Shown here: piece after piece, positions 1 through 64,000 of the stretch | How the letters are laid out: every line of letters begins with the position of its first letter | Position numbering within the stretch: the first letter of the stretch is position 1 | Origin: Dickeya chrysanthemi NCPPB 402 | GTDB lineage: Bacteria; Pseudomonadota; Gammaproteobacteria; Enterobacterales; Enterobacteriaceae | Assembly: GCF_000406105.1 (NCBI RefSeq) | Contig: NZ_CM001974.1 | Span: 3,677,010-3,741,009 of the forward strand | Reading direction: 5' to 3' | DNA: 64,000 nt | Notes under the pieces: generated by a model | The model's database searches: none | The model's input: only the letters and a program-made list of their open reading frames with translations | Told to the model about the DNA's origin: nothing | Position numbers and translations under genes: made by a program

Positions 1-1
1 T

Positions 2-1030
2 GAAAAGCTGGTGATTTCCCTGCGGGAAAACGCCTCGGCCTACGACCTGATGTTGATGGACGACAGCTGGAGCCCGGAATTCGCCGGTAACGGCTGGCTA
101 CAACCGTTGCCAGACAACCTGCAAAGCAGTGACTTCATTCCGGCGGTACTGAACGTCTCGCGCGTGCCGGAGAACAGCGGCCCGGCGTACAGCCTGCCGG
201 TGGTCGGTAACGTGGCGATGTTTGCTTATCGCCAGGATCTGTTCGATAAACACCAGCTCAAGGCGCCCGCCAGTTGGGACGCGGTGCTGAACGATGCCAA
301 CACCCTGCAACAGCAGGAGCCGGGCGTCTCCGGTGTAGTGTTCCGCGGCATGAAAGGCAACCCGATCGTTTCCGGCTTTATGCCGATGTTATGGGCCTAC
401 GGCGGCAATGTTGTCACCAACGGCAAAGCGTCGCTGGATTCCCCGCAAGCGCTACAGGCGCTCAATACCCTGAAAGCGCTGAAAGCCTTCGCCCCTACCG
501 GGGTTGAAGTGTACAACGCCGCCGATGTGCGCCAGGCGATGGAACAGGGCAAAGCGGCGATGGCAATCGAAGTCTGGCCGGCCTGGGCCGCAACGCTGGA
601 CGACGCCGCCAAATCCAAAGTGGTCGGCAACATGACGCTGCAACCGGCACCGGGACAGAACGCCGGCCCGTCGCCGATGCTGGGCATCTGGCAGATGGCG
701 ATCGCCAAAAACAGCCGGCACAACGAACTGGCGCAACAATTCCTGAGCTACCTCACCAGCGCGGAAAACCAGAAAGCGCTGGCGCTGGAACTGGGGTTAC
801 CGCCGACTCGCCGCAGCGTCTATCAGGATGCGCAGGTGGTGCAGAAATACCGCTGGTATCCGGCGCAACTGGCGGCGCTGGAAGCAGGCAAGGCGCGCCC
901 GCGTATCCGCAACTGGCAGGAAGTGGAAAGCCTCCTCGGCGACTACCTGCAACTGGCGCTGATGGATCAAATGCCGGCGCAAGTCGCGTTGCAGCAGGCC
1001 AATCAGAAGATCGCGCAAGTACTGAAGTAA
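2..1030 (+). CDS. Sugar ABC transporter substrate-binding protein, 5' end missing
   Basis: The frame is open from base 2, so the real start and the export signal lie before the window; the GTG at 11 is just an in-frame codon. About 342 C-terminal residues remain of a protein that is usually 410-430 long. The sequence has the look of family 1 (MalE/UgpB type) binding proteins, with a DLMLMDDSW stretch, a GNVAMFAYRQDLF crossover segment and a C-terminal part rich in aromatic residues. In the periplasm it would hand a sugar or sugar derivative to the permeases encoded 58 bases downstream. The ligand cannot be read from the sequence. Family and role are secure from context; substrate is unknown. 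Confidence 0.85.
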   Translation, partial: EKLVISLRENASAYDLMLMDDSWSPEFAGNGWLQPLPDNLQSSDFIPAVLNVSRVPENSGPAYSLPVVGNVAMFAYRQDLFDKHQLKAPASWDAVLNDANTLQQQEPGVSGVVFRGMKGNPIVSGFMPMLWAYGGNVVTNGKASLDSPQALQALNTLKALKAFAPTGVEVYNAADVRQAMEQGKAAMAIEVWPAWAATLDDAAKSKVVGNMTLQPAPGQNAGPSPMLGIWQMAIAKNSRHNELAQQFLSYLTSAENQKALALELGLPPTRRSVYQDAQVVQKYRWYPAQLAALEAGKARPRIRNWQEVESLLGDYLQLALMDQMPAQVALQQANQKIAQVLK

Positions 1031-1088
1031 CCCGCACTGAAATCACTGTTGTCGGGCGGGCTACGGCCTGCCCATGCAAGGACATCCC

Positions 1089-1961
1089 ATGCATTTTGAT
1101 TCCCGCTGGCAACGCTGGCTGCTGCTGATGCCCGCCGCCACGCTGCTGCTACTGCTGACGCTCTATCCCATCGGCCAGATGCTGCTCTACTCGTTCAGCA
1201 AGGTGGATTACGCCGCCGCCAGCCGCAGTTGGGTCGGGCTGGAAAACTACCGCCAGTTGTTCGCCGACTGGTTTTTCACCACCAGCCTGAAAAACACCCT
1301 GCTGTTCTCGTTCGGCAGTTCGCTGTTGCAAGTGCTGCTGGGGCTGGCGCTGGCGTTATTGCTGTACCGCCATTTTCCCGGTCGCCAGTGGGTGCTGAGC
1401 CTGCTGATTTACCCGATGATGATCTCCACGCTGGTGTGCTCGGCTATCTGGCGCCTGTGGTTTCATTACGATGTCGGCCTGCTGAATAATTGCCTGAGCG
1501 CGCTGGGGTTGATGCCGCAACCGTGGTTGTCCAGCCCGCATCTGGCGCTGTGGTCGCTGATGCTGGTGGATATCTGGCAATGGACGCCGATGGCTTGTCT
1601 GATCATTCTCGCCGGGTTGCAGGGCATCCCCAAAGACCTGCTGGAAGCCGCCGAGAGCGACGGCGCCAGCGGCTGGAAACGGCTGTGGTACGTCACGCTG
1701 CCGCTGGTTCGCCAGCCGATTATGCTGGCGCTGCTGCTGCGCTCCATCGACACCTTCAAGCTGTTCGACAAAGTGTACGCCCTGACCGGCGGCGGTCCCG
1801 GTTATGCCACCGAAACGCTGTCGCTGTATATCTATCAGCAGGGCTTCAAGTTCTTCAATCTGGGGCTCGCCAGCGCCGGCGCGGTGATCATGCTGCTGTT
1901 CGCCGCCGCCATGAGCCTGGTCTACGCCTGGCAGTTGCTGCGCGGAGGGAAAAACGCATGA
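1089..1961 (+). CDS. Carbohydrate ABC transporter permease, MalF/UgpA type
   Basis: Inner-membrane subunit with about six hydrophobic segments and the EAA loop (EAAESDGASGWKRLWYVTLP) through which permeases of this class contact the ATPase. I chose the ATG at 1089 because an AAGGA stands at a normal distance before it; an in-frame ATG at 1074 would add five residues and has no good ribosome site. Length (290 aa) is normal for the family. It overlaps the next permease by four bases (ATGA), so the two are translationally coupled and should form a heterodimeric channel. Confidence 0.88.
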   Translation: MHFDSRWQRWLLLMPAATLLLLLTLYPIGQMLLYSFSKVDYAAASRSWVGLENYRQLFADWFFTTSLKNTLLFSFGSSLLQVLLGLALALLLYRHFPGRQWVLSLLIYPMMISTLVCSAIWRLWFHYDVGLLNNCLSALGLMPQPWLSSPHLALWSLMLVDIWQWTPMACLIILAGLQGIPKDLLEAAESDGASGWKRLWYVTLPLVRQPIMLALLLRSIDTFKLFDKVYALTGGGPGYATETLSLYIYQQGFKFFNLGLASAGAVIMLLFAAAMSLVYAWQLLRGGKNA

Positions 1962-2785
1962 GACTCCCCTACTGGCTGATGGCGCTGCGTGCGTTTGCGC
2001 TGGCCGTCGCGTTGCTGTTTTTCACCCTGCCGATCCTGTGGATGGCGGCGACGGCGTTTAAATCTACCGCGGAATTTTCCAGTCTGAGTAGCCCGTTCTG
2101 GCCACAACAGTGGACGCTCACTCACCTCAAAAGCCTGCTGGACAACGGCGTTGGCGCACGGCTGTTCAATACCCTGTGGGTCGCCGCCGGCGCCACGGCG
2201 CTCTCGCTGCTGACCGGTTTTTTGGCCGCCTATACGCTGGCGCGCCACCGCTTCCCGGCACGGCTGGACAGCCTGTTCCTGCTGTTGGTGCTGCTTGTCA
2301 AAATGATGCCGCCGATGGTGGTAGCTATCCCGCTGTATTCGTTGCTCAAGTCGCTGCATCTGCTTAACAGCCTGACCGGGCTGATGCTGGCGTATCAGGT
2401 CTATACCCTGCCGTTTTGTATCTGGATGCTGCTCAGCTTTATCCGCGATGTGCCGCTGTCGCTGGAAGAAGCCGCCGCGATGGACGGTGCCGGGCTGTGG
2501 CGGCGGCTGCGCTACATCGTGCTGCCGGTGTGCGCTCCCGGTCTGGTCGCCACCACGATTTTCACCCTGATCATGGCGTGGAACGAATTTCTGTTCGCCT
2601 TGCTGTACCTGCAAACCCCGCAGCAGTTCACGCTGCCGCTATTTATCGCCAACTTTATGACCGAAAACCAGATCTACTGGGGAGAACTGATGAGCATCGG
2701 GTTGCTGTCTTCACTGCCGGTGCTGCTGGTGGCGGGCTTTGTTCAACGTTATTTGCTGCGCGGCTTTGCCGTCAGCCAGAAATAG
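1958..2785 (+). CDS. Carbohydrate ABC transporter permease, MalG/UgpE type
   Basis: Second inner-membrane channel subunit, 275 aa with about six membrane segments. The EAA loop is present (EEAAAMDGAGLWRRLRYIVLP) and the C-terminus ends shortly after the last helix, as in MalG-type partners. The start at 1958 overlaps the stop of the first permease and is preceded by CGGAGGGA, a strong ribosome site; the frame is open far upstream, but the longer reading is only a shadow of the first permease. The stop is 9 bases before the ATPase start. Confidence 0.88.
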   Translation: MRLPYWLMALRAFALAVALLFFTLPILWMAATAFKSTAEFSSLSSPFWPQQWTLTHLKSLLDNGVGARLFNTLWVAAGATALSLLTGFLAAYTLARHRFPARLDSLFLLLVLLVKMMPPMVVAIPLYSLLKSLHLLNSLTGLMLAYQVYTLPFCIWMLLSFIRDVPLSLEEAAAMDGAGLWRRLRYIVLPVCAPGLVATTIFTLIMAWNEFLFALLYLQTPQQFTLPLFIANFMTENQIYWGELMSIGLLSSLPVLLVAGFVQRYLLRGFAVSQK

Positions 2786-2794
2786 GACTCGCGG

Positions 2795-3883
2795 ATGAGT
2801 GAATTACGCTTACATCAAATCGCCAAACGCTACGGTCGTCAACCGGTGCTGCACGGCATCGACCTGCATATCCGACAGGGCGAACTGGTGGTGTTCGTCG
2901 GCCCGTCCGGCTGCGGTAAATCAACGCTGCTGCGCACTATCGCCGGGCTGGAACAACAAGACAGCGGGCAGATCCTGCTGGGCGGCGAGGATATTTCGCG
3001 CCAGCCGCCGGGCCAACGGGAAATGGCGATGGTCTTCCAATCCTACGCGCTGTACCCGCACATGACCGTGGCGGAAAACATGGGCTTCGCGCTGAAGATG
3101 GCGGGAGAACGACGTCAGGTGATTGACGAAAAAGTGGCACAGGTGGCGGAGAGGCTACAACTGACGCCGTTGCTGCACCGTAAACCCGGCGCACTTTCCG
3201 GCGGCCAGCGCCAGCGGGTGGCGATTGGCCGCGCCATCGTGCGTAAACCGCGCCTGTTTCTGTTCGACGAACCGCTGTCCAATCTGGACGCCAAACTGCG
3301 CACCCACACCCGGGTGCAGTTGAAGGCGCTGCATCAGCAACTGGCCGCCACCATGATTTACGTCACCCATGATCAGGTGGAGGCGATGACGCTGGCCGAC
3401 CGCATCGTCGTGCTGCACGAAGGCCGCATCGCGCAGGTAGGAACGCCGGAAGAGCTGTACCACCAGCCTGCCACGACCTTTGTCGCCGGGTTTATCGGCA
3501 CGCCGGAAATGAACTTTTTTCCGCTGTCGCCCGGCCAAATGCCGTCGCCCAATCAAACACTGTCGCCGTGGCTGCAACGGCTGGTACATGATGAGCGTGC
3601 CGTGACCCTCGGCATTCGCCCGGACGCCTTCGAGATTGCCGAGGGTACCCCAACCTTTCAGGTCGATCTGGTGGAAAATCTGGGCGCGCAGTATCACCTG
3701 CATGGTCACTTCATCCATGAACCCGGTATGAAACTGGTGGTGGAAAGCCGCACCCCGGCGCGCCTCGGTCAGGAGCTGGCGCTACAGGTCGTAGCGGAAC
3801 ACTGCCACTGGTTTGATGCCGACGGCCGGCGTTTACCGTCGTCGCCTCACGCCGGGCAACAGGAGCACAGGCATGGAGCTTGA
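2795..3883 (+). CDS. ABC transporter ATP-binding protein, MalK/UgpC type
   Basis: Cytoplasmic ATPase of the importer. Visible motifs are Walker A GPSGCGKST (residues 36-44), the Q-loop VFQSYALYPH, the signature LSGGQRQRVAIGRA, Walker B LFLFDEP and the H-loop THD. After about residue 235 comes a TOBE-type regulatory region as in MalK and UgpC, which matches the 362-residue length. It overlaps the following metallo-hydrolase gene by 11 bases, so that enzyme is made together with the transporter. Confidence 0.9.
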   Translation: MSELRLHQIAKRYGRQPVLHGIDLHIRQGELVVFVGPSGCGKSTLLRTIAGLEQQDSGQILLGGEDISRQPPGQREMAMVFQSYALYPHMTVAENMGFALKMAGERRQVIDEKVAQVAERLQLTPLLHRKPGALSGGQRQRVAIGRAIVRKPRLFLFDEPLSNLDAKLRTHTRVQLKALHQQLAATMIYVTHDQVEAMTLADRIVVLHEGRIAQVGTPEELYHQPATTFVAGFIGTPEMNFFPLSPGQMPSPNQTLSPWLQRLVHDERAVTLGIRPDAFEIAEGTPTFQVDLVENLGAQYHLHGHFIHEPGMKLVVESRTPARLGQELALQVVAEHCHWFDADGRRLPSSPHAGQQEHRHGA

Positions 3884-4640
3884 CATCCTCGGCAGCGGCG
3901 AAGCCTACGACAGCCAGCGGGTCAACGCCGCGATACAGGTCAGCGAAGGCGGATTCCAACTGCTGGTAGATTGCGGCCCGACGGTACCGCAGGCGCTGTG
4001 GCAGCGCCAGACCGCGCCGGACGACATTCACGCCATCTACATGACTCACGCCCACCCCGACCACGTACTCGGCCTGACCACCTGGCTTAACTGGTGCGAA
4101 TCCTGCGGGCGCACCGCGCCGCTGACCCTTATCGCGCCGCGTCAGCAACGGCCGCAGTTGCAGCGTCTGGCGGATTTCGCCTTCTGGCCCGCCGGTCGGC
4201 CGCTGTTTACCCTTGACTGGCAGGACAGCGAAAGCCTGAGCGAACTGGGGCCGTGGCGCTGCCAGACCGCACCGACCCGCCACTCGGTGCCCAACCGTTC
4301 GCTGTATCTCAGTGGCGAACAGGGGTCGCTGTTCTATAGCGGCGACGGTCAGGTCACCACGGCCGGTGCCGCACTGCTGGCGCAGGCGGATCTGGCGCTG
4401 GTGGAATGTTTTTCACTGCAAGCCATGAACAACACCGGGCACGGTAACTGGCCGCAGGTACAGACGCTGGCGCGCAAACCGGGTGCGCGGCTGGGCCTGT
4501 ACCACGTACAACAGTCGCAAAAAGCGGCGCTGCAACAGGTTATCGCGGCCTCGTCCGGCGTATTTCTGCCGGAACAGGGCGACCGGGCGCACTGCCGCAA
4601 CGGTAGCTGGCACATCATCAAGGAAGCCGGACATGAATAA
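3873..4640 (+). CDS. Metallo-beta-lactamase-fold hydrolase co-encoded with a sugar ABC importer
   Basis: Cytoplasmic 255-residue MBL-fold protein with no signal peptide. The metal-binding motif THAHPDHVLG gives His59, His61, Asp63 and His64; later histidines (in TRHSVPN and near NTGHGNW) and the Asp of YSGDG complete a two-metal site like that of RNase Z and PhnP-type phosphodiesterases. The start at 3873 has GGAG just upstream and overlaps the ATPase; the longer open frame is not needed. Its place inside the operon suggests that it cuts the imported compound, perhaps a phosphodiester or lactone of a sugar. That function is inference. Confidence 0.8.
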   Translation: MELDILGSGEAYDSQRVNAAIQVSEGGFQLLVDCGPTVPQALWQRQTAPDDIHAIYMTHAHPDHVLGLTTWLNWCESCGRTAPLTLIAPRQQRPQLQRLADFAFWPAGRPLFTLDWQDSESLSELGPWRCQTAPTRHSVPNRSLYLSGEQGSLFYSGDGQVTTAGAALLAQADLALVECFSLQAMNNTGHGNWPQVQTLARKPGARLGLYHVQQSQKAALQQVIAASSGVFLPEQGDRAHCRNGSWHIIKEAGHE

Positions 4641-5619
4641 AAAACGCATCACCTCGATTGATGTCGCTCGCTGCGCCGGTGTTTCGCCATCGGCAGTGTC
4701 GCGCACGTATTCTGCGCCGGGCAAGGTCAGCCAGGCGACCCGTGCAAGGGTGCTGGCGGCGGCGGATGCGCTGGGCTATCGTCCCAATGCGCTGGCGCGG
4801 GCGCTGGTCAATTCCGGGCGACACGGCTCCGGCATCGTGGCGGTGGTGATGGGCGAATTCGATAATCCGTTCCAGCCCTGGCTGTTTAATCTGCTGACGC
4901 AGGCGCTACAACAACACGGTCTGGTGCCGATGCTGGTCAGCGTCACCGAACAGTGCGATATCCGCGCCCGGTTGCAGCAAGCGCTGTCATGGCAGGTGGA
5001 AGCGGCGATCATTTCTGCCGGTAGCCTGTCGCGGGAAACCACCGAGCGCTGTCTGGAGCTGTCGCTGCCGATGGTGTTGATGGGCCGGGAAGACCAGCGG
5101 GAAACCGTTACCGCGGTGCTGTCCGATAACCGGCTGGCCGGCGAACTGGCGGCCGACCATCTGATTTCGCTGGGGCTGACCCGGCTGGCCTATATCGCCG
5201 GTCGTCAGGATGGGCAGGCTTCGCTGGAACGGCTGGCGGGTTTTCGTCAGCGTCTGGTCAGCCGTGGTCGGCCGGAACCGATGGTAGCCGATAACCCGGA
5301 TTACGCTTACCACAGCGGCTACCGTGCTATGTGCCGCCTGCTGCAACGGCACCCGACGGTGGAAGGCGTATTCTGCGCCTGCGACGCGTTAGCCTTCGGC
5401 GCGCTGGATGCGCTCAGGCTAAACGGCGGCCCGGCCTGCACGGTGGTGGGATGCGATGATACACCGCAAGCTGCCTGGGAAGGCTACCGGTTAACCACGG
5501 TACGCCAACCGGTGGAGCAACTGGTGGCACAGGTGATAAGCCATCTGCAACGGGTGCTGAGCGGCGAAGCGCAACGCGGGGAAACCGTTCGTATTCAACC
5601 AACGCTTACCGTCCGTTAG
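4633..5619 (+). CDS. LacI/GalR family transcriptional regulator
   Basis: 328 residues. The N-terminal helix-turn-helix (SIDVARCAGVSPSAVSRTYSAPGKVS) and the hinge helix (YRPNALARALV) are typical of LacI/GalR, followed by a periplasmic-binding-like effector domain of normal length. The start at 4633 overlaps the hydrolase stop by 8 bases; longer readings of the frame run into that gene. As the last gene of the importer operon it most likely represses or activates the operon in response to the transported compound. Confidence 0.88.
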   Translation: MNKKRITSIDVARCAGVSPSAVSRTYSAPGKVSQATRARVLAAADALGYRPNALARALVNSGRHGSGIVAVVMGEFDNPFQPWLFNLLTQALQQHGLVPMLVSVTEQCDIRARLQQALSWQVEAAIISAGSLSRETTERCLELSLPMVLMGREDQRETVTAVLSDNRLAGELAADHLISLGLTRLAYIAGRQDGQASLERLAGFRQRLVSRGRPEPMVADNPDYAYHSGYRAMCRLLQRHPTVEGVFCACDALAFGALDALRLNGGPACTVVGCDDTPQAAWEGYRLTTVRQPVEQLVAQVISHLQRVLSGEAQRGETVRIQPTLTVR

Positions 5620-5624
5620 ACTCG

Positions 5625-5668
5625 CGGTTATCGGGCACGCATCGTCGCCCGAGAACCGTGCTCCTTTT
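5625..5668 (+). terminator. Hairpin terminator after the sugar ABC operon
   Basis: The arms CGGTTATCGGGC and GCCCGAGAACCG pair with one mismatch and are followed by a T-rich stretch (CTCCTTTT). The hairpin sits six bases after the LacI-type gene and ends just before the convergent LysR gene. Confidence 0.6.
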
Positions 5669-5678
5669 CCATCAGCCA

Positions 5679-6581
5679 TTATTCACGCCGTATCGGATGA
5701 TTGTGTTCCATAAAATCCAGAAAACGGCGCACCATCGGAATGCTGGCGCTGCGTTTAAGGTAGCTTACGGCAAAGGTACGGGTGATCGGCGTAGCGACCG
5801 GACGAATGGCGATATCGTACCCCTTCAGGCTGTTTGCCACCGAGGTGCACAGAAACACCACCCCACCGTGATGCATCACCAAATCCATAATGATGTCGAG
5901 ATTGCTGCACTCGCGAAAGCAGGTATCCGCCAGCCCGGCACGGCTGAACGCCGCCGACACCGCCGCATGTTCGCCGGTGCCTTTCTGCGGCACAATCGGC
6001 CGCTCCAGCGCCAATTGCTCCAGCGTCAGGCTGGGGTGCTCCGCCAGCGGATGGCCGGCCGCCATCACCGCCACCAGATTGTCATCCTGGAAAATGGTGT
6101 GATTAAACAGCGGATCCTGCAAATAATCATCAAACGGCGTAGAGAGCGACACGTGAATCTCGGCGTTTCGAACCTTTTCCAACAGGTCGCTGCTCACGCC
6201 ATCAATAAAAGACAACTCGATATTCGGGTGCTGTTTCTGAAATAGCGTAAACACATCGTAGTATGTCAACCGGTTGAAGATAGGAATCACCCCGACCATC
6301 AGGGCGCCATCCTGACTTTCTTCGTACGATTGCACAAATTGTTCTACATCATAATACTCGCGAATCAACGGCTTGATTTTTTCGTCAAACGCCTCGCCGA
6401 ATGGCGTTAACGCAAATTGCCGGGTGGTGCGATTAATCAGTTTTCGTTCCAGCTCCTGCTCCAGTCGGGATATTTCCTGAGAAAGAAAAGCCTGTGAGAT
6501 ATTGAGTGATTTAGCCGCACGGGTAAAACTCCCTTTCCGTACCAGCTCATGGTAATAGAGTGCTCGTTTTATACTTATCAT
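5679..6581 (-). CDS. LysR family transcriptional regulator
   Basis: 300 residues, the usual LysR length. The N-terminal winged helix (RALYYHELVRKGSFTRAAKSLNISQAFLSQEISRLE, recognised as the LysR pattern) is followed by a substrate-binding domain. It is divergent from the exported alpha/beta hydrolase at 6773, with a 191-base AT-rich gap that would hold both promoters, so the hydrolase is its likely target. The effector is not predictable. Confidence 0.87.
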   Translation of the reverse strand: MISIKRALYYHELVRKGSFTRAAKSLNISQAFLSQEISRLEQELERKLINRTTRQFALTPFGEAFDEKIKPLIREYYDVEQFVQSYEESQDGALMVGVIPIFNRLTYYDVFTLFQKQHPNIELSFIDGVSSDLLEKVRNAEIHVSLSTPFDDYLQDPLFNHTIFQDDNLVAVMAAGHPLAEHPSLTLEQLALERPIVPQKGTGEHAAVSAAFSRAGLADTCFRECSNLDIIMDLVMHHGGVVFLCTSVANSLKGYDIAIRPVATPITRTFAVSYLKRSASIPMVRRFLDFMEHNHPIRRE

Positions 6582-6772
6582 GATTATATTTATTTATAAC
6601 CTTACCGAATACTAATTATATTAACTTGCAAAAATACTAATGTGAGATTAAGCACATTTGCATTAATCCCAGCTATGATAGCCTGCATGATGACTTTTCC
6701 TGCGTTCGTCTACCTACTTGCATATTGATTCAAAAAACAATTCTTGGATAATAATTTTTTAAGGAATAATTC

Positions 6773-7747
6773 ATGCGTACCCCGCCACTCAAGATGATAC
6801 TGTTATCTTCCGTTATGATCGCCGGAGCCGCTCAGGTTACCAGTACGATGGCAGCAGACAACATCCATGAACTGACCCTGACCCCGCGCCAGCCGTCGGT
6901 TAAACTGATTTCCGACGTGGTTTACGCCCAGGTGCCGATTCGTGGCTACCCCAACGTCGCGTTGAAGATGGATATCCTGCAGCCGGAAGCCAAATCACCA
7001 CAGCCCGCCGTGCTGTTTATTACCGGCGGCGGCTTCGTTAACGCCAATAAAGACAACTACATCCAGCAACGGCTGAAACTGGCGGAAGCCGGCTACGTGG
7101 TCGCCAGCATGGAATACCGCGTCGCACCCACCGTGCTATTCCCGGCACCGCTGGAAGACGTGAAATCCGCCATTCGCTATCTGCGCGCCAACGCCGGTAA
7201 ATTCGGCATCGATGCCGGTCATGTGGCGGTGTTCGGCGCTTCCGCCGGCGGCTATCTGGCGGCATTCGCCGGCACGACCAGCGGCAACAAGCAATTTGAC
7301 CGTGGCGAACACCTCGATCAAAGCAGCCAGGTTCAAGCGGTGATCGACTTCTACGGCCTGTCGGACCTGACCCGCGTCGGCGAAGGCTTCCCGGACGAGG
7401 TAGTGCAGAAACACACCTCGCCGTCCGCCACCGAAGCGATTTGGGTCAACGGCACCGCGGTATTCAACGAGGGCGGCCCGATTACCCGCTTCCCGGAGAA
7501 AGCCGCCGCCGCCAACCCCATCAACTATATCAGCAAGAACACGCCGCCCTTTTTAATCATGCACGGCAGCGCCGATACGCTGGTTTCCCCGCGTCAAACC
7601 GAAATCCTGCACCGGGCGCTGGTAGCCCAAGGTATTAACAGCACCTATTACGTGGTGAAAGGTGCGGAGCATGGCGGCGTTTACTGGATGCAACCGGAAA
7701 TCATGCAGAAAGTGATTCAGTTTCTGGACCGTCAGTTGAAGCCATAA
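6773..7747 (+). CDS. Exported alpha/beta hydrolase (esterase/carboxylesterase-like)
   Basis: 324 residues with a Sec-type signal peptide (hydrophobic stretch MILLSSVMIAGAAQV, cleavage probably after TMAA). The catalytic triad is visible: Ser157 in GASAGGY, Asp268 in HGSADTLV and His300 in GAEHGG. The oxyanion motif reads TGGGF instead of the HGGG of hormone-sensitive-lipase esterases. Start at 6773 is supported by AAGGAA nine bases upstream. In the periplasm or outside the cell it would cut ester bonds, for instance on plant cell-wall substituents; the substrate is an inference. Divergent from a LysR regulator. Confidence 0.82.
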   Translation: MRTPPLKMILLSSVMIAGAAQVTSTMAADNIHELTLTPRQPSVKLISDVVYAQVPIRGYPNVALKMDILQPEAKSPQPAVLFITGGGFVNANKDNYIQQRLKLAEAGYVVASMEYRVAPTVLFPAPLEDVKSAIRYLRANAGKFGIDAGHVAVFGASAGGYLAAFAGTTSGNKQFDRGEHLDQSSQVQAVIDFYGLSDLTRVGEGFPDEVVQKHTSPSATEAIWVNGTAVFNEGGPITRFPEKAAAANPINYISKNTPPFLIMHGSADTLVSPRQTEILHRALVAQGINSTYYVVKGAEHGGVYWMQPEIMQKVIQFLDRQLKP

Positions 7748-7749
7748 CC

Positions 7750-7783
7750 GGCTGATCGTCATTAATGGCTGATAGTCATTAAT
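7750..7783. repeat. 17-bp tandem duplication after the hydrolase gene
   Basis: Two copies of a 17-base unit (GGCTGATCGTCATTAAT and the same with one change) lie back to back three bases after the hydrolase stop; a third, decayed copy follows to about 7799. Confidence 0.8.
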
Positions 7784-7805
7784 CAGTTGATCGCCATTTC
7801 GCTGA

Positions 7806-7831
7806 AACGCCTCGTTAGAGGCGTTTTTTTA
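7806..7831 (+). terminator. Rho-independent terminator of the hydrolase gene
   Basis: The arms AACGCCTC and GAGGCGTT form a perfect 8-bp stem with a GTTA loop, followed directly by seven T. Confidence 0.88.
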
Positions 7832-7849
7832 TTCTTCGCTTTTTATGTA

Positions 7850-7976
7850 TATACACAAAATAATTCGAGTTGCAGGAAGGCGGCAAGTGAGTGAATCCCG
7901 ATGAGCTTACTCAGGTAAGTGATTCGGGTGAACGAACGCAGCCAACGCACCTGCAACTTGAAGTATGACGGGTATA
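7850..7976. repeat. ERIC element, copy 1
   Basis: About 127 bases matching the enterobacterial repetitive intergenic consensus: the left end (AATTCGAGTTGCAGGAAGGC), the central palindrome around GAGCTTACTCAGGTAAGTGA and the right end (GCAACTTGAAGTATGACGGG). The central dyad reads CCCGATGAGC/GTGATTCGGG, so it carries compensating changes against the usual CCCCAGG/CCTGGGG type. Confidence 0.92.
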
Positions 7977-8102
7977 TACCCTAAATAATTCGAGTTGCAG
8001 TAAGGCGGCAATCGAGCGAATCCCCAGGAGCTTACACAAGTAAGTGACTGGGGTGAGTGAGGGCAGCCAACGCACCTGTAACTTGAAGTATGAAGGGTAT
8101 AG
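7975..8102. repeat. ERIC element, copy 2, in direct tandem with copy 1
   Basis: Nearly full consensus, including AATCCCCAGGAGCTTACA and AAGTAAGTGACTGGGGTGAG, the sites of the classic ERIC typing primers, and the right end ACTTGAAGTATGAAGGG. It abuts copy 1 and shares the TATACC junction, so the two form a head-to-tail array. Confidence 0.92.
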
Positions 8103-8551
8103 ACAAAAATAACGTACCGCGCGATTGAACTATTGCGCCACATCATTTTTATTCATTTTGGCCAGAAAAGGGTTTTATTATACAAATCAAAAAGACATAT
8201 TAACAACAAAAACAAACAACAAAAATAACATTAATAATAAAACTCACGACAATAATAACATTATTTTGGCCAGTTATCGTATTTTGCAATTATTTTTATC
8301 CGGATATACAAAAAGTTAAATGTGAAGCGCGCCACATATCCCGTCTGGTGCGCGTGTTCCAATTATTCCCATCAAGATATTTTATTTTCCGACACGCGTT
8401 ATTTTCAAACACCTCTTATTTTTAATATATGAGAATTGTTGTTATTCACTGTGCGCACTCATGACGGGTGAATAAGAAAATAAAAAGAGATTTATTGCAG
8501 AGCAGAGAGTCGTTGCTGCAAACCGATATTCGATTTCTGAAAGGTTATTTT
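8103..8551. other. AT-rich leader before the nrfCD-flavin reductase operon
   Basis: No convincing gene. The first half is very A/T-rich with many AAC/AAT runs; the second holds a possible CRP site and the ribosome site of the NrfC-like gene. Short open frames here have no ribosome site and no recognisable protein character. The AT-rich composition contrasts with the GC-rich genes on either side and fits a regulated promoter region. Confidence 0.6.
8321..8336. promoter_or_regulatory. Possible CRP (or FNR-like) operator
   Basis: TGTGA AGCGCG CCACA matches the CRP consensus TGTGA-N6-TCACA in nine of ten positions. It lies about 215 bases before the NrfC-like start, upstream of a plausible promoter. 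Only sequence similarity supports it. Confidence 0.4.
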
Positions 8552-9250
8552 ATGGAAAATTACACCCGACGCCGTTTTATTGCCATTATGGGCAGTGCGC
8601 TGGCCGTTTCCGGCAGTGGTTTGCCGGCCGCCGCGCAGGAAACCACGGCGCCTTCCGTCGGCCCGCGCCCCGTCAAATACGGCATACTGCACAACGAGCT
8701 GCGCTGCATCGGCTGCAAAGCCTGTATGACCGCCTGCCGTAAAACCAACCAGGTGCCGGAGGGCGTCACCCGGCTGGATATCATACAAACCGTCGATATC
8801 CCCGCCACCGACACCAGTAAACCCGTCAAACAGTTCTTTCGTCAGTCTTGTCAGCACTGCGATAACCCGCCCTGTGTGTCCGTTTGCCCGACCGGCGCGT
8901 CGTTCAAAGACGCACTGACCGGCATTGTCGACGTCAACGACAAACGCTGCGTCGGCTGCCGCTACTGCATCGCCGCCTGCCCGTACCACGTACGCTTTAT
9001 CAACCCGGTAACCAATACCGCGGATAAGTGCAATTTTTGTCGGGAAACCAATCTGGCGGCCGGCAAAAGACCGGCTTGCGTCGAGATCTGCCCGACCAAG
9101 GCGCTGGTATTCGGCGACCTCAACGATCCGGACAGCGATATCTCGAAAATGATCAAAAGCAATCCTATCTACCGCAGCAAAGTCTACCTGGGCACCGGCC
9201 CCAACCTTTACCGCATACCGGGTAAATACGGAGAGAGCGATCATGCATGA
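8552..9250 (+). CDS. nrfC: Tat-exported NrfC-like protein with four [4Fe-4S] clusters
   Basis: 232 residues, close to E. coli NrfC in size and sequence (LHNELRCIGCKACMTACRKTN, SCQHCDNPPCVSVCPTGASF, VGCRYCIAACPYHVRF, ADKCNFCRETN). The twin-arginine signal TRRRFIAIMGSAL begins at residue 5. I start at 8552, where GAAAGG lies upstream; the open frame from 8468 would push the Tat signal inside the protein. Sixteen cysteines in four groups bind the clusters, which carry electrons from the NrfD-like quinol dehydrogenase. No nrfA or nrfB cytochrome follows; a flavin reductase does. It overlaps the next gene by eight bases. Confidence 0.88.
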   Translation: MENYTRRRFIAIMGSALAVSGSGLPAAAQETTAPSVGPRPVKYGILHNELRCIGCKACMTACRKTNQVPEGVTRLDIIQTVDIPATDTSKPVKQFFRQSCQHCDNPPCVSVCPTGASFKDALTGIVDVNDKRCVGCRYCIAACPYHVRFINPVTNTADKCNFCRETNLAAGKRPACVEICPTKALVFGDLNDPDSDISKMIKSNPIYRSKVYLGTGPNLYRIPGKYGESDHA

Positions 9251-10199
9251 TGCCTTTCATTTTCATTCGCTGGTGTGGGACTGGCCGATCGCCGTTTACC
9301 TGCTGTTGGTGGGGATCTCATCCGGGATGATGGTGTTGACGTTGCTGTTTCGCCGCTACCTGCCTGCGGAAAATCAACACGCCAACCCGTTGATTACCGC
9401 CACGGCGATCGTCGCGCCGCTGTCGGTGGTAGTCGGGCTGGTTATCCTGATTTTCCACCTCGCCCGCCCCATCACCTTCTGGTATTTGATGATTTTCTAT
9501 AATCCCCATTCCATCATGTCGCTGGGGGTAATGCTGTTTCAGGTGTACATGCTGGTGATGTTCCTGTGGCTTGCCAGCCTGTATCGCCAACCGCTGCTGG
9601 CCTGGAGCGAACACCGGTTGCCGGCAGCATTGCACGCGTTGCTAAACCGGGTGGTCGCCCTGGTCACCCGCGGCATACGTCCGGTGGAAAATGTGCTGCT
9701 GGTGCTGGCGTTGCTGCTCGGCTGCTACACCGGCTTTTTGCTCTCGGCGTTGAAATCGTTCCCGTTGCTGAATAACCCGGTGTTGCCGGTGCTGTTTCTG
9801 GTGTCCGGCGTCACGTCCGGCATCGCGGTGTTGATGATGGTCGGCACCTCGGCGCGTAGCCGACGTGATTGCCCGCAGACTCTGCACCTGTTGCACCACC
9901 TGGAAAAACCGGTCGCCTTGATCGAGCTGTTCCTGCTGTTTGCTTTCTTCATCGGCCTGATGCTGGGCGGCGGCCAGAAAGCGGTGGCGGCGCAGGTTGC
10001 GCTGAGCGGATTCTGGGGTGGTGTATTCTGGATCGGTATTATCGGCCTCGGCATGCTGGCGCCGCTGGCGGCGGGCAGCCTGCCTGCAATGCAACGCCGT
10101 ATCACCGCCCTGCCGCGCATCGCCGCCGGCCTGACGCTGCTGGGCGTGTTCCTGCTGCGGTTGTTCGTGCTGTATGCCGGCCAGATGACGGTAGCCTGA
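9243..10199 (+). CDS. nrfD: NrfD/PsrC family membrane quinol dehydrogenase subunit
   Basis: 318 residues, the same length as E. coli NrfD and with shared blocks (FHSLVWDWPIAVYL, LSALKSFPLLNNPVLPVLFL, RLFVLYAGQMTVA). About eight to nine membrane helices. In Nrf and polysulfide reductase systems this subunit oxidises menaquinol at the periplasmic side and passes electrons to the NrfC-type iron-sulfur protein. Here the pair probably feeds the flavoproteins at 11.6-13.6 kb. The stop is two bases before the MFS gene. Confidence 0.88.
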   Translation: MHDAFHFHSLVWDWPIAVYLLLVGISSGMMVLTLLFRRYLPAENQHANPLITATAIVAPLSVVVGLVILIFHLARPITFWYLMIFYNPHSIMSLGVMLFQVYMLVMFLWLASLYRQPLLAWSEHRLPAALHALLNRVVALVTRGIRPVENVLLVLALLLGCYTGFLLSALKSFPLLNNPVLPVLFLVSGVTSGIAVLMMVGTSARSRRDCPQTLHLLHHLEKPVALIELFLLFAFFIGLMLGGGQKAVAAQVALSGFWGGVFWIGIIGLGMLAPLAAGSLPAMQRRITALPRIAAGLTLLGVFLLRLFVLYAGQMTVA

Positions 10200-10201
10200 C
10201 C

Positions 10202-11575
10202 ATGACCGGCCCACGCGCACTCTTCTGGCTGGCTTCGGTGGCGTTCTTCATGCAAGCGCTGGACACCACCATGCTGTACGTCGCCGTACCGGCGATAGCA
10301 CGCTCGTTACACCAGCCGGTCCTGCGTATGGAGCCGATCGTCATGGCGTATGTCATCACCGTCGTGGCCTTTACCCCCATCAACAGTTGGCTGAGCCAGC
10401 ATCTGGGAGAGCGCCGCACTTGTCTCGCCGCCCTGACTGTCTTCACCGGCGGCGCGCTGCTGTGCTTCCATGCCGACACCGCGTTTCAACTGGGTTTGGG
10501 CCGTTTTATTCAGGGCGCCGGCGGCGCGTTGCTGCTGCCGGTGATTCGCACGCAAGTTCTGCGATACACCCCCGCCGACACCCGGCTGTCGTTCCTCAAC
10601 CGTATGACCTTGCTCGGCATGTTCGGCACGCTGACCGGGCCGCTGCTGGGTAGCCTGCTGACCGACGGATTATCCTGGCGCGCCATTTTTATCGCGCCGG
10701 TTCCGCTGGCGCTGCTGTGCCTGTGGCTGGCGTGGCGCATCCTGCCGGCGGATACCCACGCCAGTCGCTGCCGGGTTTCGATGGGCAACCTGCTGCCGCT
10801 GGTCGGCATTCTGCTCACGGTCACCCTGCTGCTGGCGGCGGCGCCGCGCCATTTGTTGTCGCTGCCGGTCATGGTGCTGCTGGGTCTGGCCGGCATCCTG
10901 TGCACCTTGTGCTACCTGCGTAGCGATCCGCCGGGGCGTGAAGCGTTGCTGCCGGTTTCGCTGTTCGGCATTCGTTCCTTTTATGTCGGCGTCTGGGGCG
11001 GCGTGCTGACCCGGTTACTGCTGGCTTCGCTGCCGGTGGTGATGTCGCTGGTAATCCAGACGTCGCTGGGCCTGCCGCCCGCGACCGCCGGGCTGATCAT
11101 GCTGATGTTTTCGGCTGGCGCGCTGCTGGCCAAACTGATGTTCGAACCGCTGATTCGCTGGCTGGGTTACCGTAACGTGCTGATGTACGGCACGTTGCTG
11201 GCCTCCGCACTGGTCCTGCTGCTGGGTCTGGCCATCCAGCACCGCTTACTGCCGGTGATTGGCCTCTGCGCCGTCGCTATTGGCCTGATGACCGCGTTGT
11301 TGCACTCGGCGGAAAGCACGCTGGCCTGTTGCCACCTGAACAGCGACACCTACAACAGCGGCAATAACATCATGATTCTCAGCCAGTTGATTGCCGTCAT
11401 GCTCAGCATGGCGCTGACTTTCCCGGCGCTACGCCTGTTTTCTCAATGGGAACCGCTGCTGAACATCAACCACTTTAGCCTGCTGCTGTTACTGCTCGGA
11501 ACCGGATTACCGCTGAGTTGCCTGTTGTTTCGCCACCTCAGCCATGAAGAAGGGAAAACGTTGCTGGCGCGCTAG
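10202..11575 (+). CDS. MFS transporter of the 14-helix drug/organic-anion type (MdtD-like)
   Basis: 457 residues and 12-14 hydrophobic helices, with the family start pattern (FFMQALDTTMLYVAVPAIARSL), the loop LSQHLGERR and the motif C-like GPLLGSLLTDGLSWRAIF. The ATG at 10202 is two bases after nrfD; the longer open frame upstream is an nrfD shadow. Standing inside the redox operon, it more likely moves the substrate or the reduced product of the reductase than a drug. That role is inferred from position only. Confidence 0.8.
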   Translation: MTGPRALFWLASVAFFMQALDTTMLYVAVPAIARSLHQPVLRMEPIVMAYVITVVAFTPINSWLSQHLGERRTCLAALTVFTGGALLCFHADTAFQLGLGRFIQGAGGALLLPVIRTQVLRYTPADTRLSFLNRMTLLGMFGTLTGPLLGSLLTDGLSWRAIFIAPVPLALLCLWLAWRILPADTHASRCRVSMGNLLPLVGILLTVTLLLAAAPRHLLSLPVMVLLGLAGILCTLCYLRSDPPGREALLPVSLFGIRSFYVGVWGGVLTRLLLASLPVVMSLVIQTSLGLPPATAGLIMLMFSAGALLAKLMFEPLIRWLGYRNVLMYGTLLASALVLLLGLAIQHRLLPVIGLCAVAIGLMTALLHSAESTLACCHLNSDTYNSGNNIMILSQLIAVMLSMALTFPALRLFSQWEPLLNINHFSLLLLLLGTGLPLSCLLFRHLSHEEGKTLLAR

Positions 11576-11622
11576 CCTGCTGCGGGTTCCTGTTTATTGA
11601 TGATGTCAACCAAACAGAGTGA

Positions 11623-11976
11623 ATGCACGTTATGAAGAAAAGTTCCATCAAATTATTGGGTTGCCTGTTGCTGATCGCCGGGGCGGCCGTCGCCGAAGAC
11701 CAGTTTAAAGCCGGAACCTACTCTGCGACCGGACAAGGCATCGGCGGTGACGTGACGGTCACTCTGGATATCGATGCCAAAGGCGTGGTGCAAAAAGCCA
11801 CTATCGATGCACCGAACGAAACCCCGGAAGTCGGCGGGGAAGCGGCCAAAGAACTGGAGAAAACCATGACGGAGAAAAAGACCATCAGCGTCGATGGCGT
11901 CTCCGGCGCCACCATGACCAGCGGCGCGGTGCATGAGGCCTCACAGGCGGCCTACGCCAAAGCCAAAGCGAACTGA
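11623..11976 (+). CDS. Small periplasmic FMN-binding-domain protein (covalent flavin carrier)
   Basis: 117 residues: a signal peptide (LLGCLLLIAGAAVAE) and one FMN_bind domain. The flavinylation motif DGVSGATMTS is complete, so Thr97 should carry FMN attached by the ApbE transferase, as in NqrC, RnfG and UrdA-type reductases. In most fumarate/urocanate-type flavin reductases this domain is fused to the FAD subunit; here it is a separate protein, placed just before that subunit. It would be the electron relay between the NrfC-like protein and the FAD enzyme. An alternative ATG at 11632 would shorten it by three residues. Confidence 0.85.
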   Translation: MHVMKKSSIKLLGCLLLIAGAAVAEDQFKAGTYSATGQGIGGDVTVTLDIDAKGVVQKATIDAPNETPEVGGEAAKELEKTMTEKKTISVDGVSGATMTSGAVHEASQAAYAKAKAN

Positions 11977-12038
11977 ATACCGGACGACGCGCCGAACACC
12001 GACGCGTCATTCCACGCGTAAAATAAAAGGAAAATAAT

Positions 12039-13610
12039 ATGGTTCAATACCGAAAAAAACTCCTTGCGGCTCTGTGCCTCTCGGTACTGGGAATCACGTC
12101 CGCTCAGGCATCAGGGCAACCCGAGCCTGCCGCCGAGCCGGCTAAAAACGCCGAATCGGCCAAACCGGTCGAGATCCCCAAGAGCGCCGACGTGGTCGTG
12201 ATCGGTGCAGGCGCTGCGGGTACGGCGGCCACTATGGCGGCGGCCGAGAAAGGCGCCAGCGTGGTGTTGCTGGAGAAACAGCCCGCCGTCGGCGGTACCG
12301 GCAATTTCGCGGAAGGTATCTTCGCGGCCAACAGTTCGATGCAGAAACGCCAGGGTATCGTGGTTACGCCTGATATGGCCTTTAAGACCATCATGGAATA
12401 CAGCCACTGGATGGCGAACCCGTATGTGGTTCGCACCTTCGTCAATCGCTCCGCCGACACCATCGAATGGGTGAAATCCAAAGGCATCAAGTTTGAATAC
12501 ATCGGCCCCGGCGGGCCGGGCGGAATGCTGACCTGGCACGTTATCGACGGCCCCGGCCACGGTCGTTACCTGATCAAAACCTTCCATGAGCAGTTTAAAA
12601 ACATGAAGGTTACGACGTTGGTGAAAACCGCGGGTAAAGACCTGGTGATGAAAGACGGCAAAATTACCGGCGTGATCGCTGAAGGCAGCGACGGTAAACC
12701 GTTCCAGATCGACACCAAAGCGGTGATCGTCGCCACCGGCGGCTATGCCAACAACAAAGAGATGCTGCAAAAATACGTCGCCATGCCCGACACCATCATG
12801 GTGGGCAACATTGGTAAAGACGGCGACGGCATCAAAATGGCGTGGAAAGCCGGTGCAAAAGAAGAAGGCATGGGCGTGGTGCAGTCTTATCGCCCTGGTC
12901 TGCCGGAGTATGCCCCTAACTCCCAGATGCTGGCCGCGGCTCGCCAGCCGTACCTGTGGGTAGACAAAACCGGACGCCGCTTCACCGATGAATCCATCGT
13001 CATCATTTGGCCGCACGCCGGTAACGCGCTGGCGAAAGCGGGCGGCGTGATGTATTCCGTCTTTGACGAGGAAACCCGCAAGCACGTGGTCAACGACGGT
13101 ATCGATGTGCCGATCGGCGAATGGGTCATCGCCAATACCAAGCTGGTGAAATTTGACGACGAGTTCGCCAAAGAGAGCCAGAAAAACCGGGGCTTTGTCT
13201 TCAAAAGCAACAGTATTGAAGACCTGGCCAAACAGATGGCCGTCGACCCGGCCGTGCTGAAACGCACCATTGAAGACAACAACCGCTATGCGGCGCAGAA
13301 ACGCGACGAAGTCTTCAACAAAAACATGGACTATCTGCGCCCGGTGAAAACCGGTCCGTTCTATGCCGTGAAGATGATGCCGGCCGCGCTCGGTACGCTC
13401 GGCGGCGTGAAGATTAACGAGAAAATGGAAGCCGTCAGCCCGACTGGCAGCGCGGTGCCTGGCCTGTACGTCACCGGTAACGATGCCGCCGGTATGTACG
13501 GCGACACCTATGACTTGCTGTTGGGCGGCGGAACGTTCGGCTTTGCGCTCAACTCTGGTCGCATGGCCGGCGAAAACGCTCTCGATTACATTCATTTCAG
13601 CGCGAAGTAA
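12039..13610 (+). CDS. Periplasmic FAD-dependent reductase of the fumarate/urocanate reductase superfamily
   Basis: 523 residues: a signal peptide (LLAALCLSVLGITSAQA), a low-complexity E/P/A linker to about residue 45, then the FAD_binding_2 domain with the dinucleotide motif VVVIGAGAAG and the ATGGYANNKEML loop. The substrate-binding arginine loop is kept (GRRFTDES, about residues 310-317). The region that in soluble fumarate reductases reads GGVHGANRLGG, with a catalytic His and Arg, reads GMYGDTYDLLLGGG here (about 485-498), so fumarate is an unlikely substrate. No heme or FMN domain is fused; the FMN protein before it would reduce it. The acceptor is unknown, probably a 2-enoate. Confidence 0.83.
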   Translation: MVQYRKKLLAALCLSVLGITSAQASGQPEPAAEPAKNAESAKPVEIPKSADVVVIGAGAAGTAATMAAAEKGASVVLLEKQPAVGGTGNFAEGIFAANSSMQKRQGIVVTPDMAFKTIMEYSHWMANPYVVRTFVNRSADTIEWVKSKGIKFEYIGPGGPGGMLTWHVIDGPGHGRYLIKTFHEQFKNMKVTTLVKTAGKDLVMKDGKITGVIAEGSDGKPFQIDTKAVIVATGGYANNKEMLQKYVAMPDTIMVGNIGKDGDGIKMAWKAGAKEEGMGVVQSYRPGLPEYAPNSQMLAAARQPYLWVDKTGRRFTDESIVIIWPHAGNALAKAGGVMYSVFDEETRKHVVNDGIDVPIGEWVIANTKLVKFDDEFAKESQKNRGFVFKSNSIEDLAKQMAVDPAVLKRTIEDNNRYAAQKRDEVFNKNMDYLRPVKTGPFYAVKMMPAALGTLGGVKINEKMEAVSPTGSAVPGLYVTGNDAAGMYGDTYDLLLGGGTFGFALNSGRMAGENALDYIHFSAK

Positions 13611-13630
13611 CGCCTGAAATCCTACCTGTC

Positions 13631-13652
13631 GTCCCCCACGCCGTGGGGGACT
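13631..13652 (+). terminator. GC-rich hairpin after the flavin reductase gene
   Basis: GTCCCCCA and TGGGGGAC form a perfect 8-bp stem with a CGCCG loop; only three T follow, so termination may be partial. It separates the redox operon from the convergent alkB. Confidence 0.6.
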
Positions 13653-13692
13653 TTCACACTTTACGAAACGTCTTCACACTTTACGAAACGTC
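13653..13692. repeat. Perfect 20-bp tandem duplication at the 3' end of alkB
   Basis: The unit TTCACACTTTACGAAACGTC occurs twice in a row. The copy at 13673-13692 holds the last codons and stop of alkB; the second copy lies beyond the stop. Confidence 0.92.
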
Positions 13693-14333
13693 AGATTCAG
13701 GCGCACCTCATCGGACATTCCCATCGGCAGCGGCCCGCGTTTTAGCGGCAAAATCGCGTGATAATTCAGCCGGGACGCACCGCCCCACACCACCACATCG
13801 CCGTGCATCAGCGCCAAGCGCCGGCACGAATCGCTGCGTTTCCTCCCACCGAACAGAAACACCGCGCCTAACCCCAGCGAAACAGAGACGATCGGCTGGC
13901 GCAAATCCCGCTCATCCCTGTCCTGATGCAACGACAGCTTGGCACCAACGGCGTAACGGTTAATCAGGCAGGCATCGGGCGCAAACCCGTCATACCCGGC
14001 CTCGTGCGCCGCCGCCTGCGACAAGCGCAAAAAGCACGCCGGTATGGCAGGCCACGGTTCGCCGGTCAGCGGATCCTGCGCACTGTAGCGATACCCCAGC
14101 TCGTCGCTCACCCAGCCTAGCGGCCCGCAATTACTCATCGCCACCGACATGGTGTACCCGCCCGGCGTCACCATCTGCCGGAAAGGGGCTTGTTGCGTCA
14201 CCGTTTCCAGCGCGGCCAGCAGCTCGTCGGCCTGTGACCAGGCAAAGCCGCGCAACCACATCGCACCGGGTGCCAGCGTTTCATTGCGGCGTTCCGGCGG
14301 CTCATCGGTAAACAGTTCGAAATTCATGCACAA
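13674..14333 (-). CDS. alkB: DNA oxidative demethylase AlkB
   Basis: 219 residues, clearly AlkB: MVTPGGYTMSVAMSNCG, DACLINRYAVGAKLSLHQD, IVSVSLGLGAVFLFGG, GDVVVWGGASRLNYH. Iron is bound by His and Asp of LHQDRDE and the later His of NYHAILP; the RLNLTFRKV end matches the 2-oxoglutarate-binding arginines of the family. It removes methyl groups from 1-methyladenine and 3-methylcytosine using 2-oxoglutarate and oxygen. Unlike E. coli it is not next to ada; it is divergent from a 3-methyladenine glycosylase gene, with 92 bases between them. A second ATG six bases in could also be the start. Confidence 0.95.
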   Translation of the reverse strand: MCMNFELFTDEPPERRNETLAPGAMWLRGFAWSQADELLAALETVTQQAPFRQMVTPGGYTMSVAMSNCGPLGWVSDELGYRYSAQDPLTGEPWPAIPACFLRLSQAAAHEAGYDGFAPDACLINRYAVGAKLSLHQDRDERDLRQPIVSVSLGLGAVFLFGGRKRSDSCRRLALMHGDVVVWGGASRLNYHAILPLKRGPLPMGMSDEVRLNLTFRKV

Positions 14334-14425
14334 ACCTGTTCAAATAACCAGTAGAATTGAGTATATATCTCTTCACAGAGCATTGCCTGCTGAAATCAAT
14401 CGCCAATCATTAAGGATGCCAATCA

Positions 14426-15100
14426 ATGACGCCATCTTCCCTCCCGTTCGACGAACCTCAGGCTCTCGCCCATTTGTCCGCGATTGATGCGCACTGGGCG
14501 CGGTTGATCGACGGCGTCGGTCATATTCGCTTTGAGAGCCGCCCGGCGCGGGAACCTTACGAGGCGCTGATCCGGGCAGTCGCCAGCCAGCAGCTCAGCA
14601 ACCGCGCCGCCGCCGCGATCATCAGCAAGCTACAGCAACGTTTTGCCGTAGGGGAAAACGGTTTTCCCGCCGCCGAACAACTCGCGACATGTGAAGCGGA
14701 GATCCTACGCCAGTGTGGTTTTTCCGCCCGTAAAATCGACACGGTGAAAGGCATTGCACAGGGCGTACTGAGCGGATTGGTACCTGATAGAGCGGCAGCC
14801 GAACATCTGGATGACGACACGCTGATCGAACGGCTTTGCACCTTGAAAGGCATCGGTCGCTGGACGGTAGAAATGCTGTTGATCTCCACGCTGGAGCGGA
14901 TGGACATCATGCCGGTGGACGATCTCGGCATCAAACAAGGGTTTCGTTACCTGTATCGTCTGCCGCAGGACCCGACGCGTAAAGCGATGTTGGCGCTGAG
15001 CGAACCCTGTCGCCCCTACCGCACGTTGGCGGCCTGGTATTTGTGGCGCATTCCCCATATGCCGGATTACGCCGAATACCGGGCATCGTTACGTCAGTAA
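14426..15100 (+). CDS. DNA-3-methyladenine glycosylase II family protein (AlkA/Mag-like)
   Basis: 224 residues of the HhH-GPD superfamily without the N-terminal AlkA domain, closer in size to yeast Mag1-type enzymes. The helix-hairpin-helix and catalytic region reads LKGIGRWTVEMLL...MPVDDLGIKQGF; the second Asp of VDD (Asp166) is the expected catalytic residue. It cuts out alkylated purines, while the divergent alkB reverses other alkyl lesions, so the pair forms a small alkylation-repair locus with one shared promoter region. The ribosome site (AAGGATG) lies before 14426. Confidence 0.88.
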   Translation: MTPSSLPFDEPQALAHLSAIDAHWARLIDGVGHIRFESRPAREPYEALIRAVASQQLSNRAAAAIISKLQQRFAVGENGFPAAEQLATCEAEILRQCGFSARKIDTVKGIAQGVLSGLVPDRAAAEHLDDDTLIERLCTLKGIGRWTVEMLLISTLERMDIMPVDDLGIKQGFRYLYRLPQDPTRKAMLALSEPCRPYRTLAAWYLWRIPHMPDYAEYRASLRQ

Positions 15101-15168
15101 ACGGCGTATGAAAACAAGCCCGAAGCCAGGAGCAGGCAATCGTTCACGCTCTTGCTTCGGATGCCGGG

Positions 15169-15633
15169 CTAACGCCCCTGTATAACGGTGGTCAGCAGCC
15201 GTTCGCGCAGCACATCGTATAGCCAGTTATAAGCCATGGTGTACGGCAGGAAGAACAGGAAGAAACCGATCTCCACCATCAGCGCCTGCCACAACGTGAT
15301 ATTCAGCATCCAGGCGGCCAGCGGCAAACCGATCAGAATAAAACCGCCTTCGAAGCCCAGAGCGTGTCCAGCTCGTACCCACCAACCGCGTTTCATGCGG
15401 CTGACCGGCCACAAGCGATCAAACAGGCTGTTGTACACCACGTTCCAGACCATCGCCACGCTGGATAACATGACCGACAGCGCCCCCACCTGCAAGATCG
15501 AGCGCTCAAGCACCCAGGCGCCGATCGGGGCGCAAATCAGCAATGCCATCACCTCGAAGCCGATAGCATGTGCTATCCGCTCACGGAATGTTTTTTGCTG
15601 ATGATGCACTGTCTGCCGGGTTTTCTGTTGCAT
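15169..15633 (-). CDS. PACE family efflux transporter
   Basis: 154 residues, four membrane helices arranged as two related pairs, each starting with a glutamate-containing helix (HAIGFEVMALLICAPIGAW and HALGFEGGFILIGLPLAAW). This internal duplication is the hallmark of the proteobacterial antimicrobial compound efflux family (AceI-like), which exports biocides such as chlorhexidine and short diamines. The conserved acidic residues of the first helix of each pair are present. It is divergent from a LysR regulator, the usual arrangement for PACE genes, and ends in a region convergent with the glycosylase gene. Confidence 0.9.
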   Translation of the reverse strand: MQQKTRQTVHHQQKTFRERIAHAIGFEVMALLICAPIGAWVLERSILQVGALSVMLSSVAMVWNVVYNSLFDRLWPVSRMKRGWWVRAGHALGFEGGFILIGLPLAAWMLNITLWQALMVEIGFFLFFLPYTMAYNWLYDVLRERLLTTVIQGR

Positions 15634-15698
15634 GCTTTCCTCCTTCTGATGATGCAGCGACGCTAACGGGTTGCCATTTTCATCTAAATAATCAATAG

Positions 15699-15711
15699 TT
15701 CTAAATTAGAA
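15699..15711. promoter_or_regulatory. LysR-type operator between the PACE pump and its regulator
   Basis: TTCTAAATTAGAA is a perfect 13-base palindrome with the T-N11-A form of LysR-type binding sites, centred in the 106-base gap between the two divergent genes. Confidence 0.6.
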
Positions 15712-15739
15712 TCCATCTAGAAAATCGATAGAGGCAGCG

Positions 15740-16606
15740 ATGCGCTATTCTCCTGAATCCCTGCTGGCATTTCTCGCCACCGTGAATACCGGCTCGTTTT
15801 CCGCGGCGGCACGCCACCTGCAAAAGAGCCAATCCACCGTCAGCACGGCGGTGGCGAATCTGGAAGCTGACCTGGGATTGCAGTTGTTCGACAGAGGTGG
15901 TCATCAGCCGGTGCTGACGGAGGAAGGGCGTAAGGTGCTCAGCCATGTCAAAGCGATTCTTTCCGCCAGCGAAGCGCTGGACGAACTGGCGATCCGTCTG
16001 GCGGATAAAGTCGAACCGCGGCTGACCTTTGTGCTGTCGGACACCTGGCAGTGCCGCCACTATTACCCGGTATTGCAGCGCTTCGCCGGGCGCTTTCCCG
16101 ATGTCGAGTTCGAGTGCCTGATTGCGGAAGACGAAGACGTGGTGGAGTTGTTGCAGTCGCAGCGCGCCCACGTCGGCGTGTTGCAGGCGCAGGTACATTA
16201 CCCCATCGACATTGCGGTATCCCGGTTGCAGGTGAAAACCGAAATGGCGGTGTATGTCGCCCGCACGCACCCGCTGGCGCAACAGAAACAGGTGACGCAG
16301 GAACAACTCGCCACAGTGCGTCAGCTCTGCCTGCATACCTACAGTCAACGGGAGCGCCCACCTGCCGAAGGCACCGGTTGGTCAACGCCGTCGTATCTGA
16401 TGTTGCTGGAAATGGCGGAGCAGGGTTTTGGCTGGAGCATCCTGCCGCGCTGGCTGGTAGACGAATACGCCCAAAACCGGCTGGTGGAACTGCCGCTGTC
16501 GGGCTGGCCGCGACAAATTGAAGTGGATATCGCCTGGTCGCGCCCGTCGCCTCCCGGCCCGGCAGGGCTATGGCTTATCGATACTCTGCTGGAACAGCGT
16601 GAATAA
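15740..16606 (+). CDS. LysR family regulator next to a PACE efflux gene
   Basis: 288 residues. The DNA-binding part (LLAFLATVNTGSFSAAARHLQKSQSTVSTAVANLE) and effector domain are intact. It is transcribed away from the PACE gene and a palindromic operator lies between them, so it most likely controls the pump and itself. The inducing compound is unknown. Confidence 0.87.
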   Translation: MRYSPESLLAFLATVNTGSFSAAARHLQKSQSTVSTAVANLEADLGLQLFDRGGHQPVLTEEGRKVLSHVKAILSASEALDELAIRLADKVEPRLTFVLSDTWQCRHYYPVLQRFAGRFPDVEFECLIAEDEDVVELLQSQRAHVGVLQAQVHYPIDIAVSRLQVKTEMAVYVARTHPLAQQKQVTQEQLATVRQLCLHTYSQRERPPAEGTGWSTPSYLMLLEMAEQGFGWSILPRWLVDEYAQNRLVELPLSGWPRQIEVDIAWSRPSPPGPAGLWLIDTLLEQRE

Positions 16607-16611
16607 TAAAA

Positions 16612-16645
16612 CCAACGCACCGGCAACGTGGAGTATGGCGGGTTA
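16612..16645. repeat. ERIC right-end remnant
   Basis: CCAACGCACCGGCAACGTGG and the following AGTATGGCGGGT match the last 35 bases of the ERIC consensus with several changes. No left half is present, so it is an eroded fragment. Confidence 0.65.
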
Positions 16646-16649
16646 AACC

Positions 16650-16711
16650 TTATTTATTTAATGGGCATTAATCGCTGATGCACATTGTGCTTAATTAATT
16701 TAAATAAATAA
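16650..16711. repeat. 12-bp perfect inverted repeat upstream of fumA
   Basis: TTATTTATTTAA at 16650 and TTAAATAAATAA at 16700 are exact inverted copies, 38 bases apart. The spacer holds a smaller palindrome (GCACATTGTGC) and TTAATTAA stretches resembling ArcA-type sites. The rest of the 438-base gap before fumA (to 17044) shows no gene. Confidence 0.7.
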
Positions 16712-17044
16712 CTTAATATGGCGCCCGTCATGTCACGTTTATCAATATCAACATCCTGTTTCTATCTGAGATATATTTTCAACGAAAACATGACGAAGAT
16801 AAAAATAATGTGACTTGTCAGCGTGGTACTCCTTGTCATAAAGCCATAGTATGTGAGGCGGTATCCCTCAAGGGGCGCAACCGGCGCACGTTAAGGAATA
16901 TCACCCACGTTTATTGCTTTTGTCGTCGTGCCAGAGGCGATTGACACCACAACGATGGACACAACAATAAGACCGGCACAAAAGCCTTAGGCGGAAATAA
17001 GACCCGATACATCACTCAATTATGCGGCTGCAAGTGAGAAGAAA

Positions 17045-18688
17045 ATGTCGAATAAACCGTTTTATTATCAAGATCCGTTTCCATTAGCGAAAGATAAAAC
17101 CGAATACCGTTTAATCAGCAGCGACTTTGTTTCCGTCAGCCAGTTTGAAGGCCAGGATATTCTCAAAGTCGACCCACAGGGGCTAACCTTGCTGGCTCAG
17201 CAGGCATTCCACGACGCCTCTTTCCTGTTGCGCCCGTCACACCAGCAACAAGTCGCCGATATTCTGCACGACCCGGAAGCCAGCGAAAACGACCGTTATG
17301 TCGCCCTGCAGTTCCTGCGTAACTCCGAAATCGCCGCCAAAGGCATCCTGCCGACCTGTCAGGATACCGGCACCGCCATTATCGTCGGTAAAAAAGGCCA
17401 GCGCGTGTGGACCAACGGCAACGATGCCGAAGCGCTGTCGCACGGGGTTTACAACACCTTTATCGAAGACAACCTGCGCTATTCCCAGAACGCGGCGCTG
17501 GATATGTACAAAGAGGTCAACACCGGCACCAACCTGCCGGCGCAGATAGACCTCTACAGCACCGAAGGCGATGAGTATAAATTCCTGTTCGTCACCAAAG
17601 GCGGCGGTTCCGCCAACAAAACCTATCTGTATCAGGAAACCAAAGCGCTGTTGTCACCGGGCAAGCTGACCAATTATCTGGTGGAAAAAATGCGTACGCT
17701 GGGCACCGCAGCTTGCCCGCCGTACCACATTGCCTTCGTCATCGGCGGCACCTCGGCGGAAACCAACCTGAAAACCGTGAAACTGGCTTCCACCCACTAC
17801 TACGACGAACTGCCGACCGAAGGCAACGAGCATGGTCAGGCGTTCCGCGACGTAGCGCTGGAACAGGAACTGCTGGAAGAAGCCCGTAATCTGGGGCTCG
17901 GCGCCCAGTTCGGCGGTAAATACTTCGCCCACGACGTGCGGGTGATCCGCCTGCCGCGTCACGGTGCTTCCTGCCCGGTCGGCATGGGCGTGTCCTGCTC
18001 GGCAGACCGCAACATCAAAGCCAAGATCAACCGTCAGGGCATCTGGCTGGAACAGTTGGAAACCAACCCCGGCAAATACATCCCGGAACACCTGCGTCAG
18101 GCCGGCGAAGGCGAAGTGGTGCGTATCGACCTGAACCGCCCGATGGCCGACATTCTCAAAACGCTGTCGCAGTACCCGGTTTCCACTCGCCTGTCGCTGA
18201 ACGGCACCATCATCGTGGCGCGCGACATTGCGCACGCCAAGCTGAAGGAACTGCTGGACAACGGCGGCGAACTGCCGCAATACGTGAAAGATCATCCGAT
18301 CTATTACGCCGGCCCCGCCAAAACGCCGGAAGGCTATGCCTCTGGTTCGCTCGGTCCGACGACCGCTGGCCGAATGGACTCCTATGTTGACCTGCTGCAA
18401 TCCCACGGCGGCAGCATGATCATGCTGGCCAAGGGCAACCGTAGCCAGCAGGTCACCGACGCCTGTAAGAAACACGGCGGTTTCTATCTCGGCAGCATCG
18501 GCGGCCCGGCGGCGATTCTGGCGCAGAACAGCATCAAGAGCCTGGAATGCGTGGAATACCCGGAACTGGGTATGGAAGCTATTTGGAAAATCGAAGTGGA
18601 AGACTTCCCGGCCTTTATCCTGGTGGATGACAAAGGCAACGACTTCTTCCAGGTGATCCAGTCGCAGAAATGCACCCGCTGCGGCTAA
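17045..18688 (+). CDS. fumA: Class I fumarate hydratase (FumA/FumB)
   Basis: 547 residues against 548 in E. coli FumA and FumB, with long identical blocks ([78 protein letters not shown]). The cysteines expected to hold the [4Fe-4S] cluster (TCQDTG, SCPVG, SCSAD) are present. It interconverts fumarate and malate in the cytoplasm. FumA and FumB cannot be told apart reliably; the upstream ArcA/FNR-like AT-rich elements leave both open. Nearest neighbours give no operon partner; a strong terminator follows. Confidence 0.93.
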
Positions 18689-18713
18689 GATTATCGCCTA
18701 TCGGATGCTGACC

Positions 18714-18743
18714 AAGGGGATGGCTGATGCCATCCCCTTTTTT
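18714..18743 (+). terminator. Rho-independent terminator of fumA
   Basis: AAGGGGATGGC and GCCATCCCCTT form an 11-bp stem with a short loop, followed by T5. Confidence 0.9.
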
Positions 18744-18889
18744 ATCACATCGCTTCGGCTCTATTCAGTCCTATTGCGCCCGGCACACCGATGGCGCATT
18801 ATCACGATAATTTAATGCATTATAAATGCAACTTATAGATATCCCGCTAAACAACGCATAAAATGGCGTCAGAAACTGAATCAACGAGG

Positions 18890-18919
18890 CCACTATGCAC
18901 GAAACCACTATGCAAGAAA
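18890..18919. repeat. 15-bp tandem duplication over the tehB start
   Basis: CCACTATGCACGAAA is followed at once by CCACTATGCAAGAAA. The duplication is in frame and gives tehB two possible start codons 15 bases apart (18895 and 18910). Confidence 0.85.
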
Positions 18920-19782
18920 CACAAGACTTGCTGTGCTATAAACAGATGCCGGTATGGAACAGCAGTACGCTGCCTGCGGCATTCCAGGAAAAACACAACA
19001 CCAAAGAAGGCACCTGGGCGAAGCTAGATATTATAAAAGGCGAGATGACGTTCGACCTGCTGACGGAACAAGGTGAAACCACAGAGCGTTTCCAGTTCTC
19101 GCCGCAACAACAACCCCCCTATATCGAACCGCAGTGCTGGCACCGCATTGTCTCGTTTTCAGACGATCTGGAATGTCAATTGGGCTTTTACTGCACGGCG
19201 GAAGACTATTACCACAAAAAATATGAGCTGACGCGCACCCACTCGGAAGTCATCAACGCCCTGCGTTATGTGCAACCGGGGAAAGCGCTGGATCTGGGCT
19301 GTGGCGGCGGGCGTAACGCGCTCTACCTGAACCTGAAAGGGTTTGACGTCACCGCCTGTGACAAGAACGCCATGAGTATTGATAAGCTCAATCACATCAT
19401 TGCCGATGAATCACTCAGCCGGATTGAGGCGTTCGTCCACGACATCAATCAGGCCGATGTTCGTCATCAGTACGATTTTATCCTGTCGACGGTAGTATTC
19501 ATGTTTCTGGAGCGGGCCTGCATCCCGGCTATCGTCAGCAACATGCAGGAGCACACGGTTGCCGGTGGCTATAATCTGATTGTCGCCGCCATGTCCACCG
19601 ACGATTTCCCCTGCCCACTGCCGTTCTCGTTTACCTTTGGGCACAACGAATTACACGACTATTACCGAGACTGGGAGATCGTAAAATACAACGAAGATGT
19701 CGGGGAATTGCACAAAACCGACGCCGACGGCAACCGCATCAAACTGCGCTTTGCCACGCTGCTGGCTCGCAAACCCGCCTGA
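18895..19782 (+). CDS. tehB: Tellurite-resistance methyltransferase TehB, long form
   Basis: 295 residues: an N-terminal DUF1971-like cupin part ([31 protein letters not shown] ... IEPQCWHRI) and a C-terminal SAM-dependent methyltransferase with motif [17 protein letters not shown]. coli TehB has only the second part; the long form is the one seen in Haemophilus. It detoxifies tellurite by methylation and the cytoplasmic location fits the absence of a signal. An AACGAGG before 18895 favours the first ATG; the second at 18910 lies in the duplicated 15-mer. No tehA neighbour is present. Confidence 0.9.
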
Positions 19783-19810
19783 ACCTGACACCCCAAAAAC
19801 ACCATGCCTG

Positions 19811-19842
19811 AAAAAACACAGGGCCGGAAAACCGGCCCTGTG
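19811..19842 (-). terminator. Rho-independent terminator of ribB
   Basis: On the minus strand CACAGGGCCGG and its exact complement form an 11-bp stem with a TTTT loop, followed by a T6 run. It lies between the convergent tehB and ribB genes. Confidence 0.87.
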
Positions 19843-19867
19843 GCGATGCGATGTTGTCTGGCGACAA

Positions 19868-20521
19868 TCAGTTGGCTTTACACTCAGCCGCCTGACGGTA
19901 AGCCACCAGATCTTCGATAGTCAGCACCGGCATATTGTGCTGTTTCGCAAAGGTGATCACTTCCGGCGCATGCGCCATAGAACCATCGTCATTCGTCAGT
20001 TCGCACAACACGCCGAACGGTTTGAACCCCGCCAGACGCATCAAATCCACCGTCGCTTCGGTATGACCACCACGCGCCAGCACGCCGCCCGGTTGCGCAC
20101 GCAGCGGGAACACATGACCAGGGCGATTCAGATCGCTCGCACGGGCATCATCGGCAATCGCCGTGCGAATCGTCGTCAGGCGATCGGCGGCGGAGACGCC
20201 GGTAGTGACGCCTTCAGCGGCTTCAATCGTGACGGTGAACGCGGTCTGATAATGGCTGGAATTGTTTTCCACCATCATCGGCAGTTCCAGCTTCTGGCGA
20301 CGTTCTTCGGTGAGACACAGACACACGATGCCGCTGCCATGGCGAATGGTCAGCGCCATTTGTTCAACGGTCATGGTTTCGGCCGGGAAAATCATGTCAC
20401 CTTCGTTTTCCCTGTCTTCATCGTCCAGCACCATCACGCCGCGGCCTTGACGCAACGCATCCAGCGCACGTTCAACGCGTTCAACAGGGGTACCGAATTC
20501 GGAAAGTAAAGTCTGATTCAT
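19868..20521 (-). CDS. ribB: 3,4-dihydroxy-2-butanone 4-phosphate synthase
   Basis: 217 residues, the same as E. coli RibB, with the conserved [13 protein letters not shown] active-site loop, [29 protein letters not shown] and HVFPLRA blocks. It converts ribulose 5-phosphate into the four-carbon precursor of riboflavin in the cytoplasm. It stands alone behind an FMN riboswitch and 118 bases of leader, so FMN shuts off its expression. No GTP cyclohydrolase II domain is fused. Confidence 0.96.
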
Positions 20522-20649
20522 GGTAAAAAAACCTCATTGTTAATATGGATTACCAGAACCAGGGCGAACTTGAGGAGTCGCTGATGCAAGCTGAAAAACA
20601 GCGGCAAAAGCGCAAAAATAACGCGGGCAGGCGCTAACCTGTCAGAAAC

Positions 20650-20809
20650 CGTTACTCTCTCCCATCCGGACTATTACCGTCGGCCCCGGAATTACACCGG
20701 ATCTGCTGACCTCAAACGATACCGCTTGAGCGCTCGCGGGCTTTCAGTCGGCCTTAGGCGCAAACTGGTTTACCGCCGGTGGGGAATTGCACCCCGCCCT
20801 GAGAATAAG
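20650..20809 (-). promoter_or_regulatory. FMN riboswitch (RFN element) of ribB
   Basis: Read on the minus strand it starts with TTATTCTCAGGGCGGGGTGC, continues with AATTCCCCACCGGCGGTAAA and closes with GATGGGAGAGAGTAACGG, the conserved blocks of the RFN aptamer. It sits in the 5' leader of ribB. Confidence 0.95.
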
Positions 20810-20970
20810 CAGAGTTACTATAACGCTAACCGAAGAGAGGGGCAATCGCTAACCCTACTGATAGATCGCAAAATTCATAAGATACAAATCACTTTTTGTT
20901 TATACCGAGCAGGTCTGGCATTACACTGAGAACATATCCACCGTTTCGTCAAACAGTTCAGGAAAGCGTC

Positions 20971-21255
20971 ATGATTGACCCGAAAAAGTTAGAGCAAATT
21001 GCTCGTCAGGTGCAAGAATCCATGCCGAAAGGCATCCGGGAATTTGGCGAAGATATGGAGAAGAAAATCCGTCAGATTTTACAGTCGCAGTTGGGCAAGC
21101 TGGACGTGGTCAGCCGTGAGGAATTCGATGTACAAACCCAGGTGCTGCTGCGTACTCGTGAGAAACTGGCGTTGCTGGAACAGCGCGTGAGCGCACTGGA
21201 AGCAAAAGCCGCCGGCAGCGAAGCCGGGCAGCAACCGCCCGCCGACCCGCAGTAA
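20971..21255 (+). CDS. ubiK: Ubiquinone biosynthesis accessory factor UbiK (YqiC)
   Basis: 94 residues, short and highly charged, beginning [21 protein letters not shown] as in the YqiC/BMFP family; the second half is a predicted trimeric coiled coil ([21 protein letters not shown]). The start at 20971 is preceded by CAGGAAAG. UbiK assists aerobic ubiquinone synthesis with UbiJ and binds membranes. Unlike many enterobacteria it is not directly linked to ribB on the same strand but is divergent from it, an arrangement also known from E. coli (ribB and yqiC neighbours). Confidence 0.9.
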
Positions 21256-21274
21256 TCCCCACGGCGGCGCTACG

Positions 21275-21301
21275 CCAGACAGGGCCTCGGCCCCTGTCTG
21301 G
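21275..21301. terminator. Hairpin between convergent ubiK and yjeH
   Basis: CCAGACAGGG and CCCCTGTCTGG pair over ten bases around a CCTCGG loop. There is no long T run on either side, so it may act weakly in both directions. Confidence 0.55.
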
Positions 21302-21311
21302 TTGTCCGGCG

Positions 21312-22565
21312 CTAACCGGTCGCAACAGCCTCGTGTTTTGCAGGCAGCATCAGCCACAGCACCGCCAGCATGCCTAACGCATACAGCGACTTCCAGCCCA
21401 GCGTCAGCAACAACGCTACGCACAATACACTTCCAACGCCCGCCATCACCCGCGAACGGCCATGCAGCAGCCGCCATCCCGCCAACATGCACAGCAGATA
21501 AATCAAAATAAAAATGCCGTTGGCGTAAACGATCAGTTCAGACAACGGCAGTTGCAGCCAATAGATAAGCAGACAGCAGATCAGGCAGCAGGCCACTACC
21601 AGCGATAACGCATTCACCGGCGCACGCGATGCGGATAAACGTGCCAGACGGCTCCCTTCCGGTGCTTGCGACCACACCAGCCGGGCAAAACCCTGAGTAT
21701 AGATATTCACGCTGGCGAAACAGGCGAGATAACCCACGATGCAGGCCAGCCACAATGCATGGTCGCCGAATAGCCGCACCACCACGCCGGGCAGCGATGC
21801 GGTGGCCGCCTGACGGGGGCCGTAAGCGCCGAAATGCAGTACTGCGACGGTACATCCCCAATAGACGGCGCCGGCCAGCAACATACCGATCAGCAACGCG
21901 CGTGGAAAATCACGCTCGGGTGACCTGAATTCAGTCGCCAGATGCGCAAAAGCCTCCAGTCCGACAAAGCACCAGAACATCACCGCCAGCGCATCCAGCA
22001 TCTTCACACCGTTAATCTCCGCGAGTGCGGGCCACGGTATCTGAGACAACGTTATCTGTCCCTTCCACCAGATCGCCGCCACCAGCAACACCACCAGCAG
22101 CGCAATCAGCGTCTGCACCGTCGCGCTGGAACCGGCGCTACGCATTCCCAGCAGCCAAATCACCGCCAGCGTCAACAATTGCACCAACAGTAAGCCACCG
22201 GCACTCAACCCAAAGGCCGCCTGCCAGAAACCAGACGCAATCTGCATTGCCGCGGGCAAGCCAACCGGGATTACGGATAAGAATAACCAGCCGGTCACTC
22301 TGGCTAAACGGGGGCCGAACGCCAGCCGGACAAAATGCGCCGCGCCGCCGGCATTCGGAAAGTGTCGGCCCAACGAAGCAAAAGCAATCGCAATCGGAAA
22401 CACCAGGCCAATCAGCAGCGGCCAGGCCCACAGGCTATCGCCCCGCGACTGCTCCGCCACCAATGCGGGCACAGCAAACACGCCGGTTCCCAACAACGAG
22501 GTCGACAATAACCCGATGCCCTGAACCAGCCCCAACTCCTGTCTTAAGGTATTCTTACCGCTCAC
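21312..22565 (-). CDS. yjeH: L-methionine/branched-chain amino acid exporter YjeH
   Basis: 417 residues with about 11-12 helices, very like E. coli YjeH (LRQELGLVQGIGLLSTSLLGTGVFAVPALVAE, GWLFLSVIPVGLPAAMQIASGF). It belongs to the APC superfamily and exports methionine and branched-chain amino acids. I place the start at the GTG at 22565 (VSGKNTLRQELG), which matches the E. coli length and has AAGG upstream; the ATG at 22634 adds 23 residues without family support. Transcribed towards ubiK. Confidence 0.9.
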   Translation of the reverse strand: MSGKNTLRQELGLVQGIGLLSTSLLGTGVFAVPALVAEQSRGDSLWAWPLLIGLVFPIAIAFASLGRHFPNAGGAAHFVRLAFGPRLARVTGWLFLSVIPVGLPAAMQIASGFWQAAFGLSAGGLLLVQLLTLAVIWLLGMRSAGSSATVQTLIALLVVLLVAAIWWKGQITLSQIPWPALAEINGVKMLDALAVMFWCFVGLEAFAHLATEFRSPERDFPRALLIGMLLAGAVYWGCTVAVLHFGAYGPRQAATASLPGVVVRLFGDHALWLACIVGYLACFASVNIYTQGFARLVWSQAPEGSRLARLSASRAPVNALSLVVACCLICCLLIYWLQLPLSELIVYANGIFILIYLLCMLAGWRLLHGRSRVMAGVGSVLCVALLLTLGWKSLYALGMLAVLWLMLPAKHEAVATG

Positions 22566-22652
22566 TGTCTGCACCTTGCCGCCAGCCGACAGGTTTACTG
22601 CCCGACACCGACATACTGAACGCGATCGCTGCATGAACGATTGCGGTGAAAG

Positions 22653-22678
22653 TAAAAAGCCCCCGAGAACGGAGGCTT
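22653..22678 (-). terminator. Rho-independent terminator of zipA
   Basis: On the minus strand AAGCCTCC and GGGGGCTT pair with one mismatch around a GTTCTC loop and are followed by TTTTTAC. It lies 50 bases after the zipA stop. Confidence 0.75.
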
Positions 22679-22710
22679 GTGAAAAGAGAGAGCATTAACG
22701 ATACGCTACC

Positions 22711-22758
22711 GTTATTCGCCCCGAGCGTTATTCGCCCTGAGCGCTGTTCGCCTTGAGC
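22711..22758. repeat. Three tandem 16-bp units at the 3' end of zipA
   Basis: GTTATTCGCCCCGAGC, GTTATTCGCCCTGAGC and GCTGTTCGCCTTGAGC follow each other. The outer copy lies beyond the zipA stop, the middle one contains it and the inner one encodes the last residues. Confidence 0.85.
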
Positions 22759-23672
22759 ACATCGCGAATACGGGCTTTATACGCTTCCACCTTCTGCGGC
22801 GTCATCAGGCGACGCTCGTCATCCAGCACCACGCCGCCGACATCATCGGCGATACGTTGAGCGGATTGCAGCATCAGCTTGAAATTCTGACTCGCATCGC
22901 CATACGAAGGCACCATCATGAAAATCGACACGCCCGGCGTGGTAAATTCCGACATGGCTTCCACGTTGAAAGAACCGGGTTTAACCATGTTAGCCAGACT
23001 GAACAACACCGGCCCACTGCCGGCCGGATTAACATGGCGGTGGAAGATGTTCATTTCACCGAACTGGAACCCCGCCTGCAACACGCTTTGCAACAGCAAC
23101 TCGCCGCCAATCACGCCGCCCTGATGAGCCGCTACGTGCAAGACCAGCACCGCTTCTTGCGGTGGTTCATGTTGCACCTGTGGCTCATGTTGTACCGTTG
23201 CCGGCGCGTCAGGCACAGGATCAGGTTGCCGGTGATAGGTTTCCGGCACCGGCTCATTAACCGCTTGTACAGGCTCTGCCGACTGGGATGGCGGCTGCTG
23301 ATAGCGAGGCTGCGGTTCTGCATGTGGCGTAACAGGCTGGCGCAACGGCGCTGGTGGTTCAACATCGTCCAGTAACGGGTCATACACCGGCGATTCCTGC
23401 CTGAAGGCGGGCTCTGGACGCTCGCCTGAAGGCGCATAATCGCCGGACGGCGTATTTTTCTGGCTGCGGGAAGAGGTTACCCGCACTTCACCAACCCCGT
23501 CGTCAAGCTCCTCCAGCGGGGCGTCATCACGCTTTGGCTTCAGGCGTTTTACCGGACGATCGCGGAAAAGGGACGAGCGCTCCTTACGGCTTGTCCAAAG
23601 ACCATGCAGTAACAGTGCTATAATTGCGATCGCGCCAACGACAATCAAGATCAGACGCAGGTCCTGCATCAT
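22728..23672 (-). CDS. zipA: Cell division protein ZipA
   Basis: 314 residues. The N-terminal anchor [26 protein letters not shown] and the basic segment [23 protein letters not shown] match E. coli ZipA; then comes a long P/Q-rich linker (about 75-170) and the FtsZ-binding C-terminal domain ([46 protein letters not shown]). It tethers the Z-ring to the inner membrane. Divergent from cysZ, as in E. coli. The C-terminal residues NSAQGE lie in a 16-base tandem repeat. Confidence 0.95.
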
Positions 23673-23895
23673 TGCTATCCCAGTTATTCCAATACATTGC
23701 CACTACGGCAAATACACATACCTCTAACTGTATTTGCCTGTGTACCCAAGTGCAAGTCCATGCACTAGTTTATGATAATAAAGATCGACTGCGGGCATTT
23801 TTTTGCCGTTTTTTCATGCAAATCGCAACTAGCCAGTCGAAAACCATCCCGATATGATGCCGTAACCTGCATATCCTAAGGTGAGAAACCGCACC

Positions 23896-24666
23896 ATGTC
23901 TTACACGCAACACCTTGATCCCAAACACAGCGGCCTGCATTATTTTCTGAAAGGCTGGCAACTGCTGTCGTTACCCGGCATTCGCCGTTTTGTCATTCTT
24001 CCTATGCTGATGAATATCCTGCTGATGGGCGGCGCTTTTTGGTGGCTATTTCGCCAGTTGGGAAACTGGGTTCCGCAACTTATGACCCATGTACCGGAAT
24101 GGCTACAGTGGCTGAGTTACCTGCTCTGGCCGCTGGTGACCCTCTCCGTATTGCTGGTGTTCAGCTATTTCTTCAGCACCCTTACCAATCTGATTGCCGC
24201 ACCGTTTAATGGGTTACTGGCAGAGCAACTGGAAGCCCGGCTAACCGGTCAGCCGCTGCCGGCCAGCGGAATACTTGATATCGCCAAAGACGTCCCGCGC
24301 ATTATGCGGCGCGAAGTGCAAAAACTGGCCTATTATTTACCCCGTGTACTGGTGCTACTGCTGCTGTATTTCGTGCCCGGCGTCGGCCAGACGATCATAC
24401 CGGTGGTATGGTTTCTGTTTGGCGCCTGGATGCTGGCAATCCAATACTGCGATTATCCGTTCGACAATCACAAGGTCGGTTTCGTCACCATGCGAGAGGC
24501 ATTACGGCAGAACAAACTGACCAATCTGCAATTTGGCGCGCTGGTCAGCCTGTGCACGATGGTGCCGGTGCTGAATCTGTTAATCATGCCGGTCGCCGTC
24601 TGCGGCGCGACGGCCTTATGGGTCGATCGTTACCGTCATCTTTCCGGTACGCAGCCACGGGCGTAA
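23896..24666 (+). CDS. cysZ: Sulfate transporter CysZ
   Basis: 256 residues with four or more hydrophobic segments; the start region [30 protein letters not shown] and the block [18 protein letters not shown] are typical of CysZ. It brings sulfate into the cell for cysteine synthesis. The ATG at 23896 is preceded by AAGGTGAGAAA; five extra in-frame codons upstream are ignored. It precedes cysK on the same strand with a 175-base gap that would hold a separate, probably CysB-controlled, promoter. Confidence 0.94.
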
Positions 24667-24841
24667 CCGGGAACCTTGAGCGGGAAAAATGTCGGAGTAT
24701 CGATGTTCTATAACTGGATGTTGGGAAAAACATATTTCCTCAGAACATATCGATATAGCGATTCTTTCCTTCACTGGTTTTCCCGAACAGGTATTCTCTC
24801 TGTGGTTCGCAAAAATTTCATACAGTTATTAAGGACGGGCT

Positions 24842-25810
24842 ATGAGTAAGATCTACGAAGACAATTCTTTCACTATCGGCCATACGCCGCTGGTTCGTCT
24901 GAATCGCATCGGCAATGGGCGTATTCTGGCTAAGGTGGAGTCACGTAACCCGAGCTTCAGCGTCAAATGCCGCATCGGTGCCAACCTGATTTGGGATGCC
25001 GAAAAACGCGGTGTGTTGAAGCCCGGCGTCGAACTCGTAGAGCCGACCAGCGGTAATACCGGTATTGCGCTGGCGTATGTAGCGGCGGCGCGCGGTTACA
25101 AACTGACGCTGACCATGCCGGAAACCATGAGCCTTGAGCGCCGTAAGTTACTTAAAGCGCTGGGCGCCAATCTGGTGCTGACTGAAGGCGCCAAAGGCAT
25201 GAAAGGCGCTATCGCCAAAGCCGAAGAAATCGTGGCCGGCGACCCGCAGCATTATCTGTTGCTGCAGCAGTTCAGCAACCCGGCCAACCCGGAAATTCAT
25301 GAAAAAACCACCGGTCCGGAAATCTGGGAAGACACCGACGGTGAAGTCGATGTGTTTATCGCAGGTGTCGGCACCGGCGGCACATTGACCGGCGTTAGCC
25401 GCTATATCAAGCAGACCAAAGGCAGGGCGATTATCTCCGTGGCCGTTGAGCCGACCGACTCGCCGGTCATCACCCAGGCGCTGGCCGGCGAAGAAATCAA
25501 ACCCGGTCCGCACAAGATCCAGGGGATCGGCGCAGGGTTTATTCCAGCCAACCTGGACCTGAAATTGGTCGATCGTGTCGAGCGTATCACCAACGAAGAG
25601 GCGATCAACACGGCTCGTCGCCTGATGGAAGAAGAAGGTATTCTGGCAGGGATTTCCTCCGGCGCAGCGGTAGCAGCAGCGATTAACCTGTTGAAAGAAG
25701 AGGAATTTGCCAACAAAACCATCGTCGTAATCCTGCCTTCTTCCGGTGAGCGTTACCTCAGTACCGCACTCTTTGCCGATCTGTTCACCGAGCAGGAATT
25801 ACAGCAGTAA
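24842..25810 (+). CDS. cysK: Cysteine synthase A (O-acetylserine sulfhydrylase)
   Basis: 322 residues against 323 in E. coli. The PLP-binding region reads [19 protein letters not shown], the substrate loop [19 protein letters not shown] and the PLP-phosphate loop [14 protein letters not shown]. It joins O-acetylserine and sulfide to form cysteine. A second isoenzyme, cysM, lies at 33.8 kb. It is followed by a strong terminator before the pts operon. Confidence 0.96.
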
Positions 25811-25842
25811 GTCATCCTTCTCGCGAGTGTGATTCAAAAGTT

Positions 25843-25870
25843 AAAAAAGCACCCTTCCGGGTGCTTTTTT
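25843..25870 (+). terminator. Rho-independent terminator of cysK
   Basis: GCACCC and GGGTGC form a stem around TTCC, flanked by A6 and T6, so the stem can be extended by A-T pairs. Confidence 0.93.
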
Positions 25871-25885
25871 GTGGCAGAGTTCAAA
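25870..25885. promoter_or_regulatory. Probable CRP site of the ptsH P0 promoter
   Basis: TGTGGCAGAGTTCAAA is a degenerate CRP site, but it matches in sequence and relative place the CRP site upstream of the E. coli ptsH promoter, and lies about 60 bases before the Mlc operator. Confidence 0.5.
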
Positions 25886-25940
25886 CTTTCTGTTACTTGC
25901 ACATTGCTTTTCCGCGCCAGGTTTAGTATTTAACCGGACA

Positions 25941-25964
25941 ATTATTTTGATGCGTGAAATTAAT
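25941..25964. promoter_or_regulatory. Mlc operator of the ptsHI-crr operon
   Basis: ATTATTTTGATG followed by CGTGAAATTAAT is a near-palindrome almost identical to the Mlc binding site at the E. coli ptsH P0 promoter. It would couple pts expression to glucose transport. Confidence 0.72.
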
Positions 25965-26215
25965 ATCCGGCAGAGCCCCCACATACGGATATCATTCTTG
26001 CGACATGAAGCTGCAGGGCCGGACGCTTTATTACCGCAGGAACAACGAGCAAGGGGCATTACCGACTTAACCAGGGGTAAACGCACTCCGTTTCCCTTAC
26101 CGCATCCCGGCCTGTCCTGAACCAGTCAGGGCAACCAAGCAAGCTAAAGTTCAGCACATACACTAAACTTTAGTTCCACAACATGAACCTAATCCAACAA
26201 GTTGGGGAAAACAGA

Positions 26216-26473
26216 ATGTTCAAGCAAGAAGTAACGATTACCGCGCCAAATGGTCTGCACACTCGTCCTGCCGCACAGTTCGTGAAAGAAGCTAAAGGCT
26301 TTACCTCTGAAATCACCGTCACCTCCAACGGTAAAAGCGCCAGCGCGAAAAGCCTGTTCAAACTGCAGACTCTGGGTCTGACTCAAGGGACTGTCGTAAC
26401 GATTTCTGCCGAAGGTGAAGACGAGCAGCAAGCCGTTGAACATCTGGTTAAACTGATGGCTGAGCTTGAGTAA
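26216..26473 (+). CDS. ptsH: Phosphocarrier protein HPr
   Basis: 85 residues, starting [21 protein letters not shown]. His15 (in GLHTRPA) takes the phosphate from enzyme I and Ser46 lies in [10 protein letters not shown] use the ATG at 26216; an upstream in-frame ATG at 26183 would add 11 unlikely residues. The 350-base leader holds Mlc and CRP sites and an 8-bp inverted repeat (CTAAAGTT/AACTTTAG at 26144-26173) around a probable proximal promoter. First gene of ptsH-ptsI-crr. Confidence 0.97.
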
Positions 26474-26520
26474 ACGGCCCGCTATCTTTAGTGAACATCA
26501 GAATCAAGTAAGGTAGGGTT

Positions 26521-28248
26521 ATGATTTCAGGCATATTAGTATCACCGGGTATTGCTTTTGGTAAGGCGCTGCTACTGAAAGATGACGAAATTGTCGTCAA
26601 CCGGAAAAAAATCTCTGCAGACCAGGTCGAGAAGGAAATCGAGCTTTTCCTGACCGGCCGCGCCAAAGCGTCACAGCAACTGGAAGCCATCAAGCAAAAA
26701 GCCGCTGAAACGCTGGGGCCAGAGAAAGAAGCCATCTTCGAAGGGCACATCATGCTGTTGGAAGATGAGGAATTCGAGCAGGAAATCATCTCCCTGATTA
26801 AAGACGAGCATGCGTCTGCGGACGCGGCGGCGTTTTCCGTCATCGAGACCCAGGCGAAAGCGCTGGAAGAACTGGATGATGAATACCTGAAAGAGCGCGC
26901 CGCAGACATGCGCGATATCGGCAAGCGCCTGCTGAAGAACATCCTGGGCCTGCATATCGTTGATCTGGGCGACATTCAGGACGAAGCGATCCTGATAGCC
27001 AAAGATCTGACCCCGTCTGAAACCGCACAGTTAAACCTGAAAAAAGTGCTGGGTTTCATTACCGATATCGGCGGCCGTACCTCCCATACCTCGATCATGG
27101 CGCGCTCGCTGGAACTGCCCGCCATCGTGGGTACTACCGACGCCACCCAAAAAATCAAGAATGGCGATTTCATCATTCTGGATGGGGTGAACAACAAGAT
27201 TTATCAAAATCCTGATCAGGCGACGATTGACCAGCTCAAAGCCGTTCAGGAGCAGTACAACACCGAAAAATACGAGCTCGCCAAACTCAAAGATCTGCCT
27301 GCCATCTCGCTGGATGGTCATCAGGTTGAAGTGTGCGCCAACATCGGTACCGTGCGCGATATCGCAGGGGCTGAACGTAACGGTGCCGAAGGCGTGGGTC
27401 TGTATCGCACCGAGTTCCTGTTCATGGACCGCGATGCCCTGCCGACCGAAGAAGAGCAGTTCCAGGCGTACAAAGCCGTCGCCGAAGCGATGGGCGCTCA
27501 GGCCGTGATCGTGCGTACCATGGACATCGGCGGCGACAAAGACCTGCCGTACATGAATTTGCCGAAAGAAGAGAACCCGTTCCTCGGCTGGCGCGCGATT
27601 CGTATCTGCCTCGATCGCAAAGAGATTCTGCATTCGCAGTTGCGCGCTATTCTGCGTGCCTCCGCGTTCGGCAAACTGCGCATCATGTTCCCGATGATCA
27701 TCTCGGTAGAAGAAGTGCGTACGCTGAAAGCCGAACTGGAGATGCTCAAAGCCCAGTTGCGTGCCGAAAACAAAACATTTGATGAAACCATCGAAGTCGG
27801 CGTGATGGTGGAAACCCCGGCCGCGGCGGCCATCGCCCATCACCTGGCGAAGGAAGTTGACTTCTTTAGTATTGGGACAAATGACTTAACCCAGTATACT
27901 CTGGCGGTAGATCGTGGGAACGAGCTGATTTCTCATCTCTATAACCCGATGTCTCCGGCCGTGTTGACCTTGATTAAGCAGGTAATCGACGCTTCCCATG
28001 CCGAAGGCAAATGGACCGGCATGTGCGGTGAACTGGCAGGTGATGAACGTGCTACACTACTGCTGCTGGGAATGGGTCTGGATGAGTTCAGCATGAGTGC
28101 CATCTCGATTCCTCGCATCAAGAAAATTATTCGCAATGCCAACTACGAAGATGCGAAAGCGCTGGCGGAGCAGGCATTAGCCAAGCCGACAGCAGAAGAG
28201 TTAAGCAGTCTGGTAAGCCGGTTCATTAAAGAAAAGACGCTTTGCTGA
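26521..28248 (+). CDS. ptsI: PTS enzyme I (phosphoenolpyruvate-protein phosphotransferase)
   Basis: 575 residues, the E. coli length. The phosphorylated histidine lies in [21 protein letters not shown], and the PEP-binding C-terminal barrel carries [15 protein letters not shown] and the C-terminal [27 protein letters not shown] with the active Cys. It starts the PTS phosphate relay by taking phosphate from PEP. AAGGTAGGG precedes the start; 47 bases separate it from ptsH. Confidence 0.97.
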
Positions 28249-28289
28249 TACCGCTGTGCTGACCCAATATTAATGCTTAGGAGAAAATC

Positions 28290-28799
28290 ATGGGTTTGTT
28301 CGATAAACTGAAATCTCTGGTTTCTGACGACAAGAAAGAAACCGGCAGCATCGAAATCATTGCCCCGTTATCTGGCGAAATCGTCAATATCGAAGACGTG
28401 CCTGATGTCGTCTTTGCTGAGAAGATCGTTGGCGATGGTATCGCTATCAAACCTAGCGGTAACAAGATGGTTGCACCCGTAGACGGCACCATTGGTAAAA
28501 TCTTCGAAACCAACCATGCGTTTTCTATCGAATCAGACACGGGCATTGAGCTGTTCGTTCACTTCGGTATTGATACCGTTGAACTGAAAGGCGAAGGCTT
28601 TAAGCGTATCGCCGAAGAAGGGCAACGCGTCAAAAAAGGCGATGTGGTGATCGAGTTTGATTTGCCGTTGCTGGAAGAGAAAGCCAAGTCCACTCTGACT
28701 CCGGTCGTGATCTCTAACATGGATGAGATCAAAGAGCTGATCAAACTGAACGGCACCGTAGTCGTTGGGGAAACCCCGGTTATCCGCATCAAGAAGTAA
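28290..28799 (+). CDS. crr: Glucose-specific PTS enzyme IIA
   Basis: 169 residues, as in E. coli. It begins [16 protein letters not shown], the N-terminal amphipathic helix, and the phosphorylated histidine lies in [11 protein letters not shown]; the second active-site His lies in [10 protein letters not shown]. It feeds glucose transport and regulates adenylate cyclase and inducer exclusion. Strong ribosome site AGGAGAAA. Third gene of the operon. Confidence 0.97.
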
Positions 28800-28853
28800 G
28801 CGAATCTCATGCACCTGTAGGTGCAATGCGTAACGCATTAATCCTTTAAGAAC

Positions 28854-28886
28854 GCCGCGACAAATAAATGTTGCGGCTTCTTTTTT
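28854..28886 (+). terminator. Rho-independent terminator of the pts operon
   Basis: GCCGCGACA and TGTTGCGGC pair with one wobble around AATAAA, followed by TTCTTTTTT. Confidence 0.88.
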
Positions 28887-28978
28887 GCGGCTTGTTTTAT
28901 AGCTGTATCTTGCTCATTTAGTCCTAGAGACTATCCCAGTAGGCGTTATTGGCGCAGCCAGTTTGGACTCGGGAAGCC

Positions 28979-29539
28979 CTAATGAGATAGGCTCTTAGGT
29001 TCGGAGACTGAGTCGTCCTCCAAACGCGTCGTAGTATCGCCCTCATATCGGCGATTGGTGTGAGAAAGTCGCCAGCGCACCAAATCATCCGCACCTGGCC
29101 CTTCTTCAAAGGCAATATCCTCACCGCTTAGCAGCTCACCGGTGTTCTGATCGATGAAGCTCCACCGCACATCGGCACCGGTTTTTCGATTCACGAATTT
29201 TAACGGCGGCGCTGAAGCGCCGGATAGACCCAAGCGATCCCCAATCTGAGAGAGCATCACCATGATCGGTGCAAGTTGCCGACCATGCGGAGTTAAGAGG
29301 TATTCAAATCGTTCAGGATTGACTTGATAGCGCCGCCGCTCAACCAGACCATTGGCCTCGAGGTGTTTGAGTCGGTTGCTCAGTGTCGCATTGGTGACGC
29401 CGGATGATTGACGTAGCTCGTCATATCGGCTGATGCCGAAGACAAGATCACGCAGGATCAACAGCCCCCAACGATCGCCAATTGCGGCCATAACGCCGGC
29501 AATTGAACACACCATCCCATCAAAACTTTTCGATCGCAT
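28979..29539 (-). CDS. HxlR family winged-helix regulator
   Basis: 186 residues. The HxlR DNA-binding domain spans about 10-105 (CSIAGVMAAIGDRWGLLILRDLVFG, FDELRQSSGVTNATLSNRLKHLEANGLVERRRY-like pattern) with a C-terminal extension of about 80 residues. I start at the ATG at 29539, where AGGG stands upstream; the longer start at 29569 runs into an ERIC fragment and has no ribosome site. Members often answer to electrophiles or oxidants through a cysteine; one cysteine (Cys11 region, VCSIAG) is near the N-terminus. It is divergent from the Tat-exported crotonase gene and probably controls it. Confidence 0.85.
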   Translation of the reverse strand: MRSKSFDGMVCSIAGVMAAIGDRWGLLILRDLVFGISRYDELRQSSGVTNATLSNRLKHLEANGLVERRRYQVNPERFEYLLTPHGRQLAPIMVMLSQIGDRLGLSGASAPPLKFVNRKTGADVRWSFIDQNTGELLSGEDIAFEEGPGADDLVRWRLSHTNRRYEGDTTTRLEDDSVSEPKSLSH

Positions 29540-29582
29540 AAGCCCTATCCCCAATCCGGCACCTTGCATAAACCATTAATTA

Positions 29583-29611
29583 TATACCCGTCATACTTCA
29601 AGTTGCAGGTG
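29583..29611. repeat. ERIC terminal fragment
   Basis: TATACCCGTCATACTTCAAG and the following TTGCAGGTG equal one end of the ERIC consensus; the rest of the element is missing. Confidence 0.8.
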
Positions 29612-30018
29612 TGATCACCGCAGATCCAGCATTCGGGCAGGTGCTTGCGCGGCCACTCACTCTTATTATAAGATTGACTATGCGCACTGATGCTTCGGCA
29701 GGTTGAAGTCATAAAGTGATCCTGTCTCACCATGATCACGGCAACGCCCCAGACAGAGGCGTTCACACTTGCTGTCGCACAAGACGACCAACGTCATTCC
29801 CAGTCTCAGGACTACCTGGTGATTGTTTGCCATACGCCAGGGCTTTTTAATATTCGGGTTTACCTGTCAGCGTCATACGACGCGTCGACCGTCTGATGCT
29901 GTTCACCGGGTCACCGTCAGCATGTCACTGAGTGGATAGGCTGAACCCGGGCATTCGGTGGCGTTGTCAGTGTGATGTTGAGCGGGCACGGCAGGCAACC
30001 CAAACTGGAGCGTCATAA
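29612..30018. other. Gap between hxlR-type and crotonase genes, no gene recognised
   Basis: About 400 bases of mixed composition. Short frames on the minus strand are broken by stops and resemble no family I know; they could be remains of a lost gene. The ribosome site of the downstream gene (TGGAG) is at its end. Confidence 0.5.
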
Positions 30019-30984
30019 GTGGAAGAAAAACTTGATTTAACGCGCCGTACATTGATTAAGGCAACCGCTACCCTCGCCGCCGCCGTACCGACAATAGCGA
30101 TGGCGACATCCGCAGCACTTGGTGCAGAACAGACACCCTCCCCCGCGACAGAAACAGCGACGCAACCAACAACCCTCGCTGAAGTTCCGCCTGGGCCAAA
30201 CACAAAATTATCGATCGAACGCCGGGGGCAAGTGGTGTTATTGGGGCTCAATCGCCCTGCCATCCAAAACCGCATCGATCCTGAAACATTTCAGGCACTG
30301 GCAAGAGCCATATACGACTACGATCATGATCCCTCTCTGCGAGCGGCTATCTTATTCGGTCACGGCGACAATTTTTCTCGGGGTATTGATGTGGATGCCT
30401 ATAAAGCAACCGTCAATAACAACGGAAATATTCTGGCGGGCCTGACTCACGTCATCAGTCCGCTTAATTATGGCCCGATCCGGCGTTCCAAACCGCTCAT
30501 CGCCGCCGTGCACGGCGACACATGGAATATGGCTCACGAGCTCTTCTTGTCAGCAGATATCCGGGTTGCAGCAGCCAATACCAAGTTTGGTCAGGATGAA
30601 AACTCCCACGGACGTTTCCCCGGAGGAGGCTCAACCGTTCGATTCGTACGCGAGGCCGGCTGGGGCAATGCCATGCGATTCATGCTGACAGGGGACCATT
30701 GGGGAGCGGAGGATGCCTATCGCATGGGAATATTGCAAGAGATCGCCGAAACGCCCCAGGCAACGCTAGACAGAGCCATAGCTATCGCCAACAAAATCGC
30801 GGCATGCGGCCCAATCGGCATACAAACCACGCTGGCATCGGCGCATCTGGCCATTGATTCCAGTGAGGCCATAGCCTTCGCCCAACTCGGCGCACAGTAC
30901 AGCGCGCTTTATCGCACCAAGGATTTTATCGAAGGCATGGCTGCACAAGCCGAAGGCCGTCCCCCCCTATTTCATGGCCATTAA
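30019..30984 (+). CDS. Tat-exported crotonase-fold (enoyl-CoA hydratase-like) protein
   Basis: 321 residues from a GTG start with TGGAG eight bases before it. The N-terminus LTRRTLIKATATLAAAVPTI is a twin-arginine signal, with cleavage expected near AALGAEQ, and a P/T-rich linker leads to the crotonase domain (about 65-300). Both glutamates that act in enoyl-CoA hydratases are present (Glu174 in AHELFLSADI, Glu194 in FGQDENSHG), but the glycine run before the first reads WNMAH. The first oxyanion region is NFSRGIDVD. Export is odd because CoA thioesters are cytoplasmic; a different substrate is likely. Function unknown. Confidence 0.82.
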   Translation: MEEKLDLTRRTLIKATATLAAAVPTIAMATSAALGAEQTPSPATETATQPTTLAEVPPGPNTKLSIERRGQVVLLGLNRPAIQNRIDPETFQALARAIYDYDHDPSLRAAILFGHGDNFSRGIDVDAYKATVNNNGNILAGLTHVISPLNYGPIRRSKPLIAAVHGDTWNMAHELFLSADIRVAAANTKFGQDENSHGRFPGGGSTVRFVREAGWGNAMRFMLTGDHWGAEDAYRMGILQEIAETPQATLDRAIAIANKIAACGPIGIQTTLASAHLAIDSSEAIAFAQLGAQYSALYRTKDFIEGMAAQAEGRPPLFHGH

Positions 30985-31014
30985 TCAGGCGGTGAGTATC
31001 ACCGCCTGATTAAT
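30980..31014. terminator. Perfect 16-bp hairpin over the crotonase stop codon
   Basis: ATTAATCAGGCGGTGA and TCACCGCCTGATTAAT are exact complements with a GTA loop. The TAA stop lies inside the 5' arm. No T run follows; a second hairpin for the opposite strand (GACGCCAAA/TTTGGCGTC, 31022-31060) lies just beyond, next to the convergent sensor kinase gene. Confidence 0.65.
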
Positions 31015-31088
31015 GATTCAGGACGCCAAATCGCCACAGGGCAGCGGCTGTTTTGGCGTCAACTCGCTACAGGAATCAGTAAGCCAGG

Positions 31089-32486
31089 CTACTGCCAGCG
31101 AGGAATGCAGATATCGATCTGCAACCCGCCCTGCTCGCGGTTTTCCGCTTCAATACGGCCGCCATGCGCCACTACCGCCTTGCGAGCAATCGCCAGCCCC
31201 AGACCATAGCCTTTGCCCGACTGCGGCGAATCAATGCGCATGAAAGGGTCGAAAATACTGGAAAGCTTGCTTTCCTCCACGCCCGGCCCGCGATCCGCCA
31301 CGCCGATGCACCACTCTTTTTCATCCCGGGACAGCGTAACCAGCACCTGCTGACCACGCGAAGAGAAACGCAACGCATTGCGAACGATGTTATCCAGCGC
31401 ATGTCGCATCAGCTCCGCTGAGCCTTTGACGGTGTAATCGTCGTAATCGCCACTACTCAGCGCGATCTCCACCCCCGGCACCTGCGCTTCGTAACGTGCA
31501 TCGTTAACGACCGCGTTCACCAGCCCGAGCAAGTCGAAATACTCTTCGTTGTTGACTGCGTTGTTTTCGGCACGGGACAGCGTGAGCACTTCGCCGATCA
31601 TCTTATCCATCCGCTCCGCTTCACGCTCGATGCGTTGCAACGCGTTTTCCACGTTGTCTGGGTTCTGCCGCGCCAGCCCTATCGCCAGTTGCAGCCGGGC
31701 CAACGGCGATCGCAATTCGTGGGAAACGTCGTGCAGCAGTTGCTCGCGCGCACTGACCAATATCGACAAACGACCAACCATGGCGTCAAAATCGCGCGCC
31801 ACGTCGCCTATCTCATCATGGCGGCGACGCATCGACGGATAAAGCCGTACCGACAGGTCGCCCTGCGCAACCCGCTCGAAACTGGCCCGCAACCGGCTCA
31901 ATGGGCGCGCCAGATTCCAGGCCAGCATACCGCTGAACAACAAGCCGCCCAGTGCGCCGATCCAGATCATCGGCGGTGGCAAATGCAGGAAAAACGGCAG
32001 CGGTACCGGGACATCCTTCGGTATGACATCATGCCGCCAGCGAGTGGTATCGAAGCTAATCCGGTAGCGCTGCCCGTCGGGGCCTTCCACTACCTGCTTC
32101 GGTGCCTGCTCCAGTTGATCCGGTAATCCACCCGGCCCAATCCCCGGCGGTTCTGGCCGCTCAGGCGGTCCACCCGGCATCCCGATTCCCGGTAGCGAGG
32201 TATTCCCAGCCATATCGTCGTTATCGCCGATAATCGAAACGTTGATATAAACACGTTCGTTCTTCGGCCATTCACCCAGGGTACGCCCCAGCTCAGCCAT
32301 TCCCCCCTGACGCAGCGCCTGTGCCGCCAGCGCCATTTGCAACGACATAGTATGTTTTCCCTGACGCACTTCCGGCGGCTCGGGGTGTTCGCCGTAAAAT
32401 GAGAACCCTACCCACAATAGTTGTGAAATAACGAAGAATGTCAGCCACAAACCGAGCAGGATCTTCCAGAACAACCGTCCATGCAT
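31089..32486 (-). CDS. Sensor histidine kinase of the CpxA/EnvZ type
   Basis: 465 residues: membrane helix 1 (about 7-30), a periplasmic part of about 140 residues with a P/G/E-rich stretch (GMPGGPPERPEPPGIGPGG), helix 2, a HAMP domain (ARPLSRLRASFERVAQGDLSVRL), the dimerisation box with the phosphorylated His (LLHDVSHELRSPLARLQLAIG) and the ATPase domain with N-box DNIVRNALRFS, DRGPGV and GYGLGLAIARK. Starts two bases after the response regulator, so both are one operon. It borders the remains of macA/macB, suggesting that it once controlled that pump. Signal unknown. Confidence 0.88.
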   Translation of the reverse strand: MHGRLFWKILLGLWLTFFVISQLLWVGFSFYGEHPEPPEVRQGKHTMSLQMALAAQALRQGGMAELGRTLGEWPKNERVYINVSIIGDNDDMAGNTSLPGIGMPGGPPERPEPPGIGPGGLPDQLEQAPKQVVEGPDGQRYRISFDTTRWRHDVIPKDVPVPLPFFLHLPPPMIWIGALGGLLFSGMLAWNLARPLSRLRASFERVAQGDLSVRLYPSMRRRHDEIGDVARDFDAMVGRLSILVSAREQLLHDVSHELRSPLARLQLAIGLARQNPDNVENALQRIEREAERMDKMIGEVLTLSRAENNAVNNEEYFDLLGLVNAVVNDARYEAQVPGVEIALSSGDYDDYTVKGSAELMRHALDNIVRNALRFSSRGQQVLVTLSRDEKEWCIGVADRGPGVEESKLSSIFDPFMRIDSPQSGKGYGLGLAIARKAVVAHGGRIEAENREQGGLQIDICIPRWQ

Positions 32487-32488
32487 AA

Positions 32489-33169
32489 TTAACGGATCCG
32501 GTATCCGACGCTGCGCACCGTCTCGATGGTCAGGCTACATCCATCCAGCGCCGCCAGTTTTTGACGAATATTGCTGATGTGCACATCCACGCTGCGGTCA
32601 TACGCTTCACGGCGACGTCCCAGGCATTTCTCCGACAGTTCATCCTTGGTCACCACCCGTTCGGACGAGCGCATCAACAGCTCCAGAAGATTGAACTCCG
32701 ACGCAGTAAGATCAAACGCCTTGCCGCGCCACTCGCTGCTGCGGGCGGAAGGGCTGATCGCCAGCTCACCATAGTTTATCGTCCCGGCATCCTCGCTTTT
32801 TTCCACCTTGTCTTCATAACGACGCAACACCGCGCGCAGGCGCGCCACCAACTCACGTGGATAGCAGGGCTTCGGCACATAATCGTCTGCCCCCATTTCC
32901 AGCCCGATCACGCGATCAATATTGTCGCCCTTGGCCGTCAACATAATGATGGGAATCGAGCGGTTGCGGCGTACCTGTCGCAGAACGTCAATCCCGCTCA
33001 TGTCGGGCAACATAATGTCCAAAATCATCGCGGTGTACTGATCGGACATGGCGCCGTCTACCCCCTCCTTACCGGTCATTACCTGTGAAGTGCTGAACCC
33101 TTCCGCCGTGAGGTATTCACACAGCATGTGCCCCAGTTCAGCGTCATCGTCTACCAGTAAAATTTTCAT
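32489..33169 (-). CDS. OmpR/PhoB-family response regulator (CpxR-like)
   Basis: 226 residues. The receiver domain has the acidic pocket (LLVDDDAELG), the phosphorylated Asp in MILDIMLPDMSG and the Lys in KPCYP; the C-terminal winged helix reads FDLTASEFNLLELLMRSSERVVTKDELSEKCL and RSVDVHISNIRQKL. I start at 33169 (MKILLVDDD), with GGGAATGAAAG upstream; a reading from 33235 adds 22 residues. It works with the kinase that follows. Targets are not evident in the window except the decayed macAB genes upstream. Confidence 0.9.
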   Translation of the reverse strand: MKILLVDDDAELGHMLCEYLTAEGFSTSQVMTGKEGVDGAMSDQYTAMILDIMLPDMSGIDVLRQVRRNRSIPIIMLTAKGDNIDRVIGLEMGADDYVPKPCYPRELVARLRAVLRRYEDKVEKSEDAGTINYGELAISPSARSSEWRGKAFDLTASEFNLLELLMRSSERVVTKDELSEKCLGRRREAYDRSVDVHISNIRQKLAALDGCSLTIETVRSVGYRIR

Positions 33170-33379
33170 ACTTTCATTCCCATACATTGTTACCACTCCT
33201 ATTGTCAGGGCTGGTAGCAATCTGCGCAGCACCATTTACGGAATCCTTACCTTTTACTGTTCAAAACATAACTCATGCAAAGCCGGATGACGGGTATAAA
33301 TATACGCGGCCCCTGTTTCACTCTTCGCTCTACGCCGCATGTTTGTTTTGGTGATTTATTCAGTCAAGGATGCTTTCGT

Positions 33380-33640
33380 TTTGATGAAATTCCGCTTTCG
33401 ATCTCGCCGATAGCGGGAACGGTGGTCGCTCTGCCGGTCGAACAGGGGCAAACCGTTAACGCGGTGCAGAGCACGCCGACTATCGCTAAAGCTAAAGTCG
33501 CCACTTTCGATACTATGACCATTGAAGCCAAAATCTCGAAAGCCGACGTTATCAACGTCAGAACCGGCATGCCGGTGTGGTTTACTATTCTCGGCGCCCC
33601 GAATAAGTGTTATCAGGCGGTGCTGCACGCCATGAGCGCC
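33380..33640 (+). pseudogene. macA: Remnant of macA (periplasmic adaptor of the MacAB-TolC pump)
   Basis: About 80 residues (ISPIAGTVVALPVEQGQTVN ... TIEAKISKADVINVRTGMPVWFTILG) match the second lipoyl and beta-barrel part of MacA, which normally has about 370 residues. The signal sequence and coiled-coil hairpin before it and the C-terminal part after it are gone. The open frame 33275-33700 around it ends in unrelated sequence. Confidence 0.82.
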
Positions 33641-33704
33641 CAGCGGATACGTACCTTCTCTGACCATGCAGGGGATCATCATCGGCGTCGCCACCCGTAA
33701 ATAG

Positions 33705-33800
33705 TTCGGCTTCGGCGTCATGAACATCATGCTGGTGTCGGTAACTGACCGTACGTGGGAGATCGGCGTGCGTATGGCCGTCGGCGCGCCGCTGGCGGGC
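33705..33800 (+). pseudogene. macB: Remnant of macB (ATPase/permease of the MacAB-TolC pump)
   Basis: [29 protein letters not shown] matches the conserved segment after the second membrane helix of MacB (usual [28 protein letters not shown]). Only about 32 of some 650 residues survive. It follows the macA remnant in the original gene order, so a large internal deletion removed most of both genes. Confidence 0.82.
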
Positions 33801-33803
33801 GCG

Positions 33804-34685
33804 TCAGCCAAACACGCCGGTAGACAGATAACGATCGCCGCGGTCGCACACTACGGTAACGATCAGACTGCCGGGCTGTTCGGCGGCAACGCGCAACGCC
33901 CCCGCTACCGCACCGCCGGAGCTGACGCCGCAGAATACCCCTTCCATCCGCGCCAGTTGCTGCATGGTCGTTTCCGCCTCCTGCTGCGACATATCCATAA
34001 TCCGGTCCACCAGTTGCGGCTGAAAGATACCCGGCAGATAATCCGGCGACCAGCGGCGGATCCCCGGTATCTGGCTACCGTCTTGCGGTTGCAGGCCAAC
34101 GGTACAGACCGTATCGCTCTGGCTTTTCAGGTAGCGGCTCACACCGGTGATAGTGCCGGTGGTGCCCATGCAGGAGACAAAATGGGTGAGCCGGCCCTGC
34201 GTTTGTCGCCAGATTTCCGGGCCGGTGGTGGTGAAGTGCGCCAGCGGATTGTCCGGGTTGTTGAACTGGTCGAGCAGTTTGCCCTCGCCCGCCTGCGCCA
34301 TCTGCCGGGCCAGATCACGCGCGCCCTCCATCCCTTGTTGTTGGTTGACCAGCAGCAGCTGCGCACCGTAGGCACGCATTGAGGCTTGCCGTTCCAGACT
34401 CATATTTTCCGGCATCAGCAGCTTCAAACGGTATCCTTTCATGGCGGCGACCATCGCCAGCGCAATACCGGTATTACCGCTGGTGGCTTCAATTAACGTA
34501 TCGCCCGGCGCAATCTCGCCCCGACGCTCCGCCTGCCGGATCATCGACAACGCCGCCCGATCCTTCACCGAACCGGCCGGGTTATTGCCCTCCAGCTTCA
34601 GCCAGATTTCGCTGCCGGTATGCGCAGCCAGACGTTGTAATTTAATCAGCGGCGTATTGCCGATGCAGTGTTCAAGCGAGGTCAC
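33804..34685 (-). CDS. cysM: Cysteine synthase B, C-terminus shortened
   Basis: 293 residues from a GTG start (MTSLEHCIGNTPLIKLQRL). PLP-lysine in NPAGSVKDRAA, substrate loop [19 protein letters not shown], phosphate loop GTTGTITGVSRY. It uses thiosulfate as well as sulfide. E. coli CysM has 303 residues and ends about ten residues after YLSTGVFG; here the stop comes directly after that motif, exactly where the macB remnant begins, so the deletion that removed macAB probably also clipped cysM. The sulfate/thiosulfate transport genes that precede cysM in E. coli are absent. Confidence 0.92.
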   Translation of the reverse strand: MTSLEHCIGNTPLIKLQRLAAHTGSEIWLKLEGNNPAGSVKDRAALSMIRQAERRGEIAPGDTLIEATSGNTGIALAMVAAMKGYRLKLLMPENMSLERQASMRAYGAQLLLVNQQQGMEGARDLARQMAQAGEGKLLDQFNNPDNPLAHFTTTGPEIWRQTQGRLTHFVSCMGTTGTITGVSRYLKSQSDTVCTVGLQPQDGSQIPGIRRWSPDYLPGIFQPQLVDRIMDMSQQEAETTMQQLARMEGVFCGVSSGGAVAGALRVAAEQPGSLIVTVVCDRGDRYLSTGVFG

Positions 34686-34716
34686 ATTCTTCTCTCCGCA
34701 CGACGCCGGGCGTCAC

Positions 34717-34748
34717 CAAAAAAACAGGCACCGCGGTGCAGTGCCTGT
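34717..34748 (-). terminator. Rho-independent terminator of yfeX
   Basis: On the minus strand ACAGGCAC and GTGCCTGT pair around a nine-base loop and are followed by T7. It separates yfeX from cysM, which lies on the same strand. Confidence 0.85.
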
Positions 34749-34773
34749 CTGTCTGTAGCTAAACCGGATTCTG

Positions 34774-35673
34774 TTATAGCGATAGCAAACGATCAAGCGA
34801 CGGCGCGAAGAAGTAACTGCCGCTGACGGCGCGGGTAAAGCGCAGCATATCGTCGCGTTTGCCGTCACGATCGCCGAACATACTTAGCAATTGCTGTTCA
34901 ATGTTGTAAAGACGGGCGCAATACGCCGCGAAATACAAACCGTGTTTACCGCTGGCGGTGCCGTAAGGCAGGCTCTGACGCAGGATTTTCAAGCCTTTGC
35001 CGTCTTCTTTAAGATCAACCCGACTCAAATGCGAGGTCACCGGCCGCGACTCAGACGACAGCTCTTCATTGTCTTGCTTGGTGCGGCCGATCATCTGCTC
35101 TTGCTGTTCCACACTGATGCGATTCAACTGGCGCAGATTGTGCTCCCAGCGCTGAACAAACACGTAACTGCCGCCTTCTCCCGCCTCGCCATCCGGGATG
35201 ATGGCGACACCATGTCGGGCATCGCCCTGCGGATTTTCAGTGCCATCGACAAAACCGCTCAAATCGCGATCTTCAACCCAACGAAAACCGTGGGTTTCCT
35301 CTTCGATGTTGATGGTATTGCCGAACGACGCCAACACCGCCTGCGCCAGCGAAAAGTTGACGTCATGGCGCAGCGACTGGATATGAATCAGCATGTCGCG
35401 CTGCGTTGCCGGCGCCAACCCGTTACCCAGCGGTGTGAAGGGTTTGAGCTCCTGCGCGCTGTGGTCGCAATCCAGCTCGCACCAAACGTCATAGCCAAAA
35501 GCAATCACCGCACCGAGCCCCGCATCGGGGAAACGTTGCTGCAACTCGCTCAGCGCCTGGCAAAACTTCTTGCACCCCTGGCGGATGGCATCAAATTCAC
35601 CCTGTACCATAGCCTCCATGAAAATGGCAAAACGGCGATGCTCCAGCAAAATACCGCTTTGAATTTGTGTCAT
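34774..35673 (-). CDS. yfeX: Dye-decolourising (DyP-type) heme peroxidase YfeX
   Basis: 299 residues, the same as E. coli YfeX, with [15 protein letters not shown], the DyP motif [13 protein letters not shown] with the catalytic Asp, and the heme-binding His in the [23 protein letters not shown] region. It is a cytoplasmic peroxidase linked to heme and porphyrinogen oxidation. The start at 35673 has GAGGAAG seven bases upstream; the frame is open 14 codons further without support. Another heme-related gene, hemF, lies at 50.1 kb as in the E. coli order. Confidence 0.94.
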
Positions 35674-35907
35674 CTGTTGCTTCCTCACTCGGTGCAGTTT
35701 TTTCCACCCCGGCAATGATGCCGGGCTGCTATCTCAATGCTGCGATATCAATAAAAACGCGAGGCGTGGTCACCACGCCCCAATTGGATTCACATGATAT
35801 CAAACGATGTTGACGATAACAGGATAACCTTACCAATAAAGGTGGAAAGCGCAGGCGACTGTTTTGGCAACGCCTGAGTAACCGGATACAAGCTTACCTG
35901 CAGCACA

Positions 35908-37203
35908 TCACTCGCCGCGATTCGCTTTCATGGCCGGGAATGTCACCATGATTAGCCCGTACAGCACACTGGCCGCCAGCAGCGAATTCAATGCCGGGAT
36001 CCCCCATGCGGTGAATAATCCGACCGCACTTCCCACCAGACTTGCCAATATCGCAGACCACCCGACATCCGGCGTGCTATCTGCATCCGGCAGTTCGCCA
36101 CGTCGGCGACTTTCGTCCAACTGCGCCCGGCTGGTACGCAAGATATAGTAATCCACCAGCATCACCCCGATGATCGGCGGGAAAAACACGCCCAGTAAAG
36201 TCAGAAAATCCACAAACCGATCCAGAATGCCGATCACCGATAAAAAGGTACCGATAAGCCCGATCAACAACGTGATGGCTTTGTAGCTGAGTTTTCTGCC
36301 GGTGACGCCTTCTACGGCATTGGCGATACCTAATGACGAGGAGTACAGATTAATGTCATTGATGCGCAAGGTGGAAAAAATCACGGTAACCAGCCCGATT
36401 CCCCCTGCCGTCTGCGACATGATGGTGACGATATCCGCCGTATTCAGCGCTCTGGCAATCAAAATCGCCAGCCCATTAACGACGAACTCGCCGATAATTA
36501 TCGACAGCATCGTTACCCAAAAAACATGCCGTCCGCGACGGGAATAACGCGTCATATCAGGCGTGATCAGGCTGGCTACAATACATCCCCCTACCACCAT
36601 AGTCGCCCCGGCGCTCACCGAAATCGCCTCGCCCGCTCCCCCGGTTTGCAGTAAGTCGGTAATATTGTGCCCGGTGAGCGTCATGGTCGAAATATAGCCT
36701 ACGACCATGATAAACAGCGGCACCGCAATTCTGGCGGTATAACGCAAGGCGCTAAAGCCAAAGGTGACCAGAAGCGTCAACGCACAACCGGAAAGGGCCG
36801 CGGACCAGCCGAACCCCAGGCGATCGCCCAACGCAAAATTCAGTGACTTGGCAAACACCGCGTTTTGTACGCCGAACCACCCCAGCAGGCTGACGGCGAT
36901 AATGGCACCGATAAATACCGCGCCGAGCCGGCCAAAACCACACCAGCGCGCCAGCAAACTACCGGATAGCCCTTCCTTCATGCCCGCATAACCCAGCCCC
37001 AGCGTCACCACGCCAAAAATCGCACTGCCGATGGTAATCGCCAGAAACGCGTCGCCGAGCGTCATCGAATGCCCCAGCACCGCTCCCAGCATGAACTGGT
37101 CCAGCGCGGTCAACATACCAATATGCACCAACGCAACAGTGAAAAACGGCAACCGAACCGATGTCGGCACCCGGCTTACCGGATAATCCTCAAGGTTTTC
37201 CAT
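35908..37203 (-). CDS. NCS1 family cytosine/purine permease (CodB-like)
   Basis: 431 residues with about 12 helices; the pattern VALVHIGMLTALDQFMLGAVLGHSM, GWFGVQNAVFAKSL and ITPDMTRYSRRGRHVFW is that of CodB-type cytosine permeases. I start at 37203 (MENLEDYPVSRVP); the longer frame adds 28 residues that overlap the regulator gene. No deaminase gene (codA) follows, so the substrate may be another nucleobase or a related compound. It begins 14 bases after the PAS/LuxR regulator, and the two should be one operon. Confidence 0.85.
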   Translation of the reverse strand: MENLEDYPVSRVPTSVRLPFFTVALVHIGMLTALDQFMLGAVLGHSMTLGDAFLAITIGSAIFGVVTLGLGYAGMKEGLSGSLLARWCGFGRLGAVFIGAIIAVSLLGWFGVQNAVFAKSLNFALGDRLGFGWSAALSGCALTLLVTFGFSALRYTARIAVPLFIMVVGYISTMTLTGHNITDLLQTGGAGEAISVSAGATMVVGGCIVASLITPDMTRYSRRGRHVFWVTMLSIIIGEFVVNGLAILIARALNTADIVTIMSQTAGGIGLVTVIFSTLRINDINLYSSSLGIANAVEGVTGRKLSYKAITLLIGLIGTFLSVIGILDRFVDFLTLLGVFFPPIIGVMLVDYYILRTSRAQLDESRRRGELPDADSTPDVGWSAILASLVGSAVGLFTAWGIPALNSLLAASVLYGLIMVTFPAMKANRGE

Positions 37204-37217
37204 ATACCCGTCTCTTG

Positions 37218-37895
37218 CTAGATGAATAAGATGCCCTTGGTCAGCAATGAGTGAGGTATAAAGCCATCCAGTCCTTGTTGATAGCAAAACTCTTCAAACT
37301 GATTGAACGAATGTACGCCAGCTTTTTGATACATATTTTGGATCCTGTTTTCGATCGTCCGGTTGGACAGGTTGAACTTCTTCGCTATTTCCTTGCTGGA
37401 AAAACGCCGCAACACCAGAAAGAGCGTATCCAGTTCAGCGCGGGTGAACAGTTCGGTCGTTATGTCGGTTTTCAGTACCGTGGGTTTACGCCGGTCAATA
37501 TGAACCAGCGGCGACAATGTGGTCATCGGCCGGGCATTCCATAAAATGCCCACGCACTCTTTTTCTGGATTAAACAGCGGAATTTTTTCACTGATATACG
37601 GCGACAGTTCTGTTTTGCCAAACCAGTAATGGGTTTCAATGACGGTAACCCGCTCGGCACAGGTCTCCGTTCGACGATCGTGCTCAATAAAATCACCGGA
37701 CAATTCCGCCCAGGCGAGCGGAAACTCCTCATCGGCTTTGCCTTCAATATCAAAACGCACCGGCGTATTGGTGTAACTGTACGCGGGCATGTTCATATAC
37801 ACATGACGAGACGCCAGATCCTTGATTCCCCACGGTTCATTGAGCCCATCCAGAACGGGAATTAACGAGCGAAGATAATCCTGCGTATTATTCAT
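37218..37895 (-). CDS. PAS-like sensor with LuxR-type helix-turn-helix
   Basis: 225 residues. The N-terminal half (about 10-125) has a PAS-like pattern (LIPVLDGLNEPWGIKDLASRHVYMN ... VGILWNARPM); the C-terminal half is a LuxR-type DNA-binding domain (FTRAELDTLFLVLRRFSSKEIAKKFNLSNRTIENRIQNMYQKAGV). Architecture as in the PAS4-LuxR regulators common in Photorhabdus and Yersinia. The start at 37895 has AGGAT upstream. It should sense a small molecule and control the permease next to it. Its DNA is slightly more AT-rich than its neighbours. Confidence 0.85.
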   Translation of the reverse strand: MNNTQDYLRSLIPVLDGLNEPWGIKDLASRHVYMNMPAYSYTNTPVRFDIEGKADEEFPLAWAELSGDFIEHDRRTETCAERVTVIETHYWFGKTELSPYISEKIPLFNPEKECVGILWNARPMTTLSPLVHIDRRKPTVLKTDITTELFTRAELDTLFLVLRRFSSKEIAKKFNLSNRTIENRIQNMYQKAGVHSFNQFEEFCYQQGLDGFIPHSLLTKGILFI

Positions 37896-38190
37896 TACAA
37901 AAACATCCTGTATATAAAACACTCAATTAAATATAAAAATCAACAAGGGAATTAAATTCATATTGTAATTTCACAAAATAAAATAAAACACAAAAATAAT
38001 AACATCAAAAACTATTAATAAGATCGGTTATTAAGAAACCCAATCCCTTCACTTATCATAGAAAACCACATGATAACGAAAATTTATAAAATAATTTTTA
38101 ATTCAAGAGTATTTTTTACCTATATAAATATGTAATAGTAAGTATCTGTCACAAAAAATAGCAATCAGTCACAACTACCGAGGATAGAAA
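37896..38190. other. AT-rich divergent promoter region
   Basis: Nearly 300 bases of strongly AT-rich DNA with poly-A and TATAAATA stretches between the PAS/LuxR gene and the divergent Nlp-like gene. No gene. The composition suggests an H-NS-bound regulatory region; this is inference from base content. Confidence 0.5.
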
Positions 38191-38478
38191 ATGCGCGTAA
38201 GGAGAACAGACTGGCACTCAGCCGACATTATCGCTGCATTAAGGAAGAAAGGGACATCACTCTCAGCGGTTTCGCGAGAAGCCGGATTAAGTTCCAGTAC
38301 ATTGGCAAACGCCTTATATCGCCCCTGGCCGAAAGGAGAATTGCTGATCGCCGCTGCATTAGGCGTTAATGCGGAAGAAATATGGCCAAGCCGTTATTAT
38401 GACCCTCAAACTAATACGTTGGTTGACCGTAAAAAACTGATGCGCAATTCAGCCGGCAAATCCCGAGTACCCGCCTGA
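38191..38478 (+). CDS. sfsB: Nlp/SfsB (Ner-like) DNA-binding protein
   Basis: 95 residues closely matching E. coli Nlp/SfsB: DWHSADIIAALRKKGTSLSAVSREAGLSSSTLANALYRPWPKGE, then IWPSRYYDPQTNTLVDRKKLMR. The family descends from the Ner repressor of Mu-like phages and is linked in E. coli to maltose gene activation. Here it stands alone, without phage genes. AGGATAG lies before the start. Location differs from E. coli, where it lies near murA. Confidence 0.88.
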   Translation: MRVRRTDWHSADIIAALRKKGTSLSAVSREAGLSSSTLANALYRPWPKGELLIAAALGVNAEEIWPSRYYDPQTNTLVDRKKLMRNSAGKSRVPA

Positions 38479-38511
38479 ATATTCGTCAATGCCGACTCGA
38501 TAATTCGCTAT

Positions 38512-38548
38512 CCCCGTCATACTTCACGTTGCAGGTATGACGGGTATA
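38512..38548. repeat. Miniature palindromic ERIC derivative
   Basis: CCCGTCATA and TATGACGGG are exact inverted copies around CTTCACGTTGCAGG. One end is the ERIC right end in reverse and the other repeats the last bases of the same end forward, as if nearly the whole element had been deleted between its termini. It lies between sfsB and the convergent glycosyltransferase gene and could act as a hairpin terminator. Confidence 0.7.
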
Positions 38549-38567
38549 CATTGCAGTGTAAAAACGC

Positions 38568-39842
38568 TTACTTAATGGCCCCAACCTCCTCTGCGATCGC
38601 CTCCAGCGCATCATGACGCGCGCAATCCGCCTGAACCCAACCTGCCCGCTGGGTATAGCCGGGTTGTTCGAGGATGCGCATCACCGCGTCGGCAATCAGT
38701 TGCTCGCCCGGCGTGCTGGTGCCGAGATTGAGCCCACAGCCGGCAAACACCACTCTTGCCGCAGTTTCCAGCTTGTCTTCTCCCGTACCGGCCACAATCA
38801 ACGGCACACCGTGAGACAAGGCCGCGTTAAGTGAACCGTATCCCCCATTGGTGATCAGCAGCGCCGCCCGCGGTAACCAGTGCTCCAGCGAAACAAAACG
38901 GCACACCCGTGCGTTTTCCGGTGCCGAAGCGGCCAGCTCTTCTACCGGCCGGCCGCCGGTGGTCGCCAGCACCCGAACGGGCAGGTCGGCCAGCGCGCGC
39001 AACGTCGGGCCAATCAACTGTTGTAGGTCCACATTCGCCAGCGTTCCCTGCGACACAATAACCAACGGCCGGGTATCCTGAGGTGGCCACCACGCTTGTT
39101 CCGCCTCCTCTTCGGTCACTTTCAGCGGTAACGGCCCCACAAAGCGTACACACGACGGCAAATCATCACGGTGATATTCCAGTTCGGTGGTAGACAGTTG
39201 CAGGAAACGGTCACAGCCGCTGATCAGCGCGTCGGCAAAGGGGACGGTTAGCGGCGGTTTCCCCGACTGCACCATCACTGTATCAAACGCCTCTTTCACG
39301 CCGGCGATCAGCTCGCGGGTTTCCTTATCGATCAGTTGCTCGCGGGTCAAATCCGGCGGCAACAACGCCGGCGGAATACGCGGCCCGTAAAAGATCGAAT
39401 CGCGGGAAGAGAAGGACAGCGGCGTCACGCCGATGCCGATCACCGGTGGGCGATCTTCACTGGCCAACAACGGCAGAATGCCGTAGAAACAGTTTTCCGC
39501 CATCACCACGTCCGCCTGAGTTTGCGCCAGCACCTGACGTAACTGGCGGTCGATTAACGGGATAGGCGCAGAGAAGAATTCACGCAATGCCAACGCCATC
39601 TGCGCGTTGCCGGGCGGCAGGGTAGCGCGTTTGGGAAAATGGCGTTCCAGATAACGGTAGTCAAAATCGATCTCTTCGTCGAAGGCGATAAAACCAACAC
39701 CCGCGGCCTGCGCCTGCTCGCGAAACAGCGCGCCGCTGAACAGGGTTACCCGGTGCCCTTTGGTTAGCAGATGACGAGCGATGGTCAGCATAGGATAAAC
39801 ATGCCCCGGCGTTGCCACCGCGGCCATCAGAATATGGGACAT
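38568..39842 (-). CDS. MGT-type UDP-glycosyltransferase (GT1 family)
   Basis: 424 residues. The N-terminal Rossmann domain starts HILMAAVATPGHVYPMLTIARHLLTKGH and the C-terminal donor site is present (VIVSQGTLANVDLQQLI, VSLEHWLPRAALLITNGGYGSLNAALSHGVPLIVAGTGEDK). Such enzymes put a sugar on small hydrophobic acceptors such as macrolides, flavonoids or carotenoids. There is no biosynthetic cluster around it, so modifying a foreign or plant compound is a fair guess but not shown. Soluble, no signal peptide. Confidence 0.87.
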   Translation of the reverse strand: MSHILMAAVATPGHVYPMLTIARHLLTKGHRVTLFSGALFREQAQAAGVGFIAFDEEIDFDYRYLERHFPKRATLPPGNAQMALALREFFSAPIPLIDRQLRQVLAQTQADVVMAENCFYGILPLLASEDRPPVIGIGVTPLSFSSRDSIFYGPRIPPALLPPDLTREQLIDKETRELIAGVKEAFDTVMVQSGKPPLTVPFADALISGCDRFLQLSTTELEYHRDDLPSCVRFVGPLPLKVTEEEAEQAWWPPQDTRPLVIVSQGTLANVDLQQLIGPTLRALADLPVRVLATTGGRPVEELAASAPENARVCRFVSLEHWLPRAALLITNGGYGSLNAALSHGVPLIVAGTGEDKLETAARVVFAGCGLNLGTSTPGEQLIADAVMRILEQPGYTQRAGWVQADCARHDALEAIAEEVGAIK

Positions 39843-40269
39843 TAAAACTCCTTATAGATCATCTCGGCGTGGACCCAAACCCCCTACGGATGTACACACC
39901 AAACTTCCTGTACAAATGATATTCGCAGCCAACAGCGCCGCCATCGGCTGCCTGCCACACACAAATCTGTATGCATATTGCTATGTTAGCGTCAGGCGGG
40001 CACAGATACAGTACCGGATACGATCCGGATCATATTCAGAAGAAATGAAAAATCAGCAGGGGAAGAGTGGATAAAACGATGACGATAAGTCATAAAAGCA
40101 GTGAATGATCAGGAAATTTTTCAGTAACCCAGCACAGATAAAGCACCAAATTCTTTAACAAAATTCAACAATAAATCTGATGAACATTGCATTGCAAGCA
40201 GAACAGAATGGTAACGGGAGCCGGGATAGCCTCACACCGGCTCCTGAATTTAAAAATGATTCTTATGAA
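39843..40269. other. Intergenic region between glycosyltransferase and yfeY, no gene seen
   Basis: About 430 bases. It holds the promoter of the glycosyltransferase on the minus strand and an AT-rich stretch after the yfeY stop. A GCAGCCAACAGCGCCGCCATCGGCTGC segment forms an imperfect inverted repeat near 39927. Short frames lack ribosome sites. Confidence 0.5.
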
Positions 40270-40863
40270 TTATTCCCGTCCCTGCGCGTGCCAGACAATC
40301 TTGCTGACCTTCCAGCTCTTGAGAATGTCATCAGGCGGCATCAATCCTTCCGGGCCGTTCCAGTCGCCGGAGAACAGGTAACTGACGTGTTTCCCTTGCG
40401 GCGCCACGCATTCTACGCTGCGGGCATCGGCTAACCCTTGCCCCGGCTGGCAAACGCCAAACGCCTTACTGTAAAGCGAACTGAACTCATCGCCGATTTT
40501 TACGCCCCACTCGCTGGCGATTGCCTTGTCCATCACCGCCACCTGTTTTACCTGGCCCTTCGGCGCGCCGCTGATTTCCAGCCGAACGCTGTCATCCTTC
40601 AGCGCTTCATAGATCGAGACCAGTTTGCCGTTGCGGGTTTCCATGCCGCCGCGCAGGCGATAATCGCCGTCCAGCGCCTGCTCCAATGCCGACTCCAGCA
40701 TCGGTGTTGCGGCATTAATCTCGCCGACGCCCGCATCCGACACCGTCAACCGATGACCGAACCAGTTGAACGGCGACAAACTGGACCAGGAAAAACTGGA
40801 AAGGGTGCTGCACCCTGCCAGCAACAGCGGGAAAACCAGAAACAACGGACGCACTTTTGTCAC
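40270..40863 (-). CDS. yfeY: Outer-membrane lipoprotein YfeY
   Basis: 197 residues with a lipoprotein signal (LFLVFPLLLAGCS; Cys about residue 18) and the YfeY pattern DGDYRLRGGMETRNGKLVSIYEALKDDSVRL, LYSKAFGVCQPGQG, GEWNGPEGLMPPDDILKSWKVSKI-like end. I start at the GTG at 40863, with GAGGAG eight bases before it; the open frame extends 42 codons further. In E. coli yfeY is in the sigma-E regulon and follows yfeX; here the two are 4.6 kb apart, with other genes inserted. Role unknown. Confidence 0.87.
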   Translation of the reverse strand: MTKVRPLFLVFPLLLAGCSTLSSFSWSSLSPFNWFGHRLTVSDAGVGEINAATPMLESALEQALDGDYRLRGGMETRNGKLVSIYEALKDDSVRLEISGAPKGQVKQVAVMDKAIASEWGVKIGDEFSSLYSKAFGVCQPGQGLADARSVECVAPQGKHVSYLFSGDWNGPEGLMPPDDILKSWKVSKIVWHAQGRE

Positions 40864-41040
40864 TCTCGACTCCTCAACATAAAACGGTGCCGACTCACCC
40901 TGGGCCGGCGCGATCATCACGCCGGCTGTTTGAGTCCGCCTCAGGCAGAAAGTGCCGTGAAAATTTGCGCGGGTTACGCCACGGCGCACAGATGGGCGCC
41001 AAGATTACCATTGTTCAGGCTGGCCGGGGACCATTTCCGC

Positions 41041-41070
41041 CTGAATAAAACGTTCCTGAATAAAACGTTC
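41041..41070. repeat. 15-bp tandem duplication downstream of fusD
   Basis: CTGAATAAAACGTTC occurs twice in a row, about 40 bases after the ABC transporter stop. Confidence 0.85.
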
Positions 41071-41106
41071 GTCAGATAAAAACGCCGCCGGCCAGTGGGT
41101 GAACGA

Positions 41107-42822
41107 TCAGCGAAACGCCGCCAGATCAATGTGGTAGTGAAACAAATCGGCCAGTTCCTGTTGGTGAGTGACCGCAATCACGGTGCAATCCGGCAATGCC
41201 TGACGGATGACTCCCAGCAAATGCCGTGCAGCCTGCTGATCGAGATGACTGGTGGCCTCATCCAGATACAGATGGTCCGGGCGATTGATCAGTGCCCGCG
41301 CCAGCGCCAGCCGTTGACGCTCGCCGCCGGAAAATACCCGATCCCAGTTCATCTGCTGCTGCAACCGGTCGCCCCAGTCGCTTAATCCAACCTGATCCAA
41401 CACCTGACGCAACGCCGCTTCATCATCCAGCGGCGCGCGCGGATAACAAATCACCTCCGCCAGCGTCCCCTGTCCCAGATAGCTCTGCTGCGGCAACAAC
41501 AGCGGCGTACCGCGTCCAACCTGCCAGCCGCCTTCGTAATAGGGCCACAACCCGGCCAGCGTACGCAACAGGGTCGATTTTCCCAGCCCGCTGTGACCGG
41601 AAAGGCGGTTCCAACTGCCGGGAGCGCACTGGAAGGTGACGTTACGCAACAGCGGTTGCCCCTGCGGCGTGGAGAAACTGAGCTGCTCGACATGTAGCCG
41701 TTCTCCTCTCACCTGCGGCATCGCCGTATCCTGATGCGCCTCGATTTCCCGCCGGAACTGATCCAGACGCGTCATACTGGCAGACAGCTCCACCAACGAG
41801 TAGTACACCCGAATAAACCAGCTCAGTGCGCTATGTACCTGCCCGAACGCGCTGCGAATCTGCATCAACCCGCCCAGCGTGACCGTCTTGCTGAGAAACG
41901 CCGGCAGCGCGGCAAACACCGGTACAATCAGGCTAACGCGGGTATAACCGACGGTGAACAGGCCCAGATTACGCTCGGCGTTCATCAATGAGCGCCAGTT
42001 GCTGACAATCGAAGAGAAATAGCTGCCGAGCTGGCGTTTCTCCTGCCGCTCGCCGCCGTACAGTGCAATCTGCTCCGCACTATCGTGCTTACGCAGCAAC
42101 GAGGCGCGGAAATCCGCTTCCGCCTGCTGTTTATGGTAATTGATGCCGTGTAGCCGTTTGCCGATCCACTGGGTAATCAAACTTCCCAGCAGGGTGTAGA
42201 GCACGGCGACCCATACCAGATAGCCGCTGACGGTGATGCTGTGCCCCCACAGCGTAAACTGCTGCACCCCGGACAAATCCCACAGGATTAACAGGAACGA
42301 GCACAACTGGGCGAAGGTGATGATAAACGACACCGACAACCGCACCGTTTGGGTGACGAACAGGTCGACATCCTGCGCGATACGCTGATCCGGGTTATCC
42401 ACCCGGCCGCTTAACGACAGGCGATAAAAGGCACGCTTCGCTAGCCAACCGTCGATAAACGCCGCCGTCATCTGCTCACGCCAGCGAATAATCAACAATT
42501 TGGTCAGCCACTCCTGATACACAAAGATGCCGATATAAATCAGGATATAGAGGCAATATTCTTTGATCAGGCGGTAAAGCAGGCCGCTATCGAATGCTCC
42601 CAGCGCATCATAAAAGGTTTTGCTCCAGTCATTGATGCGGACGTTGAGGTACACAATACCGCCGCCCATCGCCACGATTGCCGCCAGCAACAACCAGCAT
42701 TGCCAGTAACGCCGGTCAAGCCAGAATGGACGGCATAACAGGGCAAACGCCTGCAGGAACGTTCTCACGATTTTTTCTCCTGCGGCAGCGTGATATACAA
42801 CATCTGATTTTGCGGATGCCAC
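41107..42822 (-). CDS. fusD: ABC transporter, permease fused to ATPase (FusD/YddA-like)
   Basis: 571 residues. An N-terminal membrane domain of the SbmA/BacA class (about 20-345, with FWLDRRYWQCWLLLAAIV and IRVYYSLVELSASMTRLDQF) is followed by an ATPase domain with Walker A GHSGLGKST, signature FSGGERQRLALARAL and Walker B HLYLDEA. E. coli YddA has the same layout and lies with pqqL and yddB. In the Pectobacterium Fus system the corresponding protein is thought to export or import peptide fragments of ferredoxin. It overlaps the end of the protease gene and is the last gene of the operon. Confidence 0.86.
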   Translation of the reverse strand: MASAKSDVVYHAAAGEKIVRTFLQAFALLCRPFWLDRRYWQCWLLLAAIVAMGGGIVYLNVRINDWSKTFYDALGAFDSGLLYRLIKEYCLYILIYIGIFVYQEWLTKLLIIRWREQMTAAFIDGWLAKRAFYRLSLSGRVDNPDQRIAQDVDLFVTQTVRLSVSFIITFAQLCSFLLILWDLSGVQQFTLWGHSITVSGYLVWVAVLYTLLGSLITQWIGKRLHGINYHKQQAEADFRASLLRKHDSAEQIALYGGERQEKRQLGSYFSSIVSNWRSLMNAERNLGLFTVGYTRVSLIVPVFAALPAFLSKTVTLGGLMQIRSAFGQVHSALSWFIRVYYSLVELSASMTRLDQFRREIEAHQDTAMPQVRGERLHVEQLSFSTPQGQPLLRNVTFQCAPGSWNRLSGHSGLGKSTLLRTLAGLWPYYEGGWQVGRGTPLLLPQQSYLGQGTLAEVICYPRAPLDDEAALRQVLDQVGLSDWGDRLQQQMNWDRVFSGGERQRLALARALINRPDHLYLDEATSHLDQQAARHLLGVIRQALPDCTVIAVTHQQELADLFHYHIDLAAFR

Positions 42823-45539
42823 AACCGCGACGCCGCATCGCGCACCGCATCAAAGGTGATCGCCGGCACCAGGCTGTCCAGTTGGGTCAGATAGCGGGGA
42901 TCGTGATAATGGCGGTAACTCAGTATCAGCCGGGACATCAGGGTGGTGCTGTCCTGCTGACGGGCACGTTCGCTGTGAATAAACTGCTTACGTTCCTGTT
43001 CGACATCCTGCGGCATGATGCGTGTCGCCAGCGTTTCCAGCACCTGCTGGGCATTGCGTCTCAACTCCTGCACACGCTGCGGCGAGGTGGTAAAACGCAG
43101 CACGGTTTCGATACGCTGGCTCTTATCATTCAGGCGGCTTTCCATTTTCAGGTTATAAATTCCCTGCGCATCATCCCGCAGGCTGGCCTTGAGATAACGC
43201 GCCGCCAGCCGGGAAGCGATATTCACCTGCACCGCCTGCTGCGGCGTCCATGTCTGCGGCGAGAAACTCCACAGATAAACATCCGCCCTCGGTTCCAGAT
43301 TGATGGCGGAAATACGCTCGCGTTTCCCTTCCAACGCCAGATGCTGGGGGCTTTCCCCGCCGGCCTGACGAGGCAGCGAAGCCAGATAGCGCTCCACCAG
43401 CGGCCGCAATTGGTCTGCCGGTAAGTCCGCCAGCAGGTAATAGGTTACCGGTGCCGCCACCGTCTGCCGCCACTGTTGCGTCAGCTGTTCTCTGGTCACG
43501 GCATCCAGTTGTTCCGGGGTCGGGAAAGGCATACCGGTTTTGCCAAACTGCAATTCGGCACTCTCCCGCTCCCGCAGCTCACTAATGCTCTGCTCGCGAG
43601 TGACCTGCTGACGTTTCAGTTCCGCCAGGCTCTCACGCAGATCGCCTTCGTCGATCCCCGCCGAGCGGTTCATCACGTGATACAAATGCAGCAACGCTTC
43701 CAGCTTGTCCGGACTGACGCTCCCGCTCCAGCGCAGCTCATCCGGCTGATAATCCAGACTGAGGGCCAATTTGCGTGCTTTTTCCCACTCGTTCAAATCG
43801 CGGCCTTTCCAGCCTGCCGGCCCGCTTTTGCTGAACAACTGGGCGGCAAGCTGAGACAGCCACGGCTCGCGCCCCGGCGCCATAAAACCGGCAGGCGACA
43901 GCACGGTCAGCGATACCGTTTTGCCGGCCTGATGCGTACGCAGCCACACCAGACGATCACCGTTCGCCAGTTGCCACTCTTCTACCTTCTGTTGCGGGAA
44001 CGGACGCACAGCGGTGACTTCGCCGTGGCCTTCGGCCGGCGGCAGTACCGGCGTGACCAGCGCCACCGGCGGCTGTAGCGGCGCCAGCTCGCTTTGCGCG
44101 GCCAACTGGCGCTGCTGCTCAATCGCCGCCGCTGACGGCAGCGTGAACGGCAGGCTACCGGGAACACTGAACTGAACCAGTTGATCCGGCGACGACAACC
44201 AGCGCTGCAGGCAAGCGTTAATATCATCGGTCGTGATGGTTTTCAGTACGGCCAGCGCCTGTTGCGCCACCTGCTGCTTGCCGATGTAAGGACGATCTTG
44301 TTCCCAGGATGTCACCCATTGTCGCACCCAATCAGAGAACTCGCGCTGTTCCGGCGTCGCCGCCAGCTTCTCTGCCGATTGGCGCAGCGTCTCCTTGATG
44401 GCGATGATATCCGGCTCATGGAGCGGATAGCGCTGCAGACGGGCAATTTCCTGCAGCACGGCGTTGACCCCTTGCTGATGGCCGTCCGGCAGCACCGAAG
44501 CAAACAGCCCCAGCGCTACCGTGGTGTTACCGATATCGGACTTGCGTACCACCAGACTGCTGACTGCCGGGGACGAAGAGAGCGGCTGACGCTGCACCTG
44601 CTTGCTCAGGGCATCCAGCGTTACCTGGTTAATCAGGCGACGGCGCATGCCCTCCTCTCCCGTCGCTTTGGCCGCTGCGTCATCAAAGCGAAACACAAAC
44701 GATATCTGGCTGACGCTGCTCTGGCTGTCTTGCAAGCGCACCACGTGCAATTGCTGGCGCAACGCCGGCTCATACGACTCCCGCGCAGGGATCGGCGTAT
44801 CCGGCAGGTTCCCCATCGCCTGCGAAATCGCCTGTTTTACCTGTTCGGGCTGCAGGTCGCCTATCACCATCAAGCGCATATTGCGGGGGTGATACCAGCG
44901 GTCATAAAAACGGTGCAGCACCGTCACCGGCGTGTTCTGAATCGAGGCTTCAGTGCCGATGACCGGGCGATCGGGATAACGGGAACCATGCCTGATGGCG
45001 GCGACCCGCTGCTGATTCATGCGCTCCGCCACCCCGAGCTTACCGCGCCACTCCTCCAGAATCACCTGACGCTCGCGCTGCCAGTCTTCCGGTTCGAAAC
45101 GCGCGTGTCCGGCAATCTGCGCCAAAACATTCAGAGCCAGTCCCAACGATGGCTTGCCGGCCGGCGGACTCAACATGTACACCGTGCGCTCGTAATTGGT
45201 CATGGCATTGTAGTGTTGACCACGAATCCAGCCCTGTTGACCCAGCGTTTTCGCTAATCCAGCCGGATAATCTCGGGTCGCGCGAAACACCATGTGCTCT
45301 ACCATATGCGCCACGCCGGATTCGCCGTCCTGCTCATCCAGCGAACCCGATTCGACCAGCAGCCGGATGTCCAGCCGTTGCTGTTGCCCGGACAGCGGCA
45401 CAATGGTGTAACGCAGACCGTTGTCCAGTTGCCCTTCAGTGATCACCGGTAACGGGCTGGTGACGGTTTGCGCTGATGCCAGCGTACTGAATAGACAAAA
45501 ACCGATTATGCCTATCCAGCGGGAAGTCATTTTTCTCAT
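42765..45539 (-). CDS. fusC: Periplasmic M16 zinc protease (FusC/PqqL-like)
   Basis: 924 residues with a signal peptide (IIGFCLFSTLASAQ). The inverted zinc motif HMVEH lies in ESGVAHMVEHMVFRATRDYP, with the downstream Glu in VILEEWRGKLG; two M16 halves follow, the second inactive. Size and neighbours match Pectobacterium FusC, which cuts plant ferredoxin in the periplasm to free its iron, and E. coli PqqL (931 residues). It begins 99 bases after the receptor gene and overlaps the ABC transporter gene by 58 bases. Confidence 0.88.
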   Translation of the reverse strand: MRKMTSRWIGIIGFCLFSTLASAQTVTSPLPVITEGQLDNGLRYTIVPLSGQQQRLDIRLLVESGSLDEQDGESGVAHMVEHMVFRATRDYPAGLAKTLGQQGWIRGQHYNAMTNYERTVYMLSPPAGKPSLGLALNVLAQIAGHARFEPEDWQRERQVILEEWRGKLGVAERMNQQRVAAIRHGSRYPDRPVIGTEASIQNTPVTVLHRFYDRWYHPRNMRLMVIGDLQPEQVKQAISQAMGNLPDTPIPARESYEPALRQQLHVVRLQDSQSSVSQISFVFRFDDAAAKATGEEGMRRRLINQVTLDALSKQVQRQPLSSSPAVSSLVVRKSDIGNTTVALGLFASVLPDGHQQGVNAVLQEIARLQRYPLHEPDIIAIKETLRQSAEKLAATPEQREFSDWVRQWVTSWEQDRPYIGKQQVAQQALAVLKTITTDDINACLQRWLSSPDQLVQFSVPGSLPFTLPSAAAIEQQRQLAAQSELAPLQPPVALVTPVLPPAEGHGEVTAVRPFPQQKVEEWQLANGDRLVWLRTHQAGKTVSLTVLSPAGFMAPGREPWLSQLAAQLFSKSGPAGWKGRDLNEWEKARKLALSLDYQPDELRWSGSVSPDKLEALLHLYHVMNRSAGIDEGDLRESLAELKRQQVTREQSISELRERESAELQFGKTGMPFPTPEQLDAVTREQLTQQWRQTVAAPVTYYLLADLPADQLRPLVERYLASLPRQAGGESPQHLALEGKRERISAINLEPRADVYLWSFSPQTWTPQQAVQVNIASRLAARYLKASLRDDAQGIYNLKMESRLNDKSQRIETVLRFTTSPQRVQELRRNAQQVLETLATRIMPQDVEQERKQFIHSERARQQDSTTLMSRLILSYRHYHDPRYLTQLDSLVPAITFDAVRDAASRLWHPQNQMLYITLPQEKKS

Positions 45540-45638
45540 TAATCACTCAATCATGGATACATAAAACAGACGGGATATCTCAGGAAAACATGGCGTTATT
45601 GCCGGGAGCGAGACCTGCCCGCTCCCGGCTTCAGGCCA

Positions 45639-48209
45639 TTACCAGTTGTAAGCCACGCCCAGCCAGAACTGACGACCCAGCTTGTAGGTCACCGTATTGC
45701 CGGTAGACTCCTGCGAGGTGGCGATCACGTTGTCGAGCACGTTGATCACATCCAGCGTCAGGTCCAGCGACTGGTTTTTGTAAGTCGGCAGCGAGTAGTT
45801 GAAACGCCAGTCATAGGAGAGGTAGTCCTGATATTTGCGCTCGGTATACAACGTAGCGCTGCCACTGTAATCGCCACAGGCGCTGACGCTGCTGGTACTG
45901 CCGGAGCAGGTCACGCTGGTGGTGCGGTAGCCTTTGTAGCCCGAGGTATAGGTGAGGTTATGATCCCAGTTCAGACGAACGGCCGGGAAATAGGTGTTGA
46001 TGTTCAGCGCAACCGACCACGGCGTATTGTAGTCAAGTGCGTCCATGTCCCGGCGATCGGTCAGGCGTCCTTTAAAGATCACCTTGTTGTCGTCCATGTT
46101 GCTCTGGTCGTAATAAGTCTGTGAGCTGGTCTTGTTATCCGCCATGCTGGCGCTGAGACCCCAGCGAATGTCGGCGTATTTCAGTTTATACGGGCTGATG
46201 GGCTCTACCGTCAGCGACACTGTGTTGCCTTCGGTGCGGGCGTCGTTGGTCAGGTAGTAATAACGCTGACCGCTGTCATCGGTTCTGTTGGCGCGGCCAA
46301 ACTGGTCGCGACCCTGACGGTTCACCCATTTCAGCGTCCAGACGGTGTCATACACCCGCTGCGACAGCCCCAGCGACAACTCGTCACTGTACGGCGTTTT
46401 CAGGTCGGAAATATCGTAGTCATTACTGCCATAGCTGGTCGCGCTGCTAGTCCAGGCGCTGCCGGCGTTGGTTCGATTCTGCACCACCGACTCGTTGATT
46501 CCGGAACGCAGTTTGTACGCCAGCATATTCTGGGCGTAGTAACGATTGGCTCCACCGAAAACACGGGTAGCGCGATCGCCAAACACATCGTAAGAAGCCG
46601 CCAGACGCGGGGCGAGATTCAGGTTTTTCAGGTAGTCGTCATATTGCAGGCGCACACCCGGCGTCACCTCCAGATTCTTGTAACTGACGCTATCCTGCAA
46701 ATACACCGCATAATTCACGTAGTTGCCTTCCACCTGACGCGCTGGATACAGCGTGCGGCTGCGGAAATACTGTTCACGGTTGATACAGAAGGCATCGCCG
46801 GTCTGGCACACGACGCTGGTGCTGATGGTCGGCGTGTTGCGGCTGGTATACACATCGCTAAAACGGCGGTATTGGGCGTGGTAAGAATCCACCTGCCAGC
46901 CCATATCGAACTGATGGCTGGTTCCCCATAAAGCCAACGGGTTTAATTCATAATCCTGTTTGAAGGTGAAGGTCCGTTTCTCGGTGGCATACTTGCCATA
47001 GCCGCCAATCCCCGATAGCTGCGAGGTATTTCCCGCCACGCCGGTTCCCCAATCCACCACATTGGACACAAACCGGGATGTCCGGTTATAGCGATACCAG
47101 GACTGATAAGTATCCGATTCGTGTTCAATGCGGTTTTCCTCAAACTGATACCCCGCCAGACTGCTGACTTTCCCCCAGTCTGCGTTGTGTTCCCATTCGA
47201 TATTGCCGCGATAGCCGCCGCCGGTATTGGTATAACCGCCGTTTTTAATGTCTTTTTTGTAATAGCCGGATTCATGCGGTGCGTACATCCCGGTCAGGCG
47301 AAAAATATCGCCGTTATCGGCCAGATAAGTCCCTTTAAGCAAGTAGGTTTCCGCTTCACGGGTCTGTTTTACCCATTCATCCATCACACTGTTGTAAAAC
47401 GGAATGGTCGACTGCTGACGGTTATAGGCAAAAATAAATCCGGCCTTGTCGCTTAATGGCTGATTAAAGGTTGCGGAATAAAAATTCTTACGGAATTTCG
47501 GCTGATAATAGAGCTGGCTGGCGGAATAAAAATCGCCTTCAATATCGTCGTCAATATGATAACGGGCCCAGCTGTCGCGGGTGGTGCGGTAAGAAATCTT
47601 GCCGGAAGCGCGATCCAATTTTGGGTCTTTTAATTTGGCGTCAACCACGCCGCCGGTAAAATCGCCATATTTCGCGGAGATATTGCTGTCGAATACCTGT
47701 AACTGCTCGATCAACTCTGAGTTAATCCAGAATGATTGCGCACCGCCGGCGGGCAGGTCTGTTGGGGAATAACCGTCCGGCGTATTAGTCAATTGGCCGT
47801 TATTGGCTCCGGGGTTAATCACATTATTATTGGATAGCCCGTCAATCATGTAGTTATTCTGGTAAAACTTTTCACCATGAAAAGACACATTTTCCGGCGC
47901 TAATTCACCCGGCGTCATACTGCTGTCAAGATCATTTGAGAAACGGACGTTTGGGTTGGAGCGCAATAATTCAGTAACGCTGCCGTTACGGGTCGGCCGA
48001 CGCTGAATCTGCTCGCTGTTAATAATCTGCGTACCCATACTCTGGCTGGTGGGGGTAGAACGGACCAGAATGGTATCTTCATCGGCGTGTTTCTTTTCTG
48101 CCGTCGCCGGTTTATCGGTAGCAGTATTTTCTGTTTGATCTGTCTGCCCGGCAACCGTAGCCGTTGATGATACGCTAAGTATCATCATCAAATAGAGATG
48201 CTTATTCAT
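45639..48209 (-). CDS. fusA: TonB-dependent outer-membrane receptor (FusA/YddB-like)
   Basis: About 856 residues from MNKHLYLMMILSVSSTATVAG, an export signal; the track-long form from 48251 adds 14 residues before it. The plug domain contains EDTILVRSTPTSQSMGTQIINSEQIQ as TonB-box/plug start and the loop YMIDGLSNNNVINPGANNG; the barrel ends in the aromatic WLGVAYNW. In the Fus system this receptor takes up plant-type ferredoxin as an iron source. Ligand identity here is inferred from the neighbours. The gene follows the TonB-like gene by 60 bases. Confidence 0.85.
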   Translation of the reverse strand: MNKHLYLMMILSVSSTATVAGQTDQTENTATDKPATAEKKHADEDTILVRSTPTSQSMGTQIINSEQIQRRPTRNGSVTELLRSNPNVRFSNDLDSSMTPGELAPENVSFHGEKFYQNNYMIDGLSNNNVINPGANNGQLTNTPDGYSPTDLPAGGAQSFWINSELIEQLQVFDSNISAKYGDFTGGVVDAKLKDPKLDRASGKISYRTTRDSWARYHIDDDIEGDFYSASQLYYQPKFRKNFYSATFNQPLSDKAGFIFAYNRQQSTIPFYNSVMDEWVKQTREAETYLLKGTYLADNGDIFRLTGMYAPHESGYYKKDIKNGGYTNTGGGYRGNIEWEHNADWGKVSSLAGYQFEENRIEHESDTYQSWYRYNRTSRFVSNVVDWGTGVAGNTSQLSGIGGYGKYATEKRTFTFKQDYELNPLALWGTSHQFDMGWQVDSYHAQYRRFSDVYTSRNTPTISTSVVCQTGDAFCINREQYFRSRTLYPARQVEGNYVNYAVYLQDSVSYKNLEVTPGVRLQYDDYLKNLNLAPRLAASYDVFGDRATRVFGGANRYYAQNMLAYKLRSGINESVVQNRTNAGSAWTSSATSYGSNDYDISDLKTPYSDELSLGLSQRVYDTVWTLKWVNRQGRDQFGRANRTDDSGQRYYYLTNDARTEGNTVSLTVEPISPYKLKYADIRWGLSASMADNKTSSQTYYDQSNMDDNKVIFKGRLTDRRDMDALDYNTPWSVALNINTYFPAVRLNWDHNLTYTSGYKGYRTTSVTCSGSTSSVSACGDYSGSATLYTERKYQDYLSYDWRFNYSLPTYKNQSLDLTLDVINVLDNVIATSQESTGNTVTYKLGRQFWLGVAYNW

Positions 48210-48249
48210 GCAGTTATTTCCTGTATCCCTGAGATATTGAAAAGAAAAC

Positions 48250-48283
48250 AATCAATTTTGAAGTTCAATCAATTTTGAAGTTC
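48250..48283. repeat. 17-bp tandem duplication at the 3' end of fusB
   Basis: AATCAATTTTGAAGTTC occurs twice in a row. The copy at 48267-48283 contains the last codons and the stop of the TonB-like gene; the other lies beyond the stop. Confidence 0.9.
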
Positions 48284-49141
48284 AATATGGCCATTCAGCC
48301 GAAAAATGACGGACACGGTCTGATCGACGGCAGGTGATCCTGCCTGATAACGCCAGCGCGCCATGTCTTTGAGAACGTCGCTGCTGAACATGCCGTCGGG
48401 ATTTTCCGCGAGTACCCGAATGTTGGTCACCGTACCGCTGGCCGTGACGTCAAAGCGCAATCGCACCTGTCCTTCCACACCCATCGAACGTGCTCGAACC
48501 GGATAATTCACTCGCCGTTGCAACGCCTTGAGCACATCACTCTGGCTACTTCCCGCGCCGCGGCTAGCCTGCCCTTGCACGCTTTCACCCGCCGGTGCAG
48601 CCTGACCGCCTGCCGACGCACTGGCGGACGCCGACGCCATCGCGCTATTTCCCTGCTCCGCCGGGCGAGCCTCGTCTGCCGCCGGCGCATCACGGGTTTC
48701 GCTGCGTGGTGCGGTTGATATTTTTCTGACGTCTGCTGTTTCGTTCGTTCGCACCGCCGTGGGCTCTTTTGGCGTACGCGGTAGTTCACGGGGTTTTTCT
48801 GCGGGTTTTGGCGGGCGTGTTTTCGTCGTTGAATCGGAAGACGCCGTCGTCACTACCGCCCGCTCATTGACAGGCAGCGCGGGCATCGCCGTCGGTGCCA
48901 CAGCAACAGGTGTCTCTCTGGGAGCCGCAACAGGTTCAACAACAGAAGGTGTTTCAGTGTGTGCGGAAAACAGCCGCACAGAATGGGCGGAAAACGACGT
49001 GACATGCATACCCGTCGTACTTTCCCCGGCACGTCCGGCCTGCAGCAGCATCTGCTCACGAGGTGAGAACCCCCACAATAAGGCCCAGATTACCGACAGA
49101 TGCACCACGACGGACAACAGGAAAGAATGCATAACTTTCAA
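48269..49141 (-). CDS. fusB: TonB-like energy transducer (FusB-like)
   Basis: 290 residues: an N-terminal membrane anchor (LLSVVVHLSVIWALLWGF), a long P/A/T/S-rich periplasmic spacer and a TonB C-terminal domain (VNYPVRARSMGVEGQVRLRFDVTASGTVTNIRVL ... RYQAG). A dedicated TonB beside receptor, protease and ABC transporter is the layout of the Fus locus, where FusB drives or even threads ferredoxin inwards. First gene of the operon; two Fur boxes lie 110-150 bases upstream. A second ATG nine bases in is equally possible as the start. Confidence 0.87.
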   Translation of the reverse strand: MKVMHSFLLSVVVHLSVIWALLWGFSPREQMLLQAGRAGESTTGMHVTSFSAHSVRLFSAHTETPSVVEPVAAPRETPVAVAPTAMPALPVNERAVVTTASSDSTTKTRPPKPAEKPRELPRTPKEPTAVRTNETADVRKISTAPRSETRDAPAADEARPAEQGNSAMASASASASAGGQAAPAGESVQGQASRGAGSSQSDVLKALQRRVNYPVRARSMGVEGQVRLRFDVTASGTVTNIRVLAENPDGMFSSDVLKDMARWRYQAGSPAVDQTVSVIFRLNGHIELQN

Positions 49142-49250
49142 AGTAATACCATGTTTTATTTATAAAAATAAGTATCAAATCATGGACGGGACCACGGTAA
49201 AGCCGCCGTAATCCCCTACCCATCCAAACAAGCGGAAACATCCTTTTCCA

Positions 49251-49289
49251 GATAATGAGAATTATTTTACAAATGATATCCATTATCAA
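49251..49289. promoter_or_regulatory. Pair of Fur boxes upstream of the fus operon
   Basis: GATAATGAGAATTATTTT and ACAAATGATATCCATTATC each match about 13-14 of the 19 positions of the Fur consensus and lie side by side. They indicate iron repression of fusB-fusA-fusC-fusD. The rest of the gap 49142-49482 shows no gene. Confidence 0.8.
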
Positions 49290-49482
49290 TAAATATTTAC
49301 ATGGCGTCAGTCAAACCTGATCTTTTGGACAGGTGGAAAAACGACTGTTGGGAAAGGTCGCAACGATGCGTATACAGCAACGGAAAGGAAAAACATGGCC
49401 GATGGGCCGGAGTAAGACACCGGGTTCAGACGGAGGCGAGGCGGGGTCTCTCCGTCATCAGCCGGCGGCGTATCAGCAGGGT

Positions 49483-49908
49483 TTAATACTCCTGGTCTTC
49501 AATCAACCGCTTGCCCAGCGTAATACTATCGACCATATCGTAATTCATCTTTTCATACATACTGATAACGGCGGTATTGCTCTGGCGCACCATCAGGTGG
49601 ATCTTCGGGCAACCGCGCGCGATCAGTTTTTTCTCCAGACGGCTGATCAACGCATTGGCGATGCCGCGTCCGCGATAGTCGGGGTGAACCCCCAGATAGT
49701 AAGCGGAACCGCGATGTCCGTCATATCCGCCCATCACCGAGCCGACGACTTCACCGCCCACTTCCGCCACCAGAAACAGGTCGGGATCATGGTTGAGCTT
49801 GCGTTCAATATCCATTTCCGGGTCATTCCAGGGGCGCAACAAATCGCAGCGTTCCCAAAGGGTGATCACTTCTTCAAAGTCATCTTGCCTGAATATGCGG
49901 ATTTCCAT
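49483..49908 (-). CDS. ypeA: GNAT family acetyltransferase YpeA
   Basis: 141 residues with [38 protein letters not shown], nearly identical to E. coli YpeA, and the acetyl-CoA loop [18 protein letters not shown]. Cytoplasmic N-acetyltransferase with unknown target. I start at the ATG at 49908, as in E. coli. It precedes hemF on the opposite strand, as expected from E. coli synteny (ypeA, amiA, hemF) except that amiA is missing here. Confidence 0.93.
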
Positions 49909-50075
49909 CACGGCTCGCCATCTAGAGTCAATCGGTCATCCCTGATTATCCCGTGATTCATCGCAGACGCAATATCTCCGTCATACACTTTTCCGCAATG
50001 ACTGGCGATTCACGCCCGCGACATCTTCGGGCAATGGGCGACCTGCCGAATTCCGATATACTAGGGCAGAAATAA

Positions 50076-51496
<1,421 letters not shown>

Positions 51497-51498
51497 AA

Positions 51499-51531
51499 AA
51501 ACCGGCAGAGAGATCTGCCGGTTTGGTTTTT
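51499..51531. terminator. Bidirectional terminator between yaiI and maeB
   Basis: AAACCGGCAG and CTGCCGGTTT pair around AGAGAT, with GGTTTTTTT after on the plus strand and T6 after on the minus strand. Confidence 0.9.
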
Positions 51532-51562
51532 TTGCCCGCAATTTTGCCGACAATCAACGCCA

Positions 51563-53842
51563 TTACAGCGGTGCTGTCTGTGCTTCCACCACGGCCAGCG
51601 CCACCATGTTGACGATACGGCGCACAGAGGCGATCGGCGTCAGAATGTGTACCGGTTTCGCCACACCCATCAGCACCGGCCCGACGGTCACCCCCTCGGA
51701 AGACGAAACGCGCAGCAGGTTATAGCTGATACGCGCTGCTTCCATGTTCGGCATGATCAGGATGTTAGCCGCCCCTTTCAGCGGGCTGTTCGGCATCTGC
51801 TCACGACGAATGGCTTCCACCAGCGCGGCATCGCCGTGCATCTCGCCATCAATCTGTAGATCCGGAGCCATCTTGTTAACCAGCGCCAGCGTGGCGCGCA
51901 TTTTCTTCGCTGTCGGCGAATCGGAGGTGCCGAAGCTGGAATGCGACAGCAACGCCACTTTAGGCTCAATACCAAAACGGCGCACGGTGCTGGCTGCCAT
52001 CAGGGTAATTTCCGCCAATTGTTCCGGCGTCGGGTCCGGGTTGACATAGGTATCAGCGATAAAGGTGTTGCCGCTCGGCAGCAGCAGTGCATTCATCGCC
52101 CCCGCGACATGTACGCCTTCACGGTAGCCGAGCACTTTCTCCACCACACCGAAGTGCTCTTCATAATTACCGACCGTACCGCAGATCATCGCATCCGCTT
52201 CACCGCGATGCACCATGATAGAACCAATCAGTGTCGGGTTGGCACGCATGTCGCGCTGCGCCTGTTCCTGCGATACGCCGCGGCGTTTCATCATCTCGAA
52301 GTATTCGGTCCAGTAGGCTTTGAAGCGCGGATCGGATTCGTTATTAACCACCTCGAAATCCTTGCCGATGGCTATCTGCAAGCCCAGCTTCTGAATGCGT
52401 TTCTCGATCACTCCAGGACGGCCGATCAGCACCGGGAACGCCAACCCCAGCGAAACCAGTTCCTGCGTTGCGTGCAGCACGCGCGGGTCTTCCCCTTCCG
52501 CCAGCACCACACGCTTCGGCTGGGTGCGCGCCTGAGAGAAGACCGGCTTCATGAACAGGTTGGTTTTGTAGACGAACTGCGTCAGCTTCTCGATGTAATC
52601 GTCGAAGTTTTCAATCGGGCGGGTCGCCACGCCGGACTCCATCGCCGCTTTCGCTACCGCCGGCGCGATCTTGATGATCAAACGCGGATCAAACGGTTTC
52701 GGAATCAGGTACTCCGGCCCAAAGGAGAGATCCTGATCGCCATAGGCGGACGCCACCACTTCACTCTGCTCCGCCAGCGCCAGGTCGGCAATCGCATGCA
52801 CGCAGGCCAGCTTCATCTCTTCATTGATGGTCGTCGCCCCTACATCCAGCGCACCGCGGAAAATGAACGGGAAGCACAGTACGTTGTTGACCTGGTTCGG
52901 GTAGTCGGAACGACCGGTACACACGATGGCGTCCGGGCGCACTTCTTTTACCAGCGGCGGCAGAATTTCCGGCTCCGGGTTAGCCAGCGCCATGATCAGC
53001 GGACGCGGCGCCATGGTTTTCACCATATCCTGCGTCAGCACGCCGGGGCCGGAACAGCCGAGGAAAATGTCCGCGTTCGGAATGACATCGGCCAGCGAAC
53101 GGCTGCCGTTATCATCAATAGCGTACGCCGCCTTGGTTTCCGCCATGTTGGCTTCACGACCTTTGTAAATCACGCCGCGGGAATCGCATACCACGATGTT
53201 TTCATGCTTCAAACCGAGCGCCACCAGCAGGTTCAGACAGGCAATGGATGCGGCACCCGCACCCGACACCACCAGCCGGACGTCGGAAATCTGTTTTTCC
53301 ACCACGCGCAGACCGTTTAGCACCGCGGCGGTACAAATGATGGCGGTGCCGTGTTGGTCGTCGTGGAAGACCGGAATCTTCATGCGTTCACGCAGCTTCT
53401 GCTCAATATAGAAGCACTCCGGCGCTTTGATATCTTCCAGGTTAATGCCGCCGAAAGTCGGCTCCAGCGCCGCGATCACGTCGATCAGTTTGTCCGGATC
53501 CTGTTCATCCACTTCGATATCAAACACATCGACGCCGGAAAACTTCTTGAACAGTACCCCTTTGCCTTCCATTACCGGTTTACCGGCCAGTGCGCCGATG
53601 TTACCCAGCCCCAGCACCGCAGTACCGTTGGAAATGACGGCCACCAGATTACCGCGCGCGGTATATTTGTAAGCGGCCAGCGGATCTTCAGCAATTTCCA
53701 GACAAGGTGCGGCGACGCCTGGAGAATAAGCCAGCGCCAGATCGCGCTGCGTGGCCAGAGGCTTGGTCGGGGAGACCTGGATTTTTCCCGGCACCGGATA
53801 TTGATGGAAGTCCAGTGCGCTTTGTTTCAGTTGTTCATCCAT
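51563..53842 (-). CDS. maeB: NADP-dependent malic enzyme, MaeB
   Basis: 759 residues (E. coli 759). The N-terminal malic-enzyme half (about 1-430) has [34 protein letters not shown] and [15 protein letters not shown]; the C-terminal half (about 430-759) is a phosphotransacetylase-like domain, probably regulatory, with [18 protein letters not shown]. It decarboxylates malate to pyruvate and makes NADPH. Divergent neighbour of talA as in E. coli. Confidence 0.96.
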
Positions 53843-54248
53843 AGCTAATTACCTTGTCTTATCGCTTTGTTAGTAGGGTAGCGGGCCACCCAGTTTATCG
53901 TGTCTGTGATTTGCGAAACCATGAAGCATTACAAAATCCGCAACGGAATACCGCTTAATATAGTTAATTAATGAGAGTGAAAATCACTCACCGCAACGCC
54001 CGCTTTCCGGCGAAAACACCGGAAAAACACAAAGCAGCACGCAGAGAAAAATGCCGGGAAATAAGCACGACTGTCTCTATTTATCCCGCCTTAACGGCAG
54101 ACTTATGACAAATTAGCTATGCTTAGCCTTTATGACAGCATAGAGGATCACACCTGCTGATGACTGCGCAATCAGAAAAAACGCATGTCATTCCACCTCA
54201 AAATCCTGCAGTGTGATTCCGCTAAATTTCTCTTCAGGGAGCCAGGCC
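53843..54248. other. maeB-talA divergent promoter region, no gene
   Basis: About 400 bases, AT-rich in the part nearer maeB. The ribosome site of talA (GGGAGCCAGG) is at its end. No small gene or clear operator was recognised. Confidence 0.6.
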
Positions 54249-55199
54249 ATGAACCAGCTAGACGCATTGAAACAATTTACCGTGGTAGTGGCAGACAGCG
54301 GCGACATCGAGTCGATTCGCCACTTTTTACCGCAGGATGCTACTACTAACCCGTCACTCATTCTGAAAGCCGCCAGCCTGCCCGCTTATCAGCCGCTGTT
54401 TACCGATGCGCTGGCGTATGCCCGTCAACAAGGCGGCTCCAGAGAAACCCAGCTCATCAATGCCAGCGACCGCCTAGCGGTCAACATCGGTACGGAAATA
54501 CTCAATAGCATTCCTGGGCGAGTCTCCACCGAAGTGGATGCCCGTTTGTCGTTTGATCGCGGCATGTGTGTGGCAAAAGCCCGCAAACTGATCGCGATGT
54601 ATGAGGAAAAAGACGTACATCGCTCGCGTATTCTGATTAAGCTGGCCGCCACCTGGGAAGGAATTCGCGCCGCTGAAGAGCTGGAAAAAGAAGGGATCAA
54701 CTGCAATCTGACGTTGCTGTTTTCGTTTGCACAGGCTCGTGCCTGCGCGGAAGCCGGCGTCTATCTGATTTCGCCGTTTGTCGGCCGCATCTACGACTGG
54801 TATCAAGCCAGGCAACCTTCCGCCAACTACGATGCCGAACAGGACCCCGGCGTACTGTCGGTGCAGCGTATTTACGAATACTACAAACAGCATCGCTATC
54901 GCACCATCGTGATGGGCGCCAGCTTCCGCAAGGTGGAACAAATTCTGGCGCTGGCCGGGTGCGATCGCCTGACTATCGCCCCACCGCTACTGGAACAGTT
55001 GAAAAACAGCACCGCACCGGTGAAGCGCATTCTCAGCCCGTCGACCGAAGGCTTCCATCAGCCGACGCCGCTGTCGGAAACCGAATTCCGCTGGCAGCAC
55101 AATCAGGACCCGATGGCGGTGGAAAAACTCTCTGAGGGCATCCGCTTGTTTGCGGCAGACCAACAGAAACAGGAAGATCTGTTAGCCGCTCAGCTTTAA
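54249..55199 (+). CDS. talA: Transaldolase A
   Basis: 316 residues, the E. coli TalA length. [39 protein letters not shown] is the family start, and the Schiff-base lysine lies in [14 protein letters not shown]. It works in the non-oxidative pentose phosphate pathway. I use the ATG at 54249; twelve codons upstream are open without support. tktB, which follows talA in E. coli, is absent; nudK follows on the other strand. Confidence 0.95.
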
Positions 55200-55218
55200 C
55201 CACGGTTTCGCCCTCAGC

Positions 55219-55242
55219 AAAAAGGGGCCTGTCGGCCCCTTG
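55219..55242. terminator. Terminator between convergent talA and nudK
   Basis: AAGGGGCC and GGCCCCTT form a perfect 8-bp stem with a TGTC loop. The T run (TTTTTGC) is on the minus strand, so it mainly serves nudK. Confidence 0.82.
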
Positions 55243-55265
55243 TCATCTACGGTTTTATCACGCGG

Positions 55266-55850
55266 TTAGCGTGCATCGGCAAACCAGCCGTTAATCTGTG
55301 CATGCTGCAACAACATGATGGTTTTACCATCTTTGATACGGCCATCTTTGACCATCGCCATCGCTTCACTAAACGGCAATTCCAACACTTCGATATCTTC
55401 GTCTTCCACGCCACCGCCGGAAGTCCGTTTTTGCGCCTCATCATATTCCGCCGCAAAGAAATGCAGCAGTTCGGTCACTCCGCCCGGCGACATATAGGCT
55501 TCGAACAACTTCTCCACCTGGCCGACCCGGTAGCCGGTTTCTTCAATCGCCTCATTACGAATACACTGTTCCGGCGATTGATCGTCCAGCAGACCGGCAC
55601 AAGCCTCCAGCAACATCCCGCTTTCATTACCGTTCAGATACGTCGGCATCCGGAACTGACGCGTCAGAACAACCGTGCCTTTTACCCGGTTGTACAGCAA
55701 GATGGTCGCACCGTTGCCACGATCATACACTTCCCGCATCTGACGCACGGTGCCGCCATTCTTCCGCTTCAAATCGAACACGTATTTATGCAAGACAAAC
55801 CAGTGATCGGATAACAGCTTTTTCTCAACGATAGTAATCGGCGCCGACAT
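55266..55850 (-). CDS. nudK: GDP-mannose pyrophosphatase NudK
   Basis: 194 residues (E. coli 191) with the Nudix region [32 protein letters not shown] (box pattern G-x5-E-x7-REUXEE-like, with NEAIEETGY in place of the usual RE) and [14 protein letters not shown]. It cuts GDP-mannose to mannose 1-phosphate and GMP. Position after talA is shared with E. coli relatives (maeB-talA-tktB-nudK). Confidence 0.94.
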
Positions 55851-55945
55851 AATTGCATCTCTGTATCAAAAATCAGCTTCAGATAATAGGCCGGGCACCG
55901 TCGAATTGCACGTGATCAAACGATGAAGGCGGCAAGTCGAAACCA

Positions 55946-55978
55946 TAAAAAAACAAACGCCCCCGACCAGCGGAGGCG
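55946..55978 (-). terminator. Rho-independent terminator of mntH
   Basis: On the minus strand CGCCTCCG and CGGGGGCG pair with one mismatch, followed by TTTGTTTTTTT. Confidence 0.82.
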
Positions 55979-55998
55979 CAACGAAAAGCAGGCGGCAC

Positions 55999-57234
55999 TT
56001 ATCCCAACAGCGTATCCAGCACCAGATACAAATTGAGAGCAATCACCAGACAAACAATGACCTTACCCGTATTCTGCACCCGGCGACTATTCACCAGATT
56101 TCCCATCAACTCACGATTACCGGTAAAAACCAGTAGCGGGATCAGCGCCAGCGCGATACCGAAGCTTAACAGCACCTGGCTTAACACCAGCACGCGGGTA
56201 GGATTCATGCCGGACAAAATCACGATAAACGACGGCAGCATGGTCACCACTCGGCGAACCCACAGCGGAATATGGAAACGCACAAAACCTTGCATCACCA
56301 CCTGCCCGGCTAACGTCCCCACCACCGTGGAAGACAGCCCTGCCACGACCAGGCTCAGGCCAAAAATGGTCGCCGCGGCCTGCCCCAGCAGTGGTTTCAG
56401 CGTCAGATACGCCTCGTCCAGTTCGGCAACTGAAGTGTTGCCGCTAAAGTGAAATGCCGCCGCTGCCGTCGCCATCATCGCCAGATTGACAAACCCGGCA
56501 ATGGTCATCGCCACCGCCACATCCACCTTGGTGGCGGAATAGCGCTCGGCACGGGTTATGTGGCTCTGCTGCTGCGTCAGCGACGAATGCAGATAAATCA
56601 CATGCGGCATGATGGTGGCGCCCAAAACGCCGGCCGCCAGTAATACGGCGTCGGAATTCGGCAAACTGGGCATCGCCATGCCTTTGGCCAGAGAAACCAG
56701 TTCAGGCCGCAAAAATATCAATTCGACGATGTACGCCGCCGCCACGAACAACAACAAACCGCCAATCACCATTTCCAGCGGTTTTTGCCCACGTTGTTGC
56801 AACATGAGTATCAGGAATGTAGCGATACCGGTGAGGATCGCCCCTTCCAGCAGCGATACCCCCAGCAATAATTTAAAGCCGATCGCCGCGCCGATGAACT
56901 CCGCCAGGTCCGTCGCCATGGCGATGATTTCAGCCTGTACCCAATAAGCCCAGACAACGGGTTTAGGAAAGCGATCGCGAATATGCTCTGCCAGGTTTTT
57001 ACCCGTCGCAATCCCCAGTTTGGCGGAAAGTAACTGGATCAACATCGCCATCAGGTTAGCCCACACCACCACCCACAGTAGTTGGTAGCCATAGGATGCG
57101 CCCGACTGAATATTGGTGGCGAAATTACCGGGATCGATATAACCGATCGCCGCGATAAAGGCCGGCCCCATCAGCGAAAGCTTGAGCTTTCTTGATGTTC
57201 GGCTGACTGACTCCACTACACGACTCCCCGGCAT
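55999..57234 (-). CDS. mntH: Manganese/iron H+ symporter MntH (Nramp family)
   Basis: 411 residues and eleven helices. The Nramp metal-site motifs are present: [20 protein letters not shown] in helix 1 and [15 protein letters not shown] in helix 6. It imports Mn(II) and Fe(II) with protons. The start at 57234 follows AAGGGTTACTC. Two groups of Fur-type sequences lie upstream, in keeping with iron and manganese repression. Confidence 0.95.
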
Positions 57235-57278
57235 ATGAGTAACCCTTCTAACGCTATTGTTTTATTACTCTCGCAAAG

Positions 57279-57346
57279 TTGATAATGATTATCAAGTGCA
57301 TTTGGAGTGAAAGAAATGATTGCTCTGATAGGTAATGATAATGATG
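57279..57346. promoter_or_regulatory. Fur boxes upstream of mntH
   Basis: TTGATAATGATTATCAA (57280-57296) is a perfect palindrome that matches the core of the Fur consensus. A second cluster of GATAAT-like hexamers (GATAGGTAATGATAATGATG) lies at 57327-57346. No MntR box was recognised. The remaining gap to grpE (57347-57589) holds only AT-rich sequence and a TTGACA with no gene behind it. Confidence 0.75.
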
Positions 57347-57589
57347 CATCTGCTTGACAAGCGACACATGTTTCGACACATAAAGATTAACAAAATATAA
57401 ACATAAAAACGAACAATAAATAACGGACTAACTCACCGCTTTACAGGACGACGCAGGGAAAAGAAGGCTTACACGGCAGGCATAACTGTTTATTGAGCGT
57501 AACGAGGCGAAAATAAAGCAGAAAAAAGAAGAGCCGCTGAATCCGCCGGGAAGGCGTCCGCAGACGACTCCCCGAGGTAATCCAAAGCA

Positions 57590-58177
57590 TTACTCTTTGG
57601 CTTTGGAAACGGCAACCATTGCAGGACGCAGCAAGCGGCCGTTCAGGGTATAGCCTTTTTGCATTACCATCATCACATGGTTCGGTTCATGATCGGCTGA
57701 TTCGATCAGCGTCATCGCCTGGTGAATCTCCGGATTAAACGGCACATTCACCTCAGCCACAACCTCAATGCCAAACTTGCTCACCGCGGAAAGCATCGCC
57801 TTCAGCGTCAGCTCAACCCCTTCGATCATGCCGGAAAGCGCTTCGTTGGATTTATCCGCCATTTCCAGCGCCCGCTCCAGGTTATCAATCACCGGCAGCA
57901 TTTCACCGGCAAACTTCTCCAGGGCGAATTTATGCGCTTTTTCCACATCCAGTTCGGCACGGCGACGGACGTTTTCCATCTCGGCGCGGGCACGCAATGC
58001 GTTTTCACGTTCACGCTGCTGGAGATCGTTCAGTTGCGCTTCCAATTCGGCGATACGTTCTTCACGCGGGTCAGCGAGATCCGTCGTCTCCGGCACGGCA
58101 CCCGCTTGCTGACCTTGCTCCGTTTCCTTTTGATCCAAGACTTGCTCGTCAGGCGACTTCTGTTCTTTACTACTCAT
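57590..58177 (-). CDS. grpE: Nucleotide exchange factor GrpE
   Basis: 195 residues. After an acidic, Q/E-rich N-terminus comes the long coiled coil ([65 protein letters not shown], read in pieces) and the beta domain ending [21 protein letters not shown]. It releases ADP from DnaK. I start at 58177 (MSSKEQKSP), with GGAG upstream; nine further codons are open. A heat-shock promoter precedes it and nadK is divergent, as in E. coli. Confidence 0.96.
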
Positions 58178-58220
58178 GAAATTCTCCGCGTTTTTCGCAT
58201 TCATCTCGCTAGTTCGCTTA

Positions 58221-58248
58221 TTATGGGGATCAAAACCGGGGTTTCAAG
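58221..58248 (-). promoter_or_regulatory. Sigma-32 heat-shock promoter of grpE
   Basis: On the minus strand CTTGAAAC and CCCCATAA are separated by 12 bases, matching the RpoH consensus (CTTGAAA, CCCCATNT) almost fully, 44 bases before the grpE start. Confidence 0.9.
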
Positions 58249-58330
58249 GGAACCACTCACATATTGTTGGTCCGATTTTCGGTCCGAAAACCGTGAGCGG
58301 CCGGTGTTCTCATGAGGATAAAGCACCCAA

Positions 58331-59209
58331 ATGAACAGACCGTTTAACTGCATTGGCATTGTTGGCCATCCGCGTCACCCGCATGCATTGACCACCCATG
58401 AAATGTTGTATCACTGGCTACGCGCCCAGGGTTACCGCGTGGTGGTTGAACAACAAGTAGCCCGCGAACTGCAGTTGACAGAGGCCGATACCGGCAGCCT
58501 GTCGGAAATCGGCCAACAGGCCGACCTGGCGGTGGTTGTCGGCGGCGACGGCAACATGCTGGGTGCCGCGCGCGTCCTGTCGCGATACAATATCAACGTG
58601 ATTGGCGTCAACCGCGGTAATCTCGGCTTTCTCACCGATCTCGACCCGGATCACACCCAGCAGCAACTGAGCGAAGTGCTGGCCGGCCGCTACATCCGTG
58701 AACAACGTTTCATGCTGGAAGCACAAGTGTGCCGCGCCAACCATCCCAACAGCAGCAGCACCGCCATCAACGAAGTGGTGCTGCACCCAGGTAAAGTGGC
58801 GCACATGATTGAATTTGAAGTCTATATTGATGACAAGTTCGCTTTCTCCCAGCGCTCCGACGGCCTGATTATTTCCACCCCCACCGGCTCCACGGCCTAT
58901 TCGCTATCCGGCGGCGGCCCGATCCTGACCCCATCGCTGGATGCGATCGCACTGGTACCGATGTTCCCGCACACCTTGTCGGCACGGCCGCTGGTGATCA
59001 ACAGCAGCAGCTCCATCCGGCTGAAGTTTTCCCATATCACCCAGGACCTGGAAATCAGCTGCGACAGCCAGATTGCTCTGCCGGTTCAGGAAGGTGAAGA
59101 GGTGTGTATTCAGCGCAGCCAGTATCACCTGAATCTCATTCATCCTGAAAATTATAGCTATTTCAATACATTAAGCAGCAAGCTCGGTTGGTCTAAAAAA
59201 TTATTCTGA
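58331..59209 (+). CDS. nadK: NAD kinase
   Basis: 292 residues, the E. coli length. The GGDGN motif lies in [18 protein letters not shown] and the NAD-binding block in [33 protein letters not shown] is also present. It makes NADP from NAD and ATP. Divergent from grpE and followed by recN, the E. coli order. Confidence 0.97.
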
Positions 59210-59227
59210 AAGTCGCGCTGGCTACTT

Positions 59228-59269
59228 TACTGTACAAAAAACCAGTCTATACTGTATGCAATAACAGGT
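59228..59269 (+). promoter_or_regulatory. Two LexA boxes of recN
   Basis: TACTGTACAAAAAACCAGTC (59228-59247) matches CTGT-N8-ACAG with one change and TACTGTATGCAATAACAGGT (59250-59269) matches it exactly. They lie 24-65 bases before recN, over its promoter, so recN is under tight SOS control as in E. coli. Confidence 0.92.
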
Positions 59270-59292
59270 GTTATTACATACAGGAAATTATC

Positions 59293-60954
59293 ATGCTGGC
59301 GCAACTCACAATCAGTAATTTCGCCATAGTGCGCGAACTGGAAATTGATTTTCAGGCAGGGATGAGCGTCATTACCGGTGAAACCGGGGCGGGGAAATCC
59401 ATTGCTATCGATGCTCTGGGTCTTTGTCTCGGCAACCGCTCCGATGCCAGCATGGTGCGTCCCGGCGCCGGTCGCGCCGACATCTGCGCTCGTTTCTCGC
59501 TAGCGGATACGCCAGCCGCGTTGCGCTGGCTGGAGCACAATCAGCTTGATGACAACAACGAATGCCTGTTGCGTCGCGTCATCGGTGCAGACGGCCGCTC
59601 CCGTGCATTCATCAATGGGACGGCGGTGCCGCTGTCGCAACTGCGTGAACTGGGTCAGCACCTGATTCAACTCCACGGTCAGCACGCTCACCAGTTGTTG
59701 CTCAAACCAGAACATCAACGCCACCTGCTGGATGCCTACGCCGACGAATCTCAGCTGCTTTGCGCCATGCGTCAGGTTTGGCAGCAATGGCACCAGAGTT
59801 GCCGTGAGCTGGCGCAACACCAGCAAGCGACCATCGAGCGGGAAGCGCGTCGGGAATTGCTGCAGTATCAGCTCAAGGAGCTTAACGAGTTCGCCCCCCA
59901 GCCGGGTGAATACGAGCAAATCGACGTCGAATACAAGCGGCTCGCCAACAGCGGGCAACTGATGTCGCTCAGCCAGCAGACGCTGCAGATTCTCAGCGAA
60001 AACGAAGACCAGAATGTGCTTGGCATGTTACACAACGCCAAACATCAGTTATCGGAGTTGGTCAGCATGGATGAAAAACTCTCCGGCGTGTTTTCCATGC
60101 TAGAAGAAGCCAGCATTCACATCAGCGAAGCCGGCGACGAGTTGCGTCATTACTGTGACCGTATGGATTTGGACCCAATCCGACTGTACGAACTGGAACA
60201 GCGCCTGTCGCGTCAATTAACGCTGGCACGTAAACATCACGTCACTCCGGAAGAACTTCCCGCGTTTCATCAACAGTTATTACAGGAACAACAACTGCTG
60301 GAGCAGCAAGAAAGCGATCATGAAACCCTGAGCCGCGCAGTACAGGAATTTCATCAACAGGCGCTGCATGTGGCCGAACAGCTTCACATCCGGCGCAGCC
60401 AGCACGCCATCGAGCTGGCGCAACTGATCACCACCAATATGCATGAACTGGCGATGCCGCACGGCCATTTCACGATTGAGGTGACCTTCTCTCCAGACTC
60501 ACTGACCGCTACCGGTGCTGATCACATTGAATTCTGTGTCACCACCAACCCCGGTCAACCTCACCAGCCACTGGTAAAAGTGGCTTCGGGGGGCGAGCTG
60601 TCACGCATCGCACTTATCATTCAGGTGATCACCGCCCGCAAGATGGATACCCCAGCGCTTATTTTTGACGAAGTGGACGTGGGTATCAGCGGCCCGACGG
60701 CGGCGATTGTCGGCAAAATGCTGCGCCAACTTGGGCAATCGACTCAGGTCATGTGCGTGACCCACCTTCCGCAAGTGGCCGGATGTGGTCACCACCACTA
60801 CTTTGTCAGCAAACACACCGATGGCGCCGCCACGGAAACCCTGATGCAGCCATTAGCTAAACGTGAACGACTGCAGGAACTGGCGCGTCTGCTTGGCGGC
60901 TCAGCCGTTACCAAAAATACCCTGGCAAACGCCAGAGAATTGCTCGCAGCTTAG
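59293..60954 (+). CDS. recN: DNA repair protein RecN
   Basis: 553 residues, the E. coli length. SMC-like ATPase: Walker A GETGAGKS near the N-terminus, central coiled coil (about 150-370), signature [15 protein letters not shown] and Walker [25 protein letters not shown]. It takes part in double-strand break repair. SOS-controlled by two LexA boxes. Confidence 0.97.
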
Positions 60955-61065
60955 TGGAGGTCAACTTTTTCGAATTCCCGCGGTCTTACAGACGTCTTGC
61001 AGGTTTTCAAGTCAGGCAAGGTCTATTATCATCTGCAACCTATGCCCTTAAGGAATGTAATCACT

Positions 61066-61410
61066 ATGCGCTGTAAAACGCTGACTGTCGTCGCTGCGGT
61101 GGTTGTTGTTATGTTGACTGCCGGTTGTTCCACACTGGAGCGAGTCGTCTATCGGCCTGACATCAACCAGGGGAATTACCTTTCCTCCGTTGACGTTGCC
61201 AAAATTCATAACGGAATGACCAAACAGCAAGTCATCTACACGCTGGGCACCCCCATGCTGCAGGATCCGTTTGGATCAGATACCTGGTATTACGTCTTCC
61301 GTCAGCAACCGGGCCATCAAGCCGTGAAGCAACAAACGCTGACACTGACTTTCAACAGTCAAGGTGTACTGGCTAATGTGGATAACAAACCCACGTTGCA
61401 AGCGCAGTAA
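61066..61410 (+). CDS. bamE: Outer-membrane assembly lipoprotein BamE (SmpA)
   Basis: 114 residues with a lipoprotein signal and lipobox LTAGCS, then [61 protein letters not shown] in pieces identical to E. coli BamE. It belongs to the BAM complex for outer-membrane protein insertion. I start at 61066 (MRCKTLTV), as in E. coli. An earlier in-frame ATG at 61042 has no ribosome site. Confidence 0.95.
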
Positions 61411-61450
61411 GTGAATAAGCTCGCCACTGTTATTCCCAAATGATCGGCAC

Positions 61451-61484
61451 AAAAAATAAGGCACGTCACCGTGCCTTATTTTTT
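61451..61484. terminator. Bidirectional terminator between bamE and rnfH
   Basis: AAAAAATAAGGCAC and GTGCCTTATTTTTT are exact complements around GTCACC, giving a T6 run on each strand. It overlaps the last codons and stop of rnfH. Confidence 0.92.
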
Positions 61485-61759
61485 GAACGCTCCGCTCGCT
61501 GACGCCGCAGCTCTTTAGGATCAGCCAACAACGGCCGATAAATTTCCACCCGGTCGCCATCATTGAGTACATCGCTTAATTTCGCCGGTCGGCTAAAAAT
61601 ACCGATTTTATTGACGCCCAGATCAATATCCGGTCGCAACGCTAGCAAGCCGGATGCCTGAATGGCCTGCTCTGCCGTGCTCCCGGCTTCCAACGTTAGT
61701 GGTCGTAAATACTGCCGATCCGGCAATGCGTAAACCACTTCAACATGAATATCAGCCAC
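61466..61759 (-). CDS. rnfH: RnfH family ubiquitin-like protein (RatB)
   Basis: 97 residues from a GTG start at 61759: [37 protein letters not shown], then [18 protein letters not shown] and [23 protein letters not shown], the RnfH signature. Beta-grasp fold protein of uncertain role, encoded with ratA. It overlaps the ratA end by eight bases and is read by coupling; longer readings of the frame are ratA shadows. Its last codons lie inside the terminator stem. Confidence 0.93.
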
Positions 61760-62186
61760 AGTAGACCTCTTTGGCGCGTTGGGTGAATGCCTGCACCATG
61801 TTGTTGGCCAACTCTTTGAAAATTTTACCGAATGCCAGTTCAATCAGTGCATTCTTGAACTCAAAATCCAGATTCAGTTCCACCTTGCAGGCATCATCGC
61901 TCAACGGCGTAAAACGCCAGTCCCCGCGCAGTTTACGGAACGGGCCATCCACCAACTGCATTAAAATGCATTGGTTATCAATGAGCGTATTGCGGGTAGT
62001 GAATGTCTTGCTAATACCGGCTTTGGATACATCAACCGCGGCGGTCATTTCATTTTCGGAGGAAGACAGCACCCGGCTACCGGTACACCCTGGCAAAAAA
62101 GCTGGATAAGAGGAAACATCATTCACTAATTTATACATCTGCTCGACACTGAATGGGACCAGCGCAGACCGGCTGATTTTAGGCAT
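61752..62186 (-). CDS. ratA: RatA, START/Coq10-domain protein (ribosome association toxin)
   Basis: 144 residues: [40 protein letters not shown] is the family start of the polyketide-cyclase/COQ10-like fold. E. coli RatA blocks 70S ribosome association and the family is tied to ubiquinone function. It is divergent from smpB and forms an operon with rnfH, as in E. coli. Confidence 0.95.
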
Positions 62187-62341
62187 ACAATTTTCCGTGA
62201 TTCATAAAACGCGCAAAATCATACCATCGATGAGCAGTCAGACAACCATTCTGCGAGGAACATCGCACCCGTTCACAAAGAACGGCATCAACACCAACGA
62301 GGGATTTCATTCACAGCAACAACCAGTATAATGACGACACT

Positions 62342-62824
62342 ATGACAAAGAAAAAAGCACATAAACCCGGTTCAGCGACCATTGCGCTCAACAAGCGCGC
62401 CCGCCATGAATACTTCATAGAAGAAGAGATTGAAGCAGGGCTGGCTCTTCAGGGGTGGGAAGTCAAATCACTGCGTGCGGGCAAAGCCAACATCAGTGAC
62501 TGCTATGTCCTGATGCGTGACGGTGAAGCCTACCTGTTCGGTGCCACATTCACGCCTCTGCACGGTGCTTCCAGCCATGTCGTGTGTGACCCGACCCGAA
62601 CCCGTAAACTATTGTTGAATCAGCGCGAGCTGGATTCACTCTACGGTCGCGTTAACCGTGAAGGTTATACGGTAGTTGCGCTATCGTTGTACTGGAAAAA
62701 CGCCTGGTGCAAGGTCAAGATTGGCGTAGCAAAAGGCAAAAAAGAACACGACAAGCGTGAAGACATCAAAGAGCGTGAATGGAAGCTGGATAAAGCGCGC
62801 ATCATGAAAAAGGCCTCACGCTAA
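62342..62824 (+). CDS. smpB: SsrA-binding protein SmpB
   Basis: 160 residues, the E. coli length, with [32 protein letters not shown] and the C-terminal tail [25 protein letters not shown], which mimics the missing anticodon arm. It delivers tmRNA to stalled ribosomes. The tmRNA gene itself follows 50 bases downstream, the standard order. Confidence 0.97.
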
Positions 62825-62855
62825 CAGTTGCTAGCATAGCGAACCCTCTTTCTGT

Positions 62856-62861
62856 TATAAT
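62856..62861 (+). promoter_or_regulatory. -10 element of the ssrA promoter
   Basis: TATAAT lies 14 bases before the tmRNA 5' end, between smpB and ssrA. No good -35 hexamer at 17 bases was found. Confidence 0.6.
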
Positions 62862-62874
62862 GGCACAATATCTT

Positions 62875-63255
62875 GGGGCTGATTCTGGATTCGACGGGAT
62901 TCGCGAAACCCAAGGTGCATGCCGAGGGGCGGTTGGCCTCGTAAAAAGCCGCAAAAAAATAGTCGCAAACGACGAAAACTTCGCACCTGCTGCTTTAGCA
63001 GCTTAATCAGCCTAAGAAACTGAAGGTGTCCTCTCTCCCTAGCCTCCGCTCTTAGGACGGGGATCAAGAGAGGTCAAACCTAAAAGAGATCGCGTGGATG
63101 CCCTGCCTGGGGTTGAAGCGTTAAATCCAATCAGGCTAGTTTGTTAGTGGCGTGTCTGTCCGCAGCTGACAAGCGAATGTAAAGACCAGACTAAGCATGT
63201 AGTACCGACGGTGTAGGAATTTCGGACGGGGGTTCAAATCCCCCCAGCTCCACCA
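62875..63255 (+). ncRNA. ssrA: tmRNA (SsrA)
   Basis: Starts GGGGCTGATTCTGGATTCGA and ends GGGTTCAAATCCCCCCAGCT then CCACCA, the two halves of the alanine tRNA-like domain. The tag frame GCAAACGACGAAAACTTCGC and following codons encodes ANDENFAPAALAA and stops with TAA. At about 381 bases it is slightly longer than the E. coli RNA (363). The 3' end is a known integration site for phages and islands; no integrase gene follows within the window. Confidence 0.97.
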
Positions 63256-63387
63256 CATTTGATAGGACAGCAGCAGGACAGCGTCTTTAAATACAATCAG
63301 TTAAAGACACAAGCCTGACAGCGACTGGACTATAAAAGGACTAAATTATGCACGTGAACTGCACGTGCATTTCATGTCTCTCCCGAC

Positions 63388-63416
63388 AACCCCTGAATCA
63401 CCATCAGGGGTTTTCT
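63388..63416 (+). terminator. Rho-independent terminator downstream of ssrA
   Basis: AACCCCTGA and TCAGGGGTT pair over nine bases around ATCACCA and are followed by TTTTCTGTTT. It lies 133 bases after the tmRNA end. Confidence 0.85.
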
Positions 63417-63785
63417 GTTTGTAAGAAAATGAAATAAGAAATCCCGCTCCTCGATGATTACTAGCGTTAGTTAGGTGCTGTTTTCCCATGACGGCTAGCC
63501 CTCCTCTAACTATTGGCGGGATATCTCACGGCACAACAATGTGCTAAACACACTGGCATCATCATTTCCCCCTACCGGTTTATTCAGGATTAACCGGCCG
63601 CTCTTCCTACCTCAGCAGCAAAACTTCACCGTTACCCGATAACTGTAACGGCGTGGAATGCCCTGCTCCCCGCTTTCTGTTTCACTCCACCCACAGCGGT
63701 CGCAAAAACCAAAAACGTGATAAAAATCACAAAAAACCAAACACACCCCGCTCATAAAACAACCACCAACAGAATAAATGCAAAA

Positions 63786-63805
63786 TCTGCGCAATTTCTT
63801 GCTCA
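63786..63805. promoter_or_regulatory. Upstream direct repeat 1 of the sigma-54 promoter
   Basis: TCTGCGCAATTTCTTGCTCA; it differs from repeat 2 in one base. It lies about 130-150 bases before the -24 element, a normal distance for an enhancer-binding-protein site. A partial copy of the core (TTGCGCAA) stands near 63827-63834. Confidence 0.55.
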
Positions 63806-63856
63806 CTTTCCAGCATAAATCCCTGTTTGCGCAATGGATGCCGTTTTTTCGGGAGG

Positions 63857-63876
63857 TCTGCGCAATTTTTTGCTCA
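63857..63876. promoter_or_regulatory. Upstream direct repeat 2 of the sigma-54 promoter
   Basis: TCTGCGCAATTTTTTGCTCA, 71 bases after repeat 1 (about seven helical turns) and 60-80 bases before the -24 element. Confidence 0.55.
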
Positions 63877-63935
63877 AGTTTGACTTAGGGAAAATGGCGA
63901 TATTATTTTTTCTTTAAAAACAATAGAATAAAAAC

Positions 63936-63951
63936 TGGCACAGTCATTGCT
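63936..63951 (+). promoter_or_regulatory. Sigma-54 (RpoN) -24/-12 promoter
   Basis: TGGCACAGTCATTGCT fits the RpoN consensus TGGCAC-N5-TTGCW fully at the fixed positions, with the GG and GC pairs 12 bases apart. A short inverted repeat (AACGGT/ACCGTT, 63957-63980) and a ribosome site follow. Confidence 0.85.
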
Positions 63952-63987
63952 TTGTAAACGGTGAAGTCACACTAACCGTTCAACAAC

Positions 63988-63994
63988 AAGGAGC
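63988..63994 (+). promoter_or_regulatory. Ribosome-binding site of a gene starting past the window end
   Basis: AAGGAGC followed by AAGACT reaches the last base; the start codon should be at or just after 64001. The gene is not visible. Confidence 0.65.
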
Positions 63995-64000
63995 AAGACT

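Follow-up and report, generated by a model that had tools for sequence, protein, structure and literature searches.

The nitrite reductase system NrfABCD of enterobacteria includes NrfC, which carries four Fe-S clusters, and NrfD, an eight-helix protein that draws on quinol (PMC12285233). In UrdA and the FMN-bearing fumarate reductases, FMN held at an ApbE motif feeds a FAD_binding_2 domain; in UrdA the two flavin domains lie on one chain. The Mrd/Mcc methacrylate redox system of Geobacter sulfurreducens AM-1 is described as a separate exported FAD reductase with a small soluble carrier, a multiheme cytochrome, encoded in one operon, and the carrier from menaquinone to Mcc is given there as unknown (PMC4427408). 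VprA of Lactiplantibacillus (NCBIfam NF053717) is listed as EC 1.3.1.74, and it is under LysR regulation (PMC10295242). Separate genes for FMN and FAD proteins have been described before: the survey of Meheust et al. (2021) counts 189 clusters in 171 genomes in which a FAD_binding_2 gene has an FMN-binding gene within two genes, and its main text does not mention NrfC or NrfD (PMC8238504).

Here we analyze a window of 64,000 nucleotides from Dickeya chrysanthemi NCPPB 402. It holds a set of five genes, conserved in soft-rot plant bacteria, whose products resemble a short respiratory chain in which electrons would pass from membrane quinol through Fe-S clusters to two flavin proteins beyond the inner membrane. 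The locus resembles NrfABCD in its NrfC and NrfD; UrdA and its FMN-bearing relatives in fold and in the predicted feeding of a FAD_binding_2 protein by FMN; Mrd/Mcc in layout (a likeness to the description of that system, not to the Mrd sequence); VprA in having a LysR-type regulator and in the top NCBIfam model of its FAD protein; and the surveyed clusters in the nearby FMN-binding gene. In contrast to NrfABCD, no NrfA match occurs in the genome and no NrfB in the locus, and the NrfCD proteins form a separate branch that is accompanied by MFS, FMN_bind and FAD proteins. Unlike in UrdA, FMN_bind and FAD are encoded by separate genes; three residues of the FccA type are absent, and the putative quinol-oxidizing subunits are encoded in the same operon. 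Unlike in Mrd/Mcc, the carrier would be an FMN_bind protein, no frame with several CxxCH motifs is present, and NrfCD is encoded alongside. The FAD protein scores 406.5 bits against the VprA model, whose cut-off is 600, and we know of no exported FMN or NrfCD partners of VprA. The open-licence literature, searched through titles, the starts of abstracts and text passages, yielded no report of NrfCD joined to a flavinylated partner.

Gene content and conservation of the locus

Five intact genes at positions 8552-13610 encode, in order, NrfC-like and NrfD-like proteins, an MFS transporter, a 117 amino acid FMN_bind protein and a 523 amino acid FAD_binding_2 enzyme. This content and position, as given in a preliminary description of the sequence, are borne out by profile searches and translations (Table 1).

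Table 1. Features of the locus and its surroundings (positions in the window)
Feature	Position	Strand	Basis or remark
LysR-type regulator, divergent from esterase	5679..6581	-	conserved neighbour
Alpha/beta esterase, BD-FAE family, 324 aa, signal-type start	6773..7747	+	conserved neighbour
nrfC-like, twin-arginine-start ferredoxin, four predicted [4Fe-4S] clusters, 232 aa	8552..9250	+	TIGR03149, 16 Cys
nrfD-like, predicted quinol-binding membrane subunit, 318 aa	9243..10199	+	TIGR03148, 8 hydrophobic segments
MFS transporter, DHA2/MdtD-like, 457 aa	10202..11575	+	below cut-offs of exporter models
Single-domain FMN_bind protein, Sec-type start, 117 aa (114 aa from ATG at 11632)	11623..11976	+	PF04205, 50 bits
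Flavinylation motif D91-G-V-S-G-A-T97, followed by M-T-S; T97 = predicted FMN attachment residue	11893..11913	+	sequence
FAD_binding_2 enzyme, VprA/flavocytochrome-c superfamily, 523 aa, Sec-type start	12039..13610	+	PF00890, 211.5 bits
Rfam RF02741 match (Rev44 antisense RNA of soft-rot bacteria), opposite FAD gene	12764..13099	-	Rfam search

The preliminary reading also depended on the five genes being conserved together. Their order extends across six genera: of 15 named enterobacterial loci, 14 keep it, and the fifteenth (L024) is decayed. Within the family it occurs in ten of 246 genomes (21 of the 22 matched places outside the Dickeya genome were retrieved, with G167:C1:164137 left out). 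Frames are broken in four of the 14 five-gene loci (L018, L019, L022 and, in the MFS gene, L016). Such conservation of gene order is far beyond chance and supports the view that the five genes form a conserved unit.

The upstream LysR gene and esterase are part of the conserved neighbourhood: all 14 named five-gene loci have the former, which in L018, L019 and L022 is broken or incomplete, and 12 have the latter. The absence of the esterase from L013 and L016, and of a decarboxylase from four of the ten five-gene genomes, counts against reading the locus as a chain. Upstream of the operon we found no convincing FNR site, which counts against the chain as well. The match to the Rev44 family is stronger in two Pectobacterium loci.

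NrfCD and its flavin partners

The NrfC-like protein has a twin-arginine start, read by eye (MENYTRRRF), and scores 329.7 bits against the NrfC equivalog model TIGR03149, below the cut-off of 377.6; its 16 cysteines are kept in all 14 module rows of the alignment. NrfD scores 399.9 bits against TIGR03148, above the cut-off of 347.6, and its hydrophobic segments match the eight helices expected of NrfD. The partners expected in an NrfABCD nitrite reductase were not found. A search for the NrfA family (PF02335) gave no match in the Dickeya genome, with a positive E. coli control, and no frame with two CxxCH motifs, thus no multiheme NrfB, occurs at positions 5000-15000 of the window or in the 14 module loci.

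Among the 246 genomes of the family, 53 carry a total of 60 NrfD loci. NrfA/NrfB-type cytochromes accompany 45 of these; the other 15 contain an MFS gene, which adjoins nrfD in 14 cases and lies 3.6 kb off in L067, and 14 of the 15 also have FMN/FAD genes. A nitrite nrf locus is additionally present in four genomes with the module. In a tree of NrfC and NrfD, comprising 57 of 59 loci plus the window (L067 and L138 had no usable pair and were dropped), module and nitrite NrfCD split across one branch with support 100/100. When the tree is midpoint-rooted, the module NrfCD cluster with nine enterobacterial nitrite NrfCD (support 100/99). The module branch is found without NrfA/NrfB, and the FMN and FAD proteins to which it is tied may be either separate or fused.

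The FMN_bind protein, for which 8p2b is the sole solved chain matched, combines its domain with a Sec-type start read by eye and the motif D-x-x-[S/T]-G-A-[S/T] (consensus from PMC12052999), and is a predicted ApbE target. The motif is present in all 14 named loci and in nine of ten family genomes, the window among them; the exception, G167, has SGS instead of SGA. The Dickeya genome encodes two ApbE proteins, one with a lipobox-type start (by eye), and neither is linked to the operon. The expected co-occurrence with apbE therefore holds for an exported-type ApbE in the genome but not for the operon, and both this location and the departure in G167 count against the chain.

In two sister loci, from Desulfopila and a Deferribacteraceae genome, a tetraheme cytochrome of approximately 120 amino acids sits at the position of the FMN gene. 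The preliminary description had called the usual tetraheme cytochrome missing; the Dickeya locus indeed has no multiheme frame, but replacement describes the situation better. It had also regarded FMN and FAD domains as usually fused. They are separate here and fusion is common, but fusion is not the rule, as the 189 surveyed clusters with an FMN-binding gene close by illustrate (PMC8238504).

A probable heme-free chain and its alternatives

In our judgment, the best explanation is probably a heme-free, quinol-dependent periplasmic reductase chain. Since the five genes form a conserved unit, the separate NrfCD branch is tied to FMN and FAD proteins and the genome encodes ApbE, we favor a relay in which electrons would pass from quinol by way of Fe-S and FMN to FAD; such a relay is well supported as a dedicated partnership. 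NrfD would oxidize (mena)quinol and hand the electrons to NrfC with its four predicted Fe-S clusters; NrfC in turn would reduce the small soluble protein bearing covalent FMN on Thr97, attached by the lipoprotein-type ApbE encoded elsewhere in the genome. This protein would replace NrfB, or the tetraheme cytochrome of related systems, and feed the FAD enzyme, whose Sec-type start, read by eye, suggests export. This enzyme would reduce the C=C bond of its acceptor, which a carboxylate probably does not anchor. The acceptor is probably a plant compound and perhaps a plant phenolic; a hydroxycinnamoyl ester or vinylphenol type is our guess.

From the anaerobic chain drawn in the preliminary description we thus retain the conserved unit and the relay, and give up the UrdA-type enoate enzyme and the MFS protein as carrier of the acceptor. 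A reductase that seems to be exported has no need of an importer, and the MFS protein scores highest against DHA2/MdtD-type drug exporters, although below their cut-offs. It probably serves in export, be it of an acceptor synthesized by the cell or of a toxic product.

The resemblance to drug exporters also fits detoxification, in which the module would remove a toxic plant alkene or phenolic without useful energy gain and the MFS protein would expel product or substrate. The host is a plant-tissue bacterium, the LysR regulator and esterase are neighbours, and Lactobacillus VprA is likewise described under a LysR regulator (PMC10295242). However, a quinol-oxidizing membrane module would seem a costly addition for that purpose. 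The two heme-type sister loci, moreover, come from Desulfopila and Deferribacteraceae, groups of anaerobic respirers, and we regard detoxification without respiration as unlikely.

The chain might instead run in reverse, with the FAD enzyme as a periplasmic dehydrogenase and NrfCD feeding electrons to the quinone pool. The folds with the lowest rmsd (2.7-3.3 A) are ketosteroid and cyclohexanone dehydrogenases, so the reaction could go in either direction. This arrangement nevertheless strikes us as rather improbable: flavocytochrome c and UrdA reach equally high Z, in the midpoint-rooted tree the module NrfCD fall together with nine nitrite NrfCD, which oxidize quinol, and the best NCBIfam model (among the best 25 of 85 matched families), VprA, is a reductase. 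VprA is also the top NCBIfam model for all ten scanned relatives, whether split, fused, cytosolic or heme-linked (259-391 bits), so the match marks a large branch and not a substrate.

The preliminary description favored a classical respiratory enoate reductase of the UrdA or fumarate type, differing only in that its FMN domain lies on a polypeptide of its own. The superfamily is the same, and FccA chains and UrdA top both the phmmer and the structural lists. In FccA, however, Arg402 is the acid and His504 and Arg545 are substrate residues, and none of the three is kept in any of 34 aligned rows (the FAD enzyme and 33 relatives, namely 20 of 120 listed proteins and 13 locus proteins), with the reservation that the Arg402 column lies near an alignment gap and its exact partner residue is uncertain. 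A paralog in the same genome keeps all three. The absence of these residues makes a UrdA-type enzyme acting on enoates very unlikely, and the score against TIGR01813 (227.4 bits), the model for flavocytochrome c fumarate reductase, falls below the cut-off of 285.45. Finally, a chance neighbourhood, in which nrfCD would be left over from a nitrite reductase operon since lost and the flavin genes beside it would be unrelated, would fit the lack of an NrfA-family match in the Dickeya genome and the one genome (L135) that keeps NrfCD-MFS without flavin genes nearby, but it is hardly credible when six genera keep the gene order, flavin enzymes of the split and of the fused kind alike accompany this NrfCD branch with its MFS, and the nitrite nrf locus coexists with the module in four genomes.

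Possible implications for periplasmic respiration

It is tempting to speculate, though only tentatively, that this NrfCD branch departed from nitrite reduction a single time, in enterobacteria, to serve as a plug-in quinol dehydrogenase in a periplasmic respiration that uses flavins only. The branch might pair through one covalent FMN, instead of cytochromes, with several different FAD reductases, letting soft-rot bacteria respire neutral or phenolic alkenes from macerated plant tissue.

If the heme-free chain is correct, it would name the membrane donor for a group of periplasmic FMN/FAD reductases in which the donor is mostly either unknown or encoded at another place, and would mean that a covalent flavin can receive electrons directly from an Fe-S quinol dehydrogenase, without an intervening heme. 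It would also offer a case in which the exchange of one carrier for another, tetraheme cytochrome for FMN protein, can be tested within one enzyme lineage, and would point to an unrecognized electron acceptor of soft-rot bacteria in oxygen-poor plant tissue.

The five-gene set and its conservation

The best reading of the five genes is a relay from quinol through Fe-S and FMN to FAD, in which export, flavinylation, direction and acceptor are predicted. The window's genome (21 contigs, about 4.7 Mb) carries them as nrfC, nrfD, an MFS gene and genes for a 117-aa FMN_bind and a 523-aa FAD_binding_2 protein. The FMN_bind motif in the window is D91-G-V-S-G-A-T97; the described flavinylation consensus is D-x-x-[S/T]-G-A-[S/T], of which the last residue bears FMN (PMC12052999).

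Features at the five-gene locus (window positions)
Feature	Positions	Strand	Remarks
LysR regulator	5679-6581	minus	upstream of the five genes
Esterase, BD-FAE family	6773-7747		upstream of the five genes; signal-type start
Two tandem 125-nt imperfect palindromic repeats	7847-8096		between esterase and nrfC; 86% alike
nrfC	8552-9250	plus	twin-arginine start, 16 cysteines
nrfD	9243-10199	plus	eight hydrophobic segments
MFS	10202-11575	plus	
FMN_bind	11623-11976	plus	Sec-type start (by eye)
FAD_binding_2	12039-13610	plus	Sec-type start (by eye)
Rfam RF02741 (Rev44 antisense RNA, soft-rot bacteria)	12764-13099	minus	inside FAD gene; score 187.4 bits, gathering threshold 178

When named genomes were scanned with the window FAD protein as query, 22 loci came up, 15 of them enterobacterial (Dickeya, Pectobacterium, Brenneria, Symbiopectobacterium, Serratia, Edaphovirga). 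All five genes are found in identical order in 14 of these 15, with broken frames in four (L016, L018, L019, L022); in the fifteenth, L024 of Pectobacterium aroidearum, the FAD gene is reduced to parts. The LysR gene accompanies all 14 and the esterase gene 12, and the flavinylation motif is intact in every one of the 14 FMN genes. The seven non-enterobacterial loci (Deferribacteraceae, Desulfopila and five records from clostridia, of which two are short) gave no match to NrfC, NrfD or MFS. The window FAD protein is 97% identical to a D. oryzae protein and likewise to a protein named D. zeae. In 246 searched genomes of the same family, a FAD match at E 1e-60 occurs in 14 and the five genes in the window order occur in ten; five of these ten are records already counted as named loci. 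Nine of the ten keep the motif intact. The exception, G167, has SGS instead of SGA (FMN gene at L059:7235-7618) in a five-gene set that is otherwise intact. The preliminary description was right in its observation of the five genes, and their conservation exceeds what its reader could know.

The antisense RNA family RF02741 matches five of seven loci scanned, far more strongly in Pectobacterium (L010 and L012, 371-376 bits) than in the window; the scores elsewhere are 276 (Brenneria), 261 (Serratia) and 182 bits (D. oryzae), and among the seven there is no match in L008 (D. undicola) or L016. In P. atrosepticum, a 336-nt antisense RNA to ECA0910, labelled fwd_44, is among those checked by RT-PCR (PMC4710047). 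The shared length of 336 nt points to one and the same RNA as Rev44, although the labels differ, ECA0910 being the putative FAD-gene counterpart. The Dickeya match may reflect coding-strand conservation alone.

Predicted flavin attachment and the candidate acceptor

About 280-290 kb downstream there are two ApbE genes, only one of which has a lipobox-type start. The pair adjoins an OYE-FMN_bind-FAD type gene, and the ApbE beside that gene has no export signal. The OYE-FMN_bind-FAD gene itself, of the soluble fumarate-reductase type, is present as two overlapping frames in this assembly (L006:6057-8848, minus strand), through either decay or a sequencing error. Klebsiella has a similar pair, in which one ApbE is a lipoprotein and the other, signal-less, is needed for a soluble fumarate reductase (PMC12052999).

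What might the FAD enzyme reduce? The UrdA-type, enoate label first given to it is not supported. There are hints toward plant phenolics, which do not settle the matter. The neighbouring esterase is of the same family as the BD-FAE namesake, a feruloyl and acetyl xylan esterase (PMC8165983), and Dickeya dadantii has a secreted feruloyl esterase (PMC9007343). The window's genome also encodes a phenolic acid decarboxylase, the enzyme type that produces vinylphenols; the vinylphenol reductase VprA of Lactobacillus, like the five-gene locus, goes with a LysR regulator, which controls it (PMC10295242). The decarboxylase is found in six of the ten five-gene family genomes versus 58 of the 236 others (Fisher p 0.02, kinship ignored), so it is not required. 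Among NCBIfam models, the MFS protein scores best against MdtD, with 184.7 bits (cut-off 426), and against the EmrB group, with 99.8 bits (cut-off 230). It is related to exporters on these scores, which do not prove that it is one.

A separate branch of NrfCD

An NrfD query over the 246 family genomes gave 61 rows in 53 genomes, or 60 loci, because one gene is split over two rows. Forty-five loci read as nitrite type (NrfCD with NrfA/NrfB-type cytochromes), and multiheme proteins occur in the fetched region of all of them. An NrfA-like protein, judged by size and heme motifs, is present in 44; in the remaining one, L131, the frame with four CxxCH motifs is 637 aa long. The other 15 loci are of the module type, with an MFS gene, and 14 of them have FMN/FAD genes too; at L067 the MFS and flavin genes are 3 to 4 kb from NrfD. 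The fifteenth, L135 (genome G114), retains NrfCD-MFS and shows neither an FMN nor a FAD gene in the 14 kb read. Together with the P. aroidearum locus L024, it is a case of loss in progress. Frames with two CxxCH motifs were found neither in 14 module loci nor in window positions 5000-15000. Both NrfCD types occur in four genomes (G022, G048, G151, G241).

In a tree of NrfC and NrfD (n = 58), one branch with support 100/100 divides 14 module rows from 44 nitrite rows. Midpoint rooting of this unrooted tree sets the module beside nine nitrite rows. Since this branch parts the module rows from the nitrite rows and the module loci carry MFS and FMN/FAD genes, the presence of NrfCD here is no accident: one NrfCD lineage has a settled set of different partners.

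Possible exchange of FAD enzymes and carriers

The module side of the NrfCD tree includes the window type, with FMN and FAD genes split, and the loci L062, L071 and L072. At L062 (Edaphovirga), FMN and FAD are also split, in the order FAD-NrfC-NrfD-MFS-FMN, and a Crp-type regulator adjoins. Besides this second, reshuffled module (L062:7420-12782), the same genome carries a nitrite nrf locus and a module of the window type. At L071 and L072, NrfCD-MFS adjoins a fused FMN-FAD enzyme, and sigma-54 activators are encoded in the vicinity. At L067 (probably Musicola, on a 95% match) there are MFS and NrfD genes and, over two open frames, a fused-type FMN/FAD gene; NrfC was not seen at this locus. 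The FAD enzymes of the split, reshuffled and fused kinds are placed apart in the FAD tree, and this scatter implies that NrfCD-MFS as a unit works with more than one kind of FAD enzyme, or else that the enzymes have been exchanged. OprB-type porin genes adjoin related FAD genes at L061 and L070.

The FAD proteins of Desulfopila and a Deferribacteraceae genome belong to the sister clade of the window's. In both, a 117-124-aa tetraheme cytochrome c is encoded directly before the FAD gene, in the place of the FMN gene. Meheust et al. described a heme-for-flavin exchange in fumarate reductases and counted 189 clusters in which an FMN-binding gene is no more than two genes from the enzyme; NrfC and NrfD go unmentioned in their main text (PMC8238504). 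L068:6237-8974 encodes a NapC/NirT quinol dehydrogenase (tetraheme), a FAD enzyme and a tetraheme cytochrome c3, this FAD enzyme being a distant relative on a long branch of uncertain placement. From the heme genes at L068 versus NrfCD-FMN at the module loci, there appear to be two kits of quinol dehydrogenase and soluble carrier: NapC with tetraheme c (one case) or NrfCD with FMN.
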